From Thiobacillus sp. (GTDB lineage Bacteria > Pseudomonadota > Gammaproteobacteria > Burkholderiales > Thiobacillaceae): a stretch of 64,000 nucleotides of DNA. Position 1 is the stretch's first letter. Each line of letters opens with the position of its first letter. Positions 1-64,000 of this stretch are shown here, piece after piece. A program made the translations under genes and the position numbers. The notes beneath the pieces are model-generated. The model made no database searches. It was not told where the DNA came from and worked only from the letters and a program-made list of their open reading frames with translations. Location of the stretch: the NCBI GenBank assembly GCA_021166845.1, contig JAJPEP010000108.1:1-64000 (forward strand). Reading direction: 5' to 3'.

Positions 1-1410
1 GAGTCCAAGCCCGGCATCGGCTACCCCAAGAACTGGGAAGACCAGGAAAGGTGGAAAGGCGGCTGGGAGCTGCGCGACGGCAAGCTGGAACTGAAATCCG
101 GCGGCCGCGCCTCGAAGCTGCTCAACATCTTCGCCAACCCGGATCTGCCGCAGATCGACGACTACTACGAGCCGTTCACCTACAACTACGCGCGCCTGCA
201 GAACGCGCCGCTGTCGGAAGCGGCGCCGACCGCCCGTCCGCTGTCGATGATCACCGGCGACCCGATGGAGAAGATCACCTGGGGCCCGAACTGGGAGGAC
301 GACCTCGCCGGCGAATTCGCCAAGCGCAGTGTGGACAAGAACCTGGAGAACATCCAGAAGGATATGCTCGGCCAGTTCGAGAACACCTTCAACCTGTACC
401 TGCCGCGCATCTGCAACCACTGCATGAACCCGGCCTGCGTCGCCGCCTGCCCTTCCGGCTCGCTGTACAAGCGCGAGGAAGACGGCATCGTGCTGGTCGA
501 CCAGGACAAGTGCCGCGGCTGGCGCATGTGCATCTCCGGCTGCCCCTACAAGAAGGTCTACTACAACTGGAAGTCCGGCAAGGCCGAAAAGTGCATCTTC
601 TGCTATCCGCGCATCGAGGCGGGCCAGCCCACCCTGTGCTCGGAATCCTGCGTCGGCCGCATCCGCTACCTCGGCGTGATCCTGTACGACGCCGACCGCA
701 TCGAGGAGGCCGCCAGCGTGGCGGACGAGAAGGAACTCTACGAGGCGCAACTGAAGATCTTCCTCGACCCCGGCGATCCCGCCGTCATCGCCGCCGCGCG
801 CGCCGAAGGCATCGCCGAGGCCTGGCTCGACGCCGCGGTGAAATCGCCGGTCTACAAGATGGCGATCGACTGGAAGGTCGCCTTCCCGCTGCACCCGGAA
901 TACCGCACGCTGCCGATGGTGTGGTACGTGCCGCCGCTATCACCCATCCAGGCCGCGGCCGAGTCCGGCCAGATGGGGATGAACGGCATCATCCCCGACA
1001 CCCGGTCGCTGCGCATCCCGATCGCCTATCTCGCCAACCTGCTGACCGGCGGCAAGGAAAAACCGATCGTCGTTGCGCTGGACCGCCTGCTGGCGATGCG
1101 CGCCTACATGCGCGGCAAATCGGTGGAAGGCCGCCCCAATACCGCCGCGCTCGACCAGGTGGGGCTGACCTCCGCGCAGGCCGACGAGATGTACCGCTAT
1201 CTGGCGATTGCCAACTATGAGGACCGGTTCGTCATCCCGACCGTCCACCGCGAAGAGACGATCAACACCTTCGAGGAAAAGTCGAGCTGCGGCTTCAGCT
1301 TCGGCAACGGCTGCTCGGACGGCGTCTCCAAACCGAGCCTGTTCGGTAACCGGAGAAATTCGGTGCCGGTCGACCTCTCGCAGCTGCATGCCAGGAAGAA
1401 GACGGGATAA
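1..1410 (+). CDS. narH: Nitrate reductase beta subunit (4Fe-4S), 5' end cut by window start
   Basis: Frame open from base 1; Cys clusters CNHCMNPACVAACPSGS, CRGWRMCISGCPYKK, CIFCYPRIEAGQPTLCSESCVGR; followed by narJ and narI. Confidence 0.96.
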   Translation, partial: ESKPGIGYPKNWEDQERWKGGWELRDGKLELKSGGRASKLLNIFANPDLPQIDDYYEPFTYNYARLQNAPLSEAAPTARPLSMITGDPMEKITWGPNWEDDLAGEFAKRSVDKNLENIQKDMLGQFENTFNLYLPRICNHCMNPACVAACPSGSLYKREEDGIVLVDQDKCRGWRMCISGCPYKKVYYNWKSGKAEKCIFCYPRIEAGQPTLCSESCVGRIRYLGVILYDADRIEEAASVADEKELYEAQLKIFLDPGDPAVIAAARAEGIAEAWLDAAVKSPVYKMAIDWKVAFPLHPEYRTLPMVWYVPPLSPIQAAAESGQMGMNGIIPDTRSLRIPIAYLANLLTGGKEKPIVVALDRLLAMRAYMRGKSVEGRPNTAALDQVGLTSAQADEMYRYLAIANYEDRFVIPTVHREETINTFEEKSSCGFSFGNGCSDGVSKPSLFGNRRNSVPVDLSQLHARKKTG

Positions 1411-1437
1411 GAGCATGACGCGCAATTTCCGCACAGT

Positions 1438-1466
1438 TCATTGCCAGCAACGCGAAGCAATCCACA
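1438..1466 (+). repeat. Diverged solo copy of the GTCATTGCGAG...GAAGCAATCCAGA dispersed repeat
   Basis: TCATTGCCAGCAACGCGAAGCAATCCACA versus reverse complement of 20917-20947 (TCATTGCGAGCGACGCGAAGCAATCCAGA): 3 mismatches by eye. Confidence 0.6.
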
Positions 1467-1509
1467 TTTCTGACGACCTGTACGGTCCGTTGATTCAGGA
1501 AACCACACG

Positions 1510-2166
1510 ATGAAAACCTTCAAAGTCCTGTCCCTGCTGCTGATGTACCCCGAGCCCGAGTGGCTGGCGGCGCTTCCCGAGCTGGAAGACGCGCTGGTGG
1601 ACGAGGCCGGTTTCAACGGCGATGCATGTTCCCGACTGGCGCCGCTGTTCGAGCAGCTGCGCGAATCGGAACTGATTGCGCTGCAGGAAAACTACGTCGC
1701 CACCTTCGACCGCAACCCCTCGCATTCGCTGCATCTGTTCGAGCATATCCACGGCGAATCGCGCGACCGCGGCTCGGCGATGACCGATCTGCTGAACGAA
1801 TACTGGAAGCACGACTTCGACGCCAGCGCCACGGAACTGCCGGATTACGTGCCGCTGTTCCTCGAATTCCTCTCGCTGCTGCCGCCGGAAGAAGCCTTGG
1901 CCCTGCTGGGCGACGCCGTCCACGTGCTCGCCGCCATCGGCCGCAAGCTCGACGCCAGCGGCAGCCCTTATGCCACCGCGTTCCAGCTGCTGGAAGCGCT
2001 GTCGCCAATGGAAGCGCAGGCGCTGGCCGAGCCGCCGGTGCGCGACATGGACGAGGCGATGGAAATGTTCGGGCCGTCGGTCGACGGCATCGAGCCTTTG
2101 ATGAATCCCGCCCCGCAGGCCGCGGTGGTGCGGATGCCGGCCTCGCGCCGCCAGGCGGCTGCCTAA
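1510..2166 (+). CDS. narJ: Nitrate reductase molybdenum cofactor assembly chaperone
   Basis: Between narH and narI; NarJ-like sequence (LFEHIHGESRDRGSAMTDLLNEY). Confidence 0.93.
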   Translation: MKTFKVLSLLLMYPEPEWLAALPELEDALVDEAGFNGDACSRLAPLFEQLRESELIALQENYVATFDRNPSHSLHLFEHIHGESRDRGSAMTDLLNEYWKHDFDASATELPDYVPLFLEFLSLLPPEEALALLGDAVHVLAAIGRKLDASGSPYATAFQLLEALSPMEAQALAEPPVRDMDEAMEMFGPSVDGIEPLMNPAPQAAVVRMPASRRQAAA

Positions 2167-2190
2167 CACATCGCCCAGGAGGATCGGAAA

Positions 2191-2874
2191 ATGACCTACT
2201 CGCAAACTTTCCTGTTCGGGATTTATCCCTACATCGCCCTGACGATATTCCTGCTGGGCAGCCTGATCCGCTTCGACCGCGAGCAGTACACGTGGAAGAG
2301 CGATTCGTCGCAGCTGCTCAAGCGCGGCCAGTTGCGGCTGGGCAGCAACCTGTTCCACATCGGGGTGTTGTTCCTGTTCTTCGGCCATTTCTTCGGCATG
2401 CTGACGCCGCATTACGTCTACGAGCCCTTCATGAGTTCCGGCGCCAAGCAGATTCTCGCCATGGTCTCGGGCGGCATCGCGGGCGTGCTCGCCCTCATCG
2501 GCATCTCGATCCTGCTGTATCGCCGGCTGACCGAGCCGCGCATTCGCGCCACCACGAAGCCAGGCGACATCTTGATCCTGCTGCTGTTGTGGCTGCAACT
2601 GCTGCTCGGCCTCGCAACCATTCCGCTGTCGGCACAGCATCTGGACGGCAGCATGATGATCCTGCTGGCCGAATGGGCGCAGCGCATCGTCACCTTCCGC
2701 GGCAATGCAGTCGAACTGCTGGCAGGTGCGGGCTGGGTGTTCAAGACCCACCTGTTCCTCGGCATGACGATCTTCCTCGTCTTCCCGTTCACGCGTCTGG
2801 TGCATGTCTGGAGCGGCTTTGCCGCAACCACCTACCTGGTTCGCGCCTGGCAGCTGGTGCGCCCGCGCGGCTGA
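2191..2874 (+). CDS. narI: Respiratory nitrate reductase gamma subunit (cytochrome b)
   Basis: 227 aa hydrophobic protein, NarI-like start (FGIYPYIALTIFLLGSLIRFDREQYTWKSDSSQLL). Confidence 0.95.
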   Translation: MTYSQTFLFGIYPYIALTIFLLGSLIRFDREQYTWKSDSSQLLKRGQLRLGSNLFHIGVLFLFFGHFFGMLTPHYVYEPFMSSGAKQILAMVSGGIAGVLALIGISILLYRRLTEPRIRATTKPGDILILLLLWLQLLLGLATIPLSAQHLDGSMMILLAEWAQRIVTFRGNAVELLAGAGWVFKTHLFLGMTIFLVFPFTRLVHVWSGFAATTYLVRAWQLVRPRG

Positions 2875-2916
2875 CCTTTATGCCCTTCAGGGTACTAATC
2901 GATCGAGGAGACTGAA

Positions 2917-4461
2917 ATGACGCATGTTGTCATCCTGGGGGCCGGCATCGCAGGCGTGCCCACGGCCTATGCGCTGAAAGCCCAACTGGGGCCGCACGAC
3001 GAAGTGACCGTGGTGTCGGACAAGCCCTACTTCCACTTCGTCCCGTCCAATCCGTGGGTCGCCATGGGCTGGCGCGAGCGCGCCGACATCGCTTTCCCGA
3101 TCGGGCCCTATCTGGAATCGCGCGGCATCAAGTTCATCCACAGCGGAGTCAAGCGCATCCAGCCCGAAGTCATGCAGGTCGACCTGGAGAACGGCGACGG
3201 GCTGTTCTACGACATCCTGCTGATCGCCACCGGCGTCGCCGGCATGCGCGACGACATCCCCGGCCTCGCCGAGCACACCCATTCGGTGATACACATCGAC
3301 GAGGCCGAGCGCGCCCTGGCGGCGTATCGCGAATTCGTGCGCCGCCCAGGCCCCATCGTGGTGGGCGCGGCGCCGGGCGCCAGCGTGCTGGGACCGCTCT
3401 ATGAATATGCTTTCCTGGTCGACGCCGACCTCAAGCGACGCAACATCCGCGAGCGGGTGCCGATCACTCTGGTGACCCCGGAGCCCTGGCCCGGCCACCT
3501 CGGGCTGGGCAGCGAAGACACCAGCCGCGGCGCACTGGCCGCCGCGCTGGCCGACAGCAAAATCAGCGTGATCTGCAACGCGCGCACGCTGCGCATCGAC
3601 CGGGACGCCATCCACGTGGTCGAACTCGATGCTGCCGGCAACGAAAAACAGACCCATGCCCTGCCCTACGCCTATTCGGTTTACTGGCCGGTCTTTGGCG
3701 GCGTACCCGGGGTGCGCGCGTCAAGCGGCCTGGTCAACGCGCGCGGACTGGTGGAGGTGGACGAATATCTGCGCAACCCGGACTACCCCAACGTGTTCGC
3801 CCTCGGCGCCTGCGTGGCGCAGCCACGGGTGGGAAAAACCCCGGTTCCGGTGGGCGCGCCCGACTCGGTGTACTCGATCCAGAAGGCCGGCGAGATCGTG
3901 GTGCAGAACATCCTCGCCCTGATCGGCGATGCGCCGCTGTCGAGCCATGTGCCGCAGCGCGCCAAATGGCTGAGCGACATGGGCAACACGGGAGCGGCCT
4001 ACCTGTCGGAACCGCAGGTGCCGCTACGCGACATTAACTGGATGCGCCAGGGGCGCTGGGTGCACCAGGCCAAGATCGATTTCGAAAAATACTTCATCGG
4101 CAAGATCCGACTCCTGCCCGCGGGCCGGGCGCCTTCGGCTGCCTCAAGTATTGCCGATGTGATGGGCCGGGCACTGGCCGGGGCAGCAACCGTCGCCAGG
4201 CCAACGCAGGCAGGCGCGGGCAGGCCGCTGGAAGTCCGCCTGCCGCAAGATCCCTGGATCGAACTGCGGGCTCTCGCGAAATCGCTGGGACGCGAACCCG
4301 ACGCGCTGGCCGCCGAGTTGCTGGCCGCCGCGGTATCCGACGCCAAATCGTATCTGGACGGGGACGGGACCGAAGCGATGGCGCGCTCAAGGCGCGAGCT
4401 GCTGGTGGGAGAATTGCCGGAGCAGCAGCCCGGCGTAGCGTTCGATGCCGGCGCACCTTAG
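2917..4461 (+). CDS. FAD-dependent pyridine nucleotide-disulfide oxidoreductase, sulfide:quinone oxidoreductase-like, with C-terminal extension
   Basis: N-terminal VVILGAGIAGVPTAYAL Rossmann motif; SQR-like PYFHFVPSNPWVAMGWR and VNARGLVEVDEYLRNPDYPNVFALGAC. Confidence 0.82.
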   Translation: MTHVVILGAGIAGVPTAYALKAQLGPHDEVTVVSDKPYFHFVPSNPWVAMGWRERADIAFPIGPYLESRGIKFIHSGVKRIQPEVMQVDLENGDGLFYDILLIATGVAGMRDDIPGLAEHTHSVIHIDEAERALAAYREFVRRPGPIVVGAAPGASVLGPLYEYAFLVDADLKRRNIRERVPITLVTPEPWPGHLGLGSEDTSRGALAAALADSKISVICNARTLRIDRDAIHVVELDAAGNEKQTHALPYAYSVYWPVFGGVPGVRASSGLVNARGLVEVDEYLRNPDYPNVFALGACVAQPRVGKTPVPVGAPDSVYSIQKAGEIVVQNILALIGDAPLSSHVPQRAKWLSDMGNTGAAYLSEPQVPLRDINWMRQGRWVHQAKIDFEKYFIGKIRLLPAGRAPSAASSIADVMGRALAGAATVARPTQAGAGRPLEVRLPQDPWIELRALAKSLGREPDALAAELLAAAVSDAKSYLDGDGTEAMARSRRELLVGELPEQQPGVAFDAGAP

Positions 4462-4569
4462 ATATGGGTGGAGGAAATGTTTTTTGCGCGCGTGAATGCA
4501 CTAAAATAATGCAAACGCATCTTCATAGATTTTTATACTTGTAAAAATACCGCAAAGGGAAACAAGACG

Positions 4570-4890
4570 ATGTCTATCGATTTACCGGAACGTGATGCAG
4601 AAGGCTACCTGATCGAACCCGCCGACTGGAACGAGGACGTGGCCCGGGCCTTGGCCGAGGAAGAGAAAATCCAGCTCGATGACGACCACTGGGACGTCAT
4701 CCGCTTCATGCGCGACTACTTCGAGGAACACCAGGTCATCGCCGATGCCCGTTTCGTCATCAAGCACCTGGCCGGGCGCATGGGGAAAGAAGCGCACAAA
4801 AAACTGTTCGAGCTGTTCCCCTACGGCTACGTGAAGCAGGCATGCAAGATCGCCGGAATGCGGCGACCAAGGGCCTGGAGCACGGGTTGA
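4570..4890 (+). CDS. DsrC/TusE-family sulfur carrier-like protein (penultimate Cys absent)
   Basis: DsrC-family features DAEGYL, DDHWDVIRFMRDYFEEHQ, LFPYGYVKQACKIAGMRRPRAWSTG. Confidence 0.87.
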   Translation: MSIDLPERDAEGYLIEPADWNEDVARALAEEEKIQLDDDHWDVIRFMRDYFEEHQVIADARFVIKHLAGRMGKEAHKKLFELFPYGYVKQACKIAGMRRPRAWSTG

Positions 4891-5313
4891 CCGGACCCCG
4901 CCGGCTTGGCCCGGGCAGCACCTGGACGCCGGCAGCGCGGATTCCTTGCGCAACCGGCGCGATTCGCCGCGCGTGACGCGTCGCCGCGATCACGTTCTTG
5001 ATCACTTCCTGGCAGCCTGAACATTCCACCGGGCTGGGCCGCGCCCACCCGCTTTTCCGGGCCCGCGCAAGCCATGGGCAACCTAGCGGTTTCGGCGATC
5101 GCGGCCATCCTTTTTCCCGAGCGAAACCGTCCGGGTGACAATTTTTTACTGCTCAAAACACCGGCATCCCCGAAGGCATACCCGGCAGCCGTGATGCCTA
5201 TACAATGGTCGCCTGCCAGGCAGGCCATGCTTTCGCCAGAACCGGGACGCATCGCTTGCCATCGACAACCCGCCGGTGCAACCGCCAAACCGAGTTTCCA
5301 CTCCCAAACGCTT

Positions 5314-6498
5314 ATGTCCTCTCCGCTCAACCCGACCAGGCGCCCTGCAAGATTCGCGCTGTTTGCCCTGGGCTTTCGGCCCTTTTTCCTTGCTGCCGGC
5401 TTGTTCGCCGTCGTGCTGCTGGGGCTGTGGCTGGCCATCCTTCAGGGGAAAATCGCAAGCGGGCCGCTGGCCCCCGCCGTCTGGCACGGCCATGAAATGC
5501 TGTTCGGCTATACCGCGGCGGTGATCGCCGGCTTCCTGCTCGCCGCGGCGCAGAACTGGACCGGCATCCGCACGCCGTCGGGCCCGCCGCTGGCCGCGCT
5601 GTTCCTGTTGTGGCTGGCAGGCCGGCTCTGCTTTCTGGTGCCTGGCCTGCCGGCCGGGCTGGTCGCGCTGGTCGACCTGCTGTTCTTTCCGGCGCTGGCT
5701 CTGACACTGGCCTGGCCGATCGTCAAGGCGAGGCAGCTGCACAACTATCCCTTCCCCGTCATGCTGCTGACGCTGGCCGCGGCCAACGCGCTGGTGCATG
5801 CGGAAGCGCTCGGCTGGATCGCGTCCAGCGCCAGCCTGGGCCTGCATCTCGCCGCCTATGTCGTGGTCATGATGATGGCCCTGATGGGCGGGCGGGTGAT
5901 TCCCTTCTTCACCGACAACAAGCTGCACACGTCCCCGCGGCGCTGGAGCATCATCGAACGGCTGGTGCCTGTCGCCACCCTTGCGGCGCTGCTTGCCGCC
6001 TTGATCGCATCCGTGTCGCCGGTCACCGCACTGCTCGCGGCAATCGCGGCAACGGTGCATTTCACCCGGGTGGCGGGCTGGTATGCCGGCAAGGTCTGGT
6101 CGGTGCCGCTGCTGTGGATTTTGCATCTGGGTTACGCCTGGATCGCGCTCGGCTTCGCGCTGCTTGCGCTGTCGGCCGCGGGGGTGGGCGCCGCAACCAG
6201 CGCTTCGCTGCATGCCTTCACCACCGGCGGCATCGGGGTGATGACCCTCGGCATGATGGCGCGGGTGTCGCTCGGCCATACAGGCCGGCCGATCGACTCC
6301 GTCCCGCTGATGACGCTGGCCTTCGTCGCGATCAATCTCGCGGCGCTGATCCGCGTCGCGCTGCCCTTGTTCTTTCCGGCGGTTTATACGGCAGGCCTCA
6401 CCGTTGCCGGATTGGCCTGGATGTCCGCGTTCGGCCTGTTCGCCGCGATCTACGCGCCCATGCTGCTGCGCCCGCGGATCGACGGCAAGGCGGGCTGA
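5314..6498 (+). CDS. nnrS: NnrS family protein
   Basis: Multi-TM protein; FALGFRPFFLAAGLFA, VWHGHEMLFGYTAAVIAGFLLAAAQNWTG; ATG at 5314 chosen inside longer ORF. Confidence 0.92.
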   Translation: MSSPLNPTRRPARFALFALGFRPFFLAAGLFAVVLLGLWLAILQGKIASGPLAPAVWHGHEMLFGYTAAVIAGFLLAAAQNWTGIRTPSGPPLAALFLLWLAGRLCFLVPGLPAGLVALVDLLFFPALALTLAWPIVKARQLHNYPFPVMLLTLAAANALVHAEALGWIASSASLGLHLAAYVVVMMMALMGGRVIPFFTDNKLHTSPRRWSIIERLVPVATLAALLAALIASVSPVTALLAAIAATVHFTRVAGWYAGKVWSVPLLWILHLGYAWIALGFALLALSAAGVGAATSASLHAFTTGGIGVMTLGMMARVSLGHTGRPIDSVPLMTLAFVAINLAALIRVALPLFFPAVYTAGLTVAGLAWMSAFGLFAAIYAPMLLRPRIDGKAG

Positions 6499-6571
6499 GC
6501 CGCGCATTGGCCACGACAAAACGCGACAGGCGCTGACCTGCCGCAATGACCGACGATCCCGGCTGATTCCC

Positions 6572-8395
6572 ATGAACCGTCTTGCGCACTGCACCCGCTG
6601 GCTTGTCCTCTGCCTGCTGTCATCCCCGCTGCTGGCCGCCTCGCCCGACGGCGTGGTGGCGGTATCGCACCCGGCCGCGGCGGCCGCCGGCGCGCGCGTG
6701 CTGGCACAGGGCGGCAACGCCATCGACGCCGCGGCCGCGGTGCAGTTCGCGCTCAACGTGGTCGAACCGCAGTCTTCCGGCATCGGCGGCGGCGGCTTCA
6801 TGCTGGTCCATCTCGCCAAAACCGGCGAAAGTTTCATCGTCGATTCGCGCGAGCGCGCCCCGGCTGCGGCCAGCGCCGACATGTTCGCGCCCGATGGCCT
6901 GCCGATGCAGTTTCCGCTGGCCTCGACCAGCGGCCTGGCGGTGGGCGTGCCGGGCACCCTGCGCGGCGTCGACACCGCGCTGCGCCGCTGGGGCACATTC
7001 AAATTGGCGGATACGCTGGCGCCCGCCATCGAACTGGCCGAGCACGGCTTTCGCGTCAACCGCTTCCTCGCGGCCGACATCGCCAACGACGGCGGCCGCA
7101 CCCGGCTGCAGCCGGAAACCGCCGCGATCTTTCGCCCCGGCGGCATGCCACTGGCCGAGGGCGACTGGCTGGTGCAGCCCGACCTGGCGAAGACCCTGAA
7201 GCGGATCGCCGCCGGGGGACCGAACGCCTTCTATCGCGGCCCCCTGGCACGGGCGATCGTCAACGCCCAGCAGCGCACGCGCAGCGAGCTCGGCGCAGCC
7301 GGAAAGGGCCGCATGACACTGGCCGACCTCGACCAGTATCGCGTGGCAATCCGCCAGCCGCTGGTCGGCCATTACCGCGGCTGGACGCTGGCGGGCATGC
7401 CGCCGCCCTCTTCCGGCGGCCTCACCATGCTGCAGATGCTGGGCCTGCTGGAGCGCTTTCCGCTCGGCGACGCCGCGCAGGGATACGGCTTCGGCAGTCC
7501 GCACACCCTGCACGCGATGATCGAGGCGATGCGCCTGGCGTTCGCCGATCGCGCGGTGTGGATCGGCGACGACGACGCCGTGCCGGTGCCGCTTCATGGG
7601 CTGCTGCATGCCGACTACCTCGCCGCGCGCGCAGCCTTGATCAAACCCGACCGCCGCATGGACACGCCGCAGGCAGGCGACCCGCTGCCCTGGGATGCCG
7701 CCACCGCCGCGCGGCGCAAGCCGTCGCCCGCCGGGCGGCAAAGCCCCCACACCACGCACTTTTCCATCGTCGACCGCTGGGGCAACGTGGTGAGCTACAC
7801 CAGCACCATCGAGTTCACCTGGGGGTCTGGCATCACCGTCCCGGGCTACGGCTTCCTGCTCAACAACGAGCTGACCGACTTCAATTTCGTGCCTGCGGCC
7901 GACGCCGCGACCGGCAACCCCGGCGCCAACGACGTCGCCCCCGCCAAACGCCCGCGCTCCAGCATGGCGCCGACGCTGCTGTTCAGGCACGGCAAGCCGG
8001 TCGCCGCCTACGGTTCGCCCGGCGGCGCGACCATCATCAACTCGGTGCTCAATGTCACGCTCAACCTCATCGACCACGGCATGCCCCTGCAGCAGGCCAT
8101 CGCCGCGCCCCGCCTGTCGGTGACCCACGCAGCGGGGCGGGTGAGTTGCGAAGGCGGCGCCGCGTTCATGCGGCCGGATTTCAGCGTCGCCGCCCAGGAT
8201 GCCTTGCGCAAGCTGGGGCATATCGGCCTGGGCGAAACGGGGACGGATGGCTGCCGGGCAACGATCGGCTCGGTGCAGGCAGTCGCCATCGACCTCGCGA
8301 CGGGCGCCCATCACGGCGCGGCCGACCCGCGCCGCGAGGGCACGGTCATCCAGGTCGAACCGGTGCGGACCCTGCCGGAACCCGCGCCCGATTGA
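6572..8395 (+). CDS. ggt: Gamma-glutamyltransferase
   Basis: Signal peptide, QGGNAIDAAAAVQFALNVVEPQSSGIGGGGFML, THFSIVDRWGNVVSYTSTIEFTWGSG. Confidence 0.94.
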   Translation: MNRLAHCTRWLVLCLLSSPLLAASPDGVVAVSHPAAAAAGARVLAQGGNAIDAAAAVQFALNVVEPQSSGIGGGGFMLVHLAKTGESFIVDSRERAPAAASADMFAPDGLPMQFPLASTSGLAVGVPGTLRGVDTALRRWGTFKLADTLAPAIELAEHGFRVNRFLAADIANDGGRTRLQPETAAIFRPGGMPLAEGDWLVQPDLAKTLKRIAAGGPNAFYRGPLARAIVNAQQRTRSELGAAGKGRMTLADLDQYRVAIRQPLVGHYRGWTLAGMPPPSSGGLTMLQMLGLLERFPLGDAAQGYGFGSPHTLHAMIEAMRLAFADRAVWIGDDDAVPVPLHGLLHADYLAARAALIKPDRRMDTPQAGDPLPWDAATAARRKPSPAGRQSPHTTHFSIVDRWGNVVSYTSTIEFTWGSGITVPGYGFLLNNELTDFNFVPAADAATGNPGANDVAPAKRPRSSMAPTLLFRHGKPVAAYGSPGGATIINSVLNVTLNLIDHGMPLQQAIAAPRLSVTHAAGRVSCEGGAAFMRPDFSVAAQDALRKLGHIGLGETGTDGCRATIGSVQAVAIDLATGAHHGAADPRREGTVIQVEPVRTLPEPAPD

Positions 8396-8481
8396 TCCGT
8401 CATGCGAACAGCTGAAGACAATCGGCGGGAAAATGGCTTACCCTACCAACCTTGTCCTCAAACCAGCAGAAGAGATGTCAT

Positions 8482-8679
8482 ATGGCCAAACCCAATTATT
8501 CGTTTGCAAAGCGTCAGCGAGACCTCGCCAAAAAACAGAAGAAGGAAGAGAAACTACGGCGCAAAACCGGCGCAGGCGAAGTCCAGCCCCAGGACGATCA
8601 GCCGCAGGATGACCAGCCGCAGGACGACCAGCCGCAGCTTCAACCGTCGCCGCCCGACGACGACAAACCGGCCGCCTGA
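8482..8679 (+). CDS. Small charged hypothetical protein with QPQDD tandem repeats
   Basis: Lys-rich N-terminus (SFAKRQRDLAKKQKKEEKLRRK) followed by in-frame 15-bp repeat. Confidence 0.7.
   Translation: MAKPNYSFAKRQRDLAKKQKKEEKLRRKTGAGEVQPQDDQPQDDQPQDDQPQLQPSPPDDDKPAA
8584..8637 (+). repeat. 15-bp in-frame tandem repeat (CAGCCGCAGGACGAC), about 3.5 copies
   Basis: Read directly from sequence. Confidence 0.85.
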
Positions 8680-8741
8680 CGCTGCCGGCGGTCGTAGCAG
8701 CGCGTGCCATGACACAGGCCCGGCGCTGAGGCCTTTTCACC

Positions 8742-9260
8742 ATGCCCGCCCTGCTGCGCGCCCTCCAGGCTGATATCACAACGCTTCAGGTTGACGCAAT
8801 CGTCAATGCGGCCAACCCGTCGCTGCTCGGCGGCGGCGGAGTCGACGGCGCCATCCATCGCGCTGCCGGGCCGCGCCTGCTGGACGAATGTCGTCTTCTC
8901 GGCGGCTGCCGGACAGGCGACGCCAAGCTCACCCGCGGATACGAACTGCCCGCCAGATTCATCATCCACACCGTCGGCCCGGTCTGGCACGGCGGCACCC
9001 GAGGGGAACCCGAACTGCTGGCGTCATGCTACCGGCGCTGCATCGGGGTGGCCGCGCAGAACGGCATCCGCACCCTCGCGTTTCCCGGCATCAGCACCGG
9101 GATCTACGGCTACCCCGTCGAGCTTGCCGCCCAAGTGGCCATCGCGGCGGTCCGCACGGCCGTGACGGGGTTCCCGGTCATCCGGGAAGTGATTTTCTGC
9201 TGCCATTCCGCGGCCGATCTCGCCGTCTATCAGGCGCTGCTCGCCGACGCAGCGAGCTGA
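8742..9260 (+). CDS. Macro domain protein (O-acetyl-ADP-ribose deacetylase-like)
   Basis: [26 protein letters not shown] and [12 protein letters not shown] motifs. Confidence 0.93.
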
Positions 9261-9266
9261 CCACGC

Positions 9267-9917
9267 ATGGATATGGTGCTGGTCCATGGCATGGGCAGGA
9301 CGCCGCTGTCCATGATGCGGCTGCGCCGGCGCTTGCGGCGAGCCGGCCACCATCCGGTCCTGTTTGGCTACTCCCCGACTTTCGAAAGCCTGCAGGGCGC
9401 AACCGCACGCCTGGTGAAACTGATCGAGCGGCGGGTGGACACCCGGCACTACGCGCTGGTGGGGCATTCGCTCGGGACGGTGATCATCCGGACTGCGCTC
9501 GATCATCTGCATAACCGGACGCCCGCCGCCTGTTTTTTCCTGGCGCCACCGATGCTCGCCTGCAGGGCCGCCCGGTATTTTTCCCGTTTTTGGCTATACA
9601 GATTATTGACGGGTGAAATGGGCCAGTTGCTGGCGGACGAGTCGTTCATGCTGCGCTTGCCGATGCCGCCGGGCCCCACCCGGATCTATGCCGGGGTCGG
9701 CGGGCCGCGCGCATCCTGGCTGCCTTTCGGAATGGAAGCCAACGACGGCATCCTCTCAGTGTCGGAAGCCACCGGCCGCCATCAAGCAATGGCCGTTGAG
9801 GTGCCGTCCCTTCACACCTTCATCATGAACTCGAAGCCGGTCTACGCTGACATGACCCGGATCATCGAAACGCTCGAAGCGTCAGCCCATGCGGGCGGAC
9901 CGCTTCACCAGGAGTAA
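9267..9917 (+). CDS. Alpha/beta hydrolase
   Basis: VHGMGRTP and GHSLGT nucleophile-elbow motif. Confidence 0.78.
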   Translation: MDMVLVHGMGRTPLSMMRLRRRLRRAGHHPVLFGYSPTFESLQGATARLVKLIERRVDTRHYALVGHSLGTVIIRTALDHLHNRTPAACFFLAPPMLACRAARYFSRFWLYRLLTGEMGQLLADESFMLRLPMPPGPTRIYAGVGGPRASWLPFGMEANDGILSVSEATGRHQAMAVEVPSLHTFIMNSKPVYADMTRIIETLEASAHAGGPLHQE

Positions 9918-9921
9918 GGCC

Positions 9922-10320
9922 ATGGAACCCCGCATCAGCCTCATCACCCTCGGTGTCGCCGATCTCGCGCGCGCTACCCGCTTCTACGGGGAATGCCTCG
10001 GCCTGCCGCAACTGCAGACCCCGCCGTCGATCGCCTTCTTCGAGCTCGGCAAGACCTGGCTGGCGCTGTGGCCGCGCGAAAGCCTGGCTGCGGACGCCGG
10101 TCTCGCGCCGGAAGGATCGGGGTTTCGCGGCTTCGCGCTGGCGCACAACGTGCGCTCGCCGGCCGAGGTGGATGCGCTGCTGGCGCATGCAGCCGCCTGC
10201 GGCGGCACCGTGACCAGGCCCGGTCAGCCCACCGACTGGGGCGGCTACTCCGGCTATTTCAGCGATCCCGACGGCTTCGTCTGGGAAGTCGCGCACAACC
10301 CGGACTTCCCCCATGTCTGA
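9922..10320 (+). CDS. VOC family (glyoxalase-like) protein
   Basis: ITLGVADLARATRFYGECLGLP and YFSDPDGFVWEVAHNP. Confidence 0.88.
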   Translation: MEPRISLITLGVADLARATRFYGECLGLPQLQTPPSIAFFELGKTWLALWPRESLAADAGLAPEGSGFRGFALAHNVRSPAEVDALLAHAAACGGTVTRPGQPTDWGGYSGYFSDPDGFVWEVAHNPDFPHV

Positions 10321-10353
10321 GCCGCGGCCTGCCGGCCCTGCCAAGGTGCCCGC

Positions 10354-10992
10354 ATGAGCGCAAACTGGTACGACCGCCACCTGCTGCCGCACCTCGTGGA
10401 TTTCGCCTGCGGCATGCAGCCGGTCCGCCGCCAGCGCGAGATGATCGTGCCGCTGGCGCACGGCCGCGTGCTCGAGGTGGGCATCGGGACCGGGCTCAAC
10501 ATGCCGTTCTACGATCCCTCCCGGGTCCGCTACATCGTCGGTGTCGATCCGGCGCTGCAGATGCACCGGCTGGCGTCGAAGCGCATCGCCCGGGCGGGGC
10601 TCGACGTCGAGTTGGTCGGAATTTCGGCCGAGACGCTCCCGCTGGAGGACCAAAGCATCGACACCGTCGTCACCACCTACACGCTTTGCACGATACCCGA
10701 CCCGGTCGCGGCGCTGAGGGAAATGCACCGCGTGCTGGCCCCGGGCGGCAGGCTGCTGTTCTGCGAGCACGGCCGCGCGCCCGATGAAAGCGTGCGACGC
10801 TGGCAGGCCAGGCTGACGCCGCACTGGCAGAAGATCGCCGGCGGCTGCCATCTCGACCGCGACATCCCGGCGCTGCTGGAGGTGGCCGGATTCCGCTGCG
10901 ACGCACTACAGACGCGATACCTGCCCGGGCCGCGGCCGCTGACCTACAACTACTGGGGCGTGGCCGTCACGGCGCCCGCCAGGTCTGCCTGA
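10354..10992 (+). CDS. Class I SAM-dependent methyltransferase
   Basis: VLEVGIGTGLNMPFY and ALREMHRVLAPGGRLLFCEHG. Confidence 0.9.
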   Translation: MSANWYDRHLLPHLVDFACGMQPVRRQREMIVPLAHGRVLEVGIGTGLNMPFYDPSRVRYIVGVDPALQMHRLASKRIARAGLDVELVGISAETLPLEDQSIDTVVTTYTLCTIPDPVAALREMHRVLAPGGRLLFCEHGRAPDESVRRWQARLTPHWQKIAGGCHLDRDIPALLEVAGFRCDALQTRYLPGPRPLTYNYWGVAVTAPARSA

Positions 10993-11047
10993 CCGGGCGG
11001 CAGGCAGGCCGATATAGCGTAACCGCCCACACGAGAGACGACAGTCC

Positions 11048-11392
11048 ATGATCCAATTGCCCAACTCACTGAACGCCTGGGGAACACCCGAATTCAAGGA
11101 TGTCTTCCGCCATGAAATCGCGCAGCTGGATGCCGCCGAGCTCCCGCTGCAGCAGGGACTGACCCGCAGCAGCCACGTCACGGAGCGGCCTATCCAGGCG
11201 ATGCTCCTTGGCGCCAGCGAGGACGCCGGCCTGCTCCGGGTGAAGGCGGGGATTTTCTATACGGGGATCATCGCCGGCTGCAGCTGCGCGGACGACCCCA
11301 CGCCGATCGACGAACTGAGCGAATACTGCGTGGTGCGGTTCGACATCGACATGAAGACAGCCGCAACCACGGTGACGCTGCTGGCGGAGTAG
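11048..11392 (+). CDS. Hypothetical protein
   Basis: Intact 114-aa ORF after methyltransferase; no family recognised. Confidence 0.6.
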   Translation: MIQLPNSLNAWGTPEFKDVFRHEIAQLDAAELPLQQGLTRSSHVTERPIQAMLLGASEDAGLLRVKAGIFYTGIIAGCSCADDPTPIDELSEYCVVRFDIDMKTAATTVTLLAE

Positions 11393-11411
11393 GCGGGCCG
11401 ATGCCCATGGA

Positions 11412-12065
11412 TCAAGGCAGAAGCAGGCAGAAAACCGCGCCCTGGTCGTTGTGCAAACGCAGTTCGCCCCGCCGCCCCCGATTGTCGTGGCTTTGCGCAA
11501 TCGCGCTGGAAAACTGCAAGCCGAGGCCGGTTCCCGTGGATTGGCAGGGCGCGTTCGCGGCCGCACAGGCCAGGATGTGCTCGGGATAGCCGGCCGAGTC
11601 GTCACGAACCGTCAGGGCGAGGCAGCCTTCGGTCATGCTCGCTTCGATGCGCAGCGCCGAACGCGCGTGGGCGAGGGAATTGTGGATGGCGTTGATCAGG
11701 GCCATTTCGACCAGATCGCGGTCGAAGAACCAGATTTCAGGTACGTCCGGCGCCAGCACGGCTTCGACCCGGATGCGGCCGCGCGCGAGCGCTGCCGCCC
11801 GGTCCCGGATTTCGTGCACCGCATCGTGCGGCGACCAGGCATCGATGACTGGCCGGATCGGCTGGTCGATCGCCTTGTAGATCAGCAGTGCCTGCTGCAG
11901 CCGGTCGACCACGTTCTGGCACAGCAGCCGCGCCGCGTCGACCGGGTCATCGTGCCCGGCCGTGCCCTGCCGGGGGATGCCGTCGATGGTCATCGACAGC
12001 AGGCCGAGATCATTCTTCAGCTCATGGATCAGCGCCGCATACAGGTCAGTGCCGTCGAACTTCAT
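11412..12065 (-). CDS. Histidine-kinase-like ATPase (small, no obvious sensor domain)
   Basis: LIHELKNDLGLLSM H-box-like segment, NAIHNSLAHA N-box, GTGLGLQFSSAIAQSH G-box; overlaps next gene. Confidence 0.8.
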   Translation of the reverse strand: MKFDGTDLYAALIHELKNDLGLLSMTIDGIPRQGTAGHDDPVDAARLLCQNVVDRLQQALLIYKAIDQPIRPVIDAWSPHDAVHEIRDRAAALARGRIRVEAVLAPDVPEIWFFDRDLVEMALINAIHNSLAHARSALRIEASMTEGCLALTVRDDSAGYPEHILACAAANAPCQSTGTGLGLQFSSAIAQSHDNRGRRGELRLHNDQGAVFCLLLP

Positions 12066-13738
12066 GCAGGGGACCTCCTCTGGATGCCGAACCGGCTTTC
12101 CACGTCTTTCAACTGCAGGCGCAGGCCTGCCAGGCGCGCGTGGCCGGGCGCCTGGCGTTCCGCTTCATCCAGATGGCGCCGGGCGGCTTCGATCATCGTT
12201 TCGTCCATGCCGGCCTGGTCGATATACTTGAGAATCACCCATACGGCGTTCATCATGATGCGCGGGTTGCGGGGGGCTTCGGCGCACGCCGTCAGCAGCT
12301 TGTCGACCGCCGTGCGGAAGTCGCCGCGCTGCGCCAGCACCACGCCCTCGTTGTTGAGCTTGCGCACGTCGGCGGTTGCCACGGCAAGCACGGATGCGCC
12401 GGCTTCGGTGCGCCCGGCCTCATCGTAGATTTTCCGGGCACGGGCCAGCAATGCCTCGCTGTCGTGCGCGTTGCGCGCCACCTCGGCGACGATGCCGTCG
12501 GCCTCGTCGTGGCGGCCGCTGGCCATGCAGGTGCCGGCCATGTCCAGCATCAGGCTGGCATCGCCGCGCGTTCCGCGCTCACGCAGGTCAATGGCCTCCT
12601 CCACGGCTTTCGTGGCTTCCTTCAGGTTGCCGCTTTTGACGTGCACCATGCCCTGCGTGACCGCCATCACCAGTTGCCCTTCAGGGCTGGCCTGCAGGGT
12701 GCTTTTGTTCTTTTTCAGGGTGTCGGCGGCACCCTGCAGGTCGCCCTGTTCCATCTGCACCCGGCACAGATTGCCGAAATCGCCGGGCGTGACGAAAACG
12801 GAATGGCGCCCCTTTTCCAGGACATTGGAAAAAGCGGTCCGCGCGGTATCCAGATCGCCATTGGTGTGGGCGATTTCTCCCAGCTTCTGCTGCCGGCGAA
12901 CCGTCCTGGCGGAAATAGCGACCCCCTTTTCCAGCGCGACCTGGGCTGCGGGAGCATCCTTCCTGGCCAGGCAGACATCGGACAGCAAGTCGTAGGCAGC
13001 GACCATTTCCGGCGCCTGCTCCATCACGTCGCGCAGCACGTCCTCGGCGGCTTCATCCTTGTTTTGCAGGTGCAGCGCGCGGGAAAGGCCCAGGCGCGCC
13101 CACGGAATGGCGCGCATCGAGATCACCTGCTGATACAGCGCCTCCGCCTCCTCGAAGCGTCCCAGGGTAACGAGCAACTCGCCCTTGAAGCGCAGGGCAT
13201 CCACCAGGTATTTCGGCTTGCCCTGAATCAGCTTGTCGCAGCCGGCAATGGCGGCTTCCAGTTCCTGGGCTTGAAAGTGCCGGTAGACGTCGCGAAACGC
13301 CCGCTTGCGCAGCAGGATGCTTTCGAGCCGGCTGCGCAGGACTTCGGGGCTGAAAGGCTTGATCATGTAGTCGTCCGGCGCCAGTTCGGCCGTCGCGACC
13401 ACTTTCTCGTAATAGGATTCGGCCGTGACCATCATAAAGACCGTTTCGAGGGAAATCAGATGGCTGTGGCGCAATTCCTCCAGCAACTGCTGGCCGTCGC
13501 GGCCGTCGCCCAGATTGAAATCGCACAGGATGAAGTCATAGGACTTCTGCTTCACCTGATAGATGGCCTCGGCCGCATTGGCGGCCAGCTGAACCTTGAC
13601 GATCCCGAAGTTGGTGAGCGACAGCCGCAATGCATTGCGCATGCCGGGGTAGTCCTCCACCACCAGCGCGCGCAAGGCGCTGTAATCGATGAATGCCTCG
13701 CTGGCCGAAGCCGGGTTCACGCCTGAATCTACCGCCAT
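12062..13738 (-). CDS. Response regulator with C-terminal TPR-like repeats
   Basis: N-terminal receiver (ALVVEDYPGMRNALRLSL, DFILCDFNLGDGRDGQQLLEELR, DDYMIKPFSPEVL) then helical repeats. Confidence 0.87.
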   Translation of the reverse strand: MAVDSGVNPASASEAFIDYSALRALVVEDYPGMRNALRLSLTNFGIVKVQLAANAAEAIYQVKQKSYDFILCDFNLGDGRDGQQLLEELRHSHLISLETVFMMVTAESYYEKVVATAELAPDDYMIKPFSPEVLRSRLESILLRKRAFRDVYRHFQAQELEAAIAGCDKLIQGKPKYLVDALRFKGELLVTLGRFEEAEALYQQVISMRAIPWARLGLSRALHLQNKDEAAEDVLRDVMEQAPEMVAAYDLLSDVCLARKDAPAAQVALEKGVAISARTVRRQQKLGEIAHTNGDLDTARTAFSNVLEKGRHSVFVTPGDFGNLCRVQMEQGDLQGAADTLKKNKSTLQASPEGQLVMAVTQGMVHVKSGNLKEATKAVEEAIDLRERGTRGDASLMLDMAGTCMASGRHDEADGIVAEVARNAHDSEALLARARKIYDEAGRTEAGASVLAVATADVRKLNNEGVVLAQRGDFRTAVDKLLTACAEAPRNPRIMMNAVWVILKYIDQAGMDETMIEAARRHLDEAERQAPGHARLAGLRLQLKDVESRFGIQRRSPA

Positions 13739-13831
13739 GAAAAATTGCCCCTGATCACTGCACGTTTCCCTGAATGACTGGATTGTGGGAATAACGGCGC
13801 CCCGGCGCTTTACTGAACTTTGCGCGCGCCG

Positions 13832-14683
13832 TCAGGCGGGCTGGGAGCCTGCCGGCGGAATTTCCAGCTCTTCCGCGTAGGGTCGGCTCGGATACTGGAA
13901 GGCAACCGGTCCGTCCGGCCTGGCGTGAACAAACTGGTGGACGAAGGGGTCGCTCGAATCAGCCATTTCGGCGGCGTTGCCTTCGGCCACCACCACGCCG
14001 TCGTGGATGAAATAGACGTAGTCGGCGACCTTCAGCGATTCCGACACGTCGTAGGTCACCATGATCGAGGTCAGCCCGAGCGCGTCGTTGAGACGGCGGA
14101 TCAGGTTGGCGATGGTGTTGAGCGAGATCGGGTCGAGGCCGGCGAAGGGCTCGTCGTACATCATCAGCATGGGGTCGAGCGCGATCGCCCGGGCGAGCGC
14201 CACCCGGCGCTCCATGCCTCCCGACAGTTCGCTGGTGCGCAGGGCGTGGGCGCCGCGCAGGCCGACGGCGTGAAGCTTCATCAGCACCAGGTCGTGGATG
14301 ACGTCTTCCGGCAGGCCGGTATGCTCGCGCATCGGGTAGGCGATGTTGTCGAACACCGACAGGTCGGTGAACAGCCCGCTGACCTGGAACATCATCCCCA
14401 TCTTGCGGCGCATCGCGTAAAGATCATTGCTGCCAAGCTTGTGGACCACCTGGCCGTCGAATTTCACCTGGCCGCGCGACGGCCTGAGCTGGCCGCCGAT
14501 ATGCCGCAGCAGCGTGGTCTTGCCGCAGCCGCTGACGCCGAGGATGCCGACCACCTTGCCGCGCGGGATGGCGAGGTTGATGCCCCTGAGCACCTGATTA
14601 TTTCCGAACGCGAAATGCAGGTCGCTGATCTCGACCAGATTTCCAGCGGGCTGCTCCAGGGATTGTTGTTGCGATGCCGGCAT
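13832..14683 (-). CDS. ABC transporter ATP-binding protein, MlaF-like
   Basis: Walker A GVSGCGKTTLLRHIGG, signature ELSGGMERRVALARAIALDPMLMMYDEPFAGLDP; MPASQQQ start at 14683. Confidence 0.9.
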   Translation of the reverse strand: MPASQQQSLEQPAGNLVEISDLHFAFGNNQVLRGINLAIPRGKVVGILGVSGCGKTTLLRHIGGQLRPSRGQVKFDGQVVHKLGSNDLYAMRRKMGMMFQVSGLFTDLSVFDNIAYPMREHTGLPEDVIHDLVLMKLHAVGLRGAHALRTSELSGGMERRVALARAIALDPMLMMYDEPFAGLDPISLNTIANLIRRLNDALGLTSIMVTYDVSESLKVADYVYFIHDGVVVAEGNAAEMADSSDPFVHQFVHARPDGPVAFQYPSRPYAEELEIPPAGSQPA

Positions 14684-14685
14684 GC

Positions 14686-15771
14686 TCAGGTTTCCTGCAG
14701 CAGGGATTCGGGCGCTTCCAGAATCGCCTTCAGCGCGACCAGAAACTGCACCGCGTCGCGGCCGTCGATCAGCCGGTGATCGTAGGTCAGCGCCAGGTAC
14801 ATCATGGGGCGGATCACCACCTGGCCATGTTCGGCGACCGGGCGTTCCTGGATGGCGTGCATGCCGAGGATGGCCGACTGCGGCGGGTTGAGGATGGGCG
14901 TGGACAGGAGCGAGCCGAATACGCCGCCGTTGGTGATGGAGAAGGTACCGCCGGAGAGGTCCTCGAGGGTGAGCTTGGCATCGCGCGCGCGGCGGGCGAA
15001 GTCGGCGATGGCTGCTTCGATTTCGGCCGGCGACAGCGTCTGCGCGCGGCGCAGGATCGGCACCACCAGCCCGCGCGGGCGGGAGATGGCGATGCCGATG
15101 TCGATGTCGCCGTGCCACACGATGTCGTTGCCGTCGATGGCCGCGTTGATGATCGGAAACTGCTGCATCGCGGCGCACGCCGCGCGCACGAAGAAGGACA
15201 TGTAGCCCAGCTTGACGCCATGCCTGACCTCGAACTCGGCCTTGAAGCGCTGGCGCAGTTCGTTCACCGGCTGCATGTTCACCTCGTTGAAAGTGGTGAG
15301 CATGGCGGCGGTGTGCTGCGCGGCGACCAGGCGCTCGGCGACGCGGCTGCGCAGCCGCGACATCGGCACGCGGCGGGTTTCGCCTTGCGGGACGACCGGC
15401 GCGGCCGGCGCGGCGGGCAGCGGTGCGCTGGGCTTTTGCTCCGGTGCCGGCTCGCTCACGGCAGCCGGCATGACGGGCGCTGCCGGCGCCGGCTGCGCGG
15501 GCTTTTCGGCAGGCGCGGCCGCGGCGGCACCCTCCCCGGTCTCGATCACCGCCACCACTTCTTCGGCCTTGACCACGGCGCCCTCGGCCTGACGAACTTC
15601 GACCAGGGTTCCCGAAGCGGGCGACGGAATTTCCAGGATCACTTTGTCGGTTTCCAGGTCGACCAGGGTTTCGTCGCGCGCGACCGCCTCGCCGACCTGC
15701 TTGCGCCACGGCAGCAGGGTGCCGCTGGCCACCGAATCGGACAGCGCCGGCACGCGCACTTCAATTTTCAT
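14686..15771 (-). CDS. sucB: Dihydrolipoyllysine-residue succinyltransferase (2-oxoglutarate dehydrogenase E2)
   Basis: Lipoyl domain ([18 protein letters not shown]) and catalytic [14 protein letters not shown]. Confidence 0.95.
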
Positions 15772-18457
15772 AAGGAGTCTCCAGCGCGTCGTTCAGCAGC
15801 GCTTCCAGTTCCGCACGGTGGCGCGACAGGTAGCCCGACGCCGGCGCGGCGGCGGCCGGGCGGCCGGCGTAATGGAAACGCTTGCCATCCCGTGCGCAAT
15901 GGTTGAGGTGGTGCAAGGTCTGGAACCAGGCGCCCTGGTTCATCGGTTCCTCCTGCGCCCAGACGAAAGTGGCGGCCTGCGGATAGGCATCCAGCGCCGC
16001 GCAGAATGCCTCTTCGGGAAAGGGATAGAGCTGCTCGATCCGGATCAACGCAACGTCGCCCAGCCCGCGCGCCGCACGCGCCGCCTCGAGGTCGAACCAC
16101 ACCCGCCCGCTGCACGCCACCACGCGTTTCGCCTGGCGCGGTGCGCGCGGATCGTCGATCACCGGCAGAAATGCGCCACTTGCAAGATCCGCCAGCGACG
16201 AGGTGGAAGCGGGGTGGCGCAGCAGGCTTTTCGGGCTCAGGATCACCAGCGGCTTCCTCAGCGGGCGCACGATCTGCCGGCGCAACAGGTGGAACATCTG
16301 CGCCGGCAGCGTCGGCACGCAGACCTGGATGTTGTCCTGCGCGCACAGCTGCAGGAAGCGTTCGAGCCGGGCCGAGGAATGCTCCGGCCCCTGTCCTTCG
16401 AAGCCGTGCGGCAGCATCAGCGTGAGCCCGCACAACCGCCCCCACTTGGCCTCGCCGCTGGCGATGAACTGGTCGATCACCACCTGCGCGCCGTTGGCGA
16501 AGTCGCCGAACTGCGCTTCCCACACCACCAGGGTGTCGGGGTCGGCGGTGGCATAGCCGTACTCGAACGCCAGCACCGCCTCTTCCGACAGCAGCGAATC
16601 GATGATGGTGAAATTGCCCTGCTGGTGGTGGACGTGCTCGAGCGGGATGTAGACACCGCTCTGGCGGCGTTCGCGCTTCTGGTCGTGCCACACTGCGTGG
16701 CGGTGGAAGAAGGTGCCGCGCGCCGAGTCCTGCCCCGACAGCCGCACGCTGTAGCCAGCGTCGAGCAGGCTGGCGTAGGCAAGCGTCTCGGCGTAGCCCC
16801 AGTCGAGCGGCAGTTCGCCGGCCCGCATCCGGCGGCGGTCGTCCAGCACTTTCTGTACCCGCGAATGCAGTTCGATCTCGTGCTGCAGCGTGGTGATGCG
16901 CTCGCCCAGGAAATCCAGCCGCGCGGCCGGCACCGCGGTCGGCACGTCGGCGGTCCGGGCACCCTTGAAGCGGCCCCAGTCCATGCTGAAGGTTTCCTTG
17001 AAGTCGGACAGCGCCGGCGGGCTCAGCGACTCGCCGTGCTCCAGCCGCTCGCGGCAGCCATCGACCATGTCGTCGGTCTGCGCCTGGGTCAGCACCCCCT
17101 CGTCGACCAGCCGCTGCGCATACAGGGTGCGGGTGCTGGGGTGCGCCTGGATCCGGCGATACATCAAGGGCTGGGTGGCGAGCGGCTCGTCCTGCTCGTT
17201 GTGGCCGTGGCGGCGGTAGCACACCAGGTCGATGAAACAGTTCTTGTGAAAAGTGTAGCGGAAGTCGACCGCCGTCTGTACCGCGAATGCCACCGCCTCG
17301 GGGTCGTCGCCGTTGACGTGCAGCACCGGCGCCTCGACCATCTTCGCCACGTCGGTGCAGTACAGCGTCGAGCGCACGTCGCGCGGGTCGGAGGTGGTGA
17401 AGCCGATCTGGTTGTTGATGACGACGTGGATCGCGCCGTGGTTGCGGAAGCCGCGCGTCTGCGACATGTTGAGACTTTCCATCACCACGCCCTGCCCCGA
17501 CAGCGCAGCGTCGCCGTGCAGGATCACCGGCACCACCTCATAGCCGAGCACGTCGCCGCGCCGGTCCTGGCGCGCGCGCACCGAGCCGCGCACCACCGGA
17601 TGCACGATTTCGAGATGCGAGGGATTGAACGCCAGCGCCACGTGCACCGGGCCGTAGGGCGTGGCGAAATCGGTGGAAAATCCCTGGTGGTATTTGACGT
17701 CGCCCGACAGCGGCGTGTCGGGGCCGCCGTTCACAGGCTCCTCGTACAGGCTTTCCAGCGAGCGCCCCATGATGTTCGCCAGCACGTTGATGCGCCCGCG
17801 ATGCGCCATGCCGATCACGATTTCCCTGACGCCATGGCGGGCGCAGCGCGCGATCACCTGGTCGAGCAGCGGGATCAGGCTCTCGGCGCCCTCGAGCGAG
17901 AAACGCTTCTGCCCGACATGGCGCGTGTGGAGGAATTTCTCCAGCGTCTCGGCGTCGGTCAGTCGCTTGAGCAGCTTCTTTTTCAGGTCGGCGGACACCC
18001 CGAAGCGTCCCTGCGCCGATTCGATCCGCTCCTGCAGCCAGCGCTTGCGCGCGACGTCGGTGATGTGCATGTATTCGACACCGACGTGCCCGCAGTACGA
18101 GGCGCGCAGGCGCTGCAGGATGTCGGCCAGGGAGGTGCGCGCCACGCCGAACAGGGAGCCGGTCTCGAATTCGCGCGTCAGGTCCGCCTCGGTCAGCCCA
18201 TAGTGCTCGGGATCGAGTTCGGGAGTGGGCGGCGGCTCGAAGCGCCGCAGGGGGTCGAGCTCGGCGCGGCGCACCCCCAGATAGCGGTAAGCGTTGATCA
18301 GCCGCAGGACCGCGACCTGCGCGGCATCCGATTGGGGCGCCGTGCCCGGCAGGGGCTGCGACAGCCAGGGTGCTAGCGCATCGTCGCCGAACTGTTCCAG
18401 ATACGCCGCATTGCTCGCATACAGCGGCGAAGTCAGCTGCCAGTCAGGTGCGCTCAT
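15761..18457 (-). CDS. sucA: 2-oxoglutarate dehydrogenase E1 component
   Basis: 898 aa; [64 protein letters not shown]. Confidence 0.97.
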
Positions 18458-18472
18458 GCAGGACGGGAATCG

Positions 18473-19767
<1,295 letters not shown>

Positions 19768-19771
<4 letters not shown>

Positions 19772-20091
19772 TGTGATTCCAAAAATGTTTCTGCTCGATA
19801 ATGTTGCAGGCGTTGAACCAGAATTTCCAGCCCGGCATCGCCCGCAGGCGACCGGCCGTGCAGCCGGTCGAGGATCTCCATGTCCGACAGGCCCAACAGG
19901 CGCTCCAGCGCCGCCGTCTCGCAAGGCTGAAGTGTAGCGCGGTGCGCCGCCCAAAAGCCACCCAGCCAGAGATCCAGCTCCAGCAGCCCGCGCCGGCAGC
20001 GCCAGGCGATTCTATCGGTTTGGGCATCACGTTCGCCCCCTCTCCCGCAAGCGGGAGAGGGTTGGGGTGAGGGGGCGAAGCCGTCAGACAC
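19768..20091 (-). CDS. sdhE: SdhE-family FAD assembly factor; N-terminus encoded by a palindromic repeat
   Basis: [20 protein letters not shown] and [22 protein letters not shown] start overlaps sdhB stop, TGA overlaps gltA ATG. Confidence 0.8.
20034..20076. repeat. Palindromic repeat CCCTCTCCCGCAAGCGGGAGAGGG with flanking GTTGGGGTGAGGG
   Basis: Perfect inverted repeat at 20038-20061, inside sdhE 5' coding region. Confidence 0.85.
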
Positions 20092-20779
20092 GACGTTTCA
20101 CCAGCAGCGACTTGATGCGCCCGATCGCCGCCGTCGGGTTCAAATCCTTGGGGCAGACATCGACGCAGTTCATGATGCCGCGGCAGCGATACAGCCGGTA
20201 CGGGTCCTCCAGGTTGTCGAGCCGCGCGGCGGTCGCCTCGTCGCGTGAATCGGCGATGAAGCGATACGCCTGCAACAGCCCGGCCGGGCCGACGAAGGTG
20301 TCCGGATTCCACCAGAACGAGGGACACGCCGTGGTGCAGCAGGCGCACAGGATGCACTCGTAGGCGCCGTCGAGCAGCGCGCGGTCGGCAGGGCTTTGCA
20401 GGCGCTCGACCTCCGGCTCGGGCTCGTCGTTGATCAGCCACGGCTTGATCGAACGGTACTGCTTGAAGAATGGCTCCATGTCGACGATCAGGTCGCGGAT
20501 CACAGGCAACCCCGGCAGCGGCCGCACCTCGATGGGTTCTTTCAGTTCGGACAAGGGAGTGATGCACGCCAGCCGGTTGCGGCCGTTGACGTTCACCGCG
20601 TCCGACCCGCACACGCCTTCGCGACAGGAACGCCGCAAGGACAGCGTCTCGTCCTGCGCCTTGATCGCCAGCAGCGCGTCGAGCAGCATCTTGCTGGCAG
20701 GGTCGATGTCGAGCTCGACGTCCTGCATGAAAGGCTTTTCGCCGGACTCGGGGTGGTAGCGGTAGAGGCGGAATTTCAT
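20084..20779 (-). CDS. sdhB: Succinate dehydrogenase iron-sulfur subunit
   Basis: SCREGVCGSDAVNVNG, CILCACCTTACPSFWWNPD, CRGIMNCVDVCPKDLNP; ATG at 20779. Confidence 0.96.
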   Translation of the reverse strand: MKFRLYRYHPESGEKPFMQDVELDIDPASKMLLDALLAIKAQDETLSLRRSCREGVCGSDAVNVNGRNRLACITPLSELKEPIEVRPLPGLPVIRDLIVDMEPFFKQYRSIKPWLINDEPEPEVERLQSPADRALLDGAYECILCACCTTACPSFWWNPDTFVGPAGLLQAYRFIADSRDEATAARLDNLEDPYRLYRCRGIMNCVDVCPKDLNPTAAIGRIKSLLVKRRV

Positions 20780-20794
20780 GCTTGCCCCTCCTTC

Positions 20795-20826
20795 GTCATT
20801 GCGAGGCGCAGCCGAAGCAATCCAGA
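20795..20826 (+). repeat. Dispersed repeat copy A
   Basis: GTCATTGCGAGGCGCAGCCGAAGCAATCCAGA. Confidence 0.85.
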
Positions 20827-20916
20827 ACACCGTGCGCCAATGAAAAGCTGGTTTGAACGATCAATGTGAGGTGCTGGAGGCCAAAGTGACTCACGGGCCA
20901 TCGACTTCGCATGCAT

Positions 20917-20947
20917 TCTGGATTGCTTCGCGTCGCTCGCAATGACC
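20917..20947 (-). repeat. Dispersed repeat copy B (inverted)
   Basis: TCTGGATTGCTTCGCGTCGCTCGCAATGACC. Confidence 0.85.
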
Positions 20948-20956
20948 GGGTAAGCC

Positions 20957-20988
20957 GTCATTGCGAGGCGCAGCCGAAGCAATCCAGG
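20957..20988 (+). repeat. Dispersed repeat copy C, one side of GIY-YIG gene
   Basis: GTCATTGCGAGGCGCAGCCGAAGCAATCCAGG. Confidence 0.88.
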
Positions 20989-20998
20989 ACTACGCGCA

Positions 20999-21298
20999 CT
21001 ATCCAAGTATGTCGTCATATAAATCGCGCCAGCCAGGATTCATCGATTCGATCAAAGCGAGCTTCCTGGCCCTTGATCCGCCCTTGATCTGCTTTTCCCG
21101 CGCAATGGCCGCACACATTTCATCAGCAAGTTCGTAATAGACCAGCATGTGCACCGAGTATTTCCTTGTGAATCCGTCAGCCAAATCATTCTTGTGCTGC
21201 CACGTCCGCTTCACCAGATCCGATGTCACGCCGGTATAAAGCGTGCCATTCCGCTTGCTGGCGAGGATGTAGACCGCGGGCTGCTTAGGCGAATTCAT
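20999..21298 (-). CDS. GIY-YIG family endonuclease
   Basis: AVYILASKRNGTLYTGVTSDLVKRTWQHKN: single-domain GIY-YIG signature; ATG at 21298. Confidence 0.93.
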   Translation of the reverse strand: MNSPKQPAVYILASKRNGTLYTGVTSDLVKRTWQHKNDLADGFTRKYSVHMLVYYELADEMCAAIAREKQIKGGSRARKLALIESMNPGWRDLYDDILG

Positions 21299-21308
21299 CC
21301 GCAAGCAC

Positions 21309-21340
21309 TCTGGATTGCTTCGGCTTCGCCTCGCAATGAC
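21309..21340 (-). repeat. Dispersed repeat copy D, inverted relative to C
   Basis: TCTGGATTGCTTCGGCTTCGCCTCGCAATGAC; 30/32 identical to copy C in inverted orientation by eye. Confidence 0.88.
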
Positions 21341-21350
21341 CAGCATTCCA

Positions 21351-23101
<1,751 letters not shown>

Positions 23102-23105
<4 letters not shown>

Positions 23106-23458
23106 GCCGCGCTCCACGCTGTGCCAAACAAAATCGCGGCCAGCCAGGCCACGCTGCCCGCCAAGGTAAGGATCACCGCCAGATGGAGCGTCAGCCGCAA
23201 CACCGTTGGGTGGGCATAGTCCATGAAGATGTCGCGCATCCCCACCCAGGCGTGCAGCGCCAGCGCCGCTGTCGTCAGCAGCATCAGCACGCGCAGCCAC
23301 AGCGGCGCGAACAGCGCCTGCCAGCCGGCGAAATCGGCCGGCAGCGCAGTCAGGAAGTACATTGCCAGCCCCGGCAGAACCAGCGCCAGCACAACCGCCG
23401 TGGCACGCTGCAGCAGCCAGGCGCCGGTTCCGGTGTGCGAGCCGGTGGCCGATTTCAT
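23102..23458 (-). CDS. sdhD: Succinate dehydrogenase membrane anchor
   Basis: Hydrophobic; [17 protein letters not shown]; overlaps sdhA start. Confidence 0.9.
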
Positions 23459-23835
23459 GCGAACAGTCTCCAGGCGGCAAGCAGCGTGACCAGGCCGGTT
23501 GCCAGCAATACCGCGCTCCCCGTCTGCCGCGCATGACGCAAATCCACACCCCAGTGCACGTCCAGCGCCAGATGGCGCAAGCCGGCCAGGAGATGATGCA
23601 CAAACGCCCAGATCAAGCCGAGCAGAACCAGCCGGGCCAGCGGATGGGCAAGCCATCCGGCAATGCGCTGAAAACCGGCTTCATCCGCCAGCGACACCGA
23701 CAGGGCCCACACCCCGAACGGCAGGGCCGCGAACAGCAGGGCGCCCGAAACCCGGTGCAGGATCGACACCCAGCCCGGCAAAGGCAGGTGGATGCGGAAC
23801 AGGTTGAGATAGGTCGGGCGCAATTTTGGATTCAC
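23455..23835 (-). CDS. sdhC: Succinate dehydrogenase cytochrome b556 subunit
   Basis: [30 protein letters not shown] and [13 protein letters not shown]. Confidence 0.93.
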
Positions 23836-23862
23836 GCTTTTCCAGAGTTCAAAATATCTGCA

Positions 23863-24459
23863 TCAGGCAGGGAGCGTATACGACACCTTGGTATCGTTGA
23901 TTTCGATAACACCCCGACTTTGCAATTCGGTCAACATCGATGTCAGTTCCTTCTCGGACAATTGTTTCTGAAACAGAGCATTGATGGTGTTGGAAAGCGT
24001 CCTCACCACCCTTGGTTTCGCGGTGCCACGTCGTTTTAAATCGCCAATGATCATAGTCAGCCTGTCCGGTGAAGATTGGGCGTTAGCTGCCTTCACAAGG
24101 GGCATGTCCATCACGCTCTTTGAACGGCCAACAAGAATTTTTCTATCCTTCAAATGCTGGATCAACGGATCGAAGCCAGCATCTTTCGAGATGATATGAA
24201 AGCAGGCATCCGGCTCGCGTGCGGCGAGTTGCCCGATATAGAAAGCGATATGGAAATCGAGCGCGTTTGAACCGTTGCCCGTGATCTTGATGTACTCGGC
24301 CTTACCCCCCATACGCTGAAGCATTGAAGCCACCTCGAACGTGACCTTCGCCTGATTCGCGCCGACGAAAACCATGACTTTAAAATGTTCTTTGTCGAGT
24401 TCGGCCACGGCCTCAGGCTGCACGTTCTCGTAATCAATCAGCACAAAGTTCGTCTTCAC
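23863..24459 (-). CDS. PIN/NYN-like domain protein (predicted nuclease)
   Basis: FVLIDYENVQ acidic start, DFHIAFYIGQLA, FHIISKDAGFDPLIQHL; C-terminal winged-helix-like tail. Confidence 0.72.
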   Translation of the reverse strand: MKTNFVLIDYENVQPEAVAELDKEHFKVMVFVGANQAKVTFEVASMLQRMGGKAEYIKITGNGSNALDFHIAFYIGQLAAREPDACFHIISKDAGFDPLIQHLKDRKILVGRSKSVMDMPLVKAANAQSSPDRLTMIIGDLKRRGTAKPRVVRTLSNTINALFQKQLSEKELTSMLTELQSRGVIEINDTKVSYTLPA

Positions 24460-24471
24460 GGCACTTGCCCT

Positions 24472-25710
<1,239 letters not shown>

Positions 25711-25790
25711 GGCGGCAGATACGGGCTGGATAAACAAGCCGCCATTATCGCGGATTTATCCGCGCTTGGCCCCGCACGGGGCCTGCTGCC

Positions 25791-26513
25791 TCAGCTCTTC
25801 CAGATCTTGAGCTGGGCCCGCAGGCGCGCAACCGCCTGTGAATGCAGCTGGCACACGCGCGATTCGGACACGCCGAGCACCGCGCCGATTTCCTTCAGGT
25901 TCATGTCCTGTTCGTAGTACATGCCCATCATGCTGCGTTCGCGCTCGGGCAGATGGTGGATCGCGGCGATCAGGCTGTCGCGGAAGCCTTCGTCCTCCAG
26001 CACGGCAAGCGGATCGTTGCTGCCGCTGACCAGATAGCGCTCCAGGAAGCTGGCGCTGTCCTCGTCGGAGAAGTCTTCGTAATACAGCAGTTGCGAGCAT
26101 CTCACGTCGCCCAGCATGGATTGATACTGATCGATCGGAACGCCAAGCTCGGCCGAGATTTCCTGCTCGGTCGGCGACTTGCCGTTGCGCTGTTGCAGCC
26201 GGCTGATGGCGGATTCGATCTGCCGCGATTTCTGCCGCACATGACGCGGCAGCCAGTCGGCCTCGCGCAGTTCGTCGAGCATGGAGCCGCGGATGCGCTG
26301 GGTGGCATAGGATTCGAACTGGGCGCCCTGGTTGCCGTCGAAGCGGGATACCGCATCCATCAGGCCAATCAGGCCCACCTGGATGAGATCGTCGACTTCG
26401 ACGCTGGCCGGCAGGCGCGCCATCATGTGATACGCAATGCGCTTGACCAGCGGCGCATATTTGGCGATTTGTGCATCTTGCGACGTTGCTTGCTGCGTTG
26501 GTTTAACCGCCAT
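25791..26513 (-). CDS. fliA: RNA polymerase sigma factor FliA (sigma-28)
   Basis: YAPLVKRIAYHMMARLPASVEVDDLIQVGLIGLMDA, FESYATQRIRGSMLDELREADWLPR. Confidence 0.96.
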   Translation of the reverse strand: MAVKPTQQATSQDAQIAKYAPLVKRIAYHMMARLPASVEVDDLIQVGLIGLMDAVSRFDGNQGAQFESYATQRIRGSMLDELREADWLPRHVRQKSRQIESAISRLQQRNGKSPTEQEISAELGVPIDQYQSMLGDVRCSQLLYYEDFSDEDSASFLERYLVSGSNDPLAVLEDEGFRDSLIAAIHHLPERERSMMGMYYEQDMNLKEIGAVLGVSESRVCQLHSQAVARLRAQLKIWKS

Positions 26514-27192
26514 GTTTCAAGGCCATGCTTTCAGTGTTTTCTGTTTTATAACGTGCCGTCGGGCGCGTCTCCTCGTGCGCCATTCTAACGGCAAGCGCGG
26601 CGAATGCGTCATCCTCGCGGGCGACGCTGTAAACGGCCCGGCCGAACGCGGGATCGAGAAACCTTTTGCACGCCGCCTGCAGATGTTCGCAGGCGGCGGC
26701 GTCCCCTAGCAGGCCGACGCTGAATGACACGCCCGAGTGAGCCAGCGTTTTGAGCAGGGCGTAGCCCTGCAAGCTCGATGCGTTCGTGGCATTCACTTCC
26801 AGGACGACGGCCTGGGCCGCGCCCGGCGGCGCTGCCCAGTCCGGCGCGTCAGGGCGCGCATCGAACACAATGCAATCGTAGTCCCGCGCAACAGCCATCA
26901 ATGTCGGTTCGTCTCCCCTTATGCCCGGCGCATACCAGCCATCGCCATATGGCATGGGCAGCCTGTGCGGCTGGCCACGCTCGAGTTGTTGCTTCCAGTC
27001 GAACAAGCTGCGGGTCGGATAATCGGAAAATATCCGCCCGCGGGCATCGATCAGCAGTGAATACAGGCCGCGCCGGCGCAGCGCCTGCGCCAGCCGGGCG
27101 GAGGATCCGGCGGCGTCGAAAAAACAGTGGATGCAAGGCGGCGGCTGCCGGGCGCGCCGCCGCCTGAGCCCGGCGGCCTGGTCAGGCGCCAT
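26503..27192 (-). CDS. FlhG-like protein with DQAAGLR motif but no recognisable P-loop
   Basis: Sits between flhF and fliA; N-terminal DQAAGLRRRR; no KGGxGKT/S. Confidence 0.65.
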   Translation of the reverse strand: MAPDQAAGLRRRRARQPPPCIHCFFDAAGSSARLAQALRRRGLYSLLIDARGRIFSDYPTRSLFDWKQQLERGQPHRLPMPYGDGWYAPGIRGDEPTLMAVARDYDCIVFDARPDAPDWAAPPGAAQAVVLEVNATNASSLQGYALLKTLAHSGVSFSVGLLGDAAACEHLQAACKRFLDPAFGRAVYSVAREDDAFAALAVRMAHEETRPTARYKTENTESMALKHGG

Positions 27193-28318
27193 TTATGCCC
27201 TTCAGGGTGCGGCGCTCGGCGCGTTCGGCCTCGACGCCGGCAAACAGCGGCCAGTCTTCGGCCTCCAGCGCATACGGGGTGGCGAGCTGGCCCCCCTTCA
27301 ACGCGCGGTCGATGAGGTAGGCGGCGCTGGGCACGTGAAGGTCCTCCGGCACGCGCTGCCCGCCGCTGATATACGCCAGCGGCAGGCGATGGCGGATCAG
27401 GCTGTCGAGCGCCGCGCCCGGCTGTGGAGTTTCGTCGAGTTTGGTGAGAATGCAGGCGGCCGCGCCCTGGCCAAAGTACGCCATCGCCTGCTCGATCGCC
27501 GCCCCTTGCTGGCTGGCGGAAATCGCCACCAGACGGCGCACGCCCAGGGCATCGAGCGCCTGACCCGCGCGGACGCGCGGGTCGGCCGGCGCAAACCCCG
27601 CGGTGTCGATCAGCACCAGTTTTTTGGCGGCTAGCTCAGGCAACAGCTGCGCCAGCCTGGCCTGGTCTTCAGCCACATGGAGCGCTGCGCCCAGCAGGTC
27701 GGCATATACCGTCAATTGCGCCGCTGCGCCAATGCGGTAGACATCGGCGGCCACCAGCGCCACCTCGCTGGCGCCATGCGCATCCACGCCTCGCGCGGCG
27801 AGCTTTGCCAGCGTGGTGGTCTTGCCCGAGCCGGTCGAGCCGACCAGTGCGTAACGGCCGCCCCGCGCCAGCAGGTCGGCTTCGCGCCCCTGCAGCGGCA
27901 GGTTGCGAATCAGCACCTGGCGCAACCAGCGCTGGGCGGCGTCGGTGTCGAGCCCGCGCGGCAGGCGCGCGGCCAGGGTGCGGGCAAGCGCACTGCCGAA
28001 GCCGGCCGCGAACAGCGTCTGCATCAGCGCCACCCGCGCCGGGTCGCGCCGCCGCCCCGCGCCCCAGGCAAAGCCCGCCAGCTGGTTTTGCAGCATGCCG
28101 CGCAGGCGCGACAGCTCGTTCAGGATGCGTGAGCTGCCGGGGGTGTCGGGCGCCTCGTCGACGGCCGGCACCGCCAGTTCGCCGTAGGCGCTGGCCAGCA
28201 GTTCGACGCCTTGCGGGTGCGGCCGCGTGGAAAGCACCACGGCGTCGTCGCCCAGCTCGCGGCGAACACGCGTCAGACCTTCGCGCGCGTTCGCCGCGAC
28301 GAATACCTGCACGCTCAT
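27182..28318 (-). CDS. flhF: Flagellar biosynthesis GTPase FlhF
   Basis: ALVGSTGSGKTTTLAKLAARG, VALVAADVYRIGAAAQLTVYADLLG, VLIDTAGFAP, ILTKLDE. Confidence 0.94.
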   Translation of the reverse strand: MSVQVFVAANAREGLTRVRRELGDDAVVLSTRPHPQGVELLASAYGELAVPAVDEAPDTPGSSRILNELSRLRGMLQNQLAGFAWGAGRRRDPARVALMQTLFAAGFGSALARTLAARLPRGLDTDAAQRWLRQVLIRNLPLQGREADLLARGGRYALVGSTGSGKTTTLAKLAARGVDAHGASEVALVAADVYRIGAAAQLTVYADLLGAALHVAEDQARLAQLLPELAAKKLVLIDTAGFAPADPRVRAGQALDALGVRRLVAISASQQGAAIEQAMAYFGQGAAACILTKLDETPQPGAALDSLIRHRLPLAYISGGQRVPEDLHVPSAAYLIDRALKGGQLATPYALEAEDWPLFAGVEAERAERRTLKGINGA

Positions 28319-30390
28319 GTGCCCTCTCCTATGCTCAGTTCCGTGCTTACCTGCACTATTTTATCGGCAGGCACCTCGGCGTAGGCAATCACCGCAAGAC
28401 GCGGCAGGTTGCGCCGCAGCAGCCGCGCCAGAATGGCGCGCAGGCCGGGCGAAGTCAGCAGCACCGGCGGATAGCCTGCGCCTTCCTGCTCGGCCAGCAC
28501 GCGCTCGGCGGCATCGTTCAGGGCATCCAGCGTGGCGGGCGACAGCAGGGCCTCGCCCTCGTCGCCCATCTCGTTCAGCAAACGGGTTTCGGTGGCGGCC
28601 GCCAGCCCGATCACCTGCAGCGTGTTACTGCCTTCGAACAGGCGGTCGACGATGCTGCGTCCCAGCGCCGCGCGCACGGTTTCCACCAGATCGTCGATCG
28701 CCTGGCTTTTCGGCGCGCGTGCAGCCAGGGTTTCGAACAGGGTGCGGGTGTCGCGGATCGAGACGTTTTCCGCGATCAGTTGCTGCAGCACCGCCTGCAC
28801 GCCAGTCAGCGGCAGGTGGCGCGGCGTCACGTCCTCGACCAGTCCGGGGTGGCTGCGCGCCAGCGTGTCGAGCAGTTGCTGCACTTCGCTGCGCCCCAGC
28901 AGCTCCGGCGTGTGCTGGCGGAACACGGCTTCGACCTGGCGCGCAATCAGTTCGGCAGGCTCCAGCACCACGAAACCGCGCAGTTCGGCTTCCTCGACCC
29001 GCCCGGCGTCGATCCAGACACCGGCCAGCCCGGTCAGCGAGTCCACCCCCGGCGTGCCGTCAAGCTGCCCCAGCACGTCGCCCATGTCGACCGCCAGCAC
29101 CTGGCCGCCGGGAAGCTCGCCGTGGGCGACGTCGACGCCCTTGAGGGTGATGCGATAACTGCCGGGCTTGAGGTCAAGGTTGTCGCGCACGCGAATGAGC
29201 GGCACCACCAGCCCCATGTCGGTGGCAAAGCGGCGGCGCGCCTCGGTGATCTTCGTTAGCGCCGCCCCGCCCTGGTTGCGGTCGACCAGCGGGATCAGCC
29301 GGTAGCCGACTTCGAGCGCCAGCACGTCGACCGGCGGAATGTCGTCCCAGGTGACATCGGCCGGCGCGATGTCCTCTTCGATCAGCGCCAGCGGCTCAAA
29401 ATCAAGCGCCGTGCGCTGGCGCAGCATCAGCCACAATCCCAGCCCGCCCAGAACCGCTGCGATGACGAGAAACGCCAGGTGCGGCGTCCCCGGGATCAGC
29501 CCCAGCGCGCCCAGCACCGCGGCGGCGACATACAGCGTCTGCGGCCGGCCGAATATCTGGGTGGAAAACTCGCGCGACAGGTCCTGCTCGCTCGACGCGC
29601 GGCTGACCACGATGCCCGCCGCGGTCGAAATGATCAGCGCCGGAATCTGCGTCACCAGGCCGTCGCCCACCGTCAGCAGCGCGTAACGCCCGAGCGCCTC
29701 GGTCAACCCCAGCTCGTGCTGGAACAACCCGACCAGAACGCCGCCGATCAGGTTGACCAGCAGAATGACGATGCCGGCAATGGCATCGCCGCGCACGAAC
29801 TTGGAGGCGCCGTCCATCGCGCCGTAGAAGTCTGCTTCACGGCCGATTTCGTGGCGGCGCGCACGCGCTTCGCTTTCGTTGATGAAGCCGGCATTGAGGT
29901 CGGCATCGACCGCCAGCTGCTTGCCCGGCATCGAATCCAGGGTGAAACGCGCCGCCACCTCGGCGATGCGCCCGGCGCCCTTGGTGATGACGACAAAGTT
30001 GATGATGACCAGGATCAGGAACACCACGAAGCCGACAACGTAGTTGCCGCCGACCAGGAAGTTGCCGAAGGACTCGATCACCTTGCCCGCAGCGTCAGGC
30101 CCGGTGTGGCCCTGCATCAGGATGATGCGGGTGGAGGCAACGTTGAGCGACAGGCGCAGCAGCGTCGTCAGCAGCAGCACCGTGGGGAACACCGAGAAAT
30201 CCAGCGGGCGCCGCGCGTTCAGGCTCACCAGCATCACGATCATCGCCAGCGCGATGTTGAGCGTGAACAGCACATCGAGCATAAAGGTGGGCAGCGGCAA
30301 TATCATCATCGCCAGAATCAGCAGCACCAGCATCGGCACCGCCAGCCGGTTCACCGGCATGCCCATCACCATCACGCCCTGCGCGCTCAT
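28315..30390 (-). CDS. flhA: Flagellar biosynthesis protein FlhA
   Basis: 691 aa; FPTVLLLTTLLRLSLNVASTRIIL, FTLDSMPGKQLAVDADLNAG. Confidence 0.97.
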   Translation of the reverse strand: MSAQGVMVMGMPVNRLAVPMLVLLILAMMILPLPTFMLDVLFTLNIALAMIVMLVSLNARRPLDFSVFPTVLLLTTLLRLSLNVASTRIILMQGHTGPDAAGKVIESFGNFLVGGNYVVGFVVFLILVIINFVVITKGAGRIAEVAARFTLDSMPGKQLAVDADLNAGFINESEARARRHEIGREADFYGAMDGASKFVRGDAIAGIVILLVNLIGGVLVGLFQHELGLTEALGRYALLTVGDGLVTQIPALIISTAAGIVVSRASSEQDLSREFSTQIFGRPQTLYVAAAVLGALGLIPGTPHLAFLVIAAVLGGLGLWLMLRQRTALDFEPLALIEEDIAPADVTWDDIPPVDVLALEVGYRLIPLVDRNQGGAALTKITEARRRFATDMGLVVPLIRVRDNLDLKPGSYRITLKGVDVAHGELPGGQVLAVDMGDVLGQLDGTPGVDSLTGLAGVWIDAGRVEEAELRGFVVLEPAELIARQVEAVFRQHTPELLGRSEVQQLLDTLARSHPGLVEDVTPRHLPLTGVQAVLQQLIAENVSIRDTRTLFETLAARAPKSQAIDDLVETVRAALGRSIVDRLFEGSNTLQVIGLAAATETRLLNEMGDEGEALLSPATLDALNDAAERVLAEQEGAGYPPVLLTSPGLRAILARLLRRNLPRLAVIAYAEVPADKIVQVSTELSIGEGT

Positions 30391-31157
30391 CCGATCACCT
30401 CGTCAACATGCCGGCCCTGCCCCGCCTGCTGCTGGCGGCCGTGCAGCCGTGCACGCATTTCCGGGCTGCCCTCGGCTTCGCGCGCCTCGGCCAGCACCTC
30501 CTGCCAGGTCATCGCATGGCGGCGCAGGTAGCGCCACCAGCGCCAGCCCGCGTCCAGCGCCGCCGCCAGCGTCAGCGCCGCCGCCAGCGCCAGCACACCC
30601 CGCCCGATCCAGCCGGCCGTCTCGCCCAGCGCCACGCCCGTCACGCTGCCGGTCAGATCTTGCAGATCCGGCCAGCCGCTGGCCAGCGCCCACCCCACTG
30701 CAGCGGCAGCGAGCGCCAGTTTCAGCAGCGCCAGCATCCCGTCGAACAGGGAATCGGCCGAGAACAGCCGGGCAAAAGGCTTGAATGGGTTGGCACGCGT
30801 CAAGTCGGCCTGGGCCACATTGGGCGCATACACCCAGCCCGAAAGCAGCATCGGCGCCACCAGCGCAGCGACAAAAATGGCGACCAGCACAGGCAGCACC
30901 GCCCACAGCGCGGACTGTGCCGCTTCAAGGAAAACCGGGGAAAGCGGCTGTGCCGCGTGAGTGAACGCCGCCGCGGTCAGAACTTGCAAGGCATCCAGCA
31001 GGCGCGGCGCCAGCCAGGCCAGCACGCCCAGCGCCGTCAGCAACACCACCCATGCGGTGAGTTCGGCGGAACGCGGCACATCGCCCGCGCTGCGCGCCTG
31101 TTGCAGGCGTCGTGGACTTGCCGGTTCGGTGCGGGAAAGATCTGTCTCCTCGGCCAT
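30387..31157 (-). CDS. flhB: FlhB N-terminal/membrane domain only; no NPTH autocleavage domain
   Basis: RTEPASPRRLQQARSAGDVPRSAELTAWVVLL; ends AREAEGSPEMRARLHGRQQQAGQGRHVDEVIG*; stop overlaps flhA start (ATGA). Confidence 0.9.
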   Translation of the reverse strand: MAEETDLSRTEPASPRRLQQARSAGDVPRSAELTAWVVLLTALGVLAWLAPRLLDALQVLTAAAFTHAAQPLSPVFLEAAQSALWAVLPVLVAIFVAALVAPMLLSGWVYAPNVAQADLTRANPFKPFARLFSADSLFDGMLALLKLALAAAAVGWALASGWPDLQDLTGSVTGVALGETAGWIGRGVLALAAALTLAAALDAGWRWWRYLRRHAMTWQEVLAEAREAEGSPEMRARLHGRQQQAGQGRHVDEVIG

Positions 31158-31384
31158 GCGTGTCTCAAATTTTGGAGCAGTCTAGCACGAGGCGGGCGCG
31201 GCATTTCTGCCTTGAAACAGCAGCCCCCCCGGTTTCATGGCAGGACGTTCGAATGAACCGACCGCCAGCCTGCGGTGTGAGGGTGCATTCAGAGGCACAG
31301 ATGGAACCTCCGCAACGGCTTCTGATTTGAACGGCAGGGTATTTGAACTATATAGAAATTGCTACTTCATTTCAGGAGTCGAAT

Positions 31385-31615
31385 ATGACAGACCAAGTGC
31401 AAATCACGATCGATCGGGAAGTATATGATCGGTTGCAAATGCTGATGGTGCCTCCCGTTAGCGACGCCAACGCGGTGATCAAGGCTTTGCTGTATCACAA
31501 TGGTTCCGACAGCCCGGCCGTCGTTGCGCTAAAGGCAGACGAGCAGCACTTCACCTATGAGCAGGAACTCGAGCGCTCCAGCCAGGGCGTCTATGAGTGC
31601 GGGGGCGGGACTTGA
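31385..31615 (+). CDS. Small hypothetical protein, possibly ribbon-helix-helix-like
   Basis: QITIDREVYDRLQMLMVPPVSDANAVIKALLYHN; isolated short ORF. Confidence 0.5.
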   Translation: MTDQVQITIDREVYDRLQMLMVPPVSDANAVIKALLYHNGSDSPAVVALKADEQHFTYEQELERSSQGVYECGGGT

Positions 31616-31682
31616 ATCCGGGATACCGGTCAGTCCGCTCTCCCTGAATCAAGCTCGCGACGCGCCCGCTGAATTAGCTGAA

Positions 31683-31877
31683 TTAGTTGACTTCGTCTAT
31701 CCACGCCATCTGGATCGCTTCGAGGATTTTCTCGCCGGAATGTTCGGCGTCATCCTCGAATTCGGGCAGTTCCATCACCCAGCGATGCAGGTCGGTGAAG
31801 CGGATGGTGCGCGGATCGATTTCGGGGTGGGCTTCGGCGAGTTCGATCGCAATATCGAGGGTATCCGTCCACTTCAT
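31683..31877 (-). CDS. iscX: Fe-S assembly protein IscX
   Basis: 64 aa; HPEIDPRTIRFTDLHRWVMELPEFEDD; next to fdx. Confidence 0.95.
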   Translation of the reverse strand: MKWTDTLDIAIELAEAHPEIDPRTIRFTDLHRWVMELPEFEDDAEHSGEKILEAIQMAWIDEVN

Positions 31878-31878
31878 T

Positions 31879-32217
31879 TCAATGACCTTCCTTGACCATA
31901 TTGATGGTGTACTTGGGGATTTCGATCACCAGGTCGCTGTCGTCGACGCGCGCCTGGCACGATAGCCGCGACTGCGGTTCCAGCCCCCAGGCCTTATCGA
32001 GCAGATCATCCTCTTCTTCGGTGGACGCTTCCAGCGAATTGAAGCCTTCGCGCACGATGACATGGCAGGTGGTGCAGGCGCAGGACTTTTCGCAGGCGTG
32101 CTCGATCTCGACGCCATTGGCGAGCAGTGTGTCGCAAATGGTGTCGCCGGGCTTGGCGTCGATGACGGCGCCTTCGGGACAGAGTTCGACGTGGGGCAAT
32201 ACGATGATTTGGGGCAT
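31879..32217 (-). CDS. fdx: ISC-type [2Fe-2S] ferredoxin
   Basis: CEKSCACTTCHVIVREGF and LSCQARV. Confidence 0.95.
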   Translation of the reverse strand: MPQIIVLPHVELCPEGAVIDAKPGDTICDTLLANGVEIEHACEKSCACTTCHVIVREGFNSLEASTEEEDDLLDKAWGLEPQSRLSCQARVDDSDLVIEIPKYTINMVKEGH

Positions 32218-32222
32218 GTCTT

Positions 32223-32357
32223 TTAAGTAAGGCTGAATTGGATACGGTCAGGCCGCTTTGGGGTGTCGGTCGGGGAGCGTTTTAACGCACCGTCCCGGAA
32301 AATCCGCCGGGCTTCGAGCCGCACCCGCAGGAATTCGCTGAAATCGGCATTCGACAT
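32223..32357 (-). CDS. 44-aa small ORF between hscA and fdx
   Basis: Manual translation: MSNADFSEFLRVRLEARRIFRDGALKRSPTDTPKRPDRIQFSLT*; below ORF-track length cutoff. Confidence 0.4.
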   Translation of the reverse strand: MSNADFSEFLRVRLEARRIFRDGALKRSPTDTPKRPDRIQFSLT

Positions 32358-32369
32358 GGCGCGGGGGCA

Positions 32370-34232
<1,863 letters not shown>

Positions 34233-34233
34233 C

Positions 34234-34761
34234 TTAACTTTCCAGTTCTTCGTAGACGTCGCCGATTTCGGCGATGAGTTTGTCCATGAATCGCAGCTGG
34301 CGCACGGCTTCACTTGCCGCTTCATAGTCGTGCGCCGTATCGATCAGCTCGGCCAGTTGCGCCTCGATGCGGCGATGCGCAGCGCGCAGGTCGTCCGTCA
34401 AGGCATCCAGCACCGTCATGCGCTTGCCGGCACGCGCGTCCTCGATCGCCTCGCGCCATTCCATCTGCTGCATCAGGAAGGCCGGCGCCATCCGGGTATT
34501 GCTGGCGTCGAATGCATCGATGCCATGCAGTTTCAGCAGATACACACCGCGGTTCACCGCATGCCTGAGCGTCCGATACGCCTCGTTCACCTGCGTCGCC
34601 CACTGCATCGCCACCCGCTGCTCGGCCTCCGGCTGCGCAGCAAAACGGTCCGGATGCACCGTGTTCTGCAGCTCGCGGTAGGCCGCATCAAGCTTGTCCC
34701 GATCCAGCGCATACGATTGCGGCAGGCCGAAGAGTTCGAAGTGGGTTTGGGAGAAGTCCAT
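34234..34761 (-). CDS. hscB: Fe-S assembly co-chaperone HscB
   Basis: J-domain-like; [33 protein letters not shown]. Confidence 0.95.
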
Positions 34762-34881
34762 TGTCAGGGGCCAGGGATCAGGGGTCAGGATTCAGGGGGC
34801 TTTGTGCTGCGCGTTGTTCCTTCAAAACGCGGCCAAAGGCCGCACAAAAGCCCTGACCCCTGAATCCCGACCCCTGCCCCC
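34761..34881. repeat. Inverted-repeat intergenic element (copy 1) in the hscB-iscA gap
   Basis: TCAGGGGTCAGGATTCAGGGGG ... CCCTGACCCCTGAATCCCGACCCCTGCCCCC arms. Confidence 0.8.
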
Positions 34882-35205
34882 TTAAACGTTGAACGACTCG
34901 CCGCAGCCGCACTCGTTCTTCACGTTCGGGTTATTGAACTTGAAACCTTCGTTGAGGCCTTCGCGGGCGTAGTCGAGCTCGGTGCCGTCGAGGTAGGCCA
35001 GGCTTTTCGGGTCGACGAATACGGTCACGCCGTGGCTGGTGAACACCTCGTCGCCTTCGGGCGCCTCATCGGCGAACTCCAGCTTGTAGGCCATGCCGGA
35101 GCAGCCGGTGGTGCGCACGCCGAGACGGATGCCGACACCCTTGCCGCGTTTGGCGATGTAGTTGGTAACGTGTTGCGCTGCGCGCTCGGACAAGGTCACA
35201 GCCAT
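34882..35205 (-). CDS. iscA: Iron-sulfur assembly protein IscA
   Basis: [18 protein letters not shown] and [12 protein letters not shown]-terminus. Confidence 0.96.
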
Positions 35206-35208
35206 GAT

Positions 35209-35595
35209 TTACTCCAGACCCTTTTTCTGTTTGTAATCGGCGACCGCGGCCTTGATCGCGTCTTCGGCCAGGATCGAGCAATGGATCTTCACCGGCGGCA
35301 GCGCGAGTTCCTCGGCAATCGCGGTGTTCTTGATTTCCATCGCCTGGTCGAGGGTCTTGCCCTTGACCCATTCGGTCACCAGCGAGCTGGATGCAATCGC
35401 CGAGCCGCAGCCGTAGGTCTTGAACTTGGCGTCTTCGATCAGACCATCCTTGCCGACCTTGATCTGCAGCTTCATCACGTCGCCGCAGGCGGGCGCGCCG
35501 ACCATGCCGGTACCGACGCCCTCGTCATCCTTGGTGAAGGAACCGACGTTGCGGGGGTTTTCGTAATGGTCGAGTACTTTATCGCTGTATGCCAT
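35209..35595 (-). CDS. iscU: Fe-S scaffold protein IscU
   Basis: MVGAPACGDVMKLQIKV, KTYGCGSAIASSSLVTEWVKGK, HCSILAEDAIKAA. Confidence 0.98.
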   Translation of the reverse strand: MAYSDKVLDHYENPRNVGSFTKDDEGVGTGMVGAPACGDVMKLQIKVGKDGLIEDAKFKTYGCGSAIASSSLVTEWVKGKTLDQAMEIKNTAIAEELALPPVKIHCSILAEDAIKAAVADYKQKKGLE

Positions 35596-35604
35596 TTTTT
35601 GCTC

Positions 35605-35731
35605 CTTTCAGTTAGGGGTCAGGGGTCGGGATTCAGGGGTCAGGGGGGTGTGCGGCCAAAGGCGGCGCCAATCAACAAGGCGCGGAGCGCAACATCCCCT
35701 GAACCCTGATCCCTGAATCCTGGCTCCTATA
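35605..35731. repeat. Inverted-repeat intergenic element (copy 2, opposite orientation) in the iscU-iscS gap
   Basis: AGGGGTCAGGGGTCGGGATTCAGGGGTCAGGGG ... CCCCTGAACCCTGATCCCTGAATCCTGGCTCC. Confidence 0.8.
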
Positions 35732-36940
35732 TTAGTGTGCAGCCCACTGCACGGAATTCAGATCGACGCCTTCCTTGAACATTTCCCATAGCGGGGAAAG
35801 CTCGCGCAGCTTGCCGATCTTTTCGTGCAGCAATTTAATTGCGTAATCGACTTCTTCCTCGGTGGTGAAGCGGCCGATGGAGAAGCGGATCGAGCTGTGC
35901 GCCAGTTCGTCGCTGCGGCCCAGTGCGCGCAGCACGTAGGACGGTTCCAGGCTGGCCGAGGTACAGGCCGAACCGCTTGACACCGCCAGATCCTTGATCG
36001 CCATGATCAGCGATTCGCCTTCGACGAAGTTGAAGCTGACGTTGAGGTTGTGCGGCACGCGCTGGTCGATGTCGCCGTTCAGGTGCACTTCCTCGATGTC
36101 CTTGAGGCCGGTGTAGAGGCGGTCGCGCAGCATGCGGATGCGCTCGTTCTCGGTCGCCATCTCTTCTTTGGCGATGCGGAAGGCTTCGCCCATGCCGACG
36201 ATCTGGTGCGTCGCCAGCGTGCCCGAACGCATGCCGCGCTCATGACCGCCGCCGTGCATCTGCGCTTCCAGGCGAATGCGCGGCTTGCGGCGCACGTACA
36301 GCGCGCCGATGCCCTTGGGACCGTAGGTCTTGTGCGCCGAGAACGACATCAAATCCACGGGTAGCGTCTTCAGGTCGATCGGCATCTTGCCGGTGGCCTG
36401 CGCCGCGTCGACGTGGAAGATCACACCCTTTTCGCGGCAAATCCTGCCGATCGCCTCGATGTCCTGGATCACGCCGATCTCGTTGTTGACCGCCATCACC
36501 GAGACCAGCACGGTGTCGGGGCGGATCGCCGCGCGCAGCACGTCCAGATCGAGCAGGCCGTTGTCCGCAACGTTCAGATAAGTCGCCTCGAAGCCCTGGC
36601 GCTCCATCTCGCGCACGGTGTCGAGCACGGCCTTGTGTTCGGTGCGCACGGTGATGATGTGCTTACCCTTGGTGGCCGAGTAGAAATGGCCAGCGCCCTT
36701 GATGGCGAGGTTGTTCGATTCGGTGGCGCCGGAGGTGAACACGATTTCCTTCGGGTCGGCGCCGACCAGCGCGGCGACCTGGGCGCGCGCCTCTTCCACC
36801 GCAGCTTCGGCTTCCCAGCCATACGGATGCGAGCGCGACGCCGGGTTGCCGAAGTGCTCGGTCAGATACGGAATCATCCTGGCCGCCACGCGGGGATCGA
36901 CCGGGGTGGTGGCGGAATAATCGAAATACAGTGTTTTCAT
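35732..36940 (-). CDS. iscS: Cysteine desulfurase IscS
   Basis: [69 protein letters not shown]. Confidence 0.98.
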
Positions 36941-36990
36941 CGTGTTGCCCTTAACCTCAATAGCTGAATCTTGGATTGCCTGGTCCGGGA

Positions 36991-37455
36991 TCAGGCCGCC
37001 AGCGGCGTCACCTTCAAGGCGCGGCGATCCTGTAGCACCTTTTCCTTACATCCTTCCTGCTTGGCCACCAGGGTCGCCAGTGTCACATTATCGAGATAAT
37101 CATATATGTGCGCATTCAGGCCAACCCACAGGTCGTGGGTCATGCAGCGGTGTTCGTCCTGGCAGTTTTCCTTGCCCCCGCACTGGGTCGAATCGATGGG
37201 TTCGTCCACTGCGCGTATAATATCGGCCACGCTGACGTCGCCAAGCGGCCGGGCGAGATAATAACCGCCGCCGGGGCCGCGTACGCTTTCGACCAGTTCG
37301 TGGCGACGCAAACGGCTGAAAAGCTGCTCCAGATACGACAGGGATATATCCTGGCGCTCGCTGATGCCAGCCAGCGTCACCGGATTCTTGCCGCCGCGCA
37401 GCGCCAGATCGAGCATGGCAGTGACGGCGAAGCGGCCTTTGGTGGTCAATCTCAT
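36991..37455 (-). CDS. iscR: Fe-S cluster-responsive regulator IscR (Rrf2)
   Basis: [38 protein letters not shown] cluster-ligand region. Confidence 0.97.
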
Positions 37456-37487
37456 GACGTGTTCTCCTGAATTTCGCCCGAATATAA

Positions 37488-37514
37488 AATTCCCGAGCGA
37501 TTTAGTCAACTATT
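37488..37514 (-). promoter_or_regulatory. IscR type-1-like site overlapping a sigma70-like iscR promoter
   Basis: Minus strand AATAGTTGACTAAATCGCTCGGGAATT, with TTGACT-17-TATATT spacing. Confidence 0.75.
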
Positions 37515-37525
37515 CCTTACCTTAA

Positions 37526-37542
37526 CGATTTAGTCAACTATT
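37526..37542 (-). promoter_or_regulatory. Second IscR-like half-box at the 3' end of cysE
   Basis: Minus strand AATAGTTGACTAAATCG, exact repeat of the 5' half of the iscR site; ATAGTTGACTAA encodes the cysE terminal Ile-Val-Asp-stop. Confidence 0.6.
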
Positions 37543-38288
37543 TTGTTCAAATAGTTCGGATCGAAATCGTCTGGTTGATCCTGTCCCACAGGCATTTCCA
37601 CGCCCAGTTTTTGCAACTGCGCCAGAATCAGTTCCAGCCGGTGGTCGGTGTGGGCGGAATGGTCGATCAGGCCGTGAATCGCCTTCACCACCGGGTCGTT
37701 CATGTCGGCCGAAATGGCATAGGCCGAGAAGCCGAGCTTTTCCGCCTGCTGGTTGCGCTGTATTTCGGCCGCGCTATCGAGGATGCGCGCCGGAATGCCC
37801 ACCGCCGTCGCATTGTCCGGCACATCCTTCACCACGACGGCGTTGGAGCCGACGCGGGCATTGGCGCCGATGGTGATCGGGCCGAGAATCTTGGCGCCCG
37901 CCCCCACCACCACGCCGGGCATCAGGGTGGGATGGCGCTTGCCCTTGTTCCACGAGGTGCCGCCGAGCGTCACGCCGTGATAGAGGGTGCAGTCGTCGCC
38001 GATCTCTGCGGTTTCGCCCACCACCACCCCCATGCCATGGTCGATGAAAACACGGCGGCCGATGGTGGCGCCGGGGTGGATTTCGATTCCGGTGAGCCAG
38101 CGCCCGACGTATGAGGTAAAGCGCGCCAGCCACTTCCACTCCATGCGCCACAGCTTGTTCGCCAGGCGGTGGATGACCATGGCATGAAAGCCGGGATACG
38201 TCGTGACCACCTCGAAGGTCGTGCGCGCCGCCGGGTCGCGGTCGAATACGACGGCAATGTCTTCCTTGAGCTGGCTGAACAGGTTCAT
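37530..38288 (-). CDS. cysE: Serine O-acetyltransferase
   Basis: Hexapeptide-repeat protein; [44 protein letters not shown]. Confidence 0.96.
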
Positions 38289-38300
38289 GTATTAAGGATG

Positions 38301-38328
38301 CTATTTCCGAGTTATCTAGTCAACTATT
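38301..38328 (-). promoter_or_regulatory. IscR type-1-like box between trmJ and cysE
   Basis: Minus strand AATAGTTGACTAGATAACTCGGAAATAG, overlapping the trmJ stop codon. Confidence 0.6.
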
Positions 38329-39084
38329 GAGATTCCGCGCCTTGACTGCCGCCCGCTTCGCGCCCTGCGCCGCGGTCAGGATCCCGCGCAGGATGTTCAC
38401 TTCCTCCTTCGCCAGTCGGGTGCGCGCAAACAGCCGCCGCAATTTCAGCATCAATTTGCTGGGCGAGCCGGGATTGAGGAATTCCAGTTCGGCAAGCGCG
38501 GCTTCCAGGTGGCCGTAAAACCGCTCCAGCTCGTCCCCGGTCGCCGCGTCCATTGCGGGCTGCGGCCAGCTCGCATGGCCCAGCCAGGCCTGGCGAATTT
38601 CGTAGCTCAGCACTTGCACGGCCGCCGCCAGATTGAGCGAGGTGTAGTCCGGGTTGGCGGCAATCGTCACCAGCCCCTGGCACAAGCCCAGCTCCTCGTT
38701 CGACATCCCGCTGGTCTCGTTGCCGAACACCAGCGCCACCGGGGCAGCCCGGGCCTCGGTCAGCAGACGGGTGGCCGCTGCGGGCGGCGTCAGTACGTCG
38801 GCCACGATATCGCGCCGCCGCGCCGACACGCCCAGCGCCAGCGTGGTACCGGCCAGCGCCTCGGCCAGCGTGGCACAGACGTGCGCCTGCGCCAGCAGGT
38901 CCCCCGCGCTCGCGGCCATCGCATCGGCCTGGCTGTTGGGAAATACAGCCGGGGTCACCAGATAAAGCTGCGACAGCCCCATCGTCTTCATCGCCCGCGC
39001 CGCCGCGCCGATATTGCCGGGGTGGCTGGTGCGCGTCAGCACGATACGAATATTGGCGAGAAGTTTCGGGTCTGACTGTGTCAT
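38320..39084 (-). CDS. trmJ: tRNA/rRNA methyltransferase, TrmJ-like (SPOUT)
   Basis: IRIVLTRTSHPGNIGAAARAMKTMGLSQLYLVTP, LVFGNETSGMSNEEL, SLNLAAAVQVLSYEIR. Confidence 0.93.
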   Translation of the reverse strand: MTQSDPKLLANIRIVLTRTSHPGNIGAAARAMKTMGLSQLYLVTPAVFPNSQADAMAASAGDLLAQAHVCATLAEALAGTTLALGVSARRRDIVADVLTPPAAATRLLTEARAAPVALVFGNETSGMSNEELGLCQGLVTIAANPDYTSLNLAAAVQVLSYEIRQAWLGHASWPQPAMDAATGDELERFYGHLEAALAELEFLNPGSPSKLMLKLRRLFARTRLAKEEVNILRGILTAAQGAKRAAVKARNLNS

Positions 39085-39129
39085 CAAGTAAAATGCTGAG
39101 CTCGTTCTTTGAATCTATTGCCAGACATC

Positions 39130-39936
39130 ATGCATCCCATGCTCAATACGGCGGTGAAAGCCGCTCGCGAAGCGGGGCGGATTATCAATCGCGCCTCGCT
39201 CGACCTCGACCAGCTCACCGTAAGGAGCAAGCAGGACCGCGATTACGTCAGCGAAGTCGATCAAATGGCCGAACGCGCCATCATCGAAATCCTGCTCGGC
39301 GCCTATCCAAATCACGGGATTTTAGCAGAGGAGTCCGGCACGGCCGACGCCAGGAACGGCGAGGACTACCAGTGGATCATCGATCCGCTCGACGGCACCA
39401 CCAATTTCCTGCACGGCCTGCAGCAGTATTCGATCTCGATCGCGCTGAAGCACAAGGGTCAAATCACCCAGGCGGTGGTGTACGACCCCGCGCGCAACGA
39501 ACTCTTCACCGCCAGCCGCGGCCGCGGCGCCATGCTCAACGACCGCCGCATCCGCGCCAGCAAACGCGCCAAGCTCTCCGAATGCCTGATTGGCACCGGC
39601 TTCCCCTTCCGCGACTTCAGCTTCGCCGAGGCCTACCTCAACATGTTCCGCGACATGATGCTCGCCACCTCCGGCCTGCGCCGCCCCGGTTCCGCCGCGC
39701 TCGACCTGTGCTACGTGGCGTGCGGTCGCTACGACGGTTTCTGGGAAATGCACCTGCAACCCTGGGACCTCGCCGCCGGCAGTTTGATCGCGCAGGAATC
39801 CGGCGCCCTGGTCGGCAACTTCATGGGCGACGAAGGCTTTCTGGAGTCCGGCAACATCGTCGCCGCCACCCCGAAAATCTTCGCGCAGATGCTGCAGGTC
39901 ATCGCCCCGCACCTGCCGCCCGAACTGAAGGCCTGA
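39130..39936 (+). CDS. suhB: Inositol monophosphatase family protein
   Basis: [52 protein letters not shown]. Confidence 0.94.
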
Positions 39937-40019
39937 TTTTGCGGGCGGCCACCAGCGAATGGTGGACGAACTGGAAGACAATGCGACCCGCCATCATCTA
40001 CACAAGCGGGTCAATTCAA

Positions 40020-41762
40020 TTACTGCATAAGCAAATGACCCGGGTTGCTGCCCATTGAGTGACTGGCAGGGCTCAGCTCGTAATACACAACGACCTCATT
40101 GCCGGCGCCGATGTACTGCATTTCCAGGCTCAAGCGTCGCACCAGTTCGACACCGCGCCCATACAGCCTGGCCGGGGACATCTGCGACCTGGCTGCCCAA
40201 TCAAATCCAGGGCCGCTGTCACGCACGCCGATTTTCACCATCTTCCGGTTATCACGCCGCAGGATTTCGATATCGATGTCGATAAATCCCTCCTGCAGTT
40301 CCTCCAGTGCGCTCTGACGATGAGCGGCGTAGGTGGCGAAACCATCGCTGTTTGTTTTAAGCGAAGAATCTATCCGCAGCAGTCCGTGGTCCAGCGCATT
40401 GGAAACCAGTTCAGACAGAATAAGAAAAACCTGGCCGGCATGTTCTTTCGTCGCCGCGATCCGCTCGATCACGCCGGACAGGGCCGGCACCACATCCAGG
40501 CATTTCAGATCCTGCGCCTCGAAATGAAACGACATGCGCAAGCCATTGCTGCCATGTTCCGCGTCCGTCACATGAGCAACCGGCTGCGCCATCGTGCCTG
40601 GCGCCGGAACTGCCGCCATGAGCACGGTGATGTCATCCGCCAGCGCACCCACCCGATGCGCGTCGAGCGCCTGTATAAGCGTCTCGAAACGGTGCTCCGG
40701 CCCGGCCGATTCCAGCGTTGCGCAGGCGCGCTCAGCGCCAAACTGCTCGCCTTCGGCATTTTCAGCCTCGGTCAAGCCATCCGACCACAGGAACAGCTGG
40801 CATTCCCCCTCGTAGGAATACACCTCAAGTTCCGCGGAGAACTCTTCCGGCGGCAAAACGCCAAGCGGCACATGCCTGGATTTCCAGTGCTTGACGATTT
40901 TCCCGCTGGCATCGACCAGGCGGGGATAGGGGTTGCCGCCGTTCCAGACCTCGATCGTCCCCATCGCAGGATTGATCGAAACGAGCGTCAGGGCGGCATA
41001 TCGCCCCTGAGGCATCATGGTATGCATTCGGCTGTTCATCACCTCCACAATGCGCCCGATGCCATAGCCCAGCTCGGTCATGGCGTAAAAGGTATCGAAC
41101 TGGGGCAGCGAGGCCATCGCTGCGGGCAAGCCATGTCCCATGCCGTCGCTTAGCAGGATATGCAGGCATTTTCCGGGCGTTCGCGCAGCGGCAATCAGAT
41201 CGCCGCTGAAATGCCATGCGGGCGTCACGCGGTAGCGCAAGGCGGGGTCGTCGAGCCCTTCGCGGTTGACCATGTACGCCATCAACCGCGCCCCCAGGCG
41301 CCGCTCGTCTTCCGCCTGGCGGTAGTAGGCGGAAAGTTCCGCCGAATGCCGGGAGAGTTCCTGCTGCAGTTCGGCGATCCGCGCAAACACCTGAATCTTG
41401 GCCTGAAACACCGGCAAAGACAGCGGCTTGGTCAAATAGTCGTCCGCCCCCGCACGCAGCCCTTCGAGAATTTCATCCTCGCGAGTGAGCGCGGTCACCA
41501 TCAAAATCGGCAACCAGCGCGATCCCGCTGCCTGCCGGATGCGCCGCGTCGCTTCCAGGCCGCCGATCCCGGGCATCATCACATCCATCAGGATCATGTC
41601 CGGCGACTCGGCGAGGAATTTCTCCAGCGCCTCCTCACCCGAACGCGCCTCGATAAATCGATGCCCCATTCTTTTGACCACCTGACTGGCGATCGCAATA
41701 TTGTTGGCGATGTCATCCACCACCATGACCGTCATGCCAGTCTGACTCATCCGTCGATCCAT
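40020..41762 (-). CDS. Response regulator with PP2C/SpoIIE phosphatase and HATPase domain
   Basis: Receiver (VMVVDDIANNIAIASQVV, DMILMDVMMPG), LLSDGMGHGLPAAMASLPQFDTFYAM, C-terminal LSELVSNALDHGLL. Confidence 0.92.
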   Translation of the reverse strand: MDRRMSQTGMTVMVVDDIANNIAIASQVVKRMGHRFIEARSGEEALEKFLAESPDMILMDVMMPGIGGLEATRRIRQAAGSRWLPILMVTALTREDEILEGLRAGADDYLTKPLSLPVFQAKIQVFARIAELQQELSRHSAELSAYYRQAEDERRLGARLMAYMVNREGLDDPALRYRVTPAWHFSGDLIAAARTPGKCLHILLSDGMGHGLPAAMASLPQFDTFYAMTELGYGIGRIVEVMNSRMHTMMPQGRYAALTLVSINPAMGTIEVWNGGNPYPRLVDASGKIVKHWKSRHVPLGVLPPEEFSAELEVYSYEGECQLFLWSDGLTEAENAEGEQFGAERACATLESAGPEHRFETLIQALDAHRVGALADDITVLMAAVPAPGTMAQPVAHVTDAEHGSNGLRMSFHFEAQDLKCLDVVPALSGVIERIAATKEHAGQVFLILSELVSNALDHGLLRIDSSLKTNSDGFATYAAHRQSALEELQEGFIDIDIEILRRDNRKMVKIGVRDSGPGFDWAARSQMSPARLYGRGVELVRRLSLEMQYIGAGNEVVVYYELSPASHSMGSNPGHLLMQ

Positions 41763-42068
41763 TTACTTGATGGTGAACAGGCGGCGGAAATTCGACAGTT
41801 CGAAAACCTGGGCCACTGAACCCTTGCAATTCAGCAGCGTGATGGATTTCGAAGCGCCTTTTGCCCGCTCCTTGAGCAACAGCAGCATGCCCATGGCGGA
41901 ACTGTCGATATATTTCACCTGGTCGAAATCCAGTTCCAGTTCGTCGACACCGGCGTCTTTCAGCAGGGAATCGGTACTCTGGTTAAACACTACATGGCTG
42001 TTGAAATCGAAACGTCCGTTCAGCAACAAACGGGCCGTACTGCCGTCCTTCCGGGTATCTATATTCAT
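41763..42068 (-). CDS. STAS domain anti-sigma factor antagonist
   Basis: DFDQVKYIDSSAMGMLLLLKERAKG; ATG at 42068. Confidence 0.92.
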   Translation of the reverse strand: MNIDTRKDGSTARLLLNGRFDFNSHVVFNQSTDSLLKDAGVDELELDFDQVKYIDSSAMGMLLLLKERAKGASKSITLLNCKGSVAQVFELSNFRRLFTIK

Positions 42069-42121
42069 GGTCCAGCTCCTTTCAAAAATCAATCAATCGG
42101 GTATTCGGGCCTGTACCCGTC

Positions 42122-45052
42122 TCAAACCGTTTCCGGCAGGCGGCACGCGCCAGGAAGCTCGATCTCGAAGCGACTCCCTTCTCCCGGAACGCTCTCCACG
42201 CTGATATTGCCGCCCATCAAATCCACCAGATGCCGGCACAGCGCCAATCCCACACCAATACCTGGAATGCCGGAGTTTTCCGCATCCAGCCTGCTGAAAT
42301 ACTGGAACAGTTCATCGCGCTTCTCCAGAGGAATACCGATGCCGGTATCGCTGACGGCCAGGTGCATGACGCCGTCGTCCGACACATGGCAGGACACCGT
42401 CACGCGGCCGCCTTCGCGGTTGTACTTCACCGCGTTGCTCAGCAAATTGAGCATCACCTGCTTGAAGCGCTTCACATCGACACGCGCCATTTGCTGGGCG
42501 CATTCGCCGCCCAGATTGACGATCTCCAGGCCTTTCTCGGCGGCCTGCGCGGCGATCATCTCCAGGCACTCGCGTATCAGGTCAAATACATTGACGTCCT
42601 CCGGCTTCAGTTCCAGCCGTCCGGTCTCGATTCGGGACAGGTCCAGCACATCGTCGATCAGTTCGCGCAACTGCCAGCCGGAACGCAGAATGCGTTCGAC
42701 GCTTTCATGCTGTTCCTCATTCAGTGGGACGTGTGGATCGGAATCCAGCAACTGGGCGAACCCGACGATGGAATTGAGCGGTGTCCGCAGTTCATGGCCG
42801 ACATGGGAGAGGAATGTCGATTTGGCCTGGCTGGCCTGCTCTGCGGCCTTCTTGGCGCGCACCAGCGCCGCCTCCATGATCACCTGATCGGTCACATCGC
42901 TGATCGCCGCCACAAAATGCGTTATCGCACGCCCCTCGCTGCGCACCGGCGAGACAAACACATCGCACCACACGTTGCGGCCATGACGCGACACGCCCTC
43001 CACCACGGCATGCATCTCGTCACCCGAAGTCACCGCGTCGCGCAGGAACTGCCATGCGCCAAGGCTTCCCGCAGCTTCCGCCAATGCCGGCCAGCGCTGG
43101 CCGGGCAGGTCCGCTTCCGGCAATTCGACCATGTCCGAATACGCCGCATTGGCATACTCGATTCCGAAGTCGCCGCGCCGGAAAATCACGATACCGCTTC
43201 CACTCGCGGCAATCGCCCGGTCATGCAGGCGCAACGTATCCTCCGCTGCCTTGCGGCCCGTTACGTCGCGAACGGAAACCTGAATGCTCGCAATCTTCCC
43301 GGTCTTGTCGCGGGTAGGTACGGCGGAAGCATCCACCCATAGGTACTCGCCATTCCGGCGCCGCACCCGATACTCACACGCTCCCGGCCCACCGAGCAGC
43401 GCAGGCTGATGCAGCATTCTTTGCACCCGTTCGATATCGTCCGGATGCACCAGCTCGTAGCAGTCATGCCCGGCCAGTTCGGCCGACGCATAGCCCAGCA
43501 CGCGCTCGCAGGAGGGGCTGACATAGGAATACCGGCCATCCGGATCGTGCAGCGAAATCACATCCAGCGCATTATTGGCCAGCAGCCGGAAACGCTCTTC
43601 GCTTTTCTGAAGCGCCTCATCGATCGCCAGCGCACGGGTAATGTCGGTGCGAATCGAAAAGTAGCGTTCCAGCTGGCCGTTATCGTCGACGAAAGGCACG
43701 ATGGTCGAGGCCACCCAGTAATAGCTCCCGTCCTTGCGCCGGTTGCGGATGTTGCCGTGCCAGATTTTCCCCTGGGAAATCGTTTCCCACATCGTGGAGA
43801 AAAATTCGGGCGGATGAAAACCGGAGTTGATCAGCCGGTGCGTTTTTCCGATGATCTCTTCCCGCGCGTACTGGCTGATTTCACAAAACTTGTCGTTTGC
43901 ATAAACAATATTCCCCGCCGTGTCCGCAGCGCTCACGATGGCGTGCGCATTGAATGCATGCAGGTGCAGCCTCAGCTCGTGTTCGTGCGCTGCCAGCTTC
44001 ACCGCCATTCCGTCCAGTGCGTGCGCGAGTTCACTCAATTCGGTGCCCTCAGCCACCCCACTGCGTTGCGCAAGATCTCCCGCCGCATGCGCATTCGCCT
44101 GACGGATCAGGCTGCGCACCGGCGCAATCACCAGGCGCCCGGTTCCGATCCAGGCGAACAGCAGCATTCCGCCGAACGCGCCCAAGACCCCCAGTACGGC
44201 CAATCCTCCGGTGCGGCGCACCTGCGCCAACGCGATGTCTGTGGGAATGCCAACAGCGACAAACGCATTTTCCCTGGCCGAACTACTTTCCAGCTTGGCA
44301 AATGAAAACAGACGCAAGACCCCATCCCCCCCATGCGCCTCAGCCACGCCGGTCTCCGGGTCCGGCGTGCCGATCTTTCGAATCGCCGCGCTAACAGGTT
44401 TACCGCGCCAGATTTCTGGATTTCTTTCGCTGTGAAGAATGACACCGTTATGGTCATAAAAAAGCACCTCGGCACCCTCTGGCAATGCGCCCCCGAGGCT
44501 GCGCCGATTGAACCAGGAAAGATCCACCGACACGAACAGATAGGCCAGATGCTCGCCATGTCTGCCTTTAACAGGTTTGGCAACGATCACCACGGGCTCT
44601 TTTATCAGGACGCCCAAGTGATAGTCGCCCACCACAATCTCATCATGCCCCTGGCGGATCTGGCGGAACCACAGCCGGTCGCTGAAACTGCCCTCGTGTG
44701 TCTTGGGGGCTCCCATACAGATGGCATTTCCCTTGATGTCGGTCATGCCGGCATTGGCAAAAATTGCATGCTGTGAAAGCACTTCGTTGAAAATCGAACA
44801 AAATCCTGGGCTGCGCTCGATGATTGGCGGGCTGGCCGACAAGGAAAACAGCAGTTCCCGCGCTTTGTTAATATGCTCTTCCTGCTGCAGTGAAATGCCC
44901 TGCACCAAGACTTTTGTGTCCCGGTAAACATCGTCGACGGCATGGCGATACAGCTGCGCGCCGATGAACCAGGCAATCGCCAGCATGGGCAGCATTGCGG
45001 CCAATATCAATGCGATCAGCCGGGAACGCAGGCTTTTGAATACGCGTTTCAC
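42122..45052 (-). CDS. Membrane sensor histidine kinase with extracytoplasmic sensor, HAMP and PAS domains
   Basis: N-terminal TM, HAMP-like segment, PAS repeats, FLSHVGHELRTPLNSIVGFAQLL, SNAVKYNREGG. Confidence 0.93.
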   Translation of the reverse strand: MKRVFKSLRSRLIALILAAMLPMLAIAWFIGAQLYRHAVDDVYRDTKVLVQGISLQQEEHINKARELLFSLSASPPIIERSPGFCSIFNEVLSQHAIFANAGMTDIKGNAICMGAPKTHEGSFSDRLWFRQIRQGHDEIVVGDYHLGVLIKEPVVIVAKPVKGRHGEHLAYLFVSVDLSWFNRRSLGGALPEGAEVLFYDHNGVILHSERNPEIWRGKPVSAAIRKIGTPDPETGVAEAHGGDGVLRLFSFAKLESSSARENAFVAVGIPTDIALAQVRRTGGLAVLGVLGAFGGMLLFAWIGTGRLVIAPVRSLIRQANAHAAGDLAQRSGVAEGTELSELAHALDGMAVKLAAHEHELRLHLHAFNAHAIVSAADTAGNIVYANDKFCEISQYAREEIIGKTHRLINSGFHPPEFFSTMWETISQGKIWHGNIRNRRKDGSYYWVASTIVPFVDDNGQLERYFSIRTDITRALAIDEALQKSEERFRLLANNALDVISLHDPDGRYSYVSPSCERVLGYASAELAGHDCYELVHPDDIERVQRMLHQPALLGGPGACEYRVRRRNGEYLWVDASAVPTRDKTGKIASIQVSVRDVTGRKAAEDTLRLHDRAIAASGSGIVIFRRGDFGIEYANAAYSDMVELPEADLPGQRWPALAEAAGSLGAWQFLRDAVTSGDEMHAVVEGVSRHGRNVWCDVFVSPVRSEGRAITHFVAAISDVTDQVIMEAALVRAKKAAEQASQAKSTFLSHVGHELRTPLNSIVGFAQLLDSDPHVPLNEEQHESVERILRSGWQLRELIDDVLDLSRIETGRLELKPEDVNVFDLIRECLEMIAAQAAEKGLEIVNLGGECAQQMARVDVKRFKQVMLNLLSNAVKYNREGGRVTVSCHVSDDGVMHLAVSDTGIGIPLEKRDELFQYFSRLDAENSGIPGIGVGLALCRHLVDLMGGNISVESVPGEGSRFEIELPGACRLPETV

Positions 45053-45070
45053 GCTGTCCTCGATGGCCCG

Positions 45071-45142
45071 TCAAACGGGCAACCAGATTCGAAAAGCGGT
45101 GCCGCGCCCCGCATCGGCATGTGCGAACGCCACGCCGGGCAT
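45071..45142 (-). pseudogene. Possible remnant of a histidine kinase C-terminus
   Basis: Manual translation MPGVAFAHADAGRGTAFRIWLPV*, resembling the HATPase G-box/tail (GRGTxFRIxLPV). Confidence 0.5.
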
Positions 45143-45166
45143 TGATTCTCAACCCCCGCTTTACGC

Positions 45167-46243
45167 TCACGCATATTTCATGATCTCTGCCGGAATCGCC
45201 TGCAGCGATGCGATGCGATCCACCCCGCCCAGCTTCACCGCCTCCTTGGGCATGCCGTAGACCACGCAGGTGGCCTCGTCCTGCGCCACGGTCGGCGCAC
45301 CCGCATCGTGCATTTCCTTGAGGCCGCGCGCACCGTCGTCGCCCATGCCGGTCATGATGACGCCCAGGGCATTCCTGCCCGCGAACCTGGCCACCGAACG
45401 GAACAACACGTCCACCGATGGACGGTGACGGTTGACCACCGGGCCATCCACCACTTCGACGTGATACTGGGAACCGTTGCGCTTGAGCAGCATGTGTTTG
45501 CCCCCGGGGGCGATCAGCGCACGACCGGGCATGACACGATCGCCGTTCTGCGCCTCGCGCACCTCGATCTGGCACAGGGTGTCGAGCCGGGCGGCGAAGG
45601 AGGCCGTGAATTTCTCGGGCATATGCTGCACGATGACAATGCCGGGCGACACGCGCGGCAACACGGTCAGCACCGCTTCCAGCGCCTGGGTGCCGCCGGT
45701 GGACGTGCCGATGGCGACGATGCGCTCGGTCGTCTGCGCCATGGCCTGGCTCGTGGCGGGCAGAATCGCGTCGGCGCTGAGCTTGGGCATCGCGGCAGCG
45801 GGCGGCGCGTCGCTGCTGACCTTCAGATTCCGGACATTGGCGTGCGCCGCTGCTTTCACGGCTCGAATCAGATCCGAGCCGGCGTCTTCCAGCGCCATGC
45901 GCCGGTTGCCGATACCCGGCTTGGGCACGACCCCGACCGCGCCTGCCGCCAGGGCCTGCATGGCGGTTTCCGATCCCTTCTGCGAAATCGAGGAGCAGAT
46001 CACCACGGGCGTCGGTCGTCCCGCCATGATCTTTCTGAGGAAGGTGATGCCGTCCATGCGCGGCATTTCCACGTCCAGGACGATCACGTCCGGCCACTGC
46101 TTTTTCATCTTCTCCTGGGCGAAAATGGGGTCGGCGGCAACGGCGATCACCTCGATGCCGGCATGACCATTCAGCACTTCGGACAACACCTGCCGCACGA
46201 CCGCGGAATCGTCCACGACCAGGACTTTTATACTTGTCGACAT
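45167..46243 (-). CDS. cheB: Chemotaxis glutamate methylesterase CheB
   Basis: [46 protein letters not shown]. Confidence 0.97.
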
Positions 46244-46255
46244 AGATCCCTTGCT

Positions 46256-46759
46256 TTAGAAGTCATTACCCACGCCCTTCGGGGCAAACTGGCGCACCCA
46301 TACATGGCCCGACCAGATATCGAACAGCACCGTGCGATGACCGGCGCCGCCCAGGTCCTCCGACGCCAGGCGCAGTCCATGGTGTTTCAGCAAGTGCCGC
46401 CCAGCATCGGCATTCTTGATCCCGATATGGCCGTGCTCCGCATTGACCTGCCGCTGAAACATATTGCCCCCGCCAAACAACTTGACCTCATAGTCCTCAA
46501 GCGCAGTGCCGCTCCTGCGAATCTCCTCGAACAGGAGTCCGAGGGCCTCATCCGCGTACTTGCCATCCGCCCGTTTCGATTTGCGCCCTTGCCGGCTCGG
46601 CAGCATGTAGTGGCACATGCCGCCGATCAGCAATTTCGGATGCCAGAGCGTGATGGACACGCAGGATCCCAGGATTGTCCGGATACGGATATCCCGATCG
46701 CCGAAATAGAATTCACCGGGATTCAGGAAGATTTCAATGACATGAGGCGGCTTGCGCAT
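46256..46759 (-). CDS. cheD: Chemoreceptor glutamine deamidase CheD
   Basis: LGSCVSITLWHPKLLIGGMCHYMLPSR, VKLFGGGNMF. Confidence 0.96.
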   Translation of the reverse strand: MRKPPHVIEIFLNPGEFYFGDRDIRIRTILGSCVSITLWHPKLLIGGMCHYMLPSRQGRKSKRADGKYADEALGLLFEEIRRSGTALEDYEVKLFGGGNMFQRQVNAEHGHIGIKNADAGRHLLKHHGLRLASEDLGGAGHRTVLFDIWSGHVWVRQFAPKGVGNDF

Positions 46760-46775
46760 GGGTCGTGTCGCCGGC

Positions 46776-47579
46776 CTATTTTCTGTACACCGATGGCCGC
46801 ACCGCAGTGAGCACTTCGGTCACGCCGTTGAGACTTTCCGAGTGGCCGATGATCAGATAGCCGCCAGGCTTGAGCGTGGCGGCGATACGCTCGACCACCC
46901 GCGCCTTGGTGTCGGTATTGAAATAGATCATCACATTGCGCAGGAAAACCACATCGAACTCGCCCAGGCGCGGCAGGCTTTCGTTGAGGTTGATCTGCTG
47001 GAAATTCACGCGCGCGCGCAGGCGCTTGTCCAAAAGAAAACGGCCGTCCTGCGAGCCCACGCCCTTGAGGCAATATTCCTGCAGGTAGCGTTGAGGAATA
47101 TGGCGTGCGCGCTCCATCGCATACAGCCCGCTGCGCGCGCGCTCCAGAACGCGCGTGCTGATGTCGGAAGCGACAATTTCCCACGGCGCTTCGCCCAGTT
47201 GCCCGGACAGCACCATCGCCAGGGTAAAGGGCTCCTCACCGCTTGAGCAGGCCGCGCTCCAAACGCGGAACGGCGAGCCGGGCTGCCGCTCGGCGAGGAT
47301 GCGCTGCTGCAGGAACTCGAAGTGCTTGGGCTCGCGAAAGAAATAGGTTTCGTTGGTGGTGAGCAGGTCCAGTGCGGTCTGCAATTCGGCCGGTTCATTG
47401 CCGCTTGTCAGCAGGCGCAAATAATCGCGGTAGGAATCGAGCGAATAATGCTTCAGCCGCTTCGCAAGACGCCCGCATACCAGCGCCTTTTTGGCTGGGG
47501 AAAGACTGATCCCCGCAAGCCGGTAGATCAGCCGCTGGAATTCACCGAACTCCTGGTCGGACAGTGTGGACGCTTGCAT
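46776..47579 (-). CDS. cheR: Chemotaxis protein methyltransferase CheR
   Basis: TNETYFFREPKHFEFL, RVWSAACSSGEEPFTLAMVL, VVFLRNVMIYFN. Confidence 0.97.
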   Translation of the reverse strand: MQASTLSDQEFGEFQRLIYRLAGISLSPAKKALVCGRLAKRLKHYSLDSYRDYLRLLTSGNEPAELQTALDLLTTNETYFFREPKHFEFLQQRILAERQPGSPFRVWSAACSSGEEPFTLAMVLSGQLGEAPWEIVASDISTRVLERARSGLYAMERARHIPQRYLQEYCLKGVGSQDGRFLLDKRLRARVNFQQINLNESLPRLGEFDVVFLRNVMIYFNTDTKARVVERIAATLKPGGYLIIGHSESLNGVTEVLTAVRPSVYRK

Positions 47580-47769
47580 GCTCCGCTCCCGCCCTATTCA
47601 GTTCGACCGGCGTGGCGCTTCCACGCATGCCATGCGCCACCGTCAGCCAGGTGCTTCGTGCGGCCTGGCTGGCAGGATGGCAGGAAAGTCGGGAAACAGG
47701 AGCGGACGTCGCTCCCCTTTTTTGCGTACGGGCGTGCGGCGGGAAGGCAGGGGCATTGTTGGATGTCGA

Positions 47770-48321
47770 TCACTCCGCCACAACCTCATCCGCGGATCCC
47801 ATGCCCTGCGCATTCGCCTCTTCCAGCAGCGCCAGATCGTCGATCGACAGCACATTGCCCACGTTCAGGATGATCACGAACCTGCCGTCCACCTTGCCCA
47901 TGCCGCGAATGAAATCGGTACGGATCTTCGCGCCAAAAGCCGGCGGCGGTTCAATCTGGTCCTCGGGTATTTCCAGCACCTCGTTCACCGCATCCACCAC
48001 CACGCCCACCACCTGCTTCTCCTGACCGGATTCCACTTCGATGATGACAATGCAGGTGCGGCGGGTGAGCTCGGTGCCCTTGCGGCCGAAACGCGCGGAG
48101 AGATCCACCACCGGCACCACGCTGCCGCGCAGGTTGATCACCCCGCGGATGTAGTCCGGCATCATGGGCACCTCGGTGAGATTGCCGTACTCGATGATTT
48201 CCTTGATGGCGAGGATGCCGATCGCGAACACCTCGCCCCCCAGCATGAAGGTCAGGTACTGCTGCTGATCCTGGGTCGCAGCCAGCCCCGCCTGTTCTTT
48301 CACTTTGACAAGCGCACTCAT
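47770..48321 (-). CDS. cheW: Chemotaxis coupling protein CheW
   Basis: YLTFMLGGEVFAIGILAIKEIIEY, PDYIRGVINLRGSVVPVVDLSARFG. Confidence 0.96.
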   Translation of the reverse strand: MSALVKVKEQAGLAATQDQQQYLTFMLGGEVFAIGILAIKEIIEYGNLTEVPMMPDYIRGVINLRGSVVPVVDLSARFGRKGTELTRRTCIVIIEVESGQEKQVVGVVVDAVNEVLEIPEDQIEPPPAFGAKIRTDFIRGMGKVDGRFVIILNVGNVLSIDDLALLEEANAQGMGSADEVVAE

Positions 48322-48330
48322 GTCGCCTCC

Positions 48331-49977
48331 TCAGAATTTGACGAATTCAAATTCATCGCTGGGGCCGGCCATGGCTCTCGACACGGCTTTGCTGCCGGCA
48401 GCCTTGGCGTGCGCCACCTGGGTATGCTTCCGGGGGGCTGTTTTCCTGGCGCTCGACACCGTCCCGCTGCCGCTTTCCAGCCGGAAGAAGCTCATGGACT
48501 GTTGCAGTTGCTCGGCCTGGCTGCTCATTTCCTCCGCCGTCGCAGCCAGTTCTTCCGAGCTGGAAGCATTCTGCTGGGTGATCTGGTTCAGCTGTGACAT
48601 GGCCGTGTTGATCTGCCCGACGCCGGAGGATTGCTCCTCGGAGGCGGCGGTGATTTCCTGCACCAGATCCGAGGTCTTGTTGATGGTTGGCACCATTTCA
48701 TCCAGCAGCTTGCCTGCCCGTTCCGCCATGTCCACCGAACCGCCCGCCAGCTCGCCGATCTCCTGCGCCGCCACCTGGCTGCGTTCCGCCAGTTTGCGCA
48801 CTTCCGCCGCCACCACCGCGAAGCCCTTGCCGTGCTCGCCGGCCCGCGCCGCCTCGATGGCGGCATTCAGCGCCAGCAGGTTGGTCTGGTAGGCAATGTC
48901 GTCGATGATGCCGATCTTGCCGGCGATGCTCTTCATCGCGGTGACAGTCTCCTTGACCGCTTCGCCGCCTTCGGTGGCTTCCTTCGCCGCCTTGGAGGCC
49001 ATGCCATCCGTCACTTTGGCGTTCTCGGTGTTCTGGCCGATCGATGCGGACATCTGCTCGATCGAGGCGGAGGTCTCTTCCACGCTCGCCGCCTGTTCGC
49101 TGGAAGCCTGGCTCAGGGATTGCGCCGTTGCGGACACTTCTTCGGACGCGCTGGACAGGTTGTCCGCCGCGCCGCGCACCTCGGTGATGATCAGCGAAAG
49201 CCGCTCCACCATGTTCTTCATCGCGCTGAGCAGCATGCCGGTCTCGTCCCTGGACTGCACGTCGATCTTCACGCTGAAATCGCCTTCGGAGAGGCTGTTG
49301 GCCACGCCCACGGCTTCGCCGAGCGGACGGGTGATGGAACGAGTGACCCAGAAGGCAATCCCCGCCGCGAACAGGAAGGCCGCCACGCTCATGGCGAGCA
49401 TCAGCGTCCGCGCCTGGTTGTATTGCTCGCTCGCCGCTCTCCCCAATTCGTTCATGAGTTCACCCTGGAACTGGATGAGGTCGTTGACGCGCTTGCGATA
49501 TTCGTTCGCCGCCGGGCGGAATTCGGATTCAAGGTATGCCCGGCCTTCTTCGACCTTGCCCTCCTCGGCCAGCTTGATGATCTGGTTTTGCACCGCGATG
49601 TATCGCTCACGGGACTCGAGGACCAGCTGGAACAGCTCGATTCCCTTGGGGTCGGTCAGTGTCGGCTTGAGTTTCTCCCAGGCCTTGCCGATGCTGGCGC
49701 GCCCCGCGAGAATGTTTTCCTTCGCGCTCTGGACACCCTGCCTGTCCGTGGCCATCAGGATGTCACGCCCCCCCAGACCGACCGCGTTGACGCCGGCCAG
49801 TCCATCCTGCAGCAGCAGGATTTTCGGCCATTTGTCATTGTTGACGTTTTCCAGCGATGCGTTCAGGACGGCCATACGGGTAATTCCGATGACGGCGATG
49901 ATCACCATCAGCACCACAACCAGGCCAAAGCCCATCCCCAACCGCATTCCAATTCTCATGTTCTTGAACATTGCCAC
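48331..49977 (-). CDS. Methyl-accepting chemotaxis protein
   Basis: [43 protein letters not shown]; two TM segments and 4HB-type periplasmic region. Confidence 0.97.
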
Positions 49978-50027
49978 GTCTCCCCTGTATATCTCTGAAA
50001 AATAGAAACTCTAAAAACCCGGCCCGA

Positions 50028-52205
50028 TCACGCGCCATGCATGACCATTTGCTCATCCCGCGCGACCCCCAGCTGCACCAGTGCCGGCACATCCAGAATC
50101 AGCGCCACCTCGCCCGTTCCCAGAATCGTGGAACCGGAAATACCTCTCAAATGCCTGAACACACTGCCAAGCGGCTTGATGACGGTCTGAAACTCGCCCA
50201 TCAACTCATCCACGACAAATCCGGCCTTCTGCCCGCCGTATTGCACGACCACGATGTTTTCCCGCTTGCCTGCGGCCGCATTGACTTCGAATTGATCGCG
50301 CAGACGGACAAAGGGCAGCACCTCGCCACGCAGATTGACGTAGTTGCGCGTATCTGCAGCCTTTCTGTCCGCGTCTGACAGTTCGATGCATTCCAGCACC
50401 ATGTCGAGCGGCACCACGAAAGCCGATTTGCCGACGCAGACAAGAAAGCCATCGATAATGGCCAGGGTGAGCGGCAGCCGGATGCGTACCGTTGTGCCGT
50501 GTCCCTCCATGCTTTCAATGTCCACCGTGCCGCGCAGTGCCTGAATGTTGCGCTTGACAACGTCCATGCCGACGCCGCGGCCGGAGAGATTGGTGACCTG
50601 GTCCGCGGTGGAAAACCCGGCCTCGAAAATCAGGTTGTAAATATCGTTGTCCGACAAGGTCTGGCCGGGGCTGATGATGCCGCGCTCGACCGCCTTCTTG
50701 AGGATCCTTTCCTTCTTGAGGCCGCCGCCGTCATCCGCCACTTCGATCACGATGCTGCCGGAGTCGTGGTAGGCATTCAGCCGCAGGCTGCCCTTCGCCG
50801 GCTTGCCGGCCGCCATGCGCGCCTCGGCCGACTCGATGCCGTGATCCATGGCATTGCGCACGAGGTGCATGAGAGGATCGCCGATCTTTTCGACGACGGT
50901 CTTGTCCAGTTCGGTTTCTGCGCCGCTGATCTCCAGGCCGATGTCCTTGCCCAGTTCCTTGCTTACATCGCGCACGACGCGCTGGAAGCGGTTGAAGGTC
51001 TCGCCGATTTCCACCATGCGCAGCTTGAGCGCGCCGTCGCGGATTTCCTCGACCAGGCCCGATACGATGGAGGTGGATTCATGCAGCGCCACGTCACCCG
51101 AACGATGGGCCAGCAAGGAAGCGCCGGCGCCGGCGATCACCAGTTCGCCGACGAGATTGATGAGTTCATCGAGCTTTTCCGCGCTCACGCGAATGAACTT
51201 GGCTTCCTGGGCTTTGTGGTCGCGAATCTGGCGCTGCTTCTCCAGCGCCACATCCACCACCTCTTTCTGCACCACGCCTTCCTTGACCAGAACTTCGCCG
51301 ATGGGCAGCTTGGCGCCGCCGCCAGCCGCCATCGTGCTTTCCTGCGCCGCCAGCGCATCCTCCAGCTCATTGCTGGTGAGAATGCCCGCTTCGATCAGCA
51401 ACTGGCCGAGCATGTCGGTATTGCCGCTCGCGTGCTCGAGTCGCTCGACGAAAGCGGCGAGATGGCTCGGCGGGGGGAAAATGCGCAGCCTGCAGTCCTC
51501 CCGCACGAACTCGAAGGTATCTTCGATGGTTTTCTTGTCCGCCTCGCTCCTGAACTCGATCGAGAAGCTCAAGTAGCAGGATTCCGGGTCAATCACGTTC
51601 AGTTCGGGCAGCGCGCTATCGTCGACCCTGAGCGAAACGATATCGCCGATGGTGGAGAGATAGCGGATGAAGGAGATAGGGTCCATGCCGTTTTTCAGCA
51701 CATCGGGCCCGAAGCCGAGCGAGATGTGCCAATAGTCACCCTCGATCGGTCCGCCGCCGCTCGCATCGAACCGGTCTTCTTGAACCGCGGGCATGGCGAT
51801 ACCGGAGGCCGCCCCCCCCATCAGGGACCTTAGTGCAGCGGCAATCGCCTCGCCCGCAGCCGCCTGCTCCATATCAAGCATTTCTCCGGCTTCCGCCACC
51901 ACCGTGATCAACAGGCCGATGTGGTCACAGCACTTGAGCAGCAGCTCGACCAGTTCGCCATTGACTGCCTGCGTGCCTTCACGCACCTCGTCAAGAACAT
52001 TTTCGACAACATGGGTGAAGGCCACGATCGCATCGAGCCCGAACAAGCCTGCGGAACCCTTGATGGTGTGCGCGGCACGGAACATGGCGTTGACCGTTTC
52101 CTCATCCTGCGGCTCGCTTTCGAGTCGCAGCAGGATGCTCTCCATTTCATCGAGCAAGCCCCGGCTTTCCTCGATATAGGTCTGTAATGCCTGATCCATG
52201 TTCAC
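50028..52205 (-). CDS. cheA: Chemotaxis histidine kinase CheA
   Basis: FRAAHTIKGSAGLFG, LVRNAMDHGIESAEAR, SGRGVGMDVVKRNIQALRGTVDIES. Confidence 0.97.
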   Translation of the reverse strand: MNMDQALQTYIEESRGLLDEMESILLRLESEPQDEETVNAMFRAAHTIKGSAGLFGLDAIVAFTHVVENVLDEVREGTQAVNGELVELLLKCCDHIGLLITVVAEAGEMLDMEQAAAGEAIAAALRSLMGGAASGIAMPAVQEDRFDASGGGPIEGDYWHISLGFGPDVLKNGMDPISFIRYLSTIGDIVSLRVDDSALPELNVIDPESCYLSFSIEFRSEADKKTIEDTFEFVREDCRLRIFPPPSHLAAFVERLEHASGNTDMLGQLLIEAGILTSNELEDALAAQESTMAAGGGAKLPIGEVLVKEGVVQKEVVDVALEKQRQIRDHKAQEAKFIRVSAEKLDELINLVGELVIAGAGASLLAHRSGDVALHESTSIVSGLVEEIRDGALKLRMVEIGETFNRFQRVVRDVSKELGKDIGLEISGAETELDKTVVEKIGDPLMHLVRNAMDHGIESAEARMAAGKPAKGSLRLNAYHDSGSIVIEVADDGGGLKKERILKKAVERGIISPGQTLSDNDIYNLIFEAGFSTADQVTNLSGRGVGMDVVKRNIQALRGTVDIESMEGHGTTVRIRLPLTLAIIDGFLVCVGKSAFVVPLDMVLECIELSDADRKAADTRNYVNLRGEVLPFVRLRDQFEVNAAAGKRENIVVVQYGGQKAGFVVDELMGEFQTVIKPLGSVFRHLRGISGSTILGTGEVALILDVPALVQLGVARDEQMVMHGA

Positions 52206-52233
52206 TCTACGTCTCCTTGGTCTATGACGGCTG

Positions 52234-52554
52234 TTATTGCCGAGCGGAAATCAGCAGGGGATCGCCGAATTGAGCCGCCATGCTGTAGAGATCGATCACA
52301 TCCAGCGTTGCCTGACTATGGGAGACGAAACGCACGACCTTGCCCAGTCGAGTGCCTTCGCGCTTTGCTGCCAGCAGCAGCTGGAATCCGGCGGTATCCA
52401 TCTCGGTGATGCCGCTCAGATTGAGTTCGATCTCATTGTTGGCGGCCAGATGCTCAATCAATCCATCCCTGATTTCCTGGCCGTGATAAATAGTGAGTTC
52501 GCCTTCCATTTGCAGCGTGCAAATGCCGTTTACCTGCTGCGCATTGATGTCCAT
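52234..52554 (-). CDS. STAS domain protein in che cluster
   Basis: IELNLSGITEMDTAGFQLLLAAKREG. Confidence 0.9.
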   Translation of the reverse strand: MDINAQQVNGICTLQMEGELTIYHGQEIRDGLIEHLAANNEIELNLSGITEMDTAGFQLLLAAKREGTRLGKVVRFVSHSQATLDVIDLYSMAAQFGDPLLISARQ

Positions 52555-52576
52555 GTCGCTCTCCCCGTTGTCCGCC

Positions 52577-52945
52577 TTAGGGCATGATCAGTTTCGATAC
52601 GGCAGCCAGCATCTGTGCCGGCTGGAAGGGCTTGACCACCCAGGCCTTGGCGCCTGCCGCCTGCCCTTCCTGCTTTTTTGCCTCCTGCGATTCAGTGGTG
52701 AGCATGATGATGGGCGTGAACCTGTAATTCGCCAGCTTCTTGACCTCTTTCACGAAGGTGATGCCGTCCATGTTCGGCATGTTGACGTCGCTGATGATGA
52801 GGTGAATTTTCTGTCCGGTAATTTTGGACAGGCCATCCTTGCCGTCACATGCCTCGATGACGTCGAATCCGGCGCCCTTGAGCGCAATGCTCACGACCTG
52901 GCGCAGCGAAGCCGAGTCGTCAACAACCATGATGGTTTTTGCCAT
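52577..52945 (-). CDS. cheY: Chemotaxis response regulator CheY
   Basis: IMVVDDSASLRQVVSIAL, IHLIISDVNMPNMDGI, AWVVKPFQPAQML. Confidence 0.96.
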   Translation of the reverse strand: MAKTIMVVDDSASLRQVVSIALKGAGFDVIEACDGKDGLSKITGQKIHLIISDVNMPNMDGITFVKEVKKLANYRFTPIIMLTTESQEAKKQEGQAAGAKAWVVKPFQPAQMLAAVSKLIMP

Positions 52946-52954
52946 AGTTATTTC

Positions 52955-54094
52955 CTAAAAGAAGGTGATTTCAGAACTGGCCGACTGCGTGGCGTTTGCA
53001 CCGGTGTGCATCTCCCGCTGCTCGGTCGTGGTATAGGTTTTCGACAACTCGTCCAGCCATGCCTTTTCATCGATGGGCGCACATTTCCCCGCGTCCAGGC
53101 AGTCGTTGATATGCGCTTCAAACTTCCGGATATCGTCACGGATGTGTGAAAGAATCTGGCTCACGCGATCCTGAAACTGCAGCGAGACCAGCACATCGGA
53201 AATTTCATCCCGAATACCCATGCTGGCCTCATTCAGGATGCGGGAAGAATCCGTCAACCGACTCGCCGCACCGTGAAAGCGCGCGATCACCTGACCGATG
53301 ACCGATTCGGAATGCGTAACCGACTCGGCATCCCGCGTCACAGACTGCTCGGATGCGGACACAGTGGACGCGATCGCGGCATTGATCTGTTCCGCCCCTT
53401 GACTGATTCTCTTGCCCGTTTCAGCGGACAGCGTGGAAAGCTTGCGCACCTCGTCGGCCACCACAGCGAAACCTCGCCCCGCCTCGCCGGCACGCGCCGC
53501 CTCGATGGCGGCATTGAGCGCGAGCAGGTTGGTCTGCATGGCGATGCTGCCGACCTCGGCCGCCATCTCCTTCAACTCACCCATAAACAACGCCAGCTGA
53601 TTGACCTCTTTCAGCAGGCTTTGCTTGGAAACGGTGGACTCGCGCAACGAATCGATAATCAAACCAAGATCCCGCTGGCTTGTCTCAAGCAGATCAACCA
53701 GACCGCCCTGTCCCTGTTTCGCATCGCTACCGCCTGCCGCCGATTGCGAAGCGGATACCGCCGTCGCCAGCTTTTCCGCCAGACCGGAAAAACGGACGGC
53801 GAGCGAGGTCACCGCATCCTCGGTCTGTACGCGCCCCGTCTCCACCTGCAGCGACCAGATCGGCATCACGCTTGCGCATACCCTGTCGAGATTAGCCAAG
53901 CCATTTCCCGCCGGATGGCCGTTCCGCTCAAGCAACGCGAGCCTGGCGGCGCCTCTGGATTCCAGGAATCGATGTGCGACCCACCCACCCGCCGCCCCGC
54001 AAGCAAAAATCAATATCCCGAGCACCACGGTCTCCACACTGCCAATGCCGATCAAAAAATCCGTCGCCCGGCCTTCGGTTGCATTAAATTCCAT
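52955..54094 (-). CDS. Methyl-accepting chemotaxis-like protein, single TM, ends SEITFF
   Basis: [38 protein letters not shown]-terminal [17 protein letters not shown]. Confidence 0.92.
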
Positions 54095-54144
54095 ACCACC
54101 TTCCACTTGTCGATACGCTTGTCATGGCGAGGAACACAGCTGTG

Positions 54145-54498
54145 TCAGCTGTAGCGCGTCACGGTATTCAGCAACAGGTCGATCTGGACAGACAGATCGT
54201 AAAAATGATCCGCCCCTGCTTGCAGCCAGCGTTTTCTGTATACCTCCGGCGAGTAGGAACTCACCACGATCATGCATGCCGAAGGACATTCAAACCTTGC
54301 CCGGGCAAGTTCCTCAAGACTGCTTTCATCCGGCTTCTGGGCACCCATAACCACGACTTCCGGCTGGACGCCCCGCATTGCACGGCTTGCGTTTTCGACC
54401 GCGGCGACCTCCACAATCTCGACACCATGAAGACTGGACAGCATGGCGGCCAAGCGTTCTCGCAAAAGAATCGATGGCTCGACCAGCAATAATTTCAT
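54145..54498 (-). CDS. Degenerate response-regulator receiver domain protein
   Basis: MKLLLVEPSILLRERLAAML ... EVVVMGAQKPDESSLEELA; receiver-like fold pattern without the acceptor Asp. Confidence 0.75.
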   Translation of the reverse strand: MKLLLVEPSILLRERLAAMLSSLHGVEIVEVAAVENASRAMRGVQPEVVVMGAQKPDESSLEELARARFECPSACMIVVSSYSPEVYRKRWLQAGADHFYDLSVQIDLLLNTVTRYS

Positions 54499-54786
54499 TA
54501 GCCCCAGCCCCTCGTTAGACCTGCCCTGGACTGATATAGACATACCATTCCACTTTTATGGTTATCGATCGTGAATGCTCCGAAATGAAGTCGGCACAAT
54601 CTGCTTTTGGTTCAGGACTTGCTCACAGCGAAGTAGGAATATTCCTAACGATGGCCGCACTGCCGGGCGGGTAGCCGGGGTTGATTTGCCTCGACTGCAT
54701 GGATTTGGAGCACCCCTCACAATTGCATGGCCGACAGACCGGGGGTCAATGGCGTGGCGACGGTTGGTCCGTCGCGGGAGGAAAAC

Positions 54787-55419
54787 TCAGCCGTCGATCA
54801 ATTGATGGCGGATGGCGTAGCGAACCAGGTCAGTTGATGTCTGGAGGTTCATTTTCCGCATGAGGCGGAATTTGTGTGTGCTGACCGTCTTGATGCTCAG
54901 GAACAAATCACTTGCGATCTCGCTTATCGTCCTGCCGGAGGCGAGCATGAGGAATACCTGAAGTTCCCGTTCCGACAGTTCCTCATGCGGCGCGCAGCTT
55001 TGCGGGTCGTGATCGAACACGAGTGTTTCGACCAACGCGGCATCGATGAATTTCCCTCCGCCAGAGACCTTGCGAATGGCCCCAACGAGGATTTCCGGCT
55101 CGCTGTCCTTGGTCAGATAACCCCTGGCGCCTGCCTTGAGCGCGCGGCTGGCGATCTGCCCTTCGGCATGCATGCTCAATACCAGAATCGGCAGGTCCGG
55201 GTGCTCCGTGCGCATCCATTTAATCAGGTCTACGCCAGCCAGGCCCGGCATGTTCATGTCGAGGAGGACGATATCGCAGGCGGTTCGCGCGAGGACATAC
55301 TGAAGTTCCCCGCCTCCACCGGCCTCCCCAACAACGGCGATATCGGGCGCAAGCGCAAGTATCTGTTTGAGCCCGTGACGCACAATGGCATGGTCGTCGA
55401 CAATGACGAGTCGGATCAT
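54787..55419 (-). CDS. LuxR/NarL-family response regulator
   Basis: IRLVIVDDHAIVRHGLKQIL, DIVLLDMNMPGLAGVDLIKWM, LSERELQVFLMLASGRTISEIASDLFLSIKTVSTHKFRLMRKM. Confidence 0.96.
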   Translation of the reverse strand: MIRLVIVDDHAIVRHGLKQILALAPDIAVVGEAGGGGELQYVLARTACDIVLLDMNMPGLAGVDLIKWMRTEHPDLPILVLSMHAEGQIASRALKAGARGYLTKDSEPEILVGAIRKVSGGGKFIDAALVETLVFDHDPQSCAPHEELSERELQVFLMLASGRTISEIASDLFLSIKTVSTHKFRLMRKMNLQTSTDLVRYAIRHQLIDG

Positions 55420-55480
55420 CCTGAAAACCTCAGCTGGATAGGGGGAGGCACGGTTCATGGCGAGCAGGACAAGGCCGCGC

Positions 55481-58400
55481 TTATGCCACCGGGACGCACA
55501 CGCGAATGCGTGTACCCCGCCCCGGCTCGCTGTCCAGCTCAAAATTGCCTTCCATCATCGCAACGCGCTCGCGAATGCCGACCAGGCCGAACGATTTGCG
55601 GTTCGCCACAGTATGCGGCTCGAATCCTTTCCCATTGTCGCTCACCTCAAAACAGAGATGGCCGGCGGTTGGGGTCACGATGATTTCGGCCTGGGTCGCC
55701 TCGGCATGGCGCGCGATATTCGTCAGCGACTCCTGAACGATGCGGAACACAGCGGTCGCGGTAAATTCACCCAGGGTAATGTCGCCATCGCCCAGCACAA
55801 GTTCACAGGGGATGCCCGCATACCCGATAAATTCCTCCACCAGCCACTCCAGTGCGGCAACGATGCCAAGATCCAGAGCCCCCGGCCGCAAGCTCGACGT
55901 GACATGCCGTGCGGTCTTGATGGTGCGGTCCACCAGTTGTGTCATGGATTGCAGGCGCGTCATGAGTTGCGGATTGGACTCGCCAAAGCCGAGACGTGCC
56001 AGCGAAACATCCATCCGCAGCGCGGTGAGCGTCTGTCCCAGTTCATCGTGGATTTCGCGTGCAATGCGTTTGCGCTCTTCCTCACGCACGCTTTCAAGGT
56101 GCGCGGAAAGCTCGCGCAACATGTTTTTCGAGTTGACGAGTTTTTGTTCGCTGATTTTGCTTTCGGAAATATTGATCGCAACGCCATCCCACATGCATAC
56201 ATCCTCGCCGTGGCGACGCGGGGTGGCGCGCAGGTTGACCCATCTCGCCTCGCCATCCGCGGTAACGATACGCCCTTCCCAGTTCCAGAACGACAACTCC
56301 CTCTGCGACTGCGCCAGGCTGGCATGGAAGGCGTGCGCATCATCCGGGACGATGAGGCCGACGAACGCCTTGTTTTCCCGCAGGATCGCCGCCGCATCAA
56401 GGCCCAGCAGCCATTTCGCGCCATTGCTGACGTAAGTGAACTGGAGTTCGCCACCCGCATGCCGGCAACACTGGAACATCATGCCCGGCACATTGGAGGT
56501 GATGCCATGAAGGCGTTCCTCGCTTTCGCGCAATACCGATTCGGCGCCCTTAAGGGTGGAAATGTCGCGCGCGATGGTCAGGACCGATTCAACCCTGCCC
56601 GATGCACCGAATTCCGGGACGGCCCGGGTGTGGTAATGCCTGACGACGCCCCCCTTCGTGGTTATTCCAAACTCGAAGACTTCCGGCTCCCCGGTGAAAA
56701 ATACCCGGCGCAGCGCATCGGTCCATATTTCCGCCTCCCTGTCCGGCACCCCAAGTTCGGCATACGTCTTGCCCAGCAGGAATTCCTGTGACATGCCGGT
56801 CGATTTCTCGATCTCTGGATTGACATAAATACGGCGCAAGTCGCTGTCGAAGCGGGAAACAATATCCGGCAGGTTCTCGGCCAGGGAATGAAATTCGCGC
56901 TCCAGACGCCGAATTTCCTCATCCGCCCGCATCCGCTCGGTGATGTCCCTGCAAACCACCACGGCCCCGGCGATGGCGCCTTTTTCGTCATGCAGCGGCA
57001 AGGCGGAGTTGCTGATGACTTTATGGCTGCCGTCGAAACACTCGATGTCGATCACCTCGTCAAGGGAGGTTTCACCGTGCTTGATGGCGCGGACAGACGC
57101 CCAGTCATCCGCGCCGATGCGCTTGCCCGTGTCGTGCCACCAGCCCTTGCATTCGCCACACTGCTTGATGCCAACCTCGCATTCGCCAGTCCAGATACCG
57201 CTGCCGGCGGGATTATTCAAGATGAAATGTCCGGATGCATCCGTTATCCACACCCCGACCGGCAGCACGTCCAGCACGCCGCGCAACTGCCGCCCGGTTT
57301 CGACGGCGCGCCGCACGACGAACCGAACGCGCCGATAGATCAGCAACGCAGCGATGATGCCGATGCCCGCCATGACCGCAATCGCCTGCCACGCGGCGGT
57401 GCGCATTGGCTGGTATATCTTCTCGGCATCTATTTCGCGCACCATGCCGAAACCCAGTTCCGCCACCGGCATGTAGGCAGAAACGACCATTACACCCCGG
57501 TAATCCGGTGCAACAGCGATGCCGCGCTGTCCCTTCAGGGCGTACCACATCGGGATATGCTCATCGTGGTAGCGCATCGGTGCATGGAACGGGCGCGGCG
57601 TGAAGACAGAAGGGAAACAGGCCATATGTTCATTGCCGGCACGTCTGTACATGTACGTTCCCCCCCCTCCCGCCACATCCTGCGCAAAGAGGCGCTCAAG
57701 TTCAGGCAGGGGTTCCTGAACCACGACAGTTCCTTCCCCCTGCGCCGCCGGGAAATGAGCTTCCAGCATCCATCCCCGATTCCAGGTCAACCAGACCGGG
57801 CGCGCATCTTCAAGGCGAAAACGAAACTGCAATTCGTCCGGGGCTTGCCCTGCGTGCGGCCTTGTGGAACCGTCGGCTCCTGCCAGCCACGCGGCGCCAT
57901 CCGGGCCGGCCAGATCTCGCAGCAAGGCTGTCGGGTCCCTGCGGGACGTCACGCCGTCCACCCGTGCCTGCAGGCGGCTCAATGCCGATGACAACACCAG
58001 CGGTAAAATTTCCGCCTGGCACTGCACCGAACTGGACAACGCCGCCTTCACCGTCACTTGCATTTGTTTGCCAAGTACGGCCACGGCAGCAGCGCCCCCG
58101 AGCAGCAGCGCTGCGGCAAGTCCAGTCAGACCGATTGCCAGAACCTGCCGCTCCTCACGTGCGGCATAAAAACGGCGAAACCAGGGTGCTTCAACCATTG
58201 CCGCAAGATAACCGGACACCAATACGCACAAAGCCATCGCGATTGGCAGGCTCATTACCGCATATCGATCAATGGTGGCCACGAACAGCAAGCCATCGAG
58301 ACTGTGATTGAGAATGCCGCCCACCGCGGCAGCCAGGACGAGTCCGGGCGCGGCCTGCAACAGGATCTGCCCGGGAAGTGTTCGCGATCGATCGAGGGTG

Positions 58401-58813
58401 GCCAGCGCCAAACCCGCGCACAGCATGGAAAATGCAGCGAGGGGGGGCATACGCCCGGGCAGGGATAATCCGCGTCCGTCGATATTGAGCGCAATGCGCC
58501 AGAAGCCATCGGGCGGCATCCATGCAAAAAGATATTGCGCCATCACCACTGCGCCGATGGCTGCGATGAGCCCGCCCAGCCAAGGGCGGTACCGCTGCAA
58601 AAGCAACGCCATGCCCGCCAGCAACAGCGCGACGGATGCATTGAGCCCAATTTCGAACAATATCGGCGCGTGCGCACGCACGACATCCGGCACTGACATG
58701 AAGCCCGCCACAATCACGCCCATGACGATGACGAGTGCCATCCCCGCTACCCGGCGGACAGCGGCGCAGGCTCGGCAGGGCATGCGTTCAGTCAGGTGAG
58801 GATCCGATTCCAT
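55481..58813 (-). CDS. Multi-PAS sensor histidine kinase (HisKA_3 type), multi-TM N-terminus
   Basis: Membrane region, PAS domains, ERKRIAREIHDELGQTLTALRMDVSLARLGFG, FRIVQESLTNIARHAEA. Confidence 0.94.
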   Translation of the reverse strand: MESDPHLTERMPCRACAAVRRVAGMALVIVMGVIVAGFMSVPDVVRAHAPILFEIGLNASVALLLAGMALLLQRYRPWLGGLIAAIGAVVMAQYLFAWMPPDGFWRIALNIDGRGLSLPGRMPPLAAFSMLCAGLALATLDRSRTLPGQILLQAAPGLVLAAAVGGILNHSLDGLLFVATIDRYAVMSLPIAMALCVLVSGYLAAMVEAPWFRRFYAAREERQVLAIGLTGLAAALLLGGAAAVAVLGKQMQVTVKAALSSSVQCQAEILPLVLSSALSRLQARVDGVTSRRDPTALLRDLAGPDGAAWLAGADGSTRPHAGQAPDELQFRFRLEDARPVWLTWNRGWMLEAHFPAAQGEGTVVVQEPLPELERLFAQDVAGGGGTYMYRRAGNEHMACFPSVFTPRPFHAPMRYHDEHIPMWYALKGQRGIAVAPDYRGVMVVSAYMPVAELGFGMVREIDAEKIYQPMRTAAWQAIAVMAGIGIIAALLIYRRVRFVVRRAVETGRQLRGVLDVLPVGVWITDASGHFILNNPAGSGIWTGECEVGIKQCGECKGWWHDTGKRIGADDWASVRAIKHGETSLDEVIDIECFDGSHKVISNSALPLHDEKGAIAGAVVVCRDITERMRADEEIRRLEREFHSLAENLPDIVSRFDSDLRRIYVNPEIEKSTGMSQEFLLGKTYAELGVPDREAEIWTDALRRVFFTGEPEVFEFGITTKGGVVRHYHTRAVPEFGASGRVESVLTIARDISTLKGAESVLRESEERLHGITSNVPGMMFQCCRHAGGELQFTYVSNGAKWLLGLDAAAILRENKAFVGLIVPDDAHAFHASLAQSQRELSFWNWEGRIVTADGEARWVNLRATPRRHGEDVCMWDGVAINISESKISEQKLVNSKNMLRELSAHLESVREEERKRIAREIHDELGQTLTALRMDVSLARLGFGESNPQLMTRLQSMTQLVDRTIKTARHVTSSLRPGALDLGIVAALEWLVEEFIGYAGIPCELVLGDGDITLGEFTATAVFRIVQESLTNIARHAEATQAEIIVTPTAGHLCFEVSDNGKGFEPHTVANRKSFGLVGIRERVAMMEGNFELDSEPGRGTRIRVCVPVA

Positions 58814-59445
58814 TCAAGAAACAGCTTGATGCATTATTATCTTCATGGAAATTCAAGGAGGCGCCTCGGTCCACTCGCTACAGGCGATGCTCTTATACTA
58901 CGTATCTATCCGTAACAACAAGACAAAAGCAGACAAAATGCGCAGCAGTAAACAAACAGGACGATATCGCCACACGTTACTGTTTTGATTCATTGTGTTG
59001 ACTCATTTCGGCAGCTGGAAACGTCACCGGCAGCCGGCGCCAAGCCATGCTTGCGGCGCTGCTATCATCTTCTTCTCGAGTATTATCTGGCTATTCACAG
59101 GGAACCTCTTCCCAAAACGATTTTATCGCTACGGTTCAACTACATTATCCCCTTGCATCGGGTTGCCACATCCGGACCAATCTGCAATTAAACGCACTCA
59201 AATTATTGTTTTGACTGGAAAATACCTTGCTTGACAAGGCAATCGAAAAACATACGCCGATTGTGTTAGGACACTGAGTTGGCGCGCTGCCATGGATCTG
59301 CATTCATATTTAATATCAATAAGTTATGGCGACAACAACCATCGCCTCACAGAGCTCGAATTGGCATAGATGGGCATAGTTTGGCGCCCAAATTGCCCCA
59401 AATTTGCCCCACGAAATTGGACCGCATACCGGGGCATAGCCAGTC

Positions 59446-59679
59446 GTGTACGAACGTAAGTTTCAAGAGGCTAAGCGTCAGCTTGGCGGTGCGGACGAGG
59501 TCATCAACCTCTGGCCGCAAGCCTACGGCACCAGCCCATGGAATGCCGTCCTGAAGGACAAGCTGGAGAATCGCCTTCACAAAGAGATGTGCGCCGGAGC
59601 CATTACGCTGAAACAGGCCCGTGGAATGCTCGTTGCCGATTGGCGCGAAGCGTACAAGAAATACTATCCCGCCCCGTAA
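59446..59679 (+). pseudogene. Probable 3' fragment of a larger (HNH-like?) hypothetical protein
   Basis: LGGADEVINLWPQAYGTSPWNAVLKDKLENRLHKEMCAGAITLKQARGMLVADWREAYKKYY; looks like the C-terminal half of a longer family. Confidence 0.5.
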
Positions 59680-59882
59680 ATCCATCGGGCTGCAGGCACG
59701 TCCGTTGCTCGGCCGAAGCCGCCGGTCGGGCTAACAGTTCAATATGACCGGTGTTCGGAATTTACCCGACAACGCGCTAGCATCCGAGTTCTGCTGTCAG
59801 TTTGCATTTATTCGACCTTGACCCCTGTGATTTGATCTTGGCCGAGCAATCCAGCATTAAGGGGTAAAACCGGAGATATTTG

Positions 59883-60209
59883 ATGACACTCGCACCGAGA
59901 CGACTCTTGCCCATCATCACTCTAGTCGTGGCTTCAAACGCGCAGGCCATTACCAGTACCGAATACCGTGCACTCCAAGAGGCCCAGCGACAGGCCTGGG
60001 TTGTCGGCGCGGTCGACGGAATCCTAACTGCCCAACTGTGGCAGACCAACAAAGAGCCGGAAATATCAAAATGTCTTGTGGGATTGCATCCAACACAGAT
60101 AAAGGCAATCTTCGAAAAAGCACTTGAGGCAAATCCGGAGCGCTGGCACTTTCCCGCAGCCTTCCAACTCTTCGATACTCTTCAAGAGTTCTGCACAGTA
60201 AGAAAGTAG
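59883..60209 (+). CDS. Small secreted protein, Rap1a/Tai-like
   Basis: Signal peptide (LLPIITLVVASNAQA), VVGAVDGILTA, CLVGLHPTQIKAIFEKALEANPERWHFPAAFQLFDTLQEFC. Confidence 0.55.
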   Translation: MTLAPRRLLPIITLVVASNAQAITSTEYRALQEAQRQAWVVGAVDGILTAQLWQTNKEPEISKCLVGLHPTQIKAIFEKALEANPERWHFPAAFQLFDTLQEFCTVRK

Positions 60210-60216
60210 CCCTGCC

Positions 60217-61431
60217 ATGAGCGATGACTACGAATACTTCAAGAACAAGAGGCCGGATCGGGTCTACCTAAGTCGCTCGCTTTCGCAAAAGCAATACCGC
60301 AAGAATGATGCGGGAGAGGTTGAAGAGTTTGAACGCCCTTTCCGGGTTGTCTCAAAGGTCATCGACTGCGGAGAGTCCCATCAGTTCTTCAAGGATGGAA
60401 AGCAAGTCTCCCTCCGAATTACCGACGGTGTTCGCCAGGAAGTCGTCGCAAAGTTTTACGAAGACACACGAGGCGTCTTCACACTTCAGATACAGCGTTA
60501 CACGGTTGAGAGTGGCGCACCCCACAGCACCCACTTCACGTTCATCAACGAAGAAATCTCCACTCTCTACAACTTCCTCCGAAACATAGACGTCCTTCCA
60601 TTGCGAGACGATCAAGGCGCAAAGCTGGACGACAAGTTTGTTTCCAGTCTCGTGCTCACGCGCGAACAGGCGCTTGGTCTGCTCAACTCCCAACCCGGCC
60701 TCGTTGAAGAGCTGGTCAGAACGCAGGTGACTGCGCAAGACGTTGCCGAACTCGGCCACCGCCGAGAACAGCTCGCAGAGTTCGAGCGGCTTCTCAATGA
60801 TTCACAACACTTCGAATCTCGGCGCGTCAGCTTGGGATCGAACAAGGGGCCAGAAGCGGTTTGGCAGTCGTTCTTTGAACAGAACACTTGGATCTTCGGC
60901 TATGGCTTGAACTATGTTTTCAATGCACCGCTGGACGGTGCAAAGCTTGAGCGCGCAGTGAAAGGGCATGATTTCGCCAGCGCTGGCAAGCGAGTTGATG
61001 CCCTATTGAAGACCCAGGGCCTCATCAGCGCATTGTCATTCGGAGAAATCAAGACGCACACCGCCGAGTTACTTAAGCCTGTCGCTTCAGCCTATCGCCG
61101 GGAGTGCTGGCAGGTTTCCGATGAACTGGCCGGAGGTATCGCTCAGGTTCACCGATCTGTGCAGGCTTCGTTGGGAAACATTCGTTCGAAGACAGAAATG
61201 AAAGATGACGCCGGCGCACTAACCGGCGAGTCAGTCTTCTTGTATCAACCCCGCTCTTTCTTGGTCATCGGCTCACTATCAGAGTTTCATGCTGCACATG
61301 GCATCAACGAGGATAAGTACTCGTCGTTCGAGCTCTTTCGGCGCAATCTCAAGTCGCCCGAGGTTGTCACATTCGATGAGCTATTTGCGCGAGCGAAGTA
61401 CATCGTGGAAAGCGGCGGTCAGGCAAAGTGA
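60217..61431 (+). CDS. Shedu-type anti-phage nuclease (DUF4263 / SduA-like)
   Basis: EAVWQSFFEQNTWIFGYGLNYVF, GKRVDALLKTQGLISALSFGEIKTHTAELL (PD-(D/E)XK core), YRRECWQVSDELAGGIAQV. Confidence 0.82.
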   Translation: MSDDYEYFKNKRPDRVYLSRSLSQKQYRKNDAGEVEEFERPFRVVSKVIDCGESHQFFKDGKQVSLRITDGVRQEVVAKFYEDTRGVFTLQIQRYTVESGAPHSTHFTFINEEISTLYNFLRNIDVLPLRDDQGAKLDDKFVSSLVLTREQALGLLNSQPGLVEELVRTQVTAQDVAELGHRREQLAEFERLLNDSQHFESRRVSLGSNKGPEAVWQSFFEQNTWIFGYGLNYVFNAPLDGAKLERAVKGHDFASAGKRVDALLKTQGLISALSFGEIKTHTAELLKPVASAYRRECWQVSDELAGGIAQVHRSVQASLGNIRSKTEMKDDAGALTGESVFLYQPRSFLVIGSLSEFHAAHGINEDKYSSFELFRRNLKSPEVVTFDELFARAKYIVESGGQAK

Positions 61432-61432
61432 C

Positions 61433-61502
61433 GCCCAACCCTTCCATCGAGAGGACATGCCCGGGCTAGCCGGGGCATGTCCTCTCATGTCAAACGTTGA
61501 CC
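61433..61502 (+). other. attC-like (59-base-element-like) quasi-palindrome; could alternatively be a terminator hairpin
   Basis: GCCCAAC at the start, CAAACGTTGACC at the end, inner stem AGAGGACATGCCC / GGGCATGTCCTCT, starts one base after the Shedu stop codon. Confidence 0.55.
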
Positions 61503-61978
61503 GGTAAGTGCTGAACACCGGACACAAAGAGCGAACAGTCTGAGTGACTGCTCAGGCCGATGAAAAGACAATCGCCGTTATCGAATTAACCTCTGCTTCT
61601 GGTCGAACGCAGGCAGCGGGGACTCTCTCTATTCGGCCTGTAGTTTTCTTTAGTTGCCTATAAAAGACGAATCCTGCGGGGGAACCAATACCAGTTCCGC
61701 CTGGCCAATAGTTACTGTTTCATTTTGGCACAAGTCCGCGTGCCGGCAGCGCGAGCCGGGTTGGCGGCTTCTGGGCAGCGCGCGCAGCCCGGTACCCTTG
61801 CGGGACACAGGAATGTTGGATTTCTCGCAGATCTTGCCGAGGGGACCTCGGTCTTCGCCTTGCTACAGACTTTAAGGGGTGTTACTACGCAAACTGGCCC
61901 AAAGCTGCATTCCAGCGACGTCACCCATGCGAATTAAAGCTTTGCTAAACTCAGTTCGACCTTGAGACAGCCTGGACC

Positions 61979-64000
61979 GTGACGAGCCCTGTAGACCGCA
62001 ACCACCCCCCCTGCCCCTCGCAATGGATCGTCTCCGAGCCCGAGGAGATGCCCACCGCGCCAGTCGGCGATCTCGTCATGGCGTGGGCTCGCGACCGTGC
62101 CACGGACGAGCCTCGGTATATCGGCGAGTTGAGCGCTCAGCAGCGTGGCAAGCACTGCAACTGCGAGTGCCTCAGCTGCGGTTTGCTTCTGGTGGCGGTC
62201 AATGCGGGCAAGCAATCGTTTATCCGCCGTCCCCACTTCAGGCACCCGGAAGGTGCCGAAAAGGACTCCTGCCTCGTCCTTGCAGCGCGCGCGGCGGCGT
62301 TGGAGGTGCTAAAGGGCACGGATCTTCTCGAACTGCCACGTCGCCGCCAGTCCCGTCGCATCGCTGGCCTCAGTGGGCAGTACTACGAGGCCTGGGTCGA
62401 GGCGCCGGCCGAGCGTGTCCGCGTCCGGGACCTCGCCTTTCAGGACAAGGTCAGCGGCATCCTGACACTCGATGATGGCAGACGGCTGCGAGTGGAGTTG
62501 ACAGGAAGTGTCAGTGCAGTCCCGGCCGGCGCATCTGAAACCCTAATTCCAACGATTCGCTTGGTCGTTGACGATCCAACTATCGCGGCCATGCCTCCCA
62601 GCGAGATCCGGAAGCGCCTCCGTCTCCTGGTGGAGAACGGAATCTGGTGTTCGCATTGGAACGACGCGAAGCTCGAGCAGGATGCGGAAGCAGCAGCGCA
62701 GGAATCCGCGCGCGCGGCTCTCGACTGGATAGAGGAAGGCGCGGATCTGCCGGAAGGGCTTAGCCCGGCAGCGAGACGTGAAACACTTCTGCACCTCAAG
62801 GCCAAAGAAATCCTAGAGCGCGAGAAGCGCATCAGACTGCCTGACCTGACAGCCGAATTGGACGCGGCTACAGACGACGGCGACGTCCTGTCCAGGCAGT
62901 TCTTGGTGCTCGGGCGGGTCGTCAACCTCGAGGCGGTAGCCCTGGAGCAACCGCTAGGTAGAATCCGGCCGGACGTCGTCGCCACCACCATCGCCGCTCC
63001 AGATTGGCCGGCGAGCCAGATCCTGGTCGAGATCACGGTCACCAACACCATTTCAGATGAGCGCATGGAGCGCATCCGGGCGCAGAACGTACCCGCGATC
63101 GAAATTGACATCTCTCGGATGGGCGGCATCGTGACGGAAACAGAGTTCGCAAGGTTGGTCGTCGAGGAGGCCGCCGGCAAGCGATGGCTACATCACCCCA
63201 GACTCGCCGAGGAAACGGCCAGGCTCGAGGAGGAGCTTGCGGCCGCAGTTAACGAGGCGAACCAGCAGATCCAGGAACTTTTGGAGAGCGATCGGCGACG
63301 CCGGGAGATGCAGCGGATACCTGCTGAGCAATGGGCCAGGGAATATCTTGACGCTGTTCTAGAGTACGCCGCGCTCCGCGAGCAAATGGAGGGTGATGCC
63401 AGCCTACGGCCCGACGTGGATCTGGCCTTCGGCCGAATTGCTGAGTGCGCCGACGGCCTTGCCGTGCACGGCTATCTCGAAGCTCAGGACCGCGACCTCT
63501 ATGGCTGGCGGGGCAACCTCTTGGAGCGGATCCTCTCAATCAAGCTAAACCGTGCCGTCGGCTACCAGCTGACCACGGCCTGGCAAGTTATCAACGCCAT
63601 TCTTCAGGAGGGGGCGTCTCATTTTCAGTGGCACACGCTGTACCTGATCGCGATCCGGCGATACCAGCCAACGCTCGCGCCTCATCAGGCCGCAAAGATC
63701 GCTAAGTGGCGAGAAGGAGTGCTGCACAGCCTTGATGCTGGAGAGCGAGCTTATCAACGGAGCCGCAAGTATGACAGCCTGCTGGCGCTGCTATTTCCTG
63801 AGATGGCGGACGCGCTTGCAAAGCCGCTGGCGAAACCGAGGATTGGCGCCCCGGATGGATCTCCTGCAGCCCCCGCCAACCTTCTGAGCGAGCGGACTGC
63901 TCCGCAGGAAGGCTACGTCGAGGTAGGATACCGAAACTCCAGACTGCGCCTACCCGTTCGGGGTTGCGACGCGTGGTTGGCGGCCAATCCAGGCTGGGAG
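61979..64000 (+). CDS. Large CoiA-like / PD-(D/E)XK nuclease-like protein with N-terminal Cys cluster, 3' end beyond window
   Basis: Manual translation, GTG start assumed; open to the window end (674 codons), absent from ORF track. CNCECLSCG, SFIRRPHFRHPEGAEKD, GRIRPDVVATTIAAPDWPASQILVEITVTN. Confidence 0.7.
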   Translation, partial: MTSPVDRNHPPCPSQWIVSEPEEMPTAPVGDLVMAWARDRATDEPRYIGELSAQQRGKHCNCECLSCGLLLVAVNAGKQSFIRRPHFRHPEGAEKDSCLVLAARAAALEVLKGTDLLELPRRRQSRRIAGLSGQYYEAWVEAPAERVRVRDLAFQDKVSGILTLDDGRRLRVELTGSVSAVPAGASETLIPTIRLVVDDPTIAAMPPSEIRKRLRLLVENGIWCSHWNDAKLEQDAEAAAQESARAALDWIEEGADLPEGLSPAARRETLLHLKAKEILEREKRIRLPDLTAELDAATDDGDVLSRQFLVLGRVVNLEAVALEQPLGRIRPDVVATTIAAPDWPASQILVEITVTNTISDERMERIRAQNVPAIEIDISRMGGIVTETEFARLVVEEAAGKRWLHHPRLAEETARLEEELAAAVNEANQQIQELLESDRRRREMQRIPAEQWAREYLDAVLEYAALREQMEGDASLRPDVDLAFGRIAECADGLAVHGYLEAQDRDLYGWRGNLLERILSIKLNRAVGYQLTTAWQVINAILQEGASHFQWHTLYLIAIRRYQPTLAPHQAAKIAKWREGVLHSLDAGERAYQRSRKYDSLLALLFPEMADALAKPLAKPRIGAPDGSPAAPANLLSERTAPQEGYVEVGYRNSRLRLPVRGCDAWLAANPGWE

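What the first reader, a model, noticed from the sequence alone, without database searches (positions are those of the whole stretch)
61433..61502. attC-like site abutting the Shedu stop codon: possible integron cassette-borne defence
One base after the TGA begins GCCCAACCCTTCCATCGAGAGGACATGCCCGGGCTAGCCGGGGCATGTCCTCTCATGTCAAACGTTGACC. It has an RYYYAAC-like start, a CAAACGTT-type end, and a quasi-palindromic inner stem, at the position where cassette attC sites sit relative to their ORF. If correct, the Shedu gene (perhaps with the Rap1a-like gene) was acquired as a gene cassette. The end box GTTGACC is not a perfect GTTRRRY, and no intI or upstream attC was found in the window.
Basis: partly seen in the sequence, partly recalled or inferred. 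Interest (0 to 1): 0.75.

Follow-up and report, generated by a model that had tools for sequence, protein, structure and literature searches.

The report
Shedu defence gene in integron cassette
The hairpin just after an anti-phage (Shedu) gene is a genuine integron recombination site (attC), so this defence gene was shuffled into the chromosome as an integron gene cassette; that kind of defence-gene traffic is already documented, which makes this a solid new example rather than a new principle.

Summary
A covariance model built from five attC sites on this genome's intI-bearing contigs, without the window site, finds window 61433-61501(+) at 39.3 bits (E 2.2e-6 over the 3.2-Mb genome). Its bottom strand folds like the reference attCs, with the extrahelical base. 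The genome has three integron integrases, on other contigs. The closest sduA relative (96% protein identity, another gammaproteobacterial MAG) has the same attC, a cassette core GTTGGGC about 40 bp before its ATG, and a broken intI beside it; DNA similarity covers sduA plus attC and falls to noise at the crossover point. The imperfect box GTTGACC is explained: its right half is not cassette DNA but a repeat (R_end), found in 34 of 57 genus genomes, that lies directly right of an attC in 18 of 30 loci. The window attC is thus the last of an array. Not supported: that the Rap1a-like gene belongs to the cassette; the left boundary is rearranged. Terminator-only is rejected. Integron-borne defence, including Shedu in Xanthomonas cassettes, is already reported, so this is a new member of a known kind. 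R_end is the freshest by-product.

The parts
60217..61431 (+). sduA, single-gene Shedu nuclease, 404 aa; the cassette gene
   Evidence: PADLOC PDLC00394 502.8 bits; Pfam PF14082 93 bits; D261, E277, K279 conserved in relatives
61433..61502 (+). attC site; R'' 61433-61439, L'' 61445-61451 with extrahelical C61448, L' 61484-61489, R' 61496-61502
   Evidence: covariance models R1 and R2 built without it; folds; box assignment read by eye from the fold and alignment
61449..61486 (.). inner quasi-palindromic stem of the attC
   Evidence: 19-nt arms, 95% complementary; unique in the genome
61496..61497 (+). predicted crossover between G and TT; similarity to the L036 cassette falls to noise from here
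   Evidence: position of crossover from established knowledge of IntI recombination
61497..61562 (+). R_end, array-terminal repeat of the genus, abutting the attC
   Evidence: model R3 60.4 bits; attC directly left of R_end in 18 of 30 loci
59707..59772 (-). inverted second copy of R_end on the left of the Rap1a-like gene
   Evidence: model R3 51.6 bits; longer repeat 59699-59832 matches G026 at 87%
59880..60209 (+). Rap1a-like ORF (109 aa), between left R_end and sduA; membership in the cassette not supported
   Evidence: PF18602 22.4 bits, below cut-off 27.7; no relatives found

Best explanation
The site is a true integron attC and the Shedu gene sduA is an integron gene cassette, now lying as the last cassette of a small array without an integrase (CALIN-like). 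The most likely history: an integron integrase folded the bottom strand of the attC and recombined it between G and TT of the R' box, placing sduA in an array whose right end is the R_end repeat. The intI/attI side of this copy was later lost or rearranged, leaving an inverted R_end copy and a Rap1a-like gene on the left. The integrases encoded on other contigs (C32, C56) could in principle act on this site. The product is expected to work like other Shedu nucleases, as a PD-(D/E)XK nuclease against phage. Shown here: attC by model and fold; intI and attC arrays in the genome; the same cassette beside an intI remnant elsewhere; similarity ending at the crossover; R_end marking array ends. Inferred: the recombination event, present mobility, expression and defence activity.
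For: Models built without the site find it. Bottom-strand fold with extrahelical base. Three IntI over the TIGR02249 cut-off in the genome; C32 has four attC cassettes and an open 351-aa intI frame. L036: sduA 96% identical, attC at 6217-6285 (44.4 bits), core GTTGGGC at 4961-4967 complementary to its R'' GCCCAAC, intI C-terminus beside it, second attC after it. Identity window/L036: sduA 1137/1215, attC 59/64, flanks about 50% against a shuffle mean of 47%. R_end directly right of attC in 18 of 30 loci and at the end of a full intI-cassettes-attC integron in G022. A 42% SduA relative in G113 also follows an attC. Positive control: the attC at R_end in G033 is 98% identical to the aadA6 attC of plasmids.
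Against: No intI, attI or second attC on the searched parts of this contig. The left cassette boundary (expected TTGGGC) is missing; similarity to L036 starts only 4 bp before the ATG. Relatives L037 (87%) and L038 (66%) have no attC, so sduA also travels without one. The genome is a fragmented assembly, 86% complete and 6% contaminated.
Confidence: 0.92

Rival explanations
1. The hairpin is only an intrinsic transcription terminator of sduA.
For: Strong GC-rich hairpin right after the stop codon; any attC may also slow transcription.
Against: No T tract follows (ATGTCAAACG) and the terminator scan calls nothing there; a terminator does not predict conserved R''/R' boxes, the L'' bulge, the model scores or similarity ending at GTT.
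Confidence: 0.03
2. The attC is real, but the locus moves as a non-integron mobile unit bounded by inverted R_end repeats, and integrase activity played no recent part.
For: Inverted R_end pair around rap1a-sduA-attC; similar pairs around an IS110-like gene and around an intI remnant with two attC in G026; 1-6 dispersed R_end copies per genome.
Against: Only four inverted pairs among about 65 hits; most R_end copies lie just right of an attC on one side only; R_end ends a full integron in G022; no target duplication seen by eye.
Confidence: 0.2
3. A two-gene cassette (Rap1a-like gene plus sduA) was captured together.
For: The two ORFs are 7 bp apart on the same strand; the left cassette start is not visible downstream of the Rap1a-like gene.
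Against: The L036 cassette holds sduA alone with its own core site 33 bp before the ATG; no relative of the Rap1a-like protein in 398 order genomes or plasmids; no core site found upstream of it. Fusion of two cassettes by deletion of an attC stays possible.
Confidence: 0.15

Closest known systems
Integron gene cassettes with attC sites (intI-bearing integrons of the same genome, contig C32; aadA-type cassettes of class 1 integrons)
   Same: attC architecture, position right after the stop codon, orientation, crossover box, stem with extrahelical base
   Different: no integrase or attI on this contig; left cassette boundary lost; terminal R' box deviates by one base
CALIN (attC clusters lacking an integrase; PMC9024848)
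   Same: attC-bearing array end without intI in reach
   Different: only one attC here, below the two-site default of IntegronFinder 2; that paper notes single-site cases can be true
Anti-phage genes in integron cassettes (Darracq, Kieffer and Getz 2025, as cited in PMC12444791 and PMC12409362; Shedu in Xanthomonas cassettes, PMC12444791)
   Same: defence gene carried as a cassette; Shedu already named once
   Different: different lineage; cassette delimited here by a second genome; defence activity not tested

Membership tests
integron attC site | R''/R' core boxes RYYYAAC ... GTTRRRY | tested here: met
   GCCCAAC perfect; GTTGACC one mismatch, in the half that comes from the flank
integron attC site | bottom strand folds into a stem with R and L boxes and extrahelical base | tested here: met
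integron attC site | significant covariance-model score | tested here: met
   R1 E 2.2e-6 genome-wide, R2 E 3.2e-8 over 153 kb; site excluded from both models; curated IntegronFinder model not on hand
integron attC site | IntI-mediated recombination | not testable with these tools
   needs a bench assay
integron gene cassette | ORF followed closely by attC and preceded by a core site complementary to its R'' | tested here: inconclusive
   met in L036; in the window the right side is met, the left core site is missing
complete integron | intI and attI next to the array | tested here: not met
   intI only on other contigs
Shedu (SduA) | DUF4263/SduA_C PD-(D/E)XK domain | tested here: met
Shedu (SduA) | phage protection | not testable with these tools
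   no experiment
intrinsic terminator | stem followed by a T tract | tested here: not met

The most novel reading that the evidence does not exclude
Integrons of this genus are bounded by a conserved repeat (R_end) that, in inverted pairs, acts as the ends of a mobilisable unit and disperses short cassette arrays, including the Shedu cassette, to many chromosomal loci away from the integrase.
Probability: 0.2. Interest if true: 0.62.

Novelty: new member of a known kind. Interest (0 to 1): 0.42.

Why it matters
It adds a Shedu cassette, delimited by comparison of two genomes, to the recent view that integrons store anti-phage genes, in an environmental lineage rich in integrons. The conserved array-end repeat gives a handle for recognising cassette arrays that lost their integrase, including single-attC cases that attC-only searches discount.

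Tried and rejected
Rfam gathering search of the window: no hits. Terminator reading: rejected. Rap1a-like gene as part of the cassette: no support. An upstream attC or cassette start in the window: none by model or by eye. R_end as an empty insertion target for cassettes: most copies carry attC ends, so no convincing empty sites. R_end as transposon ends: only four inverted pairs among about 65 hits, no target duplication seen by eye; left open. Viral-contig scan for sduA failed twice on the server. sduA not found in phage records; plasmid relatives all below 60% identity.

Full report
What is there. The ORF is SduA: PADLOC PDLC00394 at 502.8 bits and Pfam SduA_C at 93 bits, with D261 and E277-x-K279 conserved in relatives. 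The hairpin has two 19-nt arms at 95% complementarity. The bottom strand folds at -22.7 kcal/mol, z = -6.0.

Is it an attC? The genome (G000, 115 contigs, window on C38) has three matches over the integron-integrase cut-off: C56:4613-5557, C87:36445-37353 (lacks the first ten profile positions) and C32:30698-31639. C32 carries an open intI frame of 351 aa and four cassettes ending in attC; C87 carries one more attC. I built a covariance model from those five attCs only, with the structure I read from them. Over the whole genome it scores the window site at 39.3 bits, E 2.2e-6, among other attC sites; within the window it is the only hit below E = 1. A second model of 52 attCs from intI loci of this genome and relatives, again without the window, gives 45.6 bits. 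The fold shows the extrahelical base in L'' seen in reference sites. As a positive control, the attC that the models call in G033 (L045) is 98% identical to the aadA6 cassette attC found on plasmids.

Is sduA a cassette? The closest relative found, L036 (SCUJ01000011.1, a gammaproteobacterial MAG), is 96% identical in protein. It has an attC at the same distance from the stop (44.4 bits), a core GTTGGGC about 40 bp before the start codon, complementary to its R'' GCCCAAC, and upstream a 49-residue C-terminal fragment of an integron integrase, 72% identical to the C32 integrase over 47 residues. A second attC follows at 6962-7057. Aligned with the window, sduA is 1137/1215 identical and the attC 59/64; flanks on both sides fall to about 50%, against 47% for shuffled sequence. 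A more distant relative in G113 (42% identity) starts just behind an attC in another array. The 87% and 66% relatives have no attC, so the gene also moves by other means.

Why the R' box is imperfect. The right half of the last R' box in an array comes from the flank, not from the cassette (established knowledge of IntI recombination, between G and TT). DNA just right of the window attC, from 61497, is a repeat I call R_end. Relatives of it were found with a query that started beyond the attC stem. A sequence-only model from six relatives finds R_end in 34 of 57 genomes of the genus, at 60.4 bits in the window, but in few other genera of the order. In 18 of 30 R_end loci (window included) an attC lies within 12 bp to its left on the same strand (four of these attC calls are weak, E 0.04 to 0.14), and by eye others carry attC ends. 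In G022 a full integron, intI - cassette - attC - cassette - attC, ends in R_end, with junction G|TTGAATGGCGCTTTGACCG, where GTTGAAT fits GTTRRRY. The window junction GTTGACC looks like loss of 12 bp between two TTG repeats of that form (inference). So the window attC is the last attC of an array.

The left side. DNA from about 59262 onward is inserted relative to G006, whose kinase-side flank continues into another gene. A second, inverted R_end copy lies at 59707-59772, left of the Rap1a-like ORF. Inverted R_end copies also frame an IS110-like gene in G026 C4 (gene identity read by eye) and an intI N-terminal remnant with two attC in G026 C30 (remnant read by eye). I read the window locus as a degraded integron end whose intI side was lost, but a mobile unit with R_end ends is not excluded. 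The Rap1a-like ORF scores below the Pfam cut-off and is not in the L036 cassette; it is not claimed as part of the cassette.

Known or new. Integron cassettes as anti-phage reservoirs were reported in 2025 (Darracq, Kieffer and Getz, as cited in PMC12444791 and PMC12409362), and Shedu is named among Xanthomonas cassette hits (PMC12444791). The finding is therefore a new member of a known kind. I did not find R_end described, but searched the literature for it only lightly.

Limits. E-values from the session models are rough. The genome is an 86%-complete, 6%-contaminated assembly. No recombination, expression or defence was tested; no promoter-like site was found near the genes. The genus is unnamed in the tools; Thiobacillus is my guess from genome sizes and nothing here relies on it.

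Noticed in passing
window 61497-61562 (+) and 59707-59772 (-): R_end, a repeat present in 34 of 57 genus genomes (1-6 copies), sits directly right of the last attC of cassette arrays at many loci; function and mode of dispersal unknown.
   Followed up: partly
L065 (G026 C4) about 330-460 and 1200-1315; L117 (G026 C30) 611-670 and 2211-2276: Inverted R_end pairs frame an IS110-like gene in one place and an intI remnant plus two attC in another; an AAAGGGGCCAGGGTCGAATT repeat lies on the inner side of several copies.
   Followed up: partly
L045 1431-1491 (G033 C127): An attC 98% identical to the aadA6 attC of plasmids sits at the end of an array in an environmental relative.
   Followed up: partly
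G000 contigs C32, C56, C87, C109, C106, C62, C19, C78, C38 (L014-L016, L031-L034): The genome carries three integron integrases and 16 attC hits at E < 0.02 on nine contigs, several without intI nearby.
   Followed up: partly
L015 11430-14050 (G000 C87): The C87 integrase lacks its N-terminal end and runs into DNA that reads like other recombinase and transposase genes.
   Followed up: no
window 59251-59480 and 59480-59692: Two adjacent stretches match separate places in several genus genomes at 74-86% identity, suggesting a mosaic of mobile pieces left of the Rap1a-like gene.
   Followed up: no
window 61979-64000 (continues past the window end): Large ORF with no Pfam, NCBIfam or PADLOC match.
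   Followed up: no

Follow-up and report, generated by a model that had tools for sequence, protein, structure and literature searches.

A CoiA-like PD-(D/E)XK protein, very probably with a duplicated core, encoded beside Shedu in a Thiobacillus genome

The gene and its genomic setting

Within the 64,000-nucleotide stretch of Thiobacillus sp. DNA that was analyzed (the window), a frame beginning at GTG 61979 on the plus strand stays open through base 64000, encompassing 674 codons. This frame, described as a long ORF in the original prediction, is closed when extended into the assembly contig (C38, 77,644 bp, of genome G000): the 15 bases beyond the window end supply four further codons and a stop, such that the complete coding sequence (C38:61979-64015) specifies a protein of 678 amino acids (Table 1). 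Each of the motifs first quoted for it, HCNCECLSCG (residues 61-70), RRPHFRHPEGAEKD, IRPDVVA, and ILVEITVTN, was found in the translation. A chance frame is unlikely because the protein aligns along its length with 24 distinct full-length homologs, the nearest of them, from MAGs of Thiobacillus (tblastn identities of 77% and 72%), start at the aligned position, and substitutions accumulate in excess at third codon positions. Relative to a Thiobacillus homolog, substitutions by codon position numbered 116/90/282, with third positions dominating and a dN/dS of approximately 0.17; the third-position excess recurred in all four homologs compared by codon, and the three close enough for computation gave dN/dS values of approximately 0.1-0.2 in every computable domain. 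The existence of a real gene at this position was thus confirmed. No sigma-70-like promoter was seen upstream of it.

The gene lies next to that encoding SduA (Shedu), as had been stated, with approximately 550 bp of intergenic DNA between them; SduA is a separate upstream gene, and no match to the SduA_C domain was obtained in the CoiA-like ORF. Just past the SduA stop is a 38-base inverted repeat (61449-61486; 95% self-complementary), probably a terminator hairpin, and a small ORF just upstream of SduA (59880-60209) gave a sub-threshold match to Rap1a immunity proteins (22.4 bits against a cut-off of 27.7). A single weak PADLOC match to SduA (PDLC00405, E 7e-7) also appeared in the host-gene control set (window positions 51-58813 together with loci L098 and L099). 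The three ORFs share a strain-specific segment. One relative (G866) is collinear with the contig up to 59261 and then runs into mutS, and another (G825) is collinear from 64406 onward; since each covers one side, the flanks of 59262-64405 are not adjacent in either. Given that collinearity breaks at both points and that the flanks are not neighbors in these relatives, positions 59261 and C38:64406 suggest both an insertion and a site prone to rearrangement. No direct or inverted repeats of at least 11 bases were found at the edges of the segment.

Table 1. Features of the strain-specific segment and of the CoiA-like protein (window coordinates unless prefixed C38)
Feature	Position	Strand	Basis
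Strain-specific segment with Rap1a-like ORF, SduA, and CoiA-like gene	59262..64000, to ~C38:64405		Collinearity breaks in relatives
SduA (Shedu), separate gene, context only	60217..61431	+	PADLOC E=1.6e-151
CDS, CoiA-like protein with proposed tandem core	61979..64000, continuing to stop C38:64013-64015	+	Open frame, 24 homologs, dN/dS
N-terminal CoiA_N-like zinc ribbon, HFRH motif	62162..62272	+	Conserved residues, hhalign to CoiA_N-bearing short relatives
Core 1, probable diverged, degenerate nuclease-core copy (residues 99-246)	62273..62716	+	hhalign, shuffle control, model, variable Glu
Core 2, intact PD-(D/E)XK-like nuclease core (residues 258-430)	62750..63268	+	Invariant residues, model, SSO0001 match
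Long helix after core 2 (residues 407-445)	63197..63313	+	Full-length model
Helical C-terminal domain (residues 449-615)	63323..63823	+	hhalign; Pfam of DUF7830-DUF6035/CoiA_nuc proteins

An intact and a degenerate core

The protein opens with a zinc ribbon whose residues C62, C64, C67, H89, and C98 are invariant in all 24 long homologs, and which aligned by hhalign with that of the CoiA_N-bearing short relatives at a probability of 98.2%. The candidate catalytic residues of core 2, E268, H272, K276, E323, D332, and E351, are likewise invariant in 24 of 24 sequences, and the segment 262-432 matched the short family with a probability of 99.9% (E 7e-37). Modelled alone by AlphaFold from 21 rows, core 2 (pLDDT 93.4, pTM 0.85) is predicted to adopt the order helix, six strands, helix, strand, helix, in keeping with the PD-(D/E)XK core fold (helix, mixed sheet, helix, with acidic residues at the sheet). 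Its top Foldseek match in the PDB was SSO0001 (PDB 4ic1; Prob 0.95, E 2.6e-3, low TM-score), which we take to be a Cas4-family nuclease, followed, among the matches of higher probability, by SPARDA nuclease chains and R.SwaI, with MspJI and a Cas4 chain at lower probability; TM-scores were low throughout and none of these PDB matches passes E=0.001. Viral structural matches included UL24, YqaJ-type, and named PD-(D/E)XK nucleases. The assignment of the protein to the PD-(D/E)XK group was therefore borne out by a confident model of core 2 and by structural matches that, among those of higher probability, are mostly nucleases of this superfamily; a nuclease fold is predicted, albeit at PDB E-values above 0.001.

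The third position of the active site is not lysine, the E-x-K of the superfamily being replaced by E-x-T/A/V in 24 of 24 homologs; R or K at residue 362 is a possible migrated base. A profile comparison placed core 2 over the CoiA_nuc/DUF6035 region of another group of proteins (L051-type), RPD...EITVTN falling on RPD...EIQLS with a probability of 67%, and core 2 is read as a CoiA-type PD-(D/E)XK core in which E-x-T replaces E-x-Q. Together with the matches of the zinc ribbon and core to the short relatives, this transitive link to CoiA_nuc upholds the description of the protein as CoiA-like. The first-helix His with the Asp and Glu presumably recalls the RecB/Cas4 nucleases, and the protein is likely to be an active nuclease.

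Between the ribbon and core 2 lies an insert of approximately 150 amino acids that is absent from the short CoiA-like proteins. When this extra segment (104-262) was aligned with the core of the short family, a collinear match of 134 columns was obtained (Prob 82.8%, score 43.6), compared to a maximum of 17.4 in 59 trials with shuffled columns and 11.7 with the reversed profile; as a negative control, the C-terminal segment scored 17.7 against the same core (Prob 0.5%). The insert also aligned collinearly with core 2 directly (Prob 47%). That it represents an unrelated domain was rejected on the strength of the 43.6 score against the shuffle maximum. In the full-length AlphaFold model, a helix at 95-110 is followed by six strands, a further strand, and helices, and a helix at 263-282 by six strands, a helix, a strand, and a helix; core 1 lacks the helix between its last strands and otherwise repeats the order of elements of core 2. 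Because the insert aligns with the short-family core and this order recurs, the core has most likely been duplicated, and the protein is very probably a CoiA-like PD-(D/E)XK protein with two copies of it. At the position aligned to E351, core 1 carries D, R, K, E, L, or other residues, and its dN/dS is similar to that of the intact core 2. Given this variable catalytic-Glu position and the low dN/dS, core 1 is probably, judging from its sequence, a pseudo-nuclease retained under purifying selection. The tandem of a degenerate and an intact core is a new point; the duplication was missed in the original prediction, and no paper describing a two-core form was found in the literature searched on CoiA and DUF6035.

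Such an arrangement could also be that of a single-chain, modification-dependent restriction enzyme akin to MspJI, with core 1 reading modified bases and core 2 cutting. MspJI does figure among the top PDB fold matches and the gene stands alone, but the MspJI matches, at E 0.05-0.12, are weak, and core 1 has the look of a degenerate nuclease core, not of a base-recognition domain, making this reading very unlikely.

What had been taken for a coiled-coil stretch corresponds to the long helix that follows core 2 in the full-length model. The helical domain beyond it matched proteins of DUF7830-DUF6035/CoiA_nuc architecture (Prob 99.2%, E 1.7e-19 by hhalign) and, on this profile evidence, is a module common to another CoiA-related subfamily. 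With a pTM of 0.49, the packing of the full-length model was too loose for a useful fold search.

Distribution, gene neighborhoods, and possible role

A tblastn search of plasmid records returned 17 matches, eight of which cover most of the protein; these eight are all annotated as 'hypothetical protein,' and some of the weaker ones as 'competence protein CoiA family protein.' Scanning of genomes yielded 13 more loci, all betaproteobacterial. Within the sampled order, 18 of 399 genomes carried a match of any length, and the long form is patchy even within the genus (5 of 56 genomes). A profile of the eight full-length members recovered the 24 long proteins, all betaproteobacterial where an organism is named and several plasmid-borne, plus a separate short class (mostly ~240-350 amino acids) that carries Pfam CoiA_N, matches positions ~35-110 and 250-430 only, and is found on 59 plasmids, some of them conjugative. 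A tblastn search of 50,697 phage records found homologs of neither the long form nor a short one; a few short forms are present in IMG/VR contigs. The long protein gave no direct match to Pfam, NCBIfam, PADLOC, PHROGs, or PDB sequences: PADLOC 2.0.0 returned no family at E<=1, and neither this protein nor 13 long homologs contained Pfam CoiA_N or CoiA_nuc above cut-off, with weak DUF7830 matches in three.

Additional related genes were observed. A paralog of 73% identity is truncated by the end of another contig of the same genome (G000:C113:32263-33390; L005:7261-8391), where it lies downstream of a recQ-like ORF of only 318 amino acids and is preceded by genes for a HEPN_RiboL-PSP protein, a TauD-like ORF, and a 316-amino acid protein. 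A replicon with a long homolog also encodes a 385-amino acid protein (L061:1462-2616) composed of the CoiA_N zinc ribbon and a core-1-like segment only, with a faint PADLOC match to DruB1 (E 0.046). On plasmid pEP1, a separate second 'competence protein CoiA family' gene (L018:12208-13317) is situated 2.2 kb from the long homolog.

The possibility that the homologs would prove confined to natural-transformation loci was not borne out: apart from the CoiA-family genes themselves, no annotated competence gene was present in seven plasmid neighborhoods, and a competence locus is unsupported by the neighbors examined. Defense genes were recognized beside several homologs, viz., GajB (Gabija) directly upstream in L035, PDC-S11 in L032 and L036, and PDC-S18 in L029, and genes for restriction, AbiEii, HipA, and methyltransferases are annotated close by in the plasmid records. 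The neighbors of the homologs gave 274 PADLOC models in 97 genes compared to 9 in 67 host genes, a comparison that is suggestive only because redundant Gabija models inflate the counts and the bias of accessory regions is uncontrolled. In L004, an exosortase-family gene (L004:4404-4970; TIGR04178 above cut-off) lies downstream and, with a look-alike on the opposite strand (L004:8047-8598), brackets proteins that appear to be secreted; beyond these, a very long ORF resembling a YD-repeat (Rhs-type) protein runs off the contig.

The proposal that the gene encodes a defense nuclease is hence plausible in light of these neighbors and of a CoiA-domain system from E. coli, but its neighbors vary and some are ordinary, as at L028, where the homolog sits between a transporter and a gamma-glutamyltranspeptidase gene. 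A functional selection in E. coli yielded 21 validated anti-phage systems, one of which contains a CoiA domain (PMC9519451). Defense is the single most likely role, though a far from certain one.

With moderate confidence, the protein is proposed to act as an accessory DNA nuclease that stands alone, belongs to the CoiA-like branch of the PD-(D/E)XK superfamily, and arose through an ancestral tandem duplication of its core. The zinc ribbon and core 1 may bind DNA, or hold the protein as a pseudo-dimer; core 2 would then cut, its probable targets, on the model of the Cas4/RecB-type nucleases, being DNA ends or unusual structures, while the C-terminal domain may sense or oligomerize. Less surely, its role would be to degrade the DNA of incoming phages or plasmids, with the gene serving as a single-gene defense module on plasmids and variable islands. 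More tentatively still, it may constitute a new defense system in which the dead core and zinc ribbon recognize invading DNA or its ends and core 2 cuts, carried on betaproteobacterial plasmids and islands.

A somewhat doubtful alternative is that the protein processes the DNA of plasmids or mobile elements, trimming or protecting incoming single strands or ends at entry, establishment, or recombination, as has been proposed for CoiA in transformation, where it is predicted to degrade one strand at uptake (PMC1189080). Full-length homologs in eight plasmid records, the occurrence of short relatives on 59 plasmids, and the proximity of some plasmid copies to integrases, and of that in L023 to SbcCD, are consistent with such a role; the chromosomal-looking locus beside Shedu, contigs without obvious plasmid genes, and the inconstant linkage of transfer or recombination genes argue against it. 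Of lower probability is a toxin-like or abortive-infection nuclease that attacks host nucleic acid upon infection. The C-terminal helical domain could be its sensor, and abortive infection is the probable mode of action of 12 of the 21 systems described in PMC9519451, but no antitoxin-like constant partner accompanies the gene; an all-against-all comparison of neighbors revealed no constant partner of any kind beyond three related Hydrogenophaga/Acidovorax loci. This reading is considered unlikely.

Comparison with known systems

CoiA-like genes are frequent on plasmids. A prediction from 2005 made CoiA itself a PD-(D/E)XK nuclease, with a PD-EXQ site, that breaks down one of the strands as DNA is taken up (PMC1189080). 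As in the CoiA family (PF25164 CoiA_N, PF06054 CoiA_nuc; COG4469), a zinc ribbon with HFxH and Cys residues precedes a PD-(D/E)XK-type core and a C-terminal domain; unlike that family, the protein has no direct Pfam match, two cores rather than one, no competence setting in the neighborhoods seen, and E-x-T/A/V in place of PD-ExQ (PMC1189080). Its likeness to the CoiA-domain anti-phage system (Vassallo et al., 2022; PMC9519451) is one of domain name, PADLOC giving no match for the protein studied here, although that system shows CoiA domains to be capable of a part in phage defense. With one core intact and the other degenerate, the subfamily provides a testable case of CoiA-like action outside transformation, and bears on whether plasmid genes labelled 'CoiA family' conceal nucleases that serve in defense or against plasmids; the protein goes unnamed in all the family libraries searched.

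With the Cas4/RecB-type exonucleases, represented by SSO0001 as the best structural match, core 2 shares a His in the first helix together with an Asp and a Glu, but it is without Fe-S cluster cysteines and a catalytic Lys at the usual place. The short CoiA-like plasmid proteins (~240-350 amino acids) have the same ribbon and share the motif of core 2, E-[IV]-x-V-[TN]-H followed by EI(D), but have neither core 1 nor the C-terminal domain. Conversely, the DUF7830-DUF6035/CoiA_nuc proteins (L051, L011, L065) have the C-terminal domain in common with the long form and, more remotely, its nuclease core, but differ in possessing a zinc ribbon of another family, a single core, and an E-x-Q-S motif.
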